Below, one piece after another: positions 1-40,255 of a stretch of 40,255 nucleotides of DNA (position 1 is its first letter; every line of letters starts with the position of its first letter). The position numbers and the translations under genes were made by a program. Source of the DNA: Nanobdellota archaeon (GTDB lineage: Archaea; Nanobdellota; Nanobdellia; Parvarchaeales; Parvarchaeaceae); contig JAJYWD010000005.1 in the NCBI GenBank assembly GCA_021791655.1, positions 1-40,255 on the forward strand. Direction: 5' to 3'. Under the pieces are notes generated by a model. That model was not told the DNA's origin and ran no database searches. It was given only the letters and a program-made list of their open reading frames with translations.

Positions 1-194
1 GACAGAGAGTGCATTTAAAGGCTGTCCCCACGATTTGCCATCCGTCGGCGATAAATAGTGCCAAAAGGTCTCTTCGGAGATGGTCGTGCGCACTGGAAGC
101 CAATGGATTTATCCATGGGAGGATGTCGCGAGTCGGTAATGCCAAAAATTTTAATCCTTACACTGAAGTTATACACAAGTATAACTTCGGTTAA
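1..194 (+). pseudogene. 3' remnant of a TnpB (IS605/IS1341-type) gene, cut by the window edge
   Basis: The open frame at 9-194 runs into a right-end hairpin typical of TnpB elements. Its codons read ...LEANGFIHGRMSR across the GAAGCC...GGAGGATGTC motif, in the same phase as a second copy near 4.0 kb (PEAHRSIDRRTSR). Archaeal TnpB proteins commonly end in such an EA-containing tail that overlaps the guide-RNA scaffold. Only about 60 codons are visible, no catalytic residue is present, and the rest of the element lies outside the window or is lost. It is probably non-functional as a protein. The phase agreement and the hairpin are seen directly; the TnpB assignment is inference from family knowledge. 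A reverse-strand reading of the same bases is a shadow. Confidence 0.5.
96..129 (+). mobile_element. TnpB element right-end hairpin (omega-RNA 3' end-like)
   Basis: The sequence GAAGCC, a short palindrome (ATGGAT, TT, ATCCAT, extended by CC/GG) and then GGAGGATGTC matches the right end of IS1341/IS605-type elements, where it forms the 3' end of the guide-RNA scaffold. The reverse strand at 3963-3996 has the same order of elements. The bases just after 129 would be the guide position if the element were active. Confidence 0.55.
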
Positions 195-249
195 ATGCCA
201 TGCAGGCACATTTTAGTAACCTTACGCGACTATCGAAATAAGTAATGCC

Positions 250-2025
250 TCAGGATAGGTTTTTAGCAAATAACTCATCCATCAGCGCGGTTGGACTGCC
301 GTTTATCTCGTCCACGCGATCTGGCAGGTATTTTCTGAACGTCTGAGAAGCGAATCTTGAGTCCATGAGCAGCACCACTGCTCTGTCTTTTTCCGACCTT
401 ATCCCCCTGCCGGCTGCTTGCATAGTCTTTATCATGGCCGGCAACACCTGGGCGTACTCGAATCCTTCTCCGAATTTTCTTTCGTAATACTCCTGCAGAG
501 CTTTGAGCTTAACGGAAGGAGGTTCAAATGGCACGCCGACTATGCCGATTATCTTAACCTTATTGTCCTTTATGCCGATGCTTTCGGAGAAGTTTCCTCC
601 GACTACAGCGAACAGGATTTTCTCCTGCTGATGCATTACGGAAAGCACGCCAAGCTTGTCTTCCCTACCCATCTGTTGTCTCTCTTTTATTATCCTGCCA
701 GTGTTTCTCATTAAAGAGAACACGCTATCCATGAAAGCATACGAAGGAAAGAAGAATATCGCGTTCATCTTGAACTCCGACGTTATGTCATCCAGCCTCT
801 CGGCGATAAGGGCAGACTGAAGGTTCCTGCTGGTGAATTTGGAGGTTACGTCCGTCTCCGTTATTATGGACCTGTTGCTGTCGACGAAATCGCTTTCCAC
901 CGATAGCCTCTCGCTGTCCGGTATGCCGAGTATATTTGCGAACATTTCCATGGGTTTCAGCGTGCCGCTCATCAAAACGGCGGAGGAGAAGGAATCAAAG
1001 GTTTCCCTGGCATAAATGGACGGGTCCAGAGCGCTTATCGTAATCTTCTGGATGTCTTTCTCTTTTGAGACGAACGTTATGGACGATCCCTTTTCGGAAC
1101 GCAGTAACGTGGACACGAATTTGCTAAGCGTGTATGAAGCCGGTATGGAAGTGGATGTTTCTATCATATCAGTCAGCGAGTCAAGCTCCTCCACATCCGA
1201 ATCTGAGAATAGATTATATATGTCGACCCTTTCCTCCATGGAGCAGGAGCGCATTATGGAAGTTATTTTGTCTATCTTGTGCGCGAGAGCAGAGAAGCCA
1301 GACGAGGAGGTCTCCCTGTATGCCCTCTCCAGTGTCCTGTAGGAAATCGAACGCGAGAAAATATCTATAAGCTTGGCTGAGAGATTGTGGGCTTCGTCGA
1401 TTATCAGCACCGAATTGCGCGGGTCTATGCCAGTCTTCGACAGAAAATTGGGCGATATATCGGGGTCAAATACATGCGAATAATTCGCGACAACGACTTT
1501 TGATCTCTTTGCGTGCAGAAGCGATATCTCGTATGGGCACACGTGATACGTTCTGGCAGAGTCCATCACGGATTCTGGATCAGAAAGGGGAACCTGCAGT
1601 GCTAGGACAGAACGCGACTTCAGGTCCCTTGATGGCGTAAACGTATTGTTAAAAAATGAACACTGCCCGTCTTCTCTCACGACCCTGCAGAACTCATTGA
1701 AATTCTGGGCATCGACGCTATTGTCGAAAAGGCACATAGAACGCTTTCCGTTGATGCCTGCGAACCTTGGCCAGTCCCCGCCGTCCTGCATCTTTTTCAA
1801 CGTCTCATAAACTATTTTCTGGTGGGTGTGCTTAGCTGTCAGGAACACCAGCTTGCCGTCCGAACCTTCCAGCGCCTTCAGAGCCCCGAAAAGGACGGGC
1901 GCGGTCTTGCCTATTCCGGTCGGAGCGTTTATCATCAGCTTTGAGTGCGTTTCTGCGCTTTTAATCACGGCGTTTATTATCGTCTCCTGCCCACTCCTTA
2001 GAGTAGAGAAAGGGAACTTCAGCAT
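250..2025 (-). CDS. xpd: XPD/Rad3-type Fe-S DNA helicase
   Basis: This is an ATP-dependent superfamily 2 DNA helicase of 591 aa, a usual length for archaeal XPD. A Q-motif-like residue sits at Q13, Walker A (APTGIGKT) at 34-41 and the DEAH box at 210-213. The QAAGRGIRSE motif VI lies near the C-terminus. Four cysteines (about C98, C113, C122, C163) between motifs I and II are spaced like the XPD 4Fe-4S cluster ligands. The family unwinds DNA 5' to 3' in repair; bacterial DinG is the related alternative. It starts 11 bp after the stop of the HerA-like gene on the same strand, so the two form an operon, which points to DNA repair or processing. No XPB or NurA is seen in the window. Confidence 0.85.
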   Translation of the reverse strand: MLKFPFSTLRSGQETIINAVIKSAETHSKLMINAPTGIGKTAPVLFGALKALEGSDGKLVFLTAKHTHQKIVYETLKKMQDGGDWPRFAGINGKRSMCLFDNSVDAQNFNEFCRVVREDGQCSFFNNTFTPSRDLKSRSVLALQVPLSDPESVMDSARTYHVCPYEISLLHAKRSKVVVANYSHVFDPDISPNFLSKTGIDPRNSVLIIDEAHNLSAKLIDIFSRSISYRTLERAYRETSSSGFSALAHKIDKITSIMRSCSMEERVDIYNLFSDSDVEELDSLTDMIETSTSIPASYTLSKFVSTLLRSEKGSSITFVSKEKDIQKITISALDPSIYARETFDSFSSAVLMSGTLKPMEMFANILGIPDSERLSVESDFVDSNRSIITETDVTSKFTSRNLQSALIAERLDDITSEFKMNAIFFFPSYAFMDSVFSLMRNTGRIIKERQQMGREDKLGVLSVMHQQEKILFAVVGGNFSESIGIKDNKVKIIGIVGVPFEPPSVKLKALQEYYERKFGEGFEYAQVLPAMIKTMQAAGRGIRSEKDRAVVLLMDSRFASQTFRKYLPDRVDEINGSPTALMDELFAKNLS

Positions 2026-2036
2026 ACCAGCTTCGC

Positions 2037-3347
2037 CTACTTTGAGACGGGCGGAGGCACCGACTTAGGCGTTTCCCCGCCGTGCCATGTCAGTCTGGGT
2101 TTCATCTGTACTGGGTATATCCGCTCCGAATTATCGTCAAGGATTATGCATGAACCAGGGAGCCTGGGCAGGTCGTTGAGGTATTTCTCGATCGCTGACA
2201 CCATATATGTCTGCATCAGCGAATTCAGCGCGTCTATGTCCAGCTTCGCGGTCACGTGGTGTGAGACTATTATGTCGGATTGAGTTATCACGTCGGTATC
2301 CAGCTTTCCTGGTTGCTGCGTCGCTATTACGAGACCGATTCCAGGCTGCCTCCCCTCCTTTATGACCCTAGTGAGTGCGCCGGAAGCCGCGGTCCTTGAG
2401 TTGGCCGGAAGAAATTCGTGAACCTCATCTATGAACAGCCACACTATCGGAATCGCCTTCTTGCTCTCCTGTTTAGTCAGAGAGACCGTAGCGTTTATCT
2501 CATTGAGCTCTTCCACTCTCCTCTCCGTGGTCCTAAGTTCCAGTATCTTCTGGCTAAGCATGCCTATGACCATCGCCCTGAGATTGAAAGCACCTAGTGA
2601 GTGTGAATAAAGGCTTATGTCCAGGATATTTATTACTCCGGGCGCAAGGATCTCATCGAGGGGCGTGCCTTCTCTCTCGAATATCCCCCAGGACTTAGCC
2701 GCTTCAAACCTCTGAACGCACGCGTCCTTTACGACATCGGGCGCAATTTCTCTTGCTATCTGATCGGTTACGTCTTTTATCTCGTACTTTCTGTTCTCAT
2801 CCTTCAGGGATGTTACCGCCTTGTGTATGAGCACGCCATACTCATCGTTCATGGAAAAACCGAAGATGTCCCCCCAATCCTCAGGAGAGAGGTCAGATAC
2901 CGACAGCGAGAAAGGGGCATCAGCCATCAGCGGGTTCTCTTCCTTCATCTTTTCAAACGAGCCCTTTGGAACAAACACTCTTACGTTAGAAAAGCTCTTT
3001 GGCTCTTCTCCCCACTCCTTGAGGATGCCTGCTTCCTTGTAATTGGGATTTTTCATCGTCCAGTATATACCCATCGTGTCTATTATCAAAGAGGTTATGT
3101 TCTGCGCCACTTCTGGGTCGAGGGAAGCGAGGCCTTCCGCTATGACCCCCATTGTATAGCTTTTACCGGAACCGCGTTTTCCCGCTATTAGTACGACGTG
3201 CGGCCTAAGGGCATCCAGCAGCATCTCGTTCCCGAGACTTACGACGGTGCCCATCGTTATGTACTGCTTGCCTATAAGAGTGGTAGCAATCTCGCCGTAA
3301 TTCCTTTGGTCTCTCTCGTTCCTGCCTATGATTATCTTGTAAGCCAT
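2037..3347 (-). CDS. herA: HerA-like DUF87 ATPase / bipolar DNA translocase
   Basis: This 436-aa protein is a HerA/FtsK-superfamily ATPase. An N-terminal beta-barrel-like HAS segment (1-45) precedes Walker A (GKRGSGKS, 56-63). Walker B reads WLFIDEVHEFLP, followed by an ATQQPGKL sensor-like motif and an arginine-rich C-terminal strand region. Archaeal HerA pumps DNA as a hexameric ring and normally partners the NurA nuclease in end resection; NurA is not in this window. It is the first gene of the operon with the XPD helicase. A TATA-like box at about 3371-3381 lies some 28 nt upstream of the ATG, with no Shine-Dalgarno, so the mRNA is probably leaderless. A HerA paralogue with another partner is possible. 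Confidence 0.8.
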   Translation of the reverse strand: MAYKIIIGRNERDQRNYGEIATTLIGKQYITMGTVVSLGNEMLLDALRPHVVLIAGKRGSGKSYTMGVIAEGLASLDPEVAQNITSLIIDTMGIYWTMKNPNYKEAGILKEWGEEPKSFSNVRVFVPKGSFEKMKEENPLMADAPFSLSVSDLSPEDWGDIFGFSMNDEYGVLIHKAVTSLKDENRKYEIKDVTDQIAREIAPDVVKDACVQRFEAAKSWGIFEREGTPLDEILAPGVINILDISLYSHSLGAFNLRAMVIGMLSQKILELRTTERRVEELNEINATVSLTKQESKKAIPIVWLFIDEVHEFLPANSRTAASGALTRVIKEGRQPGIGLVIATQQPGKLDTDVITQSDIIVSHHVTAKLDIDALNSLMQTYMVSAIEKYLNDLPRLPGSCIILDDNSERIYPVQMKPRLTWHGGETPKSVPPPVSK

Positions 3348-3466
3348 ATCAAAAATGGTGTCTGCCCGAGTATAATACCTTTTGATGGGTTCGCACGCTT
3401 TTATCCCTTACTTCGAGCGAAAGGATGCAAACACCGAAGACATTGTCACGCGGCAATAGACCTCAA

Positions 3467-3645
3467 TTACCCATGTGGGTCACTTGAAACCCTCTTCTTC
3501 AGCTCGAACACGCGCAGAATGTCACCTTCCACCGCAGGCTCTGCAAAATTTACCAAGAAATCGGAAACGAAACAATTATTGGCCCCATAATGTCCCTGCC
3601 GTCGGAGCACACTAAATATCCACCTCTCTTTAGCGTGGTTGCCAT
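3467..3645 (-). pseudogene. Possible small frame-broken gene of unknown function
   Basis: The reverse strand at 3348-3681 has no intact convincing gene. An ATG at 3645 opens a 31-codon frame (MATTLKRGGYLVCSDGRDIM...) that stops at 3550. Directly downstream, another frame continues with protein-like sequence (LVNFAEPAVEGDILRVFEL) to a stop at 3467. Joined by one frameshift the two would make a protein of about 59 aa. This could be a decayed gene, an indel error or chance; I recognise no family. The rest of the stretch up to the promoter of the HerA-like gene shows nothing else I can support. Confidence 0.25.
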
Positions 3646-3681
3646 ACTCGTAAGCCACGCACTCGCCACGATAATAAGTAC

Positions 3682-3936
3682 TCACTTGATTTTGTTCAAC
3701 ATTTTTGCTATCCTTAAAATGCCAAAAGAAAACAGCAGCACTCCAAGAAAAGTTATGCCTATAAACAGATCCCCAGCAATCCACCATGCAATCGGATAGC
3801 CAAACGGCAGGGAATAAAGACCATTATGCGCAACTAAATTTGTGCGTGCTATATCCCACAGTACCAAAGGACCTATAACGGAGAATGCAGTACCAAACAT
3901 TATAAGCAAAATGTCCGAAACAAAACCAAATCGCAT
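3682..3936 (-). CDS. Small membrane protein of unknown function, next to a TnpB remnant
   Basis: This protein of 84 aa has about three hydrophobic segments (FVSDILLIMFGTAFSVIGPLV, an IAWWIAGDLFIGITFLGVLL-type stretch and its extension) and a lysine-rich C-terminus, so it is probably an inner-membrane protein. I chose the ATG at 3936. The open frame continues upstream, but that part (ASVKQGPEAHRSIDRRTSR) is the tail of a TnpB pseudogene fused in frame, not part of this gene. The TnpB right end stops only about 26 nt before this ATG and I see no TATA box in the usual place, so the insertion may have replaced the native promoter. I recognise no family. Confidence 0.45.
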   Translation of the reverse strand: MRFGFVSDILLIMFGTAFSVIGPLVLWDIARTNLVAHNGLYSLPFGYPIAWWIAGDLFIGITFLGVLLFSFGILRIAKMLNKIK

Positions 3937-3962
3937 ATAATAGTTATCCTCACTCAGGTAAC

Positions 3963-4310
3963 GTGACGTCCTCCTATCAATGGATCGATGGGCTTCCGGT
4001 CCCTGCTTCACGGACGCGACTTGCATGCGGTTTCCCGCGGTGCATAGGTCGGATTCTCGACGGGCTTGACTTCCCCCCCTGTCCGAGGGTGACTCCCTTT
4101 TGGGGAGTGTTTTATCGGTCTTTCGACCGACCTTTTTTAGGTTTTACGTTTAGTCGACAACCTTTTATCTTTAAGCATCGGTCTACCCTTTTTGGGATAG
4201 ACTTCATGATCTATGTCGTTTATACGCCTTCTATCCATTTATAGTTTTCTAGCGGGATGAAAGCGAACATCCGCAACGATCAAAATCGTGGGTTTTCCCG
4301 CTCGCTATGA
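3963..4310 (-). mobile_element. Internally deleted TnpB element (PATE-like), both ends present
   Basis: On the reverse strand this 350-bp block has a left-end hairpin (4288-4303, preceded by TTTAT at 4314-4310), a non-coding middle, the last ~45 codons of a TnpB and a right-end hairpin with GGAGGACGTCAC (3963-3996). The TnpB core with its catalytic residues is missing. This is the make-up of a non-autonomous derivative that keeps its ends, as known for IS605-family PATEs. The middle (about 4140-4260) is AT-rich with no gene. The forward strand at 4249-4283 also carries a GCGGATG/CATCCGC hairpin. No TnpA is present in the window. Confidence 0.5.
3967..4136 (-). pseudogene. Decayed C-terminal end of TnpB
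   Basis: The reverse strand reads KPVENPTYAPRETACKSRP and then a stop (4008-4010). In another frame it continues ASVKQGPEAHRSID across the right-end hairpin. Archaeal TnpB proteins typically end in a KPVEKPTTAS...VKQEA-like tail, so this is that tail broken by a frameshift. It is open upstream only to an in-frame stop at 4137-4139. It is the coding relic inside the deleted element and is not expected to make a functional nuclease. Confidence 0.5.
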
Positions 4311-4397
4311 TAAATGTGTGTAGATACATATAATCCCAGACAGATGTATGTCTTCGACAACTATTTTGTACAGGACTTTATACAAAAGTAGACCCCG

Positions 4398-5537
4398 TCA
4401 AGGTGTCACGAAAGTTACGTTATAAACCAAACCGTTGTTATTGTTCCCGCTGTAATCGAGAGCGTTATCATTCAATGGCCACCAACCCACAAGGCCTGCG
4501 CTAGAAATCGGGGCACCGCTACTACCTTCATTGTAAAGAGTCAAAATCTGTGAAGCGGAAAGAACTGTATTGTTATAAAACTGTACGTCAGCTATCAACC
4601 CATTAAAGCATCTATTGGTGGGCTCAACATAGCATCCCAGGTCCACCTGTCCGCCCGCGTTGTACCAGAGCGAGTTTTGGGAAGACGCAGGCTTATTAGA
4701 GGCCGCTTTTTGCCCATCAACATAGAGAGTCGCACCCGTTCCATTAAAGGTCACTGCAATCTGGTGCCACGCATTAAAAGATATGGCACTGCTCCCTATC
4801 GAGTTTGCGGCACAATTATTACCGGCATCGAAAGGTGCCAATGTGTATTCAATGTAGACTTCGTTAGAAGGGTTTACTTCGAGCACCATCCCGTCAGGGC
4901 ATATTGTGCCGCCTATCGATGCATCATAAGATGACTGTGCCGTTGAATCGTAAATCCACATTGAGATGGTAAGTTCTCTTGTAGCGTTATTTGGGACTAG
5001 AGGCGTTTCTATATAAGTTTGATACCCCAAAAAGCTCGCAGCGTAATTCGGATTGAACTTCGTAACAGAGCCCTGTATGATCCCTGAAGATGCAAGAGTA
5101 CCTTTTACGGAGCTGTAGGGCTCCTTATAACTCAAGTTTACGCTAAGCTTGTACGAAGCGCCCACGGAAGACGGACATGCGTTCTGCACGTAGTAGGCCG
5201 AAGTCTGTCCGGGAAAAAGCGTAATCATAGTGCTGGCCGAGCTGTAAGTAGTGCCGCTATTGGCTGAGACTGATGTCACGTTAACTATTTGCCCCACGTT
5301 ATTAGTTATGAACAAAAGAAGAGCACCGCCTGGCGTACACGCCTGTATCACACCGAAATTTGGAAACCCTGATACTTTGTAGGAGACCGCGGGACTCACA
5401 GAGAAGATACCAGATTCAAATAGCAACACGACCACTACTATCAGCACCGAGAGCGCGGACCCGTAAACTATAAGATATTCCGTCGCAGGCTGTGCTCGCT
5501 TGTTTCCAATGAATCTGCTGGGTTTTCTCTCTTCCAC
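4398..5537 (-). CDS. Pilin-like surface protein with LamG/concanavalin-like domain
   Basis: This 379-aa exported protein begins with a GTG codon at 5537; there is no in-frame ATG nearby, and a TATA-like ATTTTAAAT lies about 28 nt upstream. Residues 1-45 are an archaeal type IV pilin-like signal: basic stretch, then QPATEYL and a hydrophobic helix (VLIVVVVLLFESG), expected to be processed by a prepilin peptidase. A beta-rich stalk follows to about 150. Residues about 165-375 form a LamG domain (ISMWIYD, WHQIAVTFNG, ATLYVDG, GLIADVQFYN, GLVGWWPLND). Cysteine pairs are frequent, as expected outside the cell. Such domains bind sugars or protein ligands, so an adhesin role is inferred. It shares its N-terminal half architecture with the protein at 25181-26305. 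Confidence 0.7.
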   Translation of the reverse strand: MEERKPSRFIGNKRAQPATEYLIVYGSALSVLIVVVVLLFESGIFSVSPAVSYKVSGFPNFGVIQACTPGGALLLFITNNVGQIVNVTSVSANSGTTYSSASTMITLFPGQTSAYYVQNACPSSVGASYKLSVNLSYKEPYSSVKGTLASSGIIQGSVTKFNPNYAASFLGYQTYIETPLVPNNATRELTISMWIYDSTAQSSYDASIGGTICPDGMVLEVNPSNEVYIEYTLAPFDAGNNCAANSIGSSAISFNAWHQIAVTFNGTGATLYVDGQKAASNKPASSQNSLWYNAGGQVDLGCYVEPTNRCFNGLIADVQFYNNTVLSASQILTLYNEGSSGAPISSAGLVGWWPLNDNALDYSGNNNNGLVYNVTFVTP

Positions 5538-5649
5538 TAAAGTTTTTGTCAGTTTGGATTTAAAATCGTATAAAAACAGTGCGAGAGGAGTTGTTTCCTC
5601 GATTCGAGCACAGAAATACCGCTGTTTGCAGGTCAGTCTTTCACACTAC

Positions 5650-6798
5650 TCAAACTGCTACGTGCAGATAGAAAGAAGCCACATAACCGACTATAAACGT
5701 CAACGCGGTGGCTGCGATGCTCAGCCCTACGGACTTACTGATATATTTGCTTATGTTTTCGTTTGAATTAAGTGCTATCACCGCTGAGACTATTGATATC
5801 GCTACTACTGTCAACACGACGGAGACGACAAGATTCAGGTATGGGTCTGCCCCAGTTGCGATGCCGACCAAAAAGCTAAGCAGGGGTATTATCGCACCGA
5901 CTATGTAAAACGCTCCGACGTATACCGCATCTTTTAGTGGGTTGTTTCCCACCTTCGAGCTTTTCTCGTAAATCCTGTTGCTGCCTTTCAAGAACTTCAT
6001 GAGCGGATTGTTCCTCTCCCTTTCCAGGACTTTATAAACAGGATCCTTGAAGCTCTTGAGCTTGTAAATCAATTCGTCTAAGCTCTTGTCCAGTCTCCTA
6101 TAGTTTTCCGAGTGCTTTTTCAGGTCGCCCATAAGGCGTTCTTTTGCGACCTGCAACTCCAATTCCAGCCTGTTTAGGCCGTCGGTCTCAACGTCCATCT
6201 CCGACTTGGATGATAGATACGCGCCCACAGCCATTGATATCGTGCCCGACAATCCGACTATGGAACCGGCTATCGCTATCAGCAGATTGTTGTGCAGCAC
6301 GCCAGTGAACCCGGCAACGGCTGCAAGGACTTCCACCAAGCCGTCGTTCATGCCGAAGACGACGTTTCTTATATTGGCGAGGATGCCGCCCTCGAGACCG
6401 TCCCTCTTCAGCAGCCTCTCCTGGTAGAGTTCCTCGACTAAGTAATTTATCACGTCCGGCCTGTACTTGTCCGGGATGTAAGGAAAAACTTTGGACAGGT
6501 CTGATATCTTCCTGTTCTCTATGGAGTTTACTATGCTTATGGTGAGCCCCTTCCCGAAAAGCCTCCTTACGAAAACCAGCGCCGCCACCTCGAGTGCGTG
6601 CACGTGACTCGGTTCCGGCAGATTCATGTCTGCGCGTATACCTTCCCAGATTTTCAGGTGTCTGGTGTCTAAGTCGTGCAATTTCTTTAGCTTCTTTCTC
6701 AGATTAGTATCCGTCTCTGTACTGGAAAGCTTTGAATATATGCTGTAGGCGAGCATCTCCGAATCTAACACCCTTGTCAACAGGTTCTTGGTGTCCAT
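5650..6798 (-). CDS. Ferritin-like/VIT1 (CCC1) family metal transporter
   Basis: This 382-aa membrane protein has an N-terminal helical domain (1-110) with rubrerythrin-like spacing (E14...Y18, later a DTRHLKIWE helix), a linker, and a VIT1/CCC1 transporter domain from about 140. The VIT1 hallmark is NVVFGMNDGLVEVLAAVAGFTG, then GLSGTISMAVGAYLSSKSEMD, a long charged cytosolic helix pair (metal-binding in VIT1) and three C-terminal helices. The family moves Fe2+ or Mn2+ out of the cytosol. The ferritin-like N-domain would sense or bind iron, as in membrane-bound ferritin proteins. A TATA box (about 6822-6832) lies 29 nt upstream of the ATG. Substrate choice (Fe or Mn) is inference. Confidence 0.75.
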   Translation of the reverse strand: MDTKNLLTRVLDSEMLAYSIYSKLSSTETDTNLRKKLKKLHDLDTRHLKIWEGIRADMNLPEPSHVHALEVAALVFVRRLFGKGLTISIVNSIENRKISDLSKVFPYIPDKYRPDVINYLVEELYQERLLKRDGLEGGILANIRNVVFGMNDGLVEVLAAVAGFTGVLHNNLLIAIAGSIVGLSGTISMAVGAYLSSKSEMDVETDGLNRLELELQVAKERLMGDLKKHSENYRRLDKSLDELIYKLKSFKDPVYKVLERERNNPLMKFLKGSNRIYEKSSKVGNNPLKDAVYVGAFYIVGAIIPLLSFLVGIATGADPYLNLVVSVVLTVVAISIVSAVIALNSNENISKYISKSVGLSIAATALTFIVGYVASFYLHVAV

Positions 6799-6842
6799 AG
6801 AGCAATTTTTGCACCTTCAGGATAAATAGCCTTATCGATTGT

Positions 6843-7208
6843 CTAGCCGGTCAGGGGATGTGAGGGTTTTATTTTCTCGTAGAGTTCTTTGTAACGCTGC
6901 CAGACTTCTTCCCCGTCTTCCCTCGATAGATGATCCGTTATCTCTTTGGGGTGCATCAGGACATTGCCGGCCGGCTGCACTATGCCATCGAAGCTTACAA
7001 GAACAAAATCGCCGCTTCTAACATTGGATTTTCCAGCCATACATATCACAAGATTCGTGTCCCACATCTCTACCACTGCCTTTTTCTGCTTGTCGAGATT
7101 CCTGCTGTCTCCCTTCGTCATTGGACAGACTATTTTTCCCACGTGATAGAACGTAAGCGTTATGCTCTGTGGTACCATCTCGGCTTTTTTGCCGTTTACC
7201 GCTGCCAT
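6843..7208 (-). CDS. Conserved-looking hypothetical protein, 121 aa
   Basis: This is a soluble-looking protein with a beta-rich first half (SITLTFYHVGKIVC, VVEMWDTNLVICMAG, GDFVLVSFDGIV) and a charged helical C-terminus (SREDGEEVWQRYKELYEKIK). I recognise no family or catalytic motif. The ATG at 7208 is supported by a TATA-like AATATTTATTAAG about 24 nt upstream. It lies downstream of a divergent promoter region shared with the small acidic protein gene at 7387. Confidence 0.6.
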   Translation of the reverse strand: MAAVNGKKAEMVPQSITLTFYHVGKIVCPMTKGDSRNLDKQKKAVVEMWDTNLVICMAGKSNVRSGDFVLVSFDGIVQPAGNVLMHPKEITDHLSREDGEEVWQRYKELYEKIKPSHPLTG

Positions 7209-7386
7209 AGGAAGCCAACACTCGCCGACTTAATAAATATTCGCAACACTGGCACAGCGGATAAAACATTAGGGCGTACAGAAAAGTTTATAAAGAAGTT
7301 AATGACTATGAATTATAAAGAAGCGGCAGAAACGAAGCCGGAAGCCGGGGACAAGCTGCTTCATAGTCTAGCATTCGGGAGGTGTT

Positions 7387-7503
7387 ATGGCTAGAAAAAG
7401 AAGAGCGGTAGTTGAGAATCCTGTAGAGGAAATAGAAGTAAACGAATATAGTCCAGAAGACGACGATGAGGAATCTGAAGACTACGACAATGACGATTTT
7501 TAA
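7387..7503 (+). CDS. Small protein, 38 aa, basic head and very acidic tail
   Basis: ATG at 7387 is preceded at a good distance by GGGAGGTG, a strong Shine-Dalgarno. The product starts MARKRRAVV and ends in a run of D/E (SPEDDDEESEDYDNDDF). The TATA box TTTATAAA (7287-7294) predicts transcription from about 7315, giving a leader of about 70 nt, unlike the leaderless genes around it. A 30-codon frame at 7302-7394 begins upstream of that predicted mRNA start and is probably not translated. Acidic tails like this occur in archaeal small DNA- or RNA-associated proteins, but I recognise no family. Confidence 0.55.
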   Translation: MARKRRAVVENPVEEIEVNEYSPEDDDEESEDYDNDDF

Positions 7504-7561
7504 CCTTACCAATTGCCGATAAACCTAAAACGCTTTAATTATAGCGGCTACTCATAAAAAA

Positions 7562-8041
7562 ATGACTGAACTTCTGCCGGCTCACATAAAAGTAACCGAA
7601 ATCGAAGGGCTCCTGAACATAATACGGGACTACGGCGGGCCCATAAGAATGTCGGCTCTTGCATCTTATACGAAGGAGGGTGTTGATCGGCTTTTAGAGG
7701 TCCTCAGGGCAGCACGAGTTCTCGGTCTTATAAATGTGAAGAGTGGTGTGGTAAGCGTCACCGGCGTCGGAAAAGAACTGAACTTGTACGACTTCCAAAA
7801 CGACGTAAGAGACCACGTCGCAGCTGTCGAACCTTTCAAGACATCCGTCCGTCTGCTGAAGAAAGGCAACGGCATGACGACATCGCAGCTTCTTCTCGCA
7901 CTGCTCAAAGCGAACATCCTTGCGCAGTACTCCTCCTACGACATAGAAAACATAAAGTGGCTGCTGACTCACTGGGGGATAAGAATCGGCCTGTTCGCGT
8001 ACGAGGCACGCAACGACCGCTGGAAACTCAAGAAGCACTAG
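7562..8041 (+). CDS. Stand-alone AAA-associated C-terminal domain protein
   Basis: This 159-aa protein resembles the AAA_assoc_C domain normally fused to the C-terminus of NitT/TauT-family ABC ATPases. It has a winged-helix-like start (EIEGLLNIIRDYGGPIRMSAL), a middle with VVSVTGVGKE, and a terminal helix pair (NIKWLLTHWGIRIGLFAYEA). Here it is a separate gene on the opposite strand, with its last 4 bp overlapping the end of the ABC ATPase gene (8038-8787). It probably regulates or stabilises that transporter; this is inference from the fused homologues. A TATA-like TTTAATTATA lies about 26 nt upstream of the ATG. Confidence 0.65.
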   Translation: MTELLPAHIKVTEIEGLLNIIRDYGGPIRMSALASYTKEGVDRLLEVLRAARVLGLINVKSGVVSVTGVGKELNLYDFQNDVRDHVAAVEPFKTSVRLLKKGNGMTTSQLLLALLKANILAQYSSYDIENIKWLLTHWGIRIGLFAYEARNDRWKLKKH

Positions 8042-8787
8042 CCGGTAAGAGTCTCGTACACTTCGTCGACTAGCTTCACAAACTCTTTTGAATGCCTGTT
8101 CCTTGGGCGCTTTAGCCGGATGCTCTTTATTTCTTTTACACGTGCAGGCTTCTCCGAAAGGATTATGATCTTGTCGGACAGTTCCACCGTCTCTTCCACG
8201 CTGTGGGACACCATAACGACAGAATCCGTAGGCATTTTCTTGCTCTTCAATATTCTGAGAACGTCGCTCCTTAGCGCACTGGCAGTGAGTTCATCGAGGG
8301 CGCTGAACGGTTCATCCATAAGCAACACTTTCGGGTTCGGGGCCAGCGCACGTGCTATGCCTACGCGCTGCTTCATTCCGCCACTCAAGACGTTCGGGTA
8401 AGCGTCCTCGAATCCCTCAAGGCCGAAGTTGCCAAGGAGCTCTCTTGCTCTTTTCTCCTTAGCTTCATCATCCATGTTTGACATCGAGAAGCCCAGCTTC
8501 ACATTGTCTAGGTTTGTAAGCCACGGCAGCAGGCCGAAATCCTGGAACACGAACGAGACCTCACCGGTGGGCTTTACCATTCTCCTTCTGGTTACGAAAA
8601 CTTCCCCGCTCGTCGGCTTTATCAACCCAGCCATTATTCTTAGAAGCGTACTCTTACCGCAGCCGGATGGTCCTATTATTGAAATCATCTCGTACCTATT
8701 CCCTACAAATGAGATATTATTGAGGATTACTTCCGGCCTCGCGCCCGGATACTCGAAATAGACTTTATCGACTCTGATCATTTCCAT
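8038..8787 (-). CDS. ABC transporter ATP-binding protein, NitT/TauT type
   Basis: This 249-aa ATPase has Walker A (GPSGCGKST, 39-47), a Q-loop (VFQDFGLLPWL), the signature LSGGMKQR (134-141), Walker B LLMDEP (155-160), D-loop SALD and H-loop SHSVEE. The DFGLLPW Q-loop is typical of the nitrate/sulfonate/taurine subfamily (SsuB, TauB, NrtD-like). It starts 1 nt after the stop of the permease gene and is translated from the same message. It lacks the C-terminal regulatory domain, which is encoded convergently at 7562-8041. The substrate cannot be read from the sequence. Confidence 0.85.
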   Translation of the reverse strand: MEMIRVDKVYFEYPGARPEVILNNISFVGNRYEMISIIGPSGCGKSTLLRIMAGLIKPTSGEVFVTRRRMVKPTGEVSFVFQDFGLLPWLTNLDNVKLGFSMSNMDDEAKEKRARELLGNFGLEGFEDAYPNVLSGGMKQRVGIARALAPNPKVLLMDEPFSALDELTASALRSDVLRILKSKKMPTDSVVMVSHSVEETVELSDKIIILSEKPARVKEIKSIRLKRPRNRHSKEFVKLVDEVYETLTG

Positions 8788-8788
8788 G

Positions 8789-10354
8789 TTATCTGTATAT
8801 TTTTGACACGAAATTATAAAGGCGGTCCCACAGGAACCTGTTCACAAGTATTATCATCACCACCATATTTATTAAAGCGACGGTCATGAGAAGGAGATTT
8901 CCAACCGACAGAGCATTGTCAAGCAGCTTGCCGATGCCGATACTAACGCTACTTATCACGTTTCCGCTTCCGATTACGGACGAAGAAAAATATTCCGCGA
9001 CTATGCTAGCGTTCCATTCCGCGGCTATCGCAGTAACCGCTCCAGTTATTATGCCAGGCACCATGGACCTGAAGTATACCTTGTCCCACAGCTGCAACCC
9101 CCTCACGCCGAAGACCGACTTTACTTCCCGCACGCTGCTGTAAGTGTTCCCCACACTCGAAATCGCACTAAAAATGACGTACCACAGCCCGCTCAGGAAG
9201 AAAACCACGATGGCTATAAACTCACTGCTGCCATAGACGCCCTTAAAGGACGAAGCTATGAATGGGAGAAGTATGGTCGCAGGTATGGAAGCCAGCACTT
9301 GGAACAGTGTGAGTGCGAACTCCTTGTGAACCATTACGAACGAAACGTAGATGCTTATCGGCACGGCTACCACTAGGATCAAAACGAAGGCGCCCCACAC
9401 CCTAAGAAAGGAAAAGGCGAGGGAGACAAATGATAATTCTTCATAATACGGAAGGTACGCAGATACCTGTGAAATCGCAGACCAATTGGAATAAACGGCA
9501 AAGGCCGCTATGAATATAACGGCAGCTGCTACCACATAAGATACGTACCACGATCCCGCCTTCACACGCTCTAGCGCCCGATGGTTGTTGTTTTCCCTCT
9601 GACGCAACTTCTTAGCGCGCATCCTAAGCCCAAAGTGCGGGAAGCGAAGGTGGATTTTCTGCTTTTGACCCGTGGACGCGTACCTAACGGATTCGTAGCG
9701 CGTCACATACTTTTCCACGGAATCAAAAAGCAGGAGCTTAGTTGCGATAACTGCGAGTACGAACATTCCCAGGCCAAGCAGATAGTAAGGCACGTTGCCA
9801 GCCAGCCCGAGTTTTGTGAGGGCAATGCCTATGCCGTGCTGTACAGCGTACTGGGAATTGCCTATAGAAAAGATTTCACTCGTGACAAGATAAAAAAGAC
9901 CTATCGCCCATGAGAGCTGCATCTGCTTTGAGAGTCTTGGCAGGCTCGCCGGTATGAATACCCTACGCAACCTGCTGAGTAGCCCCATTGAATAAAGCCC
10001 CGCGAGCTCCGTGAATTCATTCGGAATCGTCTTCACAGCTTCGTATACCCCGAAGATCATGTTCCAGAGCATGCTTGTCACTATGAGAAGGATCACGGCG
10101 GCGTTTATGCCTATCACCCCCGGCAGGTACCTGACGACCAGGAAGATTGCGAACGGGAAAAAGGCGAGTATGGGCAGCGTCTGGAGCACGTCCACTACGG
10201 GTATTGTTATCCGTTCCACGATTCTAGAGCGCGCCGCTGCTATTCCTATCATCAGACTTATCAAGAACGATAAAGCTAGTGCTATGAGCATCCTCGCCCA
10301 GGAAAAGCCGAGATCCTCAGCAAGCAGGAATATCTCTGAAAGCAGTGTCACCAT
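8789..10354 (-). CDS. ABC transporter permease with two fused transmembrane units
   Basis: This 521-aa protein holds two BPD_transp_1-type permease units in tandem. The first is about 1-230, with the EAA-loop-like segment ELAGLYSMGLLSRLRRVFIPASLP. The second is about 265-521, with VREVKSVFGVRGLQLWDKVYFRSMVPG. Each has around six membrane segments, so one polypeptide supplies the whole channel. A basic linker (about 230-260) joins the halves. It forms an operon with the ATPase. No substrate-binding protein gene is in the window. It starts divergently from the phosphatase-like gene at 10432, with 77 bp between them. Confidence 0.8.
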   Translation of the reverse strand: MVTLLSEIFLLAEDLGFSWARMLIALALSFLISLMIGIAAARSRIVERITIPVVDVLQTLPILAFFPFAIFLVVRYLPGVIGINAAVILLIVTSMLWNMIFGVYEAVKTIPNEFTELAGLYSMGLLSRLRRVFIPASLPRLSKQMQLSWAIGLFYLVTSEIFSIGNSQYAVQHGIGIALTKLGLAGNVPYYLLGLGMFVLAVIATKLLLFDSVEKYVTRYESVRYASTGQKQKIHLRFPHFGLRMRAKKLRQRENNNHRALERVKAGSWYVSYVVAAAVIFIAAFAVYSNWSAISQVSAYLPYYEELSFVSLAFSFLRVWGAFVLILVVAVPISIYVSFVMVHKEFALTLFQVLASIPATILLPFIASSFKGVYGSSEFIAIVVFFLSGLWYVIFSAISSVGNTYSSVREVKSVFGVRGLQLWDKVYFRSMVPGIITGAVTAIAAEWNASIVAEYFSSSVIGSGNVISSVSIGIGKLLDNALSVGNLLLMTVALINMVVMIILVNRFLWDRLYNFVSKIYR

Positions 10355-10431
10355 AGCAAACTTTGTAGGGTGATAAATTAATAGACTGCAACGGTTTAAT
10401 ACGCGTATTTCATTAAAGAAAAGTATAGGTT

Positions 10432-11541
10432 ATGGACATAACTTACCCGGATTACAGAAGAAACATTTCCAACATCGCGGACAGCATCCTTGAGAATTTC
10501 GGCGTCAAGCACAGGCAAAGCAACCTGGCGATAAGCCTGCCGGAAAAAAGACGGACTTTCCTTATAGTCCTGGACGGTCTGGGATGGAACTTGTTTTCAC
10601 GATTAAAGATATCAAAGCAACTGAATGCGCAAAAGATATCGAGTGTGTTCCCCTCAACTACGGCTACCGCACTCACCTCAATACTGAGTGGCACAACGCC
10701 GGGGCAGCACGGCATAATCGGTTACAAGGCATTCATAAAGGAGAGCGGCGGGATTGTCAAACCCCTCCATTCCACTTTTGCTGCAATCCATGCCGATGAA
10801 ATCCTTAGGCAGGCTACACCTCTCAAAGAGATGTTCAGCGTTCACACGCTGTTCGAATCGCTGAGAGAAAGCGGGGTAAAGAGTGGGGTGATTTACCCAT
10901 CTGGGATAACATATTCTGGGTTCAGCGAGATGGTCCTTTCTGGAGCGAGCGAGTTTTTCACTTACGACAATGTCTGGGACGCATTGGAGGTGTTTTCCAA
11001 CGAAATGAAGAACGGCAGGTACGGGTTCTACCACTTTTACGTGCCCTTCATAGACGGTGTCGAGCACGGGTACGGCAGCCAGAGCGAAGTGGCCTATGAA
11101 GCAGCATCGTTCATACTCTCGAATATTGTCTCCAAGATAAAGAAATACGAAGACAAGGTTAACGTTATAATCACCGCAGACCACGGGCACATCAACATAG
11201 AGAGGAGGATAGAGTTCAACGACAATCCGCAGCTGATGAGGAAACTCGAGATACCGCCGTACGGCGACGGGCGCGCACCGCTCTTCAGGTCCCGGTACGA
11301 CATAAGCGAGGAACTCGCTGGCTATAATCTAGGAGTGTTCGGTAGGGACATGAGGAAGCTACTGTTCGGCGCAACCGACAAGAGAACTGAGGACAGGCTT
11401 CCCGATTACGTCGGAGTGCCACTAGATGACTCGTCTTACTATTACAGATACGCGCCAAAGGGCGAAAAGCCTAGGTCCGACATGTCTAACCACGGCGGTC
11501 TCTCTCAGGCCGAAATGGAAGTGCCTCTCGTGCTCCTCTAA
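10432..11541 (+). CDS. Alkaline-phosphatase-superfamily phosphodiesterase/pyrophosphatase
   Basis: This 369-aa enzyme belongs to the nucleotide pyrophosphatase/phosphodiesterase branch. It has a metal-binding aspartate in LIVLDGLGW (D48), the nucleophile threonine in SVFPSTTATALTS (T76/77), GTTPGQHGIIGY, a second metal site in IITADHGH, and the C-terminal histidine in SNHGGLS. Length fits the family. It hydrolyses phosphate ester or nucleotide bonds with two metal ions, usually zinc. No signal peptide is seen, so it should act in the cytosol. It faces away from the ABC transporter across a shared 77-bp promoter region, so a joint role in phospho-compound use is possible but not shown. Confidence 0.75.
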   Translation: MDITYPDYRRNISNIADSILENFGVKHRQSNLAISLPEKRRTFLIVLDGLGWNLFSRLKISKQLNAQKISSVFPSTTATALTSILSGTTPGQHGIIGYKAFIKESGGIVKPLHSTFAAIHADEILRQATPLKEMFSVHTLFESLRESGVKSGVIYPSGITYSGFSEMVLSGASEFFTYDNVWDALEVFSNEMKNGRYGFYHFYVPFIDGVEHGYGSQSEVAYEAASFILSNIVSKIKKYEDKVNVIITADHGHINIERRIEFNDNPQLMRKLEIPPYGDGRAPLFRSRYDISEELAGYNLGVFGRDMRKLLFGATDKRTEDRLPDYVGVPLDDSSYYYRYAPKGEKPRSDMSNHGGLSQAEMEVPLVLL

Positions 11542-11600
11542 AATAGAGGTGCGCCGCAGTTTTTCAGCCAGCTTCTTCCCGGAAACAGCGACTCGCTCTG

Positions 11601-11634
11601 AAGCGCGTGAGTTTTCCCGCTCACTTTTGATAAA
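11601..11634. repeat. Dispersed hairpin repeat, copy B (TnpB left-end-like)
   Basis: The forward strand carries GTGAGTTTTCCCGCTCAC followed by TTTTGATAAAT, which shares its core with copies at 4288-4315, 19341-19372 and 24665-24692. GTGAG pairs with CTCAC. It lies about 60 bp after the stop of the phosphatase-like gene. Two other copies sit at the 5' end of TnpB remnants, so this may be a solo left end. The hairpin plus T-run would also work as a terminator. The remaining 190 bp between genes shows nothing else besides the next promoter. Confidence 0.5.
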
Positions 11635-11731
11635 TTATAACAGTGCTCCAGAAGAAGTTGCGCGGAAATATTGGTAAGTCAACAGATCAGCGGTTTTCAA
11701 GTTTATTTATAGCTGGAAAACATGAAGTATT

Positions 11732-12370
11732 ATGGTGAGCTTCCTGACTTCGGAGCTTTTCGTCGAGATATCGACCGTAGTGATACTTTTGCTTTCCATC
11801 GGCCTGAGCGCCGTAATAACGCAGAAATTCCTCGCAAAAAGGTCCAAAAGCCTTCTGTACTGGGGATCCGGCCTTTGGGTGTTCGCAGTCTCGGTATTAA
11901 TCGAGGTCGTGTTCGCTTTCAACGTGTATTCCGGCTTTCTGGCCGGCGCCTACCTTTTCCTGGTAGCCGCGATAGTAGAACTTCTTGCGCTGGGCTCGAT
12001 GTTTCTGGTAAAGAACGAGAAGCTTAGGCTCTCTTACATCGTGTTCATGGTAGTCACCTCCGTAGTTTTCATCTACTTCCTGCTGACGGAGCAGATACCG
12101 AACCTTCTTACGTCCTTTGTGGTTTTCAATCCGAACCTCCCGCTCGGGGTGCTAATCATGTCGTCCGTGATCACTTTTCCGGCGGCGATAATACTTATCG
12201 TGGTTGCCGCACTCAGCTACATGAAGAAAAAAAGCAACAAACTGCTCAGCATAATAGCCGGTGTAATAGTTGTTAGCGTGGCTGGGACGCTTTACATAGT
12301 CGGGTTCCCCGCTTTCCTCTATTACTCTGAATTCATAGGGATACTTCTTCTTTGGTACGGGTTCATCTAG
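11732..12370 (+). CDS. Seven-helix integral membrane protein, unknown function
   Basis: This 212-aa protein has seven hydrophobic segments separated by short loops, with KRSK, KNEK and MKKKSNK stretches marking cytosolic sides. I recognise no family; rhodopsin-like topology is possible, but there is no retinal lysine motif that I can identify. The TATA-like TTTATTTATAG (11700-11710) lies about 26 nt upstream of the ATG, in keeping with leaderless genes here. The neighbours (a phosphatase-like gene and convergent gatB) do not suggest a function. Confidence 0.6.
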   Translation: MVSFLTSELFVEISTVVILLLSIGLSAVITQKFLAKRSKSLLYWGSGLWVFAVSVLIEVVFAFNVYSGFLAGAYLFLVAAIVELLALGSMFLVKNEKLRLSYIVFMVVTSVVFIYFLLTEQIPNLLTSFVVFNPNLPLGVLIMSSVITFPAAIILIVVAALSYMKKKSNKLLSIIAGVIVVSVAGTLYIVGFPAFLYYSEFIGILLLWYGFI

Positions 12371-12554
12371 ATTTTTCGGTGGTCTGGTTAAAGCTTAAGC
12401 TCTGTGTAAAGCTAGTATACCGGCCTTGCCAGTATGGGTTACTCATTAGCGATTTCCGCTTGAACGGGTTCGTAGGGTCATCACTACCATTAGAAGTATT
12501 ATACATGCAATACGGGACAGGGATCCTTTCTAGTTCTTTTTTATAAACTTTCAT
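12363..12554 (-). CDS. Possible small hypothetical protein, 63 aa
   Basis: In the 220-bp gap between the 7-TM gene and gatB, the reverse strand has an open frame with an ATG at 12554 (MKVYKKELERIPVPYCMYN...). A weak TATA-like element lies about 25 nt upstream (12572-12586). A longer start at 12572 would lie too close to that box. It overlaps the convergent 7-TM gene by 8 bp. No family is recognised, and it may be chance. Confidence 0.25.
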   Translation of the reverse strand: MKVYKKELERIPVPYCMYNTSNGSDDPTNPFKRKSLMSNPYWQGRYTSFTQSLSFNQTTEKSR

Positions 12555-12593
12555 ATTTCTATACGAAATCAAGTGATATTCATACCCTTAAGC

Positions 12594-13880
12594 CTAGAGT
12601 AGGTCTTCTATTTCTTTTTTGACCAGCTTTGCTAAGGCTTTGCGGTCTACGTTCTTTCCCTTCGAAACTTCGCCCACTACAAAATTTACTATGTTTGGGT
12701 TTTTCTTGTACTTTTCTTTTATGCTCTTATCTTTCTCGAGCACTTTCTTTATTTCGGATAGAATCTCGCTTTCATCGACCGTTCCTGCATCGGGGATTTC
12801 TACTCCTCTGAGGTACTTTTCTAATGTCGTTTTATCCGGACTCGCACCGTTCTTCACCGCAGACACGAGCCTGCCAAACCCTTCCGAGGTTACGTTCATA
12901 ATGTCTGCCTGCTTCAAAAGCCGGATAACTGCAAGCATTTCGCCGAAGCCGTACAGATTTCTTCCATGATCCAGAAGCGAAAGTGCCTCCTTGTTGAACA
13001 TTATCGCTTCTCTTATCCTATTCTCAGGCACGTTGTATTCACCGGCCCATTCTTGTGCAATCAGAGACGCCGGCCTTACCGGTTGGACAAGCGCCCAGTC
13101 AGTGTCATAATTAGTGAGGTCGGTTTCGTAAAGGAACCCGTATTCCTCTTCGGTTTCTTTCTCCCTAGATACCTTAGTGGTCCTGCTCTTTTCATCATAA
13201 GACCGCGTTTCCAGTCTCACGCTCTCGCCGGACTTAATAACAGCAGTCTGCCTAGCCGCCTCGTACCTTGCCGCGCCCAGCAGATTGTTTATGCCAGTCA
13301 CATTCTTTACCTCGACCCTCTCTTCTGCGACTGACAGGTTTAAATCGCTTTTTACCTCCTTTTCGATGTCAACGCCTACGTAATAAAGCAGGCTGTTGAG
13401 CTCAGTATAAAAGTCGCGCAGTTCTTCCTCATTACCAATGTCCGGCTCGGTGACTATCTCGACCAACGGGGCGCCGGAGCGATTGAAGTCCACCAACGTA
13501 TAATCTTTTTCCCTGATTATACTAGCAGGGTCTTCTTCTATCTGTATGCGTCTTATCCTTATTTTCTTCCCTCTTATCTGAACGAATCCCTTTTCTCCCA
13601 CGGGTTCTTCGAGCTGCGTTATCTGAAAGTTCTTCGGCAGGTCCGGATAGAAATACACCTTCCTGACGAAGGATATCTTATTGTTTATCCTGCAGTTAAG
13701 CGAGGCGCTTATCTTGACTGCTATGGCGACGGCTTCCTTATTCAGAACTGGCTTAGAACCAGGAAGCCCCATGCACACTGGGCACACGGAAGAATTCGGC
13801 TGTTCGACCGCGACCGCATCAGAGCAGAAGAGTTTCGTCTTTGTCGGCAGCAGAACGTGCGTCTCAAGACCGATTTTCAT
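12594..13880 (-). CDS. gatB: Aspartyl/glutamyl-tRNA amidotransferase subunit B
   Basis: GatB is the kinase and tRNA-binding subunit of GatCAB: it phosphorylates the misacylated Asp-tRNA(Asn) or Glu-tRNA(Gln), then amidates it with ammonia from GatA. Recognised motifs are KIGLETHVLL, TKTKLFCSD, CPVCMGLPGSKPVLN, VYFYPDLPKNFQITQ and DFNRSGAPLVEIVTEPD. The C-terminal ~150 residues are the helical GatB/YqeY tail domain. The cysteines in LFCSD and CPVCMG fit the zinc site. At 428 aa it is shorter than bacterial GatB (about 475). GatB is distinguished from GatE by the missing inserted AspRS-like domain. Its ATG overlaps the gatA stop by 4 bp, so translation is probably coupled. Confidence 0.92.
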   Translation of the reverse strand: MKIGLETHVLLPTKTKLFCSDAVAVEQPNSSVCPVCMGLPGSKPVLNKEAVAIAVKISASLNCRINNKISFVRKVYFYPDLPKNFQITQLEEPVGEKGFVQIRGKKIRIRRIQIEEDPASIIREKDYTLVDFNRSGAPLVEIVTEPDIGNEEELRDFYTELNSLLYYVGVDIEKEVKSDLNLSVAEERVEVKNVTGINNLLGAARYEAARQTAVIKSGESVRLETRSYDEKSRTTKVSREKETEEEYGFLYETDLTNYDTDWALVQPVRPASLIAQEWAGEYNVPENRIREAIMFNKEALSLLDHGRNLYGFGEMLAVIRLLKQADIMNVTSEGFGRLVSAVKNGASPDKTTLEKYLRGVEIPDAGTVDESEILSEIKKVLEKDKSIKEKYKKNPNIVNFVVGEVSKGKNVDRKALAKLVKKEIEDLL

Positions 13881-15226
13881 AGGTCACCCAGATTGTACTT
13901 GAACTCGTACCGAAATCCTTTTTCCCATTCAGAGACAAAATCGAGCAGAGTATAGTCGTCGAAGTGGTCGGAAACCGCCTGCGCGCCGAGTGGCAGTCCA
14001 TTCAGATAATCGTATGGGAATGATACGTGCGGCATGCCGGCTAGGTTCGGCGGCACAGTTAGTATGTCCATCGCGTAGTTCTGCACCGGTGTAAGCTTTT
14101 CTACTTCCTCAAAAGTCGGTGTTAGCACCGGCATGGTGGGAGAAATCAAAAGCCCCTTCTTTGTAAGTGCTTTAAGCCTGTTTATTACCGCCCTCCTTAT
14201 TTTTGTGGCACGCGAATAGTACCTGCTCCTAACGCTCTTCCCCCTAACGAAAGTGCCAAGAAGGATACGCCTTTTCGCCTCGGCCCCGAAACTTGCCCTC
14301 GCCTCAGAAAAGAAATCGTTGTAGCCCTTGGTAAAATCGTCTACCTTCAGTCCGTACTTGAAACCACAGTACTTCGCCAAGTTCGTTGAAGCTTCCGCCA
14401 TCGAGATTATGTAGTACGCGGCGATCGAGTGCTCCAAGTCCTTTGCGCTCACGCTCTCCACCGAATAACCGTTTCCCTTTAGTCTATCTAGAAAGCCCAA
14501 AAATCTGGTCTTGACGCGATCCTCCACCTTGTCCAGAAGTTCCTCCACTATCATTAGGTTCTTAGTTTCCCTGCTCTTTAGAGCCGAATCGACGGACGTA
14601 GAGTCCCTTCTGTCATAGCCCTTGACCTTATCGAACAAGTATCGCACGTCCTGCGATGACCTGCCCATCACACCGACCTTGTCGAGAGAGTTAGCATAGT
14701 CTATAAGCCCGTACCTTGAAAGCAGGCCGTACGTGGGTGTGAAACCCACTACCCCGCAAAACGCAGCTGGCGCGGAAATCGAACCGCCAGTGGACTCGGC
14801 TAGGGAAACGTGGTATTTCATTATGCTGGTCGCGACTGCGCTGCCCGCACTTGATCCGCCCGCCACCCTTCTCTCATCGAAAGGATTCCTTACCGGCTTG
14901 TCGTTATTTATACCGAATGTGCCGAAGCCGAACTCGTCCATACGTGTCTTTCCCAGGAACGAGAAGCCTGCGTTCAAGGCCCTTTCCACCACCGTAGCAC
15001 TGAACGGCGGGATGTACCCCCTCAGTATCTTTGAGGAGGCGGTGCACTCGAAACCCTTGACGCATAGATTGTCTTTTACGCTTAGGGGAAAGCCCACTTT
15101 CATATTACCGTCTATCACACTGAATGCGTTCAGCCTATCGTTCAGTCCCGTTAAATCCGTCACAAGGCGGTCGTAATATCCCTCCCGCTTTTCCGAACGC
15201 ACGAACTTCGATATTGAAGAAGTCAT
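13877..15226 (-). CDS. gatA: Aspartyl/glutamyl-tRNA amidotransferase subunit A
   Basis: GatA is the glutaminase/amidase subunit, releasing ammonia that is channelled to GatB. This 449-aa protein has the amidase signature: catalytic lysine in VKDN (K51), the serine pair in AGGSSAGSA (S125/126) and the nucleophile serine in ESTGGSISAPAAFCG (S149), spaced as in GatA. It sits in the order gatC-gatA-gatB, with 4-bp ATGA overlaps on both sides, so one polycistronic unit is likely. Many archaea use GatCAB for Asn-tRNA and GatDE for Gln-tRNA; GatDE is not in this window. Confidence 0.92.
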   Translation of the reverse strand: MTSSISKFVRSEKREGYYDRLVTDLTGLNDRLNAFSVIDGNMKVGFPLSVKDNLCVKGFECTASSKILRGYIPPFSATVVERALNAGFSFLGKTRMDEFGFGTFGINNDKPVRNPFDERRVAGGSSAGSAVATSIMKYHVSLAESTGGSISAPAAFCGVVGFTPTYGLLSRYGLIDYANSLDKVGVMGRSSQDVRYLFDKVKGYDRRDSTSVDSALKSRETKNLMIVEELLDKVEDRVKTRFLGFLDRLKGNGYSVESVSAKDLEHSIAAYYIISMAEASTNLAKYCGFKYGLKVDDFTKGYNDFFSEARASFGAEAKRRILLGTFVRGKSVRSRYYSRATKIRRAVINRLKALTKKGLLISPTMPVLTPTFEEVEKLTPVQNYAMDILTVPPNLAGMPHVSFPYDYLNGLPLGAQAVSDHFDDYTLLDFVSEWEKGFRYEFKYNLGDL

Positions 15227-15495
15227 ATCTTAGGTCCGACAACATAAAATCGGTAGATCTTCGTGTTGCCAAGCAATTCTTTTTTGTTGCCGAAGGCTTC
15301 CGGCTCTTCCCCCCTCAGTCTTTGAGGGATATCTATTGGATGGAAGGCTGGCTCCAGCGAGTCGACATCTGCCTTCTCTATCTCATCGAACAGCCTTATT
15401 ACCTCGTCTATCTCTTTTAGGAATTTTTCCCTCTCGTTTTCGTCCAGCCTTAGCCTGCTTATGCTTGCCAGCCTGTCGAACTCTTTTTGATCCAT
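15223..15495 (-). CDS. gatC: Aspartyl/glutamyl-tRNA amidotransferase subunit C
   Basis: GatC is the small helper that wraps around GatA and GatB. This product of 90 aa reads EFDRLASISRLRLDENEREKF and VDSLEPAFHP, the usual GatC pattern of two helices and an extended tail. The frame is open to a GTG at 15510, but the ATG at 15495 lies 27 nt from the centre of a TATA-like box (15516-15526) and matches the family start, so I prefer it. It is the first gene of the gatCAB unit. Confidence 0.88.
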   Translation of the reverse strand: MDQKEFDRLASISRLRLDENEREKFLKEIDEVIRLFDEIEKADVDSLEPAFHPIDIPQRLRGEEPEAFGNKKELLGNTKIYRFYVVGPKI

Positions 15496-15613
15496 CAAAA
15501 TTGGATGCACAGCGGGGATTTAACTTTTCTATTGGAAATTTCTTTTTCGATATCGTCGTGGGAGCGGTGCGGATAGTTCAGAAGATAAAAGCCACTAAAT
15601 AGTAGTGTAAAAG

Positions 15614-15620
15614 TATATAA
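15614..15620 (+). promoter_or_regulatory. TATA box of the phosphoribosyltransferase/btpA operon
   Basis: The sequence AAGTATATAAACT, with TATATAA centred about 27 nt upstream of the ATG at 15644, fits a leaderless archaeal transcript. No Shine-Dalgarno is present before that ATG. Confidence 0.5.
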
Positions 15621-15643
15621 ACTGCTCGTATCAGTAATATTAA

Positions 15644-16597
15644 ATGGGGTACGCATTTGTGTCCACACTCAAAAAGGCATTAAAGATAAGGGAAGAAAAC
15701 GAAGAAAACGAGCACACCCTGAGCGGAATATTAAAAACCGCGCTAAGAGAGTGCAGTAAGGGAAGGCTGTCCGACGAACTTTTGGACATCACGCAACTGT
15801 ATCTTACCAAGCTGATAGAACCTGATAAAGTAGGCATTTACGATTCGGACGATACAGCATCCGAGTTTAGAAAGCCTACAGAAAATGGTACAGAAAATGA
15901 ACGCGCAACGCTAGAAAAATTACTTTCAACGGACGAGCGGGTTGTGACAGCGTTCAGGCTAGACAGACCGCTGTATTTTAATCCGATAAGAAAAACCCTT
16001 CGGGATGTATCGAGGGAGTTAAAAAGTAAATCTTCTTGCGCCAAACCGCACGATCGATATCTAGAAACTACTTTGGGAAAGGACGCTGGTCATTATCTGG
16101 ATGTCTTCTACGAGAGTGCAAGGGAAAAATTGGGGAAAGTAAACATAGACGTAATAATATATGTAGCACATGGGGCCCTGGAACCCGCATTGCTGCTGAA
16201 GGAACTGAAACCGGACGCGGAGCTGCTCCCAGTCAGGTATTCTCATTATAGGGCAGGCGACAGCGAACCAAAACTCCCGCGGTACATGACACTTGACGAA
16301 TTCGGCGGCAAGATAAAGGGGAAATCAGTCATAGTGATAGACGATGACATAGACAGCGGGAGGACGATTGCAAAAGTAGTAGATTGGGTTAACGACTTCG
16401 GTCCAAAGAGACTGTATTTCGGCGCGCCCTTGGCCAAAAGATTAAAATATTACCAGCAGGACTATAACACAAAAGAGATAGCTAGGTGGTCAACCGAAAT
16501 ATTCTCTAGAGAAGACGAAGATACTGCCGATGTAGGAAGATGGCCCTCAATTTTCAAATTCCGTGTTGAGGCACGCAAACGACGATACTCGACATGA
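15644..16597 (+). CDS. Phosphoribosyltransferase-domain protein
   Basis: This 317-aa protein has a type I phosphoribosyltransferase domain at about 165-270: IDVIIYVAHGALEPALLL (hinge strand) and the PRPP loop VIVIDDDIDSGRTI at 229-242. The first 160 residues are charged and helical, with no family I recognise, and the C-terminal 45 are basic. Such domains join PRPP with a base (salvage) or act as regulators. It overlaps the btpA-like gene by 4 bp, so the two are translated together, which suggests a shared step in nucleotide or ribose-phosphate metabolism. The acceptor is unknown. Confidence 0.7.
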   Translation: MGYAFVSTLKKALKIREENEENEHTLSGILKTALRECSKGRLSDELLDITQLYLTKLIEPDKVGIYDSDDTASEFRKPTENGTENERATLEKLLSTDERVVTAFRLDRPLYFNPIRKTLRDVSRELKSKSSCAKPHDRYLETTLGKDAGHYLDVFYESAREKLGKVNIDVIIYVAHGALEPALLLKELKPDAELLPVRYSHYRAGDSEPKLPRYMTLDEFGGKIKGKSVIVIDDDIDSGRTIAKVVDWVNDFGPKRLYFGAPLAKRLKYYQQDYNTKEIARWSTEIFSREDEDTADVGRWPSIFKFRVEARKRRYST

Positions 16598-17376
16598 AGA
16601 AACTAAATTTCAGCGTAACCAAGCCGATCATAGGGATGGTGCACTTAAACCCGTACAAGAGCGGGAAAAGGTTTCTTGATGATGCGCTAAAGGACATCAA
16701 AAGCCTAGCAGACGGTGGAATCGATGGGCTGCTCTATGAGAATTGGAGCGGACTGTACATCGGAGAGACACCCATGCGAGATACTAGAGAATACATCGCT
16801 ACAGTTATAAAAGAAGCTTCCAAAGTATACGATTTACCTTATGGGATTAACGTATTGCCACTCGATTACAGAGCTGCATTTGACATCGCCAAAGCCACGG
16901 GTGCGGCTTTCGTGCAAGTCGACACATTTGTAGACGAACTTATCGATCTGTCCCACACTTACAAGCTGGAAACCTCATCTAAAAGCGTGATGAGATACAA
17001 GGCCAGTCTAGGACTCGGGGATCTCGCGTTATTTACGAACATCCAATCAAAGCATTACCATACCCTGCCGCCAAACAAGAAACTCGAGACCTCTGCGTTG
17101 CAGGCGATAAAAAACGGTTCTGACGCGATAGTCGTAACCGGCCGGCTAACGGGGCTGGAAACCCCAAAAGAGAAACTCCTGAGAGTAAATAAGGTCTGCG
17201 GGGAGACCCCCGTGTTCATAGGGAGCGGATTATCCGAACGAAACGTCAGGCGCTTGCTGCCATACGCGGACGGCGCGATAGTCGGCACGAGCCTCAAAGA
17301 GGGGGGCGTGACTGATAATGCAGTGGACGAGAAGAGAGTAAGGCGACTTATGAGGATTGTAAATTCCCTGCGTTAA
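16594..17376 (+). CDS. btpA: BtpA-family TIM-barrel protein
   Basis: This 260-aa protein matches the BtpA family: KPIIGMVHLNPYKSG at the start, GGIDGLLYENW, GINVLPLDYRAAFDIAKATGAAFVQVD, SDAIVVTGRLTG and the phosphate-binding end PVFIGSGL...GAIVGTSLKEGG. The fold is a TIM barrel related to phosphate-binding synthases. BtpA was linked to photosystem I stability in cyanobacteria, but its reaction in archaea is not established. The tight 4-bp overlap with a phosphoribosyltransferase gene points to a phosphoribosyl- or ribose-phosphate-linked substrate (inference). It ends 11 bp from a convergent membrane protein gene. Confidence 0.8.
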   Translation: MKKLNFSVTKPIIGMVHLNPYKSGKRFLDDALKDIKSLADGGIDGLLYENWSGLYIGETPMRDTREYIATVIKEASKVYDLPYGINVLPLDYRAAFDIAKATGAAFVQVDTFVDELIDLSHTYKLETSSKSVMRYKASLGLGDLALFTNIQSKHYHTLPPNKKLETSALQAIKNGSDAIVVTGRLTGLETPKEKLLRVNKVCGETPVFIGSGLSERNVRRLLPYADGAIVGTSLKEGGVTDNAVDEKRVRRLMRIVNSLR

Positions 17377-17387
17377 CCCTTGCCGGA

Positions 17388-17726
17388 TTAGGGATAGGTG
17401 AAGCTGCCGTACATCATTTGGTGCCAAAAGGAGACGCCGAACAGCGCGAACGCTACAACGAAGAAAACCAGAAGGACCACGCCTATTATGATGTTGCCTA
17501 TGATAAGTTTAACCGACAGGTCAGAAAACTGCCTGTCCTTATCTCTGAAAACGAAATAGAGGACTACGGCGCCGATTATGCCTAGAAGATAGAAAAGCGA
17601 CCAGATTCTTTTCTTGTTCTCCGAAGCCAAAACGTATATAAGTGCGATAAGGTAACCAAGCCCGCCAAGCAGCCCTATGACGAGCCACCAAGTACTGGCC
17701 TCTTTCTTTTTATTCCATTTGGTCAT
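17388..17726 (-). CDS. Small three-helix membrane protein, unknown function
   Basis: This 112-aa protein has a lysine-rich N-terminus (MTKWNKKKEA), then three hydrophobic segments (WWLVIGLLGGLGYLIALIYV, a LFYLLGIIGAVVLYFVF stretch and a C-terminal IIIGVVLLVFFVVAFALFG). The short basic loops suit a cytosolic N-terminus. I recognise no family. It is a single gene, convergent with btpA, in the small gap before gmhA. Confidence 0.55.
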   Translation of the reverse strand: MTKWNKKKEASTWWLVIGLLGGLGYLIALIYVLASENKKRIWSLFYLLGIIGAVVLYFVFRDKDRQFSDLSVKLIIGNIIIGVVLLVFFVVAFALFGVSFWHQMMYGSFTYP

Positions 17727-17829
17727 ACTAGACTAACGCGTGCATGTTTTAAAAGTCTTTTTGGGAATCCACCCTGCTAAAACTTTATAAGCTACACAAA
17801 ATTTATAGGGATTATAAAGTACGTTTTAT

Positions 17830-18408
17830 ATGAAAGAAGACGTCAGAAAGTACATAGACGACGGCGCAGAAGCCAGGAAAAGACTGGATCACGAGGAGAT
17901 TTATTCATTGGGAAAGAGGCTGCATGAAACGATAAAAAACGGCAACAAACTTATCACGTTCGGCAACGGCGGGTCGGCAGCCGATGCACAGCACATAGCT
18001 GCGGAGCTGTCCGGGAAGTTCATGTTCGAGAGAAGGTCGCTGCCCGCGATTGCGCTCACCACCAACACTTCCGTGCTTACGGCTATAGGCAACGATTACT
18101 CTTACGATGACATATTCGCCAGACAGGTCGAGGGTCTCGTGAACCGGGGCGATTTCGTTATAGGCATAAGCACGTCCGGAAACTCGCCTAACGTGATTAA
18201 GGGCCTGGCCACGGCAAAGTCTAAAGGCGCATTCACGCTGGCACTGACCGGCAGATCCGGCGGCAAGATGAAGGATCTGGCCAATCATACGCTAAGAGTC
18301 GAATCGGACAAGACGCCGATAATACAGGAGGTGCACATAGCAGTGGGCCATCTGCTTTGCATGATAGCGGAAGAAGAACTGGTGAAAGATGAGGGTGGTA
18401 AAAAATGA
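17830..18408 (+). CDS. gmhA: Sedoheptulose-7-phosphate isomerase (SIS domain)
   Basis: GmhA converts sedoheptulose 7-phosphate to D-glycero-manno-heptose 7-phosphate, the first step to activated heptose. This 192-aa protein is full length for the family. It has FGNGGSAADAQHIAAELSGKF (about 43-63), AIALTTNTSVLTAIGNDYSYD, the phosphate site GISTSGNSPNV and the catalytic C-terminal TPIIQEVHIAVGHLLC. It overlaps the epimerase gene by 4 bp, so both probably feed one nucleotide-sugar route for surface glycans. Other heptose genes (hldE, gmhB) are not in this window. A related SIS-domain isomerase is the alternative. Confidence 0.85.
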   Translation: MKEDVRKYIDDGAEARKRLDHEEIYSLGKRLHETIKNGNKLITFGNGGSAADAQHIAAELSGKFMFERRSLPAIALTTNTSVLTAIGNDYSYDDIFARQVEGLVNRGDFVIGISTSGNSPNVIKGLATAKSKGAFTLALTGRSGGKMKDLANHTLRVESDKTPIIQEVHIAVGHLLCMIAEEELVKDEGGKK

Positions 18409-19325
18409 GGGCTATAGTTACTGGGGGCGCGGGTTTCATAGGCTCGCACATAGCGAAAAAATTGGTAAAGGACGATTGGCAGGTAACGGTTGTAGATAAC
18501 CTCACCACTGGCGACCTCAAGAACCTGAGAGACATAGAGAGCCAGTATGAATTCGTAAAGGGCGATGCGGCTAGGGTGCTTGAACTTCCGCCTGCGGATG
18601 TCGTATTCCACCAAGGCATCTACTCCTCCAGCCCGATGTACGTCAAAGACCCGTGGCTTGAGTCAAAGGTCGTAGCCGACGCGACGTCCATACTCGAATA
18701 CTGCAAGAAAACCGGTGCAAGGCTCGTATTCGCGTCTACATCCATCATATTCAGCAACCAGCAGGACCCGCATGTTGAAAGCGCTGCGCCGCTGGTAGAC
18801 AACAGGTACGGAGAAGCCAGATACGCCGTCGAAAGGCTGGCCACGCTGTACAACAAGATTGAGGGCGTGCGCTTCACAGCACTGAGATACTTCAGCATAT
18901 ACGGAGACGGGGAGGAGAGCAAGCAGGTGTACGCGAACCTCGTGTCGCAGATGATCTGGAAGGCCATCCTTGACAAGCCGATGAAAATCTACGGCGACGG
19001 GAATCAGAAAAGGGATCTTGTGCACGTTGACGACGTGGTCAAAGCAAATCTCACAGCCTTCGATAAGGACGTAAACGGAGTCTTCAACGTAGCGACTGCG
19101 AGGATCGTGAACCTGAACGAACTTGTAGAGATAGTCAGCAAAGCCGTAGGAAAGGAGATAAAAAAACAGTATGTCCCGGCGCCGTACATAAACTTTGTCG
19201 GCCGCGCTTCCTTGGCAAAGGCCAAAAATGAGCTCGGCTTTACTGCAGGCATAACCCTAGAAGAAGGAATAAAGAAATCCGTAGAATACTACAAATCTCT
19301 GCCCTCCGTTCCGGACATATATTAG
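18405..19325 (+). CDS. NAD-dependent sugar epimerase/dehydratase (extended SDR)
   Basis: This 306-aa protein has the NAD-binding GGAGFIGSHIA (7-17), DNLTTGD, a catalytic-serine region FASTSIIF and the active-site tyrosine in NRYGEARYAVERL (Y135). It also has LRYFSIYGDG and the substrate-binding stretch YGDGNQKRDLVHVDDV. It resembles UDP-glucose 4-epimerases and heptose epimerases. The lysine expected four residues after the tyrosine is arginine (R139), which is unusual. It is co-transcribed with gmhA (4-bp overlap), so a heptose or other surface-sugar nucleotide is the likely substrate. The exact reaction cannot be told. Confidence 0.75.
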   Translation: MRAIVTGGAGFIGSHIAKKLVKDDWQVTVVDNLTTGDLKNLRDIESQYEFVKGDAARVLELPPADVVFHQGIYSSSPMYVKDPWLESKVVADATSILEYCKKTGARLVFASTSIIFSNQQDPHVESAAPLVDNRYGEARYAVERLATLYNKIEGVRFTALRYFSIYGDGEESKQVYANLVSQMIWKAILDKPMKIYGDGNQKRDLVHVDDVVKANLTAFDKDVNGVFNVATARIVNLNELVEIVSKAVGKEIKKQYVPAPYINFVGRASLAKAKNELGFTAGITLEEGIKKSVEYYKSLPSVPDIY

Positions 19326-19340
19326 GGGCATCCCCCACGA

Positions 19341-19372
19341 AGAGCATGGGTTTTCCTGCTCACTTTTGATAG
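19341..19372. repeat. Dispersed hairpin repeat, copy C (TnpB left-end-like)
   Basis: The forward strand carries GAGCATGGGTTTTCCTGCTC followed by ACTTTTGAT. GAGCA pairs with TGCTC around GG/CC and a TTTT loop. It starts about 16 bp after the stop of the epimerase gene. It is in the same orientation as the other three copies. It could serve as that operon's terminator, or be a solo left end of a TnpB element. Confidence 0.5.
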
Positions 19373-19410
19373 TTATATAATAATACGGCGGTCGGGTAAC
19401 TGCATTCTGC

Positions 19411-20055
19411 TCATATTACACCATTTTTGCTGAGATAATCTTTTACCGTGTTGAATATCTTTTTGTGCCCAATCGAGTTTGGATGCAACCCGTCTTCTAG
19501 GAGACGCTTGTAATCCATTCTCTTAAAAGCAGCGTGCACATCTATAACAGACACCCGCAGATCCGTACACACTTCGTTGATTGCTGTGTTATAATTTGAT
19601 ATGCGATTATTTTTATAGGAAAGATTTTTGTTACCTACCCGAGGCGCGCTCTTCGTTTCATCCACGGGTAGTATACTCATGCAGAAAATGTTCGTGGTAA
19701 ATCCCCGCGCTTCTCTGACGAGCCGTCTCAGGTTACGTTTGAACACGCTCAAAGGCACAGGTATCTGATTTTTCCTGTCTAACACTGAATCATTCTTCCC
19801 CACATCGAATACTATCGCAAAGTCATCTCCGTAATATCTCGCCCCTTTACTCCTGGCACGACACTCTATCTTGAATCTCTTCAGCAGGTCCATTGTAGTG
19901 TCCCCAGAAACGCCGCAGTTGTACACAAGGTTCATATATAGCAGCGGCTTCGCATTCTCCTCAATGTACTTTCTGAGCCTGCTAACCCAGCCCCCGCCTT
20001 TTACATCGAAAGCACCATAAGCACCGCTGGCCCCGAAAACACAGATATCCATCAT
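19411..20055 (-). CDS. SGNH/GDSL-family hydrolase
   Basis: This 214-aa protein has the SGNH blocks: nucleophile serine in VFGASGAYGAFD, a GGGWVSRLR stretch, block II glycine in NCGVSGDTTMDLL, block III asparagine in DVGKND, and block V DGLHPNSIGH with catalytic Asp and His. The family cleaves esters of lipids or acyl-sugars. Block I reads GAS where GDS is usual. The frame begins with TTG at 20061, but the ATG at 20055 (or 20052) is more likely. No signal peptide is seen, so it probably acts in the cytosol. It lies next to the gmhA/epimerase pair, so deacylation of a sugar is possible. Confidence 0.75.
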   Translation of the reverse strand: MMDICVFGASGAYGAFDVKGGGWVSRLRKYIEENAKPLLYMNLVYNCGVSGDTTMDLLKRFKIECRARSKGARYYGDDFAIVFDVGKNDSVLDRKNQIPVPLSVFKRNLRRLVREARGFTTNIFCMSILPVDETKSAPRVGNKNLSYKNNRISNYNTAINEVCTDLRVSVIDVHAAFKRMDYKRLLEDGLHPNSIGHKKIFNTVKDYLSKNGVI

Positions 20056-20147
20056 ATGCAAATTACTACCGCCATAAGCTTTGATTCACAGATTAGGTAT
20101 TTAAGATTTGGCTGCCATAAACTTATATTAAATTGGAGATTTCGAGT

Positions 20148-20621
20148 ATGTTTGGCAGAAAAAGACGTCTGGAAAAGCTAGTAGACGAGGTTGCAATCGC
20201 CGTAACCGAGAGCAGTATACCCATTATGTGGGAACGCGGGATACCGAGAGTATATCGCGGCGAATACGAGGACAAGGATCATAAAGAGGAACGGGAAAGA
20301 AGATTCGTTTATTATTTTACGACGCAGGAGCAACTTAAAAAGCGCGGGGTCGACCTTATGGACCCGCTCTATCTGGATGTGATAATAAATGACGCTGAAC
20401 GCCTGTCAGATCACTTGGGCGGTCGCAAGGCGATTATTTCGTGCCCGGGTAGCTATCTCAGACACATAGACGAGAGGGGACATGGGATAAGCGACACATC
20501 AATATTGCATGAGAAAGCGATCGAGTTTGAGCGCGTACTGAATGATTACCTCGAAAAGCGCGAAGAGGAGCAACGCCGCATAAACGAATTTTTAAAACGA
20601 CACGCATATTCGATGAGCTGA
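20148..20621 (+). CDS. Hypothetical charged protein, 157 aa
   Basis: This charged, probably soluble protein begins MFGRKRRLEKLVDEVAIAV and ends in a long charged helix (EKREEEQRRINEFLKRHAYS) that may form a coiled coil. I recognise no family. The frame is open to a TTG at 20133, but the ATG at 20148 lies about 23 nt from a TATA-like box (20119-20131), as in leaderless genes here, so I take 20148. A possible terminator follows at 20689-20715. Confidence 0.55.
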   Translation: MFGRKRRLEKLVDEVAIAVTESSIPIMWERGIPRVYRGEYEDKDHKEERERRFVYYFTTQEQLKKRGVDLMDPLYLDVIINDAERLSDHLGGRKAIISCPGSYLRHIDERGHGISDTSILHEKAIEFERVLNDYLEKREEEQRRINEFLKRHAYSMS

Positions 20622-20688
20622 CTTCGTCATGCCAGAATCAAAGCATCCCTTCCATTCCATACTTTTACATGGTTCCCTTTAGGACATA

Positions 20689-20715
20689 TCCGGAGTATTC
20701 TGCCGGACCTTTTTT
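20689..20715 (+). terminator. Possible hairpin and T-run terminator
   Basis: TCCGG (20689-20693) pairs with CCGGA (20703-20707) across a 9-nt loop, followed by six T (20710-20715). It lies between the converging genes at 20621 and 20778. The T-run suits the forward gene. Confidence 0.35.
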
Positions 20716-20777
20716 GATTGACGAGTCCTCACAGTTTATACTTTATGATTTCGAGGGCTTCTTCTAAAAGAAATAGT

Positions 20778-21320
20778 CTATCTTTCTAACAGATCTGGCA
20801 AGAAAATCTTAATCAACTTACCGGTGTCGCCGATAAAATCTTCTATACTTCTGTTAAGGCTCTGCTGAAAATCTTCGAGAGATTTAACAGTAACCGCTGA
20901 TTTGCTGGAATCTCCCGTATTTGGGACATAGCAAATCATTTCGTCCCTTGCTTCCCTCAGATTCGTAAGATCTACCGGATTGGAAAGTCTTTTACGTAGC
21001 TTATTTATATTCCTTACCATCGCTTTATCTTCCCGCGACGCATAAGACGGGACGCCCATCAGTTTCTTCGTTGATGGCAGGTCTTTTAGCAAGTTAGGAA
21101 CTACCTGATTGTATAGATTCAGCATATCCTCGAGGCTATTGATATTCTCTATGGCCTCCTGCCTGTAGTGCTCATCGGCAGTATTGAAATAAAGCTTGGC
21201 GTAGCTTATTGCATTCAGGAGGTAGGGTTTCCCGATATTCCGTGCGGTATCGTATAGCTTTTCTACGCTTTTCTGCCCGTCCTTGTCGAGCAGGCTTAAC
21301 AAATCCAAAGGCGAACCCAT
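20778..21320 (-). CDS. Hypothetical helical protein, 180 aa
   Basis: This mostly helical, charged, soluble protein (SVEKLYDTARNIGKPYLLNA, EDMLNLYNQVVPNLLKDL) has no motif I recognise. A TATA-like TTAAATAC lies about 30 nt upstream of the ATG at 21320. It converges on the 157-aa gene, and the 155-bp gap between them holds only the possible terminator. Confidence 0.5.
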   Translation of the reverse strand: MGSPLDLLSLLDKDGQKSVEKLYDTARNIGKPYLLNAISYAKLYFNTADEHYRQEAIENINSLEDMLNLYNQVVPNLLKDLPSTKKLMGVPSYASREDKAMVRNINKLRKRLSNPVDLTNLREARDEMICYVPNTGDSSKSAVTVKSLEDFQQSLNRSIEDFIGDTGKLIKIFLPDLLER

Positions 21321-21478
21321 AGATGATTGAGTGGATAGTCATGGTATTTAACAGTATCTGCAATGCGATACGCTGGTTTTTCACTAAAGCCGGTGAGTGA
21401 TAAACCCTTACAAATGACACGCACAAGGTTTTTATTTGACGGGAAGCATACCCTCTTACAGAAACAGAGGTGATTTCT

Positions 21479-21556
21479 ATGGGAAATGAGACAAAACGCA
21501 AGTCTAGTGCAGCAGCAAAATTAATCATGGCCAAGCTTGAAAACATAGAACACTGA
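21479..21556 (+). CDS. Small 25-aa protein with strong Shine-Dalgarno
   Basis: ATG at 21479 is preceded by GAGGTGAT at 4-11 nt, one of the best ribosome-binding sites in the window. The product is MGNETKRKSSAAAKL..., basic and alanine-rich, ending KLENIEH. A TATA-like TTTTTATTTG (about 21430) predicts a leader of about 22 nt. The stop is 5 bp before the ATG of the next gene, so the two probably share a message. No family is recognised; it may be a leader peptide or a real small protein. Confidence 0.45.
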   Translation: MGNETKRKSSAAAKLIMAKLENIEH

Positions 21557-21561
21557 GTATT

Positions 21562-21909
21562 ATGACAGAAAATTCATTGGACAAGTCACCACAAAAACTA
21601 TACTGGACCGGGATTCCACAGTATGAGGTATTCTTTGACCATCGGGGCGCACTGATACGCTACATACACGAGAACGACGCGGTTTTCAGGTCAGAATACC
21701 AATCATCTTTGTTAGAGCATTTTGGAATCAAAGTAGAATACTTCGAGCTACCAGAAAGGACAAAATCTAAGCTAGAAAAGATATTCTACGACGGGAAAGA
21801 GCCGAAATATGACAAGCAGAAAGAATCGCTGGAGGAAGCAGTAATCCGGCTCTACGTAAAACCAGAACTGCAAAAGATAATAAATAGCAAAGCTACTGGA
21901 GCAAAATAA
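21562..21909 (+). CDS. Hypothetical protein, 115 aa
   Basis: This soluble, charged protein has an aromatic-rich start (LYWTGIPQYEVFFDHRGALI) and a helical C-terminal half (KEPKYDKQKESLEEAVIRLY). I recognise no family. It follows the 25-codon gene by 5 bp and ends directly against the convergent glycosyltransferase gene (stop at 21909, next stop at 21910), so the two messages overlap tail to tail. Confidence 0.5.
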   Translation: MTENSLDKSPQKLYWTGIPQYEVFFDHRGALIRYIHENDAVFRSEYQSSLLEHFGIKVEYFELPERTKSKLEKIFYDGKEPKYDKQKESLEEAVIRLYVKPELQKIINSKATGAK

Positions 21910-22620
21910 TTAGCGCACCGGTTTGTAGAAGTCCAGGGGCAGTACCTTATTCCTTAACACCTTAAGCAAAAATGCGTACACCCCAGTCATGCAGTAAGCG
22001 GGCAGGCCGAAATCTTTCACTCTCCTGTCGGAAGTAAAGCACTTGACCGTCGGCAGAAGCTTTAGCTTGCCGTACTTTCTTAAATCCTTATTCAGATCGA
22101 AGCCGGTGAACAACGGAGTCCTCTCATCAAAGCCGTTTGTATTAAGAAAAAGGTTCTTTTCATAGAAATCGCAGCAGGGATACGAAATATCAGCACTCAG
22201 CAGAGAAGCTAGGTAGTACAAAGGATTTATCAGATATGTTCTGAACAACTCAAAAAACTTGTTGTCTGTAGCCCAGTATATCAGCGGAAAACCGGCGATA
22301 ATACCTTTCTCAACTTCCTGCTTGAACACCGAGAGAGAGTCGGGCCACATTGTGGTGTCCGCATCAAGGAAGACGAGGTACTTACCCTTCGCATTTATTG
22401 CACCGTAGTTCCTCGCGAACGAAGCGCCCGGCTTGTTCACCCGCAGTATCTTAGCACCGTACTCTTTCGCAATCTGTACCGTTCCGTCCGTGGAACCATA
22501 ATCGCACACTAATATTTCGTAGTCCTCAAACTGCTGATGTTTCACGCTCTCTAGAGTATTCCTAAGCAGTTTCCCCTCGAAAAACGTCGGGATAATTATG
22601 CTGAAAAATGGTGCACCCAT
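21910..22620 (-). CDS. Family 2 glycosyltransferase
   Basis: This 236-aa GT-A glycosyltransferase has an N-terminal nucleotide-sugar fold (FSIIIPTFFEGKLLRNTLES, LVCDYGSTDGT, GASFARNYGAINAKGKYL) and the metal-binding DAD at 86-88 (FLDADTTMW). C-terminal hydrophobic segments (FRTYLINPLYYLASLL, MTGVYAFLLKVL) suggest membrane contact. It adds a sugar to a lipid or protein acceptor; donor and acceptor cannot be told. It probably serves the same surface-glycan pathways as the gmhA and GtrA-type genes. No operon partner is adjacent on this strand. Confidence 0.8.
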   Translation of the reverse strand: MGAPFFSIIIPTFFEGKLLRNTLESVKHQQFEDYEILVCDYGSTDGTVQIAKEYGAKILRVNKPGASFARNYGAINAKGKYLVFLDADTTMWPDSLSVFKQEVEKGIIAGFPLIYWATDNKFFELFRTYLINPLYYLASLLSADISYPCCDFYEKNLFLNTNGFDERTPLFTGFDLNKDLRKYGKLKLLPTVKCFTSDRRVKDFGLPAYCMTGVYAFLLKVLRNKVLPLDFYKPVR

Positions 22621-22704
22621 AAGAAAGATTATCCCGTGCGGCTTTTAAAGCATTGCACGAAAGGACGGAATTGGACGGCGAAAGTGACAGCGTGCTGTTA
22701 CTTG

Positions 22705-24141
22705 TTAGCCGTATACAACGTTGCTGCTAGATTTGGAATTTCCTGCGTTTGGCCTCATTCTCTTTACGGCGCTCAGGTAATAACCCAAGTCGGGGATAAG
22801 CTTCTCTGTCTTTTTCTCTATCATGTCTCTTGCGAACGCTCTCTCTGCGTGTTTAGTTGCGGACTCTAAGTCTCTGCACGAAAACCCTTCGGTAGCAGAT
22901 GCAAACGTAGAAAGCTCCTCATCACTCAGCTGCTTGGCATACAGAGATATTACGGCCCTCCTGTCCCCCTTTGATGGAAGCGGGAAGTAGACTGCGGTAG
23001 AAAATCTCGAGACTAATCCGGAGTCGAGCCCCGCGATGTTATTGGTCGCGCCTATAACAGTGTACTTTACTTTTTCCTTGTTGGTGTTCAGACCGTCCAG
23101 CTTCTCCAGCAGGAAATTTATCACCCTCGTACTCTCCATCGAAGCCGAATCTGTTCCTTGGCTCCTGCTGCCAGTGGAGTCCAACTCATCTATGAAAAGC
23201 ACGACGTTGCCGTTTTTCTTGCTGTAATTCTCCACGTACTCGAATATCATCTTCATTCTCCTTACAGTTTCCCCTACGTACTTGTTATACAATGCGGCTA
23301 GGGAAAACTTCATGAAAGTGAACTTGCCGCTACCTGCGACGGCCCTAGCCATCAGGGTCTTGCCGGTGCCAGGCGGGCCGTAGAAAAGTATCGCGTTGGA
23401 AAGTGGGCTGCCCCCCTTTTTCCTTGTCTTCTTGATTATGTGCTCGTACACTTCTGGATGAGAAACCGGGTACAAGACATCTTCCAGCACCCTCTGCTTC
23501 ACGTCCGCGTAACCGCCTATGTCATCGAAACTAACGTCGCTCTTGTAGATTTCTAGACCAAAATAATTATTGTCATGGAGTTCCAACCCTAGACGCTTCC
23601 TGTCCAGCAATATCTTTTCCCATATCGCAGAGAAGATTGACACACCCAAGCCTTTCTTTGAAGCCATCAGGTCGGAAACTGAGAGCGTTATCATGCCATT
23701 TTCTGAGTTCCTCACGTGTATATATGATACATCAAAAAGCTCGGTGCCGGTATTTGCATACACTTTCCATTCTTTGTTCAACTTCGCTACATCGTCATTA
23801 ACTTTTATTTTTATATCGAAGGGAGAATCGCCCGGAGGTTGCTCGAAGTTGCCCTGCGACAACAGCCTGTCTAACGAGTGAGAAACACGGTCGTAAAGGT
23901 CTTCCTTGTTTTTACAGGTTAGATAAACGGTAAGGCCGTGCCTGCTGCCGACCATCGTATCGTGGAACGAGGGCTTCAATAAGTAGTCTAGGTTAAGTTC
24001 TGCTTTTTGGGCTGAAGCGAATGTCTCTTTGACTTCTTCTTTGTCCTTGGCGTTTTTAATCCAGGCAGTGATTTCGGATGTAAGGTCCGAAAGACCGGCT
24101 TTGTAAGCTAGTTCTATCTTTGTATACGTCGTGCTTGCCAT
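22705..24141 (-). CDS. AAA ATPase (CDC48/FtsH-like core) with unknown N-domain
   Basis: This 478-aa protein has a 200-residue N-terminal part with no motif I recognise and one AAA module. Walker A is GPPGTGKT (255-262), Walker B is VVLFIDELD (314-321), the sensor region is GATNNIAGLD, and an SRF arginine finger lies near 379. VSFDDIGGYADVKQRVLEDVLYP before Walker A is typical of CDC48/proteasome-type ATPases. A single AAA module and no protease domain suggest a chaperone, proteasome-activating or membrane-remodelling role. Its ATG lies 11 nt after a truncated tnpB, so its native promoter may have been altered. Confidence 0.75.
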   Translation of the reverse strand: MASTTYTKIELAYKAGLSDLTSEITAWIKNAKDKEEVKETFASAQKAELNLDYLLKPSFHDTMVGSRHGLTVYLTCKNKEDLYDRVSHSLDRLLSQGNFEQPPGDSPFDIKIKVNDDVAKLNKEWKVYANTGTELFDVSYIHVRNSENGMITLSVSDLMASKKGLGVSIFSAIWEKILLDRKRLGLELHDNNYFGLEIYKSDVSFDDIGGYADVKQRVLEDVLYPVSHPEVYEHIIKKTRKKGGSPLSNAILFYGPPGTGKTLMARAVAGSGKFTFMKFSLAALYNKYVGETVRRMKMIFEYVENYSKKNGNVVLFIDELDSTGSRSQGTDSASMESTRVINFLLEKLDGLNTNKEKVKYTVIGATNNIAGLDSGLVSRFSTAVYFPLPSKGDRRAVISLYAKQLSDEELSTFASATEGFSCRDLESATKHAERAFARDMIEKKTEKLIPDLGYYLSAVKRMRPNAGNSKSSSNVVYG

Positions 24142-24151
24142 ACTTAATGTA

Positions 24152-24592
24152 TTAGCAGAATCCCCCGTGAACTTCCATCCTTATCCCCTTTCCCAGCTTA
24201 GAGAGGTACAGTACGCCGTCGTCGAAGTTGAAGAACTGGGGTGCTCTGAAGGACTGCCTGTTGGATTTCCTCTTGTACTTAGGGTGTTTCGACACGCCCT
24301 TGAAGAACGCCCTGAATGCCTTGTCCAGGCCCATCAGTGCCTGCTGAAGGGACTGCGAATCGGCTTCCTTGAGCCATTTGTATTCTTCCTTCTGCTTCAA
24401 TCCCTTCAAGAACCTAGTGGTATCGTAGTAGTTCAATCCTCTCTTTGATTTGTCGCCCTTATGCTCCTTGTAGTATTCTTCTCTTAACTCTAAAGCTTTG
24501 TTCCACATCATCCTGTTGCAGCCGAAGTATTTCGAGAAGAGGCTCTGCTGTTCCTTGTTGGGATACAACCTGAACTTGTATGCTGTCGGCAT
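24152..24592 (-). pseudogene. Truncated TnpB (IS605 OrfB) N-terminal fragment
   Basis: The 146-aa open frame is the TnpB N-terminus: MPTAYKFRLYPNKEQQSLF, CNRMMWNKALELREEY and SLQQALMGLDKAFRAFFKG (helix-turn-helix/OrfB start domain), then HPKYKRKSNRQSFRAPQF. It ends abruptly after LGKGIRMEVH. All RuvC residues, the zinc ribbon and the right end are missing, so it cannot cut DNA. Typical TnpB is about 400 aa. The breakpoint lies 11 nt before the AAA ATPase start. The left-end hairpin (copy D) is upstream at about 24665-24692. Confidence 0.8.
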
Positions 24593-24664
24593 ATCATCGT
24601 TTTATCCCTTCTACTATTTATGTTTTCCATTTTTTGAGTCCGCTTTCATCCCACCCCTGAATAG

Positions 24665-24692
24665 TGCGGGTTTTCCCGCTCACATTGATAAA
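24665..24692. mobile_element. TnpB left-end hairpin, copy D
   Basis: On the reverse strand TTTATCAATGTGAGCGGGAAAACCCGC lies about 75 bp upstream of the truncated tnpB. GCGGG pairs with CCCGC around TTTT. A GGGATGAAAGCGG motif sits between the hairpin and the gene. TTTAT just outside is shared with two other copies (ACTAT in the fourth) and may be the target or TAM motif. Confidence 0.55.
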
Positions 24693-24726
24693 TATCGTAT
24701 CAAGCATCGAGAATCGTGTGCACTCT

Positions 24727-25089
24727 TTAATCTTTTGCGTGTATTTTTACCACTTTTCCCTTTACTTTTTCCTTGTCGTATCTTTTCTCTAGTTCTCCCA
24801 TTTTGTCCAGAAATGCCTCTCCTAGGTCGAATCCAACCTGATCGGCTATTGCTAGACACGAAAAGAACACATCGGCGGTTTCGTTCTTTACCTTGCGCAA
24901 TAACTCCGAATCTCCGCCTGTCAATAGCTTGGAATCTATCTCCTTTCCGTCTCTCCACATGAAAAGCTCAAGGAGCTCGTTAGCCTCAACCGATGTATTC
25001 GCTGCCAGCTCCTTCGTCGTCTGGAATTTCCTCCAGTCCCTCTGGTCCACAAAGTCCTTTGCTATCTTTTTAAGATTTTCCAAATCCAT
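24727..25089 (-). CDS. MazG-like nucleotide pyrophosphohydrolase
   Basis: This 120-aa all-alpha NTP pyrophosphatase resembles dCTP pyrophosphatase. The metal-binding pattern is present: E35-x2-E38 in SVEANELLELFMW and E70-x2-D73 in VKNETADVFFSCL. QRDWRKFQTTKELA at the start is typical of the DCTPP1-like branch. It removes modified or excess nucleotides (NTP to NMP plus PPi). It is a single-gene unit next to a TnpB remnant. The pyrophosphate it makes would be cleared by the enzyme at 28347. Confidence 0.8.
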   Translation of the reverse strand: MDLENLKKIAKDFVDQRDWRKFQTTKELAANTSVEANELLELFMWRDGKEIDSKLLTGGDSELLRKVKNETADVFFSCLAIADQVGFDLGEAFLDKMGELEKRYDKEKVKGKVVKIHAKD

Positions 25090-25180
25090 ATGGATTTTTA
25101 GATACCCTCCTTTAATAAGTTAAACTATTGGGCTTTTAATGGGCGAAGCTTTGGATCCTGCTATATCCACAATTGATGCA

Positions 25181-26305
25181 TCAGCTTGCCGTGTAATAAT
25201 AGTAGGAAGAAGGCCATGTAGCCGTAGCATACACTCTCGCATTACCTGGAGTTTCTGGATTTGTAAGAGTACTCGCATATGTTACCGGTGCCGATGCAGG
25301 GGTCCAGACACTCACGTGGAGGTTTCCTTCGGGAAAGGCGCCCTTTATAACCCAGAACACGTTGTCGCAAGTGTGATCGGTTATGATGTTAAAGGAAAAG
25401 TTGTAAAGACCAGGTGTAACGGAAATCGATTTTGGCACCTGTATACCGGCTCCCTCAAAGTAACCTACGGCTCCAGACCACGTATTAGATGAAACTGGTT
25501 TATAGAAGAATTCGGTCTGGTCGTCCACAGCTGTATAAAATGTAACATTATCCGAAAAAGACATCGTGCCATACACTTCCCAGCCGTCGTAAGGATAGCC
25601 TTCTGCCGTGTTTATTGCGTATGTTCCATTGTAAAGACCATTCACAGGTGATGCGGGTGTACCAACGCGAGTGTATATACCATAGTAGTCTCCACCACTA
25701 GGTATTCCTGTCGAGCAATCTCCTGCACTGTCTCCACCAACCGCTATGCCGCCCACTATATTCGGTAGCGAAGAGCTCTGTCCAGAAACGGAACCGGATA
25801 CTACACCGGTAAGAACAGAGGGGTTGTTAAAAAAAGAGCCTATGGGCTTATAATAGACCGCAACATTGTCAGAGAACCTAGCCCCAACGGAAGACGGACA
25901 AGAATTGTACACGGCAACCGATGCTGACTGTTGTGGAAGCAGGACAAAATTTTTGGCCATCGTTGCATTTGTGGTGGCACCATCGAATGTTGCTGAAACA
26001 GCGGTGACGTTTATGGTGGTCGACTGCGGATTAAGCACGTTCAGCACAAGGGCGCCAGCCGAGGTGCAGAATGCGCTAACGTCGTAACCCTGGAACCCAG
26101 TAGTGGCTGCGAACGATATTGATGAAGAGGGGTTGAATATACCTAGTGAATACAATACGGCAGCGACTATGACTATGATGAGGATGGCCCAGCCGTAGGT
26201 CATCATGTACTCGAGGGCGGACTGGGATTTTTTGTCTGGTTTGGATAAGTTAATCAGCAAATTTTTCTTTCTGTCTGTGATATATACGGAGGACCCCGGC
26301 TTCAT
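25181..26305 (-). CDS. Pilin-like surface protein with C-terminal beta domain
   Basis: This 374-aa exported protein has a long basic N-terminus and then a pilin-like segment KSQSALEYMMTYGWAILIIV (about 25-45) with the conserved E+5-type glutamate and a hydrophobic helix, expected to be cut by a prepilin peptidase. A stalk similar to that of the protein at 4398-5537 follows (GFQGYDVSAFCTSAGALVL, NSCPSSVGA). The C-terminal ~190 residues are beta-rich with cysteines (DDQTEFFYKP, SVTPGLYNFSFNIITDHTC) and may be a PA14/GLEYA-like sugar-binding domain, though this is not certain. An adhesin role is inferred. Confidence 0.65.
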   Translation of the reverse strand: MKPGSSVYITDRKKNLLINLSKPDKKSQSALEYMMTYGWAILIIVIVAAVLYSLGIFNPSSSISFAATTGFQGYDVSAFCTSAGALVLNVLNPQSTTINVTAVSATFDGATTNATMAKNFVLLPQQSASVAVYNSCPSSVGARFSDNVAVYYKPIGSFFNNPSVLTGVVSGSVSGQSSSLPNIVGGIAVGGDSAGDCSTGIPSGGDYYGIYTRVGTPASPVNGLYNGTYAINTAEGYPYDGWEVYGTMSFSDNVTFYTAVDDQTEFFYKPVSSNTWSGAVGYFEGAGIQVPKSISVTPGLYNFSFNIITDHTCDNVFWVIKGAFPEGNLHVSVWTPASAPVTYASTLTNPETPGNARVYATATWPSSYYYYTAS

Positions 26306-26504
26306 GCCATCACTATGTACTCTCTCGGTTTAATACGTTTCTTTTTACTGTGAGAGGATCGCGATACGCGACTGCCTACCGTACGGGGATCGATGAGGAG
26401 GTAATTAATGCATTAAAGCTTTCTTTTGTCTTTTGGGGCGTGCAACGGAAATCCCTAAATGCTGGCGGAAAGCCTTAAATATGCCACGGCGTCATTAATG
26501 AACA
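26306..26504. other. Upstream region of hisS with short-ORF signals
   Basis: This 200-bp gap lies between the divergent pilin-like gene and hisS. It holds a strong Shine-Dalgarno (GAGGAGGT, 26395-26402) placed 5 nt before ATG CAT TAA (26408-26416), a start-His-stop minimal frame. A 42-codon GTG frame (26350-26478) also spans it. TATA-like TTTAATAC near 26332 fits the pilin-like gene on the reverse strand. None of these short frames can be proved functional. Confidence 0.35.
26475..26482 (+). promoter_or_regulatory. TATA box of the hisS transcript
   Basis: TTAAATAT is centred 26 nt upstream of the ATG at 26505, the same distance as for the ppa and RAM-domain genes. This predicts an mRNA starting at about that ATG, which makes the short leader frame the first thing translated. 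Confidence 0.55.
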
Positions 26505-26579
26505 ATGAGATTTGAAGCTTACAAAAGAAATGGGGAAACCGGTGCGATGATGGAAACTAGCGCCGGCTTAGTTCACTAA
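26505..26579 (+). CDS. 24-codon leader ORF in front of hisS
   Basis: ATG at 26505 sits at the expected transcription start and encodes MRFEAYKRNGETGAMMETSA... ending GLVH and TAA. Its last sense codon is a histidine codon (CAC). It is in the frame one base behind that of HisRS. The HisRS frame becomes open at 26572, just before this stop, so a +1 shift at CAC-TAA-G would fuse the two. A near-perfect inverted repeat covers the stop. It may be a true leader, or the real N-terminus of HisRS separated by an indel. Confidence 0.4.
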   Translation: MRFEAYKRNGETGAMMETSAGLVH

Positions 26580-26584
26580 GTCGG
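26563..26584 (+). repeat. Strong hairpin across the leader ORF stop codon
   Basis: CCGGCTTAGT (26563-26572) and ACTAAGTCGG (26575-26584) pair over 10 bp with one G-T, closing a tiny TC-centred loop. In RNA this is a stable hairpin exactly over the TAA of the leader frame and the only possible frame-switch point to HisRS. Confidence 0.6.
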
Positions 26585-26616
26585 GGACACAAAAGGCACC
26601 GAGCGACAAGAAAACT

Positions 26617-27927
26617 ATACTAAGGCAGCTGAAGGGTGTCAAAGAATTTCTGCCGGACGAACAGTCAAAACGTGAAAAGATTCTTGATGTCCTAAGATCT
26701 AGCTTCAAATTATACGGCTATAACCCGATAGAGACCGGCATATTAGAATATTATGACATAGCCGCGGGCAAATACGCCGGCGGTGAGGAGATACTAAAGG
26801 AAGTGTACAGACTTAAGGACGCCGGAGGAAGGGATCTTTGTCTGAGATACGAACTTACGTTCAAGCTTGCGAAGATTATAGCTCTTAACCGCGGCCTTTC
26901 GCTGCCTATAAAGCGCTATGAGGTTGGTAAAGTGTTTAGGGATGGTCCCGTAAAGGCTGGCAGAAGCAGGGAGTTCACGCAGTGCGACGTGGACGAGATA
27001 GGTACGGACAGCCTGATTGCGGACGCCGAGTTCTCCGCACTTACGAAAAGGGTTTTCTCGGAATTAAATCTCCCAATAATAATAAGATTAAATAACAAGA
27101 AACTCTTGTTTGGCCTGTTGGAAAAGGCAGGTATCCTGGAGAGGGAGTTCGTAAGCGCCGCTCTTTCCATAGACAAGCTGGAGAAAATCGGGAGAACTGG
27201 CGTTATATCGGAAATGGTCTCAAAGGGATTTACCAGAAGTTCCTGCGGGCGCCTATTTGGGTTAATAGAAACCGCTAACGCCGAAAAGGACAACACAAAA
27301 AAGCTGGCGCTCATAGAAGCGAAAATTGGCGAAAATGAAGGAACAAAAGAGTTACGAGACTTTCTTAGGTTTGCAAAGATCTTCGGCACTTACGAGATGA
27401 TAGAATTTAGTCCGACCTTATCCAGGGGTTTGGCTTACTATACCGGAAACATCTGGGAGATTTATGGGCGGGGCGGAACTGTCACCAGTTCGCTGGCGGC
27501 TGGCGGCAGGTGGGATGGGATGATAAACAAAATGTCTGGGGACAAAGGCTCCTACCCAGCGGTCGGCATGACCTTCGGCTTGGATGCTATTTATGATGCG
27601 TTAAATGCAAGGTCGTTCAGAAAGTTCATAAAGCGTAAAGATTCTTGCCCGGTACTTATGGTCGTTCCTATAGACACCGAGGAAGACTGCGTCAGCTTCG
27701 TATCCATGGCCAGAGATTATGGCATAAGGTGCGATATCGCACTCGGCATGAGCGTAAGAAGGGCGTTTGAGTTAGCGGATAAAAGAGCTATACCATTCAT
27801 GGGCGTGATAGGAAGTCGTGAAGCTGCCATTAAAACCGTAACCGTAAAAGACATTTCCTCCGGCGCATCTGAGACACTTTCATGGAAAGACGCAATTTAT
27901 AAGATAAGGAGAGTGAGGTGGCGTTAA
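26617..27927 (+). CDS. hisS: Histidyl-tRNA synthetase, start codon unclear
   Basis: HisRS charges tRNA-His. This protein is complete in its motifs: LKGVKEFLPDE at the start, motif 1-like region, motif 2 FRDGPVKAGRSREFTQCDVDEIG, the HisA loop SRGLAYYTGNIWEIYG, motif 3 AVGMTFGLDAIYD, and a C-terminal anticodon-binding domain (CPVLMVVPIDTEED, GIRCDIALG). Homology-like sequence begins about 26626, but between the in-frame stop at 26569-26571 and there I find no ATG, GTG or TTG. I give ATA at 26617 only as the nearest plausible near-cognate start. The alternative is a +1 frameshift from the leader ORF, or an indel error. It is followed 3 bp later by a small gene. Confidence 0.85.
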   Translation: MLRQLKGVKEFLPDEQSKREKILDVLRSSFKLYGYNPIETGILEYYDIAAGKYAGGEEILKEVYRLKDAGGRDLCLRYELTFKLAKIIALNRGLSLPIKRYEVGKVFRDGPVKAGRSREFTQCDVDEIGTDSLIADAEFSALTKRVFSELNLPIIIRLNNKKLLFGLLEKAGILEREFVSAALSIDKLEKIGRTGVISEMVSKGFTRSSCGRLFGLIETANAEKDNTKKLALIEAKIGENEGTKELRDFLRFAKIFGTYEMIEFSPTLSRGLAYYTGNIWEIYGRGGTVTSSLAAGGRWDGMINKMSGDKGSYPAVGMTFGLDAIYDALNARSFRKFIKRKDSCPVLMVVPIDTEEDCVSFVSMARDYGIRCDIALGMSVRRAFELADKRAIPFMGVIGSREAAIKTVTVKDISSGASETLSWKDAIYKIRRVRWR

Positions 27928-27930
27928 GAT

Positions 27931-28182
27931 ATGGGGGCGTGGATAATAGAATTCCTTGAACGGGACACAGACGAAGAGTCTGCACAAAAGAATAATAATC
28001 GCAATAAAAAGGTAAAGATGCGCGAGCTATGTGGCTTACTGGAAAAGGCAGGCTATGTAAGCGACTATAAAGTCACTAGAGTCTTAGATGCGTACAAAAA
28101 CCGCTATTGCGGCCTGAATTGCGATTATTGCAAAGAGAAAATTCTGGAATTATATATAGACACCAAAGCAAACTACGGATGA
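27931..28182 (+). CDS. Hypothetical 83-aa protein downstream of hisS
   Basis: This small, charged protein (WIIEFLERDTDEESAQKNNN) has a cysteine cluster CGLNCDYCKEK near residue 60-70 and one more cysteine (ELCGLL) upstream, which might bind zinc. I recognise no family. It starts 3 bp after the hisS stop, so it is probably made from the same mRNA. The 160 bp after it contain a CTGGCT/AGCCAG inverted repeat and the TATA box of ppa. Confidence 0.5.
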   Translation: MGAWIIEFLERDTDEESAQKNNNRNKKVKMRELCGLLEKAGYVSDYKVTRVLDAYKNRYCGLNCDYCKEKILELYIDTKANYG

Positions 28183-28316
28183 GTGCTAAAAGTAGGGGGC
28201 TGGCTCTCAAACTCCAAAATAGAAATCTAGCCAGGAAGACTTCTCGATGTAACTCTTTGATATGAGACAGACTCTGGTATTTTGGGTTCCGCCGTACAAA
28301 CTGAAATGGTGAAATC

Positions 28317-28326
28317 TTTAAATATA
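28317..28326 (+). promoter_or_regulatory. TATA box of the inorganic pyrophosphatase gene
   Basis: TTTAAATATA is centred about 26 nt upstream of the ATG at 28347. There is no Shine-Dalgarno before that ATG, so the mRNA is probably leaderless. The box is one of the clearest in the window. Confidence 0.55.
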
Positions 28327-28346
28327 TCCTGCTTTTAGAACTGCAT

Positions 28347-28859
28347 ATGGCTTTGGACAAACAAACGGACGATTTCCCGGACACATTCTATGTGCTGGTC
28401 GAGATACCTTCGGGCAGCAACTGTAAGTATGAATACGACGAGAAACTCGAGATGATAAAGCTCGACAGGGTGCTTTTTACTGCGATGACGTATCCTACGA
28501 ATTACGGCTTTATCCTAGACACGGAAGGAAAGGACGGCGATCCGCTTGACGTTATGGTCATCTCTTCGGTTGCTATAGCGCCGGGGATGATTGTAAAGTG
28601 CAGGGCGCTTGGCGTTGCGGAAATGTCAGACGAGGAAGGCTCCGACAATAAGATAATAGCGGTCCCTATAGACAAAGTGGACCCCGCCTCCGGTGGCTTC
28701 AAGGATGCTAGTGATATACCGCAGAACCTTAAGGACAAGATAAAGCACTTCTTTGAGCACTACAAGGAGCTGGAGAAGGGAAAATTCATGGAGTTCAATG
28801 ATTTCAAGGGAAAGGAAGAGGCCTTGAAGCAGATACGCGAAGCAAGGGTAAAGGTTTAG
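28347..28859 (+). CDS. ppa: Class I inorganic pyrophosphatase
   Basis: This 170-aa enzyme hydrolyses PPi to phosphate, pulling forward reactions such as tRNA charging and nucleotide synthesis. It is full length for the family. VLVEIPSGSNCKYEYDE holds the substrate lysine and arginine-region residues, YPTNYGFI the tyrosine, and EGKDGDPLDVMV (D63-D65-P66-D68) the metal-binding signature DxDPxD. It acts in the cytosol with Mg2+. It stands alone with its own promoter. Confidence 0.92.
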   Translation: MALDKQTDDFPDTFYVLVEIPSGSNCKYEYDEKLEMIKLDRVLFTAMTYPTNYGFILDTEGKDGDPLDVMVISSVAIAPGMIVKCRALGVAEMSDEEGSDNKIIAVPIDKVDPASGGFKDASDIPQNLKDKIKHFFEHYKELEKGKFMEFNDFKGKEEALKQIREARVKV

Positions 28860-28955
28860 TTCCCACGCAATCTGTGCTGTATATTTTTACCTGTTGTGCT
28901 TAGTGAAAAATATGTGTAGTCATATATTAATACGACATTCTCTCTAGGACATTAG

Positions 28956-30185
28956 ATGAAACGGAGCTTGTTCAAACGCCTTGACAACGGGCTTGAGCTC
29001 ATAATAAAACCCACCGATTACCTGCACTCCGTCGGGATAAGCACGGCTGTGGGCTATGGCCCGCTATTCGAAACGCCGGACGTCAGCGGCTCCTCAAACC
29101 TGATAGGTGAGATGCTGTTCAAAGGCACGGAAAAGAGAAGCTATGCAGACGTACGAAAGATTATTAGGCAGAATGCATTGGAGGGGCAAAGGCAAGGATA
29201 TCCTGAGATTACAGCGTACACGCTACAGGCTTCGAATGGCACGCTCGATACTGCACTGGAGTTGCTTAGCGACTGCCTGTCCAATGTTTACTTTGACAAG
29301 AACACGTTAGAAAAGCAGAAAGACGAGCTAGTGCAGAGGAATACGGCCGTTTTGGATGACCACCAATCCTTCCTTTATAAGAGTATGTGGGCTACGCTTT
29401 TCTCGGAGCATGCTTCAAGACTGGACATGTTCGGGAATGCAGAAACCATAAAGAATGTCTCGGCAGATACTCTGGCGTCCATTAAAGGCAAAGGTTATAC
29501 GATGCCGAATACGGTGCTAGTAATAACCGGTAACGTGGAACCGTCAAATGCAGAAGACACCGTGGTAAAGCATTTTGCCGGTCTCCCGCGCACCCGCCCA
29601 GACATCGCAGTTCCGGAACTAGACGTTTCACACAAAAATTACAAGAAAGAGATCAGAAGGCGGGGGTTGTCGCAGTCCTGGGTAATGATGGCATTCAAGA
29701 CTCCGGGGTATACGCCCTCAAACAAGATGTATATGCCTACCACTGTCGTGACCACTAGCTTACTTTCTCGGAGGCTATATAAGGAAGTGAGAGAAAAACG
29801 GGGCCTTGTGTACGGTATACGTTCAAATGGGTTGATATACAGGAATTTCGGTACCGTTATTATAGAGTTCAGTAGCAGACCGGAGGACAGGGAAAGGGTA
29901 AACGACGTGATACAGCTTGAGCTCAATAAATTAAGCAATGGAGAATTGTCTGGTGAAGAGATAAAGAATGCGGTATCAAAGGAGCTAACACGGATGGAAT
30001 TGCTCCTAGATAATCCACACAAGACGGCAGAAAACGGCGCTGTAAACAAATCGCTGTACGGAAACCAGAAAGTGTTGGCTAAGATCAGAAAAGTGGGGCC
30101 TGACGAAATTGTCCAGTTTGTTAATACGCACATGGTACCAGAAAACACGGTAACAATAGATCTGGAGCCGGAGGATAACGTATGA
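28956..30185 (+). CDS. M16-family peptidase subunit lacking the zinc motif
   Basis: This 409-aa protein has the two-domain M16B fold: VGYGPLFETPDVSG and EMLFKGTEKRSY in the N-half, LSRRLYKEVREKRGLVYGIRS in the C-half. Where active members have HxxEH, it reads NLIGE (48-52), so it cannot bind zinc there. It keeps the R-Y motif (about R279, Y286) that binds substrate. This resembles the non-catalytic partner of heterodimeric M16 enzymes such as mitochondrial processing peptidase. It overlaps the active subunit gene by 4 bp. A TATA-like CATATATTAA lies about 30 nt upstream of the ATG. Confidence 0.8.
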   Translation: MKRSLFKRLDNGLELIIKPTDYLHSVGISTAVGYGPLFETPDVSGSSNLIGEMLFKGTEKRSYADVRKIIRQNALEGQRQGYPEITAYTLQASNGTLDTALELLSDCLSNVYFDKNTLEKQKDELVQRNTAVLDDHQSFLYKSMWATLFSEHASRLDMFGNAETIKNVSADTLASIKGKGYTMPNTVLVITGNVEPSNAEDTVVKHFAGLPRTRPDIAVPELDVSHKNYKKEIRRRGLSQSWVMMAFKTPGYTPSNKMYMPTTVVTTSLLSRRLYKEVREKRGLVYGIRSNGLIYRNFGTVIIEFSSRPEDRERVNDVIQLELNKLSNGELSGEEIKNAVSKELTRMELLLDNPHKTAENGAVNKSLYGNQKVLAKIRKVGPDEIVQFVNTHMVPENTVTIDLEPEDNV

Positions 30186-31498
30186 GCGTATACGACTATA
30201 AATCAAAATCCAGCCTCGCGGGAGAAGAGAATTCGAAAAGCGGACCTGCGCTCGGTCCCCTGAGCGAACCGCTTCTGCTGGAAAATAACGTACAGGTACT
30301 GCTGAATCGATTTTTAGGGCTTCACTCGTTTGGCGCTTCTGTGGCTGTGAATTACGGATCGCTGTTTGAGGTGCCGGCGATAAACGGATCAGCGCACTTT
30401 CTGGAGCACATGCTTTTCAAAGGTACTAAGAAACGCACGTGGAAGGAAGAGAGCGCGCTGGTGGAAAGCAGCGGAATGGAGTGGAATGCCACCACAACAA
30501 AGGAGTTAACGAATTTCTATTTCAGCGGACGGCCAAACACCTTGCCGCTAGCCATAGACATTTTGGCTGATAGAATAAAGAACGCCACCCTACCGCCAGA
30601 CGAGTTGGAGAGTGAGAGGGGCCCCGTAACAAATGAAATAAGGGCGGATACGGACGACCCGGAGTGGGCAGCGCACATCGGCCTGGAGAAAGCTCTGTTC
30701 AGCGATGTGCTTTGCGTAGACACGGTCGGCACCGAAGACGCCATGTCAAAAATAAGCAGAGACAAATTGTTTGATATTTACCAACGGAATTATACTCCGG
30801 ACAATATCATCATTTCGGTATACGGAAAATTCAGCTACGAGAAGGCTCTCAACCTAGTAAAGGAGAACTTCGGAGATTTTGACAGGCAGTACGGAGGGAT
30901 GAGCCCTTCTCTTGGATTTACCTACCCAAAGGCAGGGGACCACGTTTCTGAATCGAACGGCATAACTAGTCCTATAAGCTTCATGGGCTTTAGGTTGCCG
31001 GGCGTAAGAGAGATCAACGACAAAGACGACTCATTATGGCCTTCGGTAGAAACGCTGACGTATGTCTTGGACGACTATACGACCGACACTCTAATAAATG
31101 AGCTAAGACTCGCGACCGAGGCCGGGGTGTGGACAGAGTATAATAAAAATTTGGGCGGCCTCTTCCTTTACATGCGCACAAATGACAGCAAGTTAGAATC
31201 AACTAGAGACCTTATCGTAAAAAAACTGGACAGTATAATACTGGGGGAAACTAGCGAGGAGGAACTGAAGGCTTGTACAAGAAGAATGAACATCCACGAT
31301 GAAAGACACTTGGATAACTCATCAAGGATGGCACGGGCGCTCGCAAGAAATCAGATGCTGTACGGCAGAAATTCCATACTGACTTCTCCAGTCAACAGAG
31401 AAAGCATAATGAAATACGCCGAACTGTACCTTAACCCGAAGTACCTAGTTTCATTTTCACTTGTACCAAAAAAGCAAGAGCAAATCTCTTGTTCTTAA
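30182..31498 (+). CDS. M16-family zinc peptidase, catalytic subunit
   Basis: This 438-aa M16B metallopeptidase has the inverted zinc motif HFLEH (72-76) and the third ligand E152 in GPVTNEIRADTDD, 76 residues later, as in the family. In the C-half the R-Y motif is altered (INELRLATEAGVW, with W for Y), which fits a partner supplying substrate binding. Together with the preceding inactive subunit it probably forms a two-chain peptidase that degrades peptides or trims proteins. No signal peptide is seen, so it is cytosolic. Its start codon overlaps the stop of its partner by 4 bp. Confidence 0.85.
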   Translation: MSVYDYKSKSSLAGEENSKSGPALGPLSEPLLLENNVQVLLNRFLGLHSFGASVAVNYGSLFEVPAINGSAHFLEHMLFKGTKKRTWKEESALVESSGMEWNATTTKELTNFYFSGRPNTLPLAIDILADRIKNATLPPDELESERGPVTNEIRADTDDPEWAAHIGLEKALFSDVLCVDTVGTEDAMSKISRDKLFDIYQRNYTPDNIIISVYGKFSYEKALNLVKENFGDFDRQYGGMSPSLGFTYPKAGDHVSESNGITSPISFMGFRLPGVREINDKDDSLWPSVETLTYVLDDYTTDTLINELRLATEAGVWTEYNKNLGGLFLYMRTNDSKLESTRDLIVKKLDSIILGETSEEELKACTRRMNIHDERHLDNSSRMARALARNQMLYGRNSILTSPVNRESIMKYAELYLNPKYLVSFSLVPKKQEQISCS

Positions 31499-31554
31499 AG
31501 TAACCCCCACTTTCTTGTTCAGTTCTGGATTGTGTTTACAAATCACTCTAGGGA

Positions 31555-32994
31555 CTATTGCGACGTTGACTGAAGAATCTCTGTTCTGATTTTCGTCTGC
31601 AAATCAGTTATGGCTTTGTTGATACGCACCGTATAAGGCTTCGGGTCGGTTATTCTAAGAACGTCTTTAGGAAGGGAAGCCAACTGTGCAGTGCAGTATT
31701 CCTTTATGGCTGGCACAGACGGAAATGCATATTGCAGGCGGCTCCCGGACACAACTTTGGTTAATAATTCCAGCTGATCGTTTCCAGGTTTTGTACCCCA
31801 CGGTGCGATCTCATCCTCGACGAAAAGGCCATCTTTTGATTTTCTGAGTACGGTGTTCATTCCTGGCAGAGTAGCCTTCGCTATATCATTGGTTAGCTTC
31901 ATTTTCGGGACGGGTTTGCCATCCTTCTCAACCTGGACCAGCTTGTAGACACCGCCCAATGCCGATACCTCACCGGTCTTACTCACAGAATTATAATTCG
32001 CGCCAGTTATCAGACGTGTGCCAACGCCATAGCTGTCAATAGGCGCATTACTCTTGGTTAACTCCTCGATCGCATACTCGTCCAAGTCACTACTAACGTA
32101 TATCTTGGTATCCTTGAATCCCTCAGAGTCCAGTATCTTCCTAACCTCTTTGCTCAAGCTCAGCAAATCTCCACTGTCTATCCTTACACCCTTCAGATCG
32201 AAACCCTTACTCCTTAGCTCTTTGCCGACTATGCACGCGTTCCTTGCGCCGCGAATCGTGTCATACGTATCTATCAGCAGTATTGTATTGTGGGGAAAGG
32301 ACTTAGCGTAATCTCTGAACGCTTCCAGTTCGGAGTCTCTTTCCTGAATGAACTTATGCGGCAGAGTGCCGACATACGGGATGCCGAACTTCTTGCCTGC
32401 CAACACGAGCGCGCTGCCAACGCAACCGCCGATATGTGCCGCCCTTGCGCCGATCAGCGCGGCATCGCGTCCGTGCGCTCTGCGGGAACCGAACTCCAAT
32501 ACGGTCTTCCCTGCGGCAGCGGTAACCATGCGCGCGGCTTTGGTGGCGACAAGCGTCTGAAAGTTTATCACATTCAAAATGTAAGTCTCAAAAAGCTGTA
32601 CGTCGATTGACGGGCCGGTTACGATCAAGACCGGCTCGTTCGGAAAAATCACAGTCCCTTCGGGAACAGCGTACACGTCTCCCGAAAACCTAAAATTCTT
32701 TAAGTAGGCCAAGAATTCTTCGCTGAAGTCATTGCCGGATGTGCGCGCCAACCACGCTAAATCATCCTCTGACACTCTGTAATTAAGCACGAACTTTATG
32801 ACTTGCTCCAAGCCGGCGAATATGGCGTATGAGCCAAGCTGGCTCGGGACTTTTCTAAAGAAGTAACTCTCCGTTATTTTTCCGTTGTGTATGGAATCGA
32901 AATCTGCTTTTCCAGAGGTAAGCTCGTAGTAGTCAAGAAAAAGGCCTAGGTCCGATTCCCGCATTATGGTATCGTCATTATTGTCATTTCCCAT
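31555..32994 (-). CDS. pncB: Nicotinate phosphoribosyltransferase
   Basis: PncB joins nicotinate and PRPP (ATP-coupled) to nicotinate mononucleotide, the entry to NAD salvage. This 479-aa protein shows SYFFRKVPSQLGSYAIFAGL, EPVLIVTGP, NFQTLVATKAARM, EFGSRRAHGRDAALIGARAA (phospho-histidine region), VRIDSGDL and YGVGTRLITG. Length fits the longer PncB branch. It stands divergent from pncA-like and nadE, the two further NAD salvage genes. A TATA-like element around 33023 lies 29 nt upstream of its ATG, so the mRNA is probably leaderless. Confidence 0.88.
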   Translation of the reverse strand: MGNDNNDDTIMRESDLGLFLDYYELTSGKADFDSIHNGKITESYFFRKVPSQLGSYAIFAGLEQVIKFVLNYRVSEDDLAWLARTSGNDFSEEFLAYLKNFRFSGDVYAVPEGTVIFPNEPVLIVTGPSIDVQLFETYILNVINFQTLVATKAARMVTAAAGKTVLEFGSRRAHGRDAALIGARAAHIGGCVGSALVLAGKKFGIPYVGTLPHKFIQERDSELEAFRDYAKSFPHNTILLIDTYDTIRGARNACIVGKELRSKGFDLKGVRIDSGDLLSLSKEVRKILDSEGFKDTKIYVSSDLDEYAIEELTKSNAPIDSYGVGTRLITGANYNSVSKTGEVSALGGVYKLVQVEKDGKPVPKMKLTNDIAKATLPGMNTVLRKSKDGLFVEDEIAPWGTKPGNDQLELLTKVVSGSRLQYAFPSVPAIKEYCTAQLASLPKDVLRITDPKPYTVRINKAITDLQTKIRTEILQSTSQ

Positions 32995-32996
32995 AA

Positions 32997-33029
32997 GCTA
33001 ATTATATTAGCACTGCGTCTAATTTAACT
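32997..33029. promoter_or_regulatory. Divergent promoter of the NAD salvage genes with palindrome
   Basis: The 47 bp between pncB and pncA-like hold overlapping promoters. GCTAATTATATTAGC (32997-33011) is a perfect GCTAAT/ATTAGC palindrome around TAT and also contains the TATA-like stretch for the forward genes. The reverse TATA box is near 33023. A regulator bound to the palindrome could control both directions at once. Confidence 0.45.
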
Positions 33030-33041
33030 GTGAGATATGAT

Positions 33042-33701
33042 ATGCCAAACAAGGCTCTGCTTGTCATCGACATGATAAAAGACTTCGTGTACAAGGACGT
33101 AAATCCATCTCTGGCGGTGGACAACGCTTACAAAATGGTGATGAAACTGAGGGAACTGGAAGAAAGCGCCGTCAAGAACAATATACCCATTATATACTGC
33201 TGTGATGCGCACAGAAAGGGTGATTCCGAGCTTAAAATCTGGGGCGACCATGCTATGGAAGGCACTAAGGGCAGCGAAATAGTCGATGATCTTATAACGG
33301 ACAACATGATGACGATAAAACGCAATCCAAAACTCGATGGTCTCCTTGATGACGATGAGAAAACGCCAAATTTATCTCACGAGGAAATAGTCTTGGGTCA
33401 CAAGATATTCAGGGTCGATAAGGGCACATACAACGCTTTCTTTAACACCGCTTTGGATAATCTTTTAAAGACTCTGGGAGTAGACACAGTCTACATCACT
33501 GGCACGGTGACCACCGTATGCGACCTTAATACGGCGGCCGGTGCCGCATTCAGGGGATACGACGTTGCTGTCGTAAAGGACTGCGTTGCCGACGTAACCG
33601 ACGAAGCAAATTCTTTCGGGCTTGATTACATGAGAAAAAATTACAACGCAGGGCTAAAATCTTTGGAAGAAGCAAAAAATGACTTTGAGGTAAAAAAATG
33701 A
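33042..33701 (+). CDS. pncA: Nicotinamidase (isochorismatase superfamily)
   Basis: The family converts nicotinamide to nicotinate, the substrate of PncB. The catalytic triad is visible: D in LLVIDMIKDF (10 from the ATG), K in FRVDKGTYNAF and C in TGTVTTVCDLN. Metal ligands are D and H in CCDAH, plus H in WGDHAMEGTKG, the nicotinamidase pattern. Its neighbours pncB and nadE make this role more likely than isochorismatase. The frame is open to a GTG at 33030, which is a possible start; I prefer the ATG at 33042. It overlaps nadE by 4 bp. Confidence 0.75.
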   Translation: MPNKALLVIDMIKDFVYKDVNPSLAVDNAYKMVMKLRELEESAVKNNIPIIYCCDAHRKGDSELKIWGDHAMEGTKGSEIVDDLITDNMMTIKRNPKLDGLLDDDEKTPNLSHEEIVLGHKIFRVDKGTYNAFFNTALDNLLKTLGVDTVYITGTVTTVCDLNTAAGAAFRGYDVAVVKDCVADVTDEANSFGLDYMRKNYNAGLKSLEEAKNDFEVKK

Positions 33702-34531
33702 TCGTGCCAGACGAGCTTGAATTGAACTGGGACAAGGCCTTAAACTATGGGATAAGCTGGACACGCGATTATTTCAAAACTGCTAAGGTAAACCGCGCCG
33801 TAATAGGTGTATCGGGCGGAAGCGACTCCGCACTTACTGCTTTCATAACCATGAAAGCACTGGGGGAGAAAAATGTTTCCGGCTTAATAATGCCGTTCAT
33901 AGGAGTAACACCTCTGGACGATATCAATGATGCAGAGGAGCTCATAAAGGCACTGAAAATAAACAGAATCTACAGCGAAATCAATCCCGTAGCGGATGCC
34001 TTTGGAGGCTTAGACCCGGCCCTAAAGAAACCGGAGAACAAAATTGCTCTAGCGAACTTACAGGCGAGGATAAGGATGGCCATGCTGTATAAGGAAGCCA
34101 ACATGCACGGCGCCCTGGTGGTAGGCACCGACGACAAGAGCGAAAACATACTGGGTTATTTCACGAAATACGGCGACGGCGGGGTCGACATGAATGTACC
34201 GGAATACCTTTACAAAACGCAGGTCAGGCGCTTACTGGAACACATCTCAGTGAAGGCAAACCTAAACGTGGCCAGGAAGATAGCAACAAAAGAGCCGTCT
34301 CCGAATTTATGGATTAATCACACAGCCGAAGAAGAGTTGGGCATGAAGTACGAAAGACTGGACCTGATACTGTTTTACTTATTCGACTCAAAAATAAAGA
34401 TGTCTCCGGGGGAAATCGCGAGGAACTTCAATGTTTCGGGGGATTCAGTTTCTAAACTACTCAAAATGATGGAGAACAACAAGCACAAACTTAGTCTCCC
34501 CCCAAGCCCCCCGAAGGCGGACCTAAGGTAA
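33698..34531 (+). CDS. nadE: NH3-dependent NAD synthetase
   Basis: NadE amidates nicotinate adenine dinucleotide to NAD using ATP and ammonia. This 277-aa protein has the PP-loop VSGGSDS (38-44), GDLTKYGD-like GYFTKYGDGGVDMNV, the ARIRMAMLYKEAN segment and KEPSPNLW. It has no glutaminase domain, so it uses free ammonia. The C-terminal tail (PPSPPKADLR) is proline-rich. It is translated with pncA (4-bp overlap). NadD, the missing link between PncB and NadE, is not in the window. Confidence 0.9.
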   Translation: MIVPDELELNWDKALNYGISWTRDYFKTAKVNRAVIGVSGGSDSALTAFITMKALGEKNVSGLIMPFIGVTPLDDINDAEELIKALKINRIYSEINPVADAFGGLDPALKKPENKIALANLQARIRMAMLYKEANMHGALVVGTDDKSENILGYFTKYGDGGVDMNVPEYLYKTQVRRLLEHISVKANLNVARKIATKEPSPNLWINHTAEEELGMKYERLDLILFYLFDSKIKMSPGEIARNFNVSGDSVSKLLKMMENNKHKLSLPPSPPKADLR

Positions 34532-34632
34532 GTAACCCTGCCGAAGTACGTGCAGGACGCCCGCGATTTCTCTTCGGATACGCCCACTGCTAATTGCGTG
34601 GGATATGCGAGCATATTTGTTAGCTGTCTGGC

Positions 34633-35046
34633 TTACTTACATAGAGAAGACTTTCTAAACCATACGACAGTAAGAAACAATGAAAAACATGCATGGATTG
34701 AAATCAATCTTAAAAGTAATAAATCCAGGTATGTAACGAAACCCATGAGTTTCTGTATCGTAACGCTATCATTCAGATAAACCGGTCCCTTCAAAAAGGC
34801 TTCCTCGTACGAGGTTTTGACAAGCCCTTTCTCCACCAAGTCCCTGCTCAGATAGAAAGTAGCATCACTATGGTAATCCTCCGCTGATATTATGAAATGC
34901 AGGCGCTTCTGTTTCATTTCTCCTTTAAGTCTCCTTAGAAAATCATGCGTAAGTTCCTTGTCGTAGGCCACAAACTGCAGATTGCGGATGTCATCGTCCA
35001 ATCCGCGGATTAGGTCCTCAATATTGTGTTTGCGGGCAATACACAC
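34633..35046 (-). CDS. Hypothetical protein, 137 aa, with a C-terminal hydrophobic segment
   Basis: A GTG at 35046 starts this frame, about 20 nt from a clear TATA-like TATTATAAATT (35059-35070). Residues 1-100 are charged and look like a folded soluble domain (HNIEDLIRGLDDDIRNLQF, LHFIISAEDYHSDATFYLS). The last 35 are hydrophobic (LDLLLLRLISIHACFSLFL) and may anchor it in the membrane. I recognise no family. The overlapping forward frame at 34550-34780 looks like a shadow. The 100 bp between nadE and this gene show nothing. Confidence 0.45.
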   Translation of the reverse strand: MCIARKHNIEDLIRGLDDDIRNLQFVAYDKELTHDFLRRLKGEMKQKRLHFIISAEDYHSDATFYLSRDLVEKGLVKTSYEEAFLKGPVYLNDSVTIQKLMGFVTYLDLLLLRLISIHACFSLFLTVVWFRKSSLCK

Positions 35047-35092
35047 AATTGATGCGGAGTATTATAAATTGTTTGGTCTTGTTGGAAGAAGT

Positions 35093-36568
35093 CTATGCAA
35101 ATGTGCGGTTCAGGGCCCAATTAATTGCATTACAAGAGTAAAACAACGGTCCAATTTTCAAAGACTCGTTGAATAGCCAGGAACAGGGCCCAGCTTCATG
35201 CAACTGTTGTAACACGTTTGCTGGCTGATTTTGTAGAAAGTTGTATACAACTTTGTGAAATTTACAATAAGATTGCCCGTAGATGTATACATCGGAAGCA
35301 TTTGATAGCAGAGGATAAGGAGAGCCCCAGTATGGGCCGAGCGTTACTATCGGCGTTCCATTGTAGACAGTGGGGGGACGCGGCTGTGCAGGCAACCCAA
35401 AATAATCAAGGATAACCCAGTCGGGCGAGACCACGGTGCAATTCGTGGTGTTATACACCGCCCTAAAGCTGTTAACCTGCAGGGCAAAATCATACGGCAC
35501 TGCCTGCGCCTGTGGCTGGTTTGCAAGCATGAAGAACGCCAACATTAGCGACAGCGCTGAAAACAGCAAGAGGGGGAGTATATGCTGCTTGTCAGCGAAA
35601 AATGCGACGCCCATAAGGACAAATACCAATGGAAGAAGAAAAAATCTAAACGCACCGAGGCCTCCTACAAAAAGGGCGTTTGCAGAATAGTAAGGATAGA
35701 TACCAAGCACAGCCGCAGAACCCAGAATCAGGGCATCCTCTCGACTCCCATTGAATTCCAGCTTTCTTTTAATGAAAAATATGAGCATAAGGATTATTGC
35801 TGGCACCACCAGCTCAAAAAATCCCAATAAGTTGAGAGAAACCGGCCGACCAACGACAGCTATGTATTCGAACGCCAGGGCGAGCGTGTAAATGAAATTT
35901 CCATACGTAATCAGATTGTACAGAAAGAACGGTATAAGTGCAGCGAAAAACACTGCTATGTTGGCCACGAACCTTACGAGTGATTTGAGGACATCTCTGT
36001 CTAAAACGAACAGCAGAAGCGGCGAAAAGAGGAGCGCATCATACTTCGAAACCAGCGCAAGCGCTAGGAAAATACCGGCATAGTACTTTTTACCTTTAAC
36101 AAAAGAGATAAAAATCATAAGAAACGATATCAGAAAAACCTCGGAACCGTTTTTTGCGATGTAGAATATCACGAAGGGATTAAAAAGTACGAACGTCAGC
36201 AGCAGGAAATCAACGCCAAACGAGCGGGAAAACTGCCATATGGCAATGAAAAACAGCAACACAGCAACGACCAGATAAGCGTATACCGCATAACCCCCGA
36301 ACACAAAGCCGAAGAGCCCTATTAGAAGACTCTCCAAGAGCGCACGCTGATTCTCGAAATAGAATCCATTGTGGAACAGGTAATTAGCGTTAAGTATCCT
36401 GACGAGCATGTCCCAGTTCAACAAGATATGAAACTGCAGCATGACAAACACGACGAACGACAGGAAATAAGCCAGGAGAACGTATTTCCTGTGCTTACTT
36501 ATGAAAAGTGAAAGTGCAGTGATCTCTTTTTCCAGCTTTGGGATATGTGGCTTACTTCTTTTTACCAT
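35093..36568 (-). CDS. Multi-helix membrane protein, GT-C-like (probable glycosyltransferase)
   Basis: This 491-aa protein has about ten to twelve hydrophobic helices in the first ~360 residues and a soluble C-terminal domain (~130 aa) with four cysteines and several N-x-S/T sites (NTTNC, NASD, NESL). The layout, with an early acidic site on the first outer loop (NWDMLVRILNANYL), is that of GT-C enzymes which use polyprenyl-phosphate sugars outside the membrane. It overlaps the start of a GT2-GtrA gene by 7 bp, and that partner could supply the lipid-linked sugar. No exact family is recognised, so the function is inferred. Confidence 0.6.
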   Translation of the reverse strand: MVKRSKPHIPKLEKEITALSLFISKHRKYVLLAYFLSFVVFVMLQFHILLNWDMLVRILNANYLFHNGFYFENQRALLESLLIGLFGFVFGGYAVYAYLVVAVLLFFIAIWQFSRSFGVDFLLLTFVLFNPFVIFYIAKNGSEVFLISFLMIFISFVKGKKYYAGIFLALALVSKYDALLFSPLLLFVLDRDVLKSLVRFVANIAVFFAALIPFFLYNLITYGNFIYTLALAFEYIAVVGRPVSLNLLGFFELVVPAIILMLIFFIKRKLEFNGSREDALILGSAAVLGIYPYYSANALFVGGLGAFRFFLLPLVFVLMGVAFFADKQHILPLLLFSALSLMLAFFMLANQPQAQAVPYDFALQVNSFRAVYNTTNCTVVSPDWVILDYFGLPAQPRPPTVYNGTPIVTLGPYWGSPYPLLSNASDVYIYGQSYCKFHKVVYNFLQNQPANVLQQLHEAGPCSWLFNESLKIGPLFYSCNAINWALNRTFA

Positions 36569-37569
36569 ATTACTTTCCAGACATACCCTTCAGATAGTAC
36601 ATATTTGAACACGAACGCCGCCAGTATGCCGATGAAATTAGCTGCCAGATACGACATAAAGTATGAAAGAAACAGGGCCAAAATGAAGTTTATGGAGAGA
36701 CCAGCGACTGCTACGACACCGAACTTACCTGCGGACGGGAAAAAGGGAGCTCTGGCCCCGAACGTTATGTAGTGGTTCAGCACGAAGTTTATGAAAGCAG
36801 AGATGATTATTGCCAGTGCCAACGCCGATATCAGGCTAGTCACGCGATAAAACACGAACAACAAGCCCTCGTTCACCGCTATACCGAAGACCCCTATCAC
36901 CAGAAAAATCGGAAAACGGTAGCTATTAAGAGACATTATCTGCGAGAGGAAATTCAGAATCACAGTAAGCGTTAGCTTCGATTTTCCATGCTCCCTTTCG
37001 CCGTATTTGTAGAACAACCTTTCTATTCTGGGCTTCTTCTTGAATGAAAGGAAGATATCAAGCATTATCTTGTATCCTCTAGGTTTTATCCTGCCCAAGT
37101 CCACCTTAGCAACCTTGAAACCGAAAAAGCCCGACATTGGGTCTTTCAGCGCCTTTAGCTGCGGTACGGCGGAATAAGCTATCGTGGAGCCTACTTTGGA
37201 GACAAGTGCACGGTGCGCGCTTCGCTTCCCTACCTTCACGCACTCCACGAAATCTGATTTGTCCAAAAGGCGGAATATCTCTGGGATACGGCTGTGGTCG
37301 TGCTCGAAGTCTGCGTCGGTGACCACAACCTTGGCATTTTTGCTCCTTATCGACTTTATGCCGTCCAGTACCGCGGAAGAAAGGCCGCGTTTATCTCTCC
37401 TGACGATAAGTCTAACGTTTTTGAAGCGCCCGCAAAGCTCTTCGGTGCCATCATTGGAATTGTCGTCCACTATTATCAGCTTAAGCTTACTCAATTGCGG
37501 CAGTAGTATCTTAAGATTTTCGCACTCCTTGTACGTAGGTATCACTACATAGTTCTCCGTGCCAGTCAT
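36562..37569 (-). CDS. Dolichol-phosphate sugar synthase-like GT2 fused to GtrA domain
   Basis: This 335-aa protein has two parts. Residues 1-215 are a DPM1-like GT2 domain (YVVIPTYKECENLKILLPQL, IIVDDNSNDGT, VVVTDADFEHDHSRIPEI with the DAD, DPMSGFFGFKV). Residues about 220-335 are a GtrA membrane domain with four helices (FPIFLVIGVFGIAVNEGLLF, FINFVLNHYITFG). It moves a sugar from a nucleotide onto polyprenyl phosphate, and the GtrA part may help flip it. It is the first gene of an operon with the GT-C-like protein. A TATA-like box (about 37592-37602) lies 27 nt upstream. Confidence 0.82.
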   Translation of the reverse strand: MTGTENYVVIPTYKECENLKILLPQLSKLKLIIVDDNSNDGTEELCGRFKNVRLIVRRDKRGLSSAVLDGIKSIRSKNAKVVVTDADFEHDHSRIPEIFRLLDKSDFVECVKVGKRSAHRALVSKVGSTIAYSAVPQLKALKDPMSGFFGFKVAKVDLGRIKPRGYKIMLDIFLSFKKKPRIERLFYKYGEREHGKSKLTLTVILNFLSQIMSLNSYRFPIFLVIGVFGIAVNEGLLFVFYRVTSLISALALAIIISAFINFVLNHYITFGARAPFFPSAGKFGVVAVAGLSINFILALFLSYFMSYLAANFIGILAAFVFKYVLSEGYVWKVIW

Positions 37570-37641
37570 TAAATTTAGTTACAATACGGCTAAATATAGT
37601 TGGATTTCAATATTGTAGCGTTAGCAATCCGCAAAAACAAA

Positions 37642-37725
37642 CGCCGAGGGCAGGATTTGAACCTACGAATCCTTTCGGAAACCGGTTCTCGAGACCGGCG
37701 CACTACCAGGCTATGCGACCTCGGC
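37642..37725 (-). tRNA. tRNA-Ser (anticodon CGA)
   Basis: The reverse strand folds as a cloverleaf: acceptor GCCGAGG/CCTCGGC, anticodon stem CCGGT/ACCGG with loop CTCGAGA (anticodon CGA), a long variable arm (TTTCCGAAAGGATTC) as expected for serine, and T-arm GTAGG-TTCAAAT-CCTGC. The discriminator is G. CCA is not encoded and no intron is seen. A TATA-like AAGTTTAAAG lies about 30 nt upstream. Confidence 0.9.
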
Positions 37726-37893
37726 ACAATAAGTATAGACAAATCCGGTCTTTAAACTTGTTCTGATTGTCATCACCTGGATATTACACACAAAATTACT
37801 TTGTATGCAAAATAGCGGTTTTGCCTGTAAAGTGTCATTTTTGTGTCATTTAGTATGCGAGGTTTTGACTCTAAGAATCCACTAAATTAGAAT

Positions 37894-37964
37894 TGCGGTC
37901 AGCGGGATTTGAACCCGCGTCTTCAGCTTGGAAGGCTGACATACTGCCACTATATTATGACCGC
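37894..37964 (-). tRNA. tRNA-Gly (anticodon UCC)
   Basis: The reverse strand folds as acceptor GCGGTCA/TGACCGC, D-arm with AGTGGCAGT, anticodon stem TCAGC/GCTGA around CTTCCAA (anticodon TCC), and T-arm GCGGG-TTCAAAT-CCCGC. The discriminator is A. CCA is not encoded and no intron is seen. It lies in the gap between the tRNA-Ser gene and the RAM-domain gene. Confidence 0.92.
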
Positions 37965-38098
37965 TTATGGGAATTTTTAAATCACCCAGTATTACTGATT
38001 TTATAATTAACTAGAATTAAAGGTTTAGTTAGATGACGGTTGCCGCTACTGTTACCCACAAAACATTGTCTGTCGGATTTTAGGATAAACGGCGAAGA

Positions 38099-38107
38099 TT
38101 TAAATAG
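38099..38107 (+). promoter_or_regulatory. TATA box of the RAM-domain/rpoN operon
   Basis: TTTAAATAG is centred 26 nt before the ATG at 38129, which fits a leaderless mRNA. The 165-bp gap from the tRNA-Gly gene to this start shows nothing else. Confidence 0.55.
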
Positions 38108-38128
38108 CATGCGGATACAATAAATTGC

Positions 38129-38356
38129 ATGGTAAAAGCGTTAGTGCTGGTCGGCATAGGCGCAAAGCACGGAAACGACGTATTCAACGAAGTGAAAAGA
38201 AAGAGAGAGGTAAAGATGTCCATGATGATATACGGCGAGTACGATGCTGCGTTCATAATCGACGTGCCGGGAGTTGCCGAGATACAGGATTTCGTAAGAG
38301 CCGTGCGAAAGACAGAAGGCATAACCACGACGGTAACTATGATAGAGATGGAGTGA
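38129..38356 (+). CDS. Stand-alone Lrp/AsnC ligand-binding (RAM) domain protein
   Basis: This 75-aa protein matches the C-terminal effector domain of Lrp/AsnC regulators: ALVLVGIGAKHGNDVFNEV, then YGEYDAAFIIDVPGVAEIQDFV and a strand ending TTTVTMIEME. It lacks the DNA-binding helix-turn-helix. Such stand-alone domains bind amino acids or other small ligands and can join full Lrp proteins. It lies 3 bp before rpoN in the same operon. Confidence 0.75.
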   Translation: MVKALVLVGIGAKHGNDVFNEVKRKREVKMSMMIYGEYDAAFIIDVPGVAEIQDFVRAVRKTEGITTTVTMIEME

Positions 38357-38359
38357 ATT

Positions 38360-38551
38360 ATGATACCTATAAGATGTTACAGTTGCGGAAAGCCGATAGC
38401 GCACCTATGGGAGACTTACCGGGAGAAGATAAAAGGAGAATCCCAAAAAAAGGCGCTTGACGAGCTCGGACTCAAGAGATACTGCTGCAGGGCGATATTC
38501 CTGGGCGCCTTAGAGGATGAAGTAGTAATAAACGTGGCGAATTCCGAGTAA
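38360..38551 (+). CDS. rpoN: RNA polymerase subunit N (Rpb10 homologue)
   Basis: This 63-aa subunit binds zinc and helps assemble RNA polymerase with subunits D and L. Key features are MIPIRCYSCGKPIAHLW (zinc ligands C6 and C9) and LDELGLKRYCCRA (C42, C43), the usual archaeal Rpo10 pattern. It follows the RAM-domain gene by 3 bp and probably shares its leaderless transcript. Archaeal rpoN is more often found with ribosomal proteins, which are not in this window. Confidence 0.95.
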   Translation: MIPIRCYSCGKPIAHLWETYREKIKGESQKKALDELGLKRYCCRAIFLGALEDEVVINVANSE

Positions 38552-38607
38552 TTTGAACCGCAATAAGCGCAACTAATTTCTATAACGCCCGATTTTGGAT
38601 GTATAAT

Positions 38608-39285
38608 CTACAGCTTGCCATCCCACTCGGCGAAAAATCTGGCGAGGTATTCTCGCATAAACCTCTCCCGTTTGAAAGCTATCTGTTTTCCGGTCTTAGT
38701 ACTCATCTTTTCCCTTAGGAGCAGGAGTTTTTCATAGAAGTGGTTTATTGTCGTCAATCCACCCTTCTTGTACTCTTCTGCCGACCTGTGCATAACGGGT
38801 CTTATCTTCGGATCGTACATTGGTCTCTTGTGAAAACCGCCATAAGCGAACGTTCTCGCGACACCTATAGCGCCAATCGCATCCAGCCAATCGGCATCGC
38901 GGACCACCATTCCCTCAATTGGAAGTGGTATGCTCTTGCCGAGAGCGCCCTGATAATTCATGTTTCTGACTATAAAACAGACTTTTGATGTAACTCCTTC
39001 GTCTACCCCCTGCGACTCAAGCCATTTTCTTGCTGTTCTCGGTCCGATCTCCTCGTCCCCCCCATGAAGCTTGTAATCGGCTATATCGTGTAGGATCGCT
39101 GCTAGCTGCACAACATAAGTATCTGCGTGCTCTTTTGCCGCTATCCGTTTAGCCATCTTCCAGACTCTGTAAGAATGCCACCAATCGTGACCGGTAGGCT
39201 CTCCTTCAAGCGTCGATTCCACGTATTTCAACGTGTTAAAAATTACTTGCTGCTTTTTCCTGTCTGTAAGATGAGAAATCGCCAT
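38608..39285 (-). CDS. HD-domain phosphohydrolase (YedJ-like)
   Basis: This protein of 225 aa has the metal-binding HD motif: GHDWWHSYRVW (H33/H37), LAAILHDIADYKLHGG (H66-D67) and a later aspartate in VVRDADWLDAIGAIGVARTF. The YedJ-like group hydrolyses small phosphorylated compounds, with the substrate unknown. The open frame runs on upstream, but that part lies on the antisense strand of tRNA-Pro, so I take the ATG at 39285 (MAISHLTDRKKQ). It is a single-gene unit that converges on rpoN. Confidence 0.75.
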   Translation of the reverse strand: MAISHLTDRKKQQVIFNTLKYVESTLEGEPTGHDWWHSYRVWKMAKRIAAKEHADTYVVQLAAILHDIADYKLHGGDEEIGPRTARKWLESQGVDEGVTSKVCFIVRNMNYQGALGKSIPLPIEGMVVRDADWLDAIGAIGVARTFAYGGFHKRPMYDPKIRPVMHRSAEEYKKGGLTTINHFYEKLLLLREKMSTKTGKQIAFKRERFMREYLARFFAEWDGKL

Positions 39286-39387
39286 ATTCTGTGTCAATAT
39301 ATCTGCATGAAGTGATAAACATTGCGTATGATTATATGTATAGCCGTATGCATATAAATTATGCAATATCAAAAATAGAGTGTACGG

Positions 39388-39461
39388 GGGGTGGTGATCT
39401 AGCTTGGTATGATACCAGACTTGGGCTCTGGATGTCCTGGGTTCAAATCCCAGCCGCCCCA
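39388..39461 (+). tRNA. tRNA-Pro (anticodon UGG)
   Basis: The forward strand folds as acceptor GGGGTGG/CCGCCCC (one G-T pair), D-arm with AGCTTGGTATGAT, anticodon stem CCAGA/TCTGG around CTTGGGC (anticodon TGG), and T-arm CTGGG-TTCAAAT-CCCAG. The discriminator is A. CCA is not encoded and no intron is seen. Confidence 0.92.
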
Positions 39462-39506
39462 TTTAAATTATTAGATAGGTAAACTTTGTATCAAACAAAG
39501 CAACGC

Positions 39507-40255
39507 CTATGAAAAGTACGAAAGAACCATAACGCCAACTATAGCCATTATCATCCCGATCCGCTGGTTCGTTTCTGGTCTTTCTCTCAGAAATAGCAGC
39601 GCACAGATAACTGTTACTCCGCCCGCAAAACTTGCCAAGGTGGAAACTATAGGCAGGTCTACCTCCCCACCTGCAAACAGTGGATACATGAATGAGAGCA
39701 TACCAAACCCAAGAAAAGCTCCTGACACAATCACAGCAGCTATCATCTTTTTGCTCATTTTTACTATTATTTTCTGCTTCATAGCGAATAAAGCCGCAAA
39801 ACCAAGTGGAATGCTAGTGACATCCCATATGAAAGTCAGTAATGCAAAGCCTATGACCTTAGCATAAGCGCCCGCAAAGATAAAAGCCGCCGCGTATAAC
39901 ACTAACGCAATCACAGCACTTCCAGTTCCAAGCGCCGTAATTCTTGCACCATTTTTTAACGCACTTTTTCTGATAGAAAGCAACACTATACCGATAAGTA
40001 TGACTGCTATTGATATAACTTCTATTTTTGTTATAGCAACTCCAAGAATGAAGACAGCCCCTAATACAACAAGCGATGGATAAGAATTAACTATGGGCGC
40101 GGTTATTGACAGATTACCGAATCTGTAAGCTCTATACATAAACAATGCAGCTGCGAACATCGCTACTGATGTGACGATGGCTAGAAATAGTATCCAGTGA
40201 CTTATACCAAGATTTATCCCAAAGAATAGCATAACTGGAAATACTACAGCGGTGT
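39507..40255 (-). CDS. EamA/DMT-type small-molecule transporter, N-terminus outside window
   Basis: This membrane protein has about eight visible helices and two pseudo-repeated halves (LFLAIVTSVAMFAAALFMY, FGNLSITAPIVNSYPSLVV in the first; IVSTLASFAGGVTVICALLF and ERPETNQRIGMIM in the second), the EamA pattern of drug/metabolite exporters. An ATG lies at 40232, but the frame stays open to the window edge with transporter-like sequence before it (AVVFPV), so the true start is probably further upstream. The substrate is unknown. Confidence 0.7.
   Translation of the reverse strand, partial: TAVVFPVMLFFGINLGISHWILFLAIVTSVAMFAAALFMYRAYRFGNLSITAPIVNSYPSLVVLGAVFILGVAITKIEVISIAVILIGIVLLSIRKSALKNGARITALGTGSAVIALVLYAAAFIFAGAYAKVIGFALLTFIWDVTSIPLGFAALFAMKQKIIVKMSKKMIAAVIVSGAFLGFGMLSFMYPLFAGGEVDLPIVSTLASFAGGVTVICALLFLRERPETNQRIGMIMAIVGVMVLSYFS

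Follow-up and report, generated by a model that had tools for sequence, protein, structure and literature searches.

A histidyl-tRNA synthetase gene of a Nanobdellota archaeon that lacks a start codon and is probably entered by a +1 frameshift next to a histidine codon

How can a histidyl-tRNA synthetase (HisRS) be made from a reading frame that offers no start codon? The question is raised by a gene in the window, as we call the whole stretch of DNA analyzed here (40,255 nucleotides, contig JAJYWD010000005.1 of assembly GCA_021791655.1), which belongs to a small archaeon of the Nanobdellota (family Parvarchaeaceae) with an assembly of 832 kb in 28 contigs that is 98.7% complete. An earlier sequence-only reading had proposed that the HisRS frame has no usable start after the TAG at 26569-26571, and this was borne out: no ATG, GTG or TTG precedes the conserved core, and the first start-like codon is the GTG at 26803, 77 codons in, where automatic annotation would begin the gene and drop its N-terminal part. 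Among 535 long non-overlapping ORFs of the genome, the start-less stretch of this frame is the fourth largest; the three ORFs that rank above it resemble shadow ORFs, and, by eye, most of the next-ranked ORFs start a recognizable protein at their first ATG. Moreover, HisRS searches led to 140 loci, a few of them retrieved twice, and in only two of these was a start codon absent before the core, namely the window gene and its counterpart in a second genome of the same genus (G027). A nitrilase-like frame elsewhere in the window genome (G000:C19:18216-19007, + strand) also has no start before recognizable sequence and is frame-broken near its end; by eye, and unlike hisS, it looks like a pseudogene or an indel.

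The best-matching model for the window HisRS is NF009085, yet its score of 408.8 lies below the curated cut-off of 540. The class II core is present, with the motifs LRYE/DLT, FRDGP...REFTQCD and (L/S)RGLxYY, together with the anticodon-binding domain, and on these sequence grounds we classify the enzyme as a second histidyl-tRNA synthetase of the PRK12420 type (NF009085 branch). An additional, ordinary HisRS is encoded in the same genome by a 404-codon frame (C24:121635-122798) that is 32% identical to the window HisRS, and family searches find this ordinary type throughout the genus. The window type was detected in only 3 of the 28 genus members searched: the window genome, G027, and G005, where it is a contig-end fragment. 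The G027 genome, 66% complete, yielded no convincing HisRS of the ordinary type, so that, as far as this completeness allows, the start-less gene could be its sole HisRS. As to histidine supply, no histidinol dehydrogenase was detected in the window genome by a search whose control was positive in 13 of 14 genomes, which suggests that histidine may have to come from outside the cell.

Some further observations concern the enzyme family and the surroundings of the gene. In the motif 3 region of the window hisS (27484-27603), as in PRK12420-type relatives, GLDxI stands in place of G(x)ER, and the arginine that class II synthetases typically carry in motif 3 is absent in nearly all aligned family members, although they keep the other HisRS motifs. 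The G005 copy (G005:C16:7149-7338), the third PRK12420-type HisRS of the genus, ends at a contig edge and has an ordinary ATG start; over the 58 residues compared, genes of Woesearchaeota and Micrarchaeota (L034-L036) resemble it more than the window copy does, and, judging by this affinity, it may be a separate acquisition. Directly 3' of hisS lies an 83-codon ORF without a Pfam match (27931-28182, + strand), and an apparently truncated ORF at 24152-24592 (- strand) resembles, by eye, a TnpB/OrfB transposase-associated protein in its N-terminal part.

We then considered what lies upstream of the HisRS frame (Table 1). The previously noted 24-codon ORF in the neighboring frame, ending in GTT CAC TAA, was found as described, and the HisRS frame is offset from it by +1. 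Its ATG at 26505 is preceded at -30 by the TTAAATA box. Across 268 long ORFs of the genome, TATA-like boxes peak at this same distance from the ATG, which is a mark of leaderless messages; the suggestion that the TATA box places the mRNA start at the ATG of this leader therefore agrees with the norm of the genome. The pattern of the conserved leader core occurs once in the window genome and once in G027, but neither in G005 nor in 370 further genomes of a phylum sample. No second leader copy was found in the window genome, nor any in the 371-genome phylum sample except the window itself, and a search of viral contigs returned no HisRS relatives.

Table 1. Features of the hisS locus, in window coordinates.
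Feature	Position	Strand	Remarks
BRE/TATA promoter element CGGAAA...TTAAATA	26466..26481	+	TTAAATA (26475-26481) 30 nt before leader ATG; kept in G027/L032
24-codon leader ORF, MRFEAYKRNGETGAMMETSAGLVH-TAA	26505..26579	+	Predicted to supply the beginning of the fusion protein; L032 counterpart equally long and with the same end
Leader conserved core G-A-M-x-E-x-S-x-G-L-V-H-stop	26541..26579	+	Pattern once each in G000 and G027
Hairpin, 9 bp, loop UUCA	26563..26584	+	Spans shift site; -15.1 kcal/mol, z -4.1 in window
Putative +1 shift site, GTT CAC TAA (leader) / TTC ACT AAG (HisRS frame)	26571..26579	+	TAG/TAA-bounded overlap
HisRS frame, 451 codons	26572-27927	+	NF009085 3.6e-122, Pfam PF13393 1.1e-32, also PF03129; predicted entry via shift
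Polar linker, shift site to HisRS core	26575..26619	+	Poorly conserved; in-frame length difference of 9 nt to L032

The strongest evidence comes from the second species, G027 (contig JAKBJF010000013.1, G027:C9, locus L032), in which the same arrangement is found. Its upstream ORF, MENKANKIFGEDGAMTESSTGLVH-TGA, likewise has 24 codons, shows no indel relative to the window leader and ends in GLVH-stop; HisRS again lies in the +1 frame without a start codon before its core, and a TATA box is located at -34. Thus, the alignment of hisS 5' regions that had been proposed as a check shows the frame break to be conserved, with the CAC-stop kept as CAC-TGA. The two HisRS proteins are 60% identical, and the distribution of their differences over codon positions 3, 1 and 2 (284, 139 and 103, respectively), with a dN of 0.32, points to strong purifying selection on the enzyme. 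In the leader, the residues G13, A14, M15, E17, S19 and the final GLVH are conserved between the species, and codons 2-9 are not. Furthermore, third codon positions are identical in 18 of the 24 leader codons (75%) versus 37% in HisRS, which is close to saturation (p about 1.5e-4). Leader codons 10-25 are so alike at third positions that, of 433 sixteen-codon windows in HisRS, just one reaches their identity. Synonymous changes affect the Gly and Leu codons near the leader end, and the stop changes from TAA to TGA. The Leu change (TTA/TTG) corresponds to TAG in the HisRS frame of the window and to TGG in that of L032, which argues that this upstream part is read in the leader frame rather than in the HisRS frame; the promoter position and this conservation suggest that the leader is translated. 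As the immediate gene neighbors of hisS differ between the two contigs, the conserved unit appears to consist of the leader and HisRS.

If ribosomes enter at the leader ATG, the place at which they could pass into the HisRS frame is narrowly bounded by the TAG at 26569-26571 upstream and the TAA at 26577-26579 downstream. The earlier proposal that a +1 shift is feasible only at GTT-CAC-TAA holds for GTT (skipping C26574) and CAC (skipping T26577), but a shift at the preceding TTA (skipping G26571) would also be compatible with the frames. An architecture in which a downstream frame without its own start overlaps an upstream frame in the +1 register fits both species. GTTCACT is identical in the two, whereas the stop (TAA/TGA) and the next +1 codon (AAG/GAG) vary, which favors a slip of tRNA-Val with CAC empty in the A site. 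Genes for tRNA-Val(GAC), tRNA-His(GUG) and tRNA-Thr(GGU) are present in the genome. A slip of tRNA-Val(GAC) from GUU to UUC keeps two of three pairs, in line with the previous remark that the surroundings of CAC are not classically slippery, and makes ACU the following codon, for tRNA-Thr to read; a slip of tRNA-His from CAC to ACU keeps a single wobble pair. Other genes show no depletion of in-frame GTT-CAC, with 21 occurrences against about 23 predicted by codon frequencies, so the pair is not strongly slippery alone and context or starvation must matter.

Altogether, we consider an obligatory programmed +1 frameshift at GTT-CAC-stop, most likely through a slip of tRNA-Val at a hungry His codon, to be the best account of this locus, with a probability of roughly 0.6. 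The frameshift option of the earlier reading is thus supported by the conserved frames, leader and GTTCACTRA motif, whereas the occurrence of the shift, its exact position and its response to charged tRNA-His are inferred. The leaderless mRNA would begin at ATG 26505, and ribosomes would translate the 24-codon leader to its Leu-Val-His-stop end; from there, the HisRS frame could be reached only by a +1 slip at TTR-GTT-CAC-TRA. With the P site occupied by tRNA-Val(GAC) on GUU, the CAC codon would stand in the A site and await charged tRNA-His. When this is ample, CAC would be read, termination would follow and little HisRS would be made, so that the backup HisRS would be produced on demand. When tRNA-His is uncharged, slippage would increase and with it HisRS: the ribosome would move by one base and read ACU with tRNA-Thr(GGU), giving a leader-linker-HisRS fusion. 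Given that the enzyme made is HisRS and that the leader has a single His codon, directly before its stop, feedback is the simplest function. Even so, the more specific proposal that this single codon acts as a histidine starvation sensor, deciding on synthesis of the backup HisRS, is put forward tentatively and falls somewhat short of even odds. The +1 arrangement is known from two species only, and the partial ortholog of G005, with its ordinary ATG, is a contrary case within the genus.

The contribution of the hairpin is less clear. A 10-bp hairpin had been described at the shift site; its position stands, whereas its stem consists of 9 contiguous base pairs plus one isolated outer pair. In L032, 8 of the 9 pairs are possible in the same register, but they amount to only -4.5 kcal/mol; the wider region folds preferentially in a different register, and its stability is unremarkable (z about -0.9). 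Four of the five stem changes keep pairing only via wobble or G-C repair. A conserved hairpin was rejected on the basis of this non-significant fold; being strong in the window and weak in the relative, the structure is not clearly part of the mechanism, and a ribosome at the shift site would melt it.

Other explanations have to be weighed against a tRNA-Val slip at the hungry codon. Stop codons serve as pause sites in known +1 shifts, e.g., those of prfB and antizyme, and here, too, a stop directly follows CAC in both species despite the change from TAA to TGA; ribosomes pausing there with tRNA-His in the P site could therefore shift at a fixed low rate, without sensing histidine, and provide a low and constant level of HisRS. 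However, tRNA-His(GUG) pairs very poorly with ACU, the post-shift codon varies next to an invariant GTTCACT, and no internal Shine-Dalgarno-like element is seen upstream of the site by inspection, so we regard a stop-dependent shift as unlikely. The prfB-type combination of CUU-UGA-C with an internal Shine-Dalgarno element is likewise not what inspection found in the two species, both of which have TTR-GTT-CAC-TRA. We give somewhat less weight still to non-AUG initiation, or termination-coupled re-initiation, of HisRS, with the leader as a coupling or attenuation peptide. The AUA or near-cognate start raised earlier draws on ATA codons before or near the core in both HisRS frames, and on an AUU in L032, but the nearest of these AUA/AUU codons do not occupy homologous positions; where relatives have the ancestral ATG of M-x-L-R-Q-L-K-G, inspection of the alignment shows ACT for the window and AAT for L032; and the promoter fits a leaderless message beginning at the leader ATG.

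It is very unlikely, in our view, that the leader acts chiefly as an arrest peptide, GAMxExSxGLVH, that stalls the ribosome at the leader end, possibly in response to a ligand, and thereby drives the frameshift or controls the message. This would explain why GAM, E17, S19 and GLVH are conserved and codons 2-9 are not, as the conserved stretch would sit in the exit tunnel, but conservation of third positions is needless for an effect of the peptide only. A sequencing or assembly indel, which the earlier reading had treated as a serious alternative, or a decaying pseudogene, might be suspected from single metagenome-assembled genomes and from the frame-broken nitrilase-like ORF on C19; nevertheless, the frame break, the leader and the missing start recur in a species whose HisRS is 60% identical, with strong purifying selection over the whole enzyme, and we reject this explanation as scarcely credible. 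Some archaeal pre-mRNAs can be spliced at bulge-helix-bulge motifs, and such an intron could join the frames at the RNA level; no frame-restoring motif was found in the window and none is common to both species, even when 2-bp flanking helices are admitted, which leaves this explanation with a negligible chance. Stop-codon readthrough in the HisRS frame was discarded because the window TAG is TGG in L032 and thus not a conserved recoded stop, and transcriptional slippage because there is no homopolymer at the junction. Regarding cis-regulators, the upstream region gave no T-box or other Rfam match above any gathering score, and no T-box was found near 20 bacterial homologs.

In its working, the proposed frameshift comes closest to that of bacterial prfB (release factor 2), in which a first ORF of about 25 codons is followed by a +1 shift near the gene start that is controlled by the product's own reaction. 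Both would share the short first ORF, the early shift and control by the reaction that the product performs. They differ in that the product here is a synthetase and the sensor would be a His sense codon before the stop; in addition, the window site has no CUU-U slip and no visible internal Shine-Dalgarno element, and archaea lack RF2. The slip itself resembles hungry-codon frameshifting in E. coli, in which an A site left empty at the codon of an uncharged tRNA lets the ribosome slip (reviewed in PMC5009743 and PMC8211752). That phenomenon is known mainly from reporters and starvation studies, whereas we propose a conserved control of a synthetase gene; its natural use has been discussed as possible but unclear, and a likely +1 case in archaea is mentioned only for an archaeal virus (PMC5009743). 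The locus also resembles fucA1 of Sulfolobus (Saccharolobus) solfataricus, likewise a cellular gene of an archaeon divided between two overlapping frames, in that CAC codons and a stem-loop lie close to the shift, but fucA1 uses a -1 shift on A-AAA-AAT; a 2021 review gives no other reported programmed -1 frameshift from archaea and, in the parts consulted, describes no demonstrated +1 case for a cellular gene of an archaeon (PMC8211752). As in attenuation of the his operon type and in T-boxes, low charged tRNA would raise the matching gene, sensed via codons or via the tRNA; these systems, however, control transcription or initiation and leave the gene its ordinary start codon, which is missing here. 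In a literature search with limited coverage of subscription journals, we came across no synthetase said to be regulated through a frameshift.

Hardly any programmed frameshift has been documented in a cellular gene of an archaeon: the 2021 review PMC8211752 gives one case, of the -1 kind. If real, the shift described here would be the first +1 frameshift reported for such a gene. As the frame architecture has been kept while HisRS third positions fell to 37% identity, the proposal is directly testable by reporter. If the His codon is indeed the sensor, hungry-codon slippage, often viewed as an error, can be harnessed to control a synthetase, and the locus would then represent a class of synthetase feedback distinct from T-boxes, attenuation and operator mimicry.
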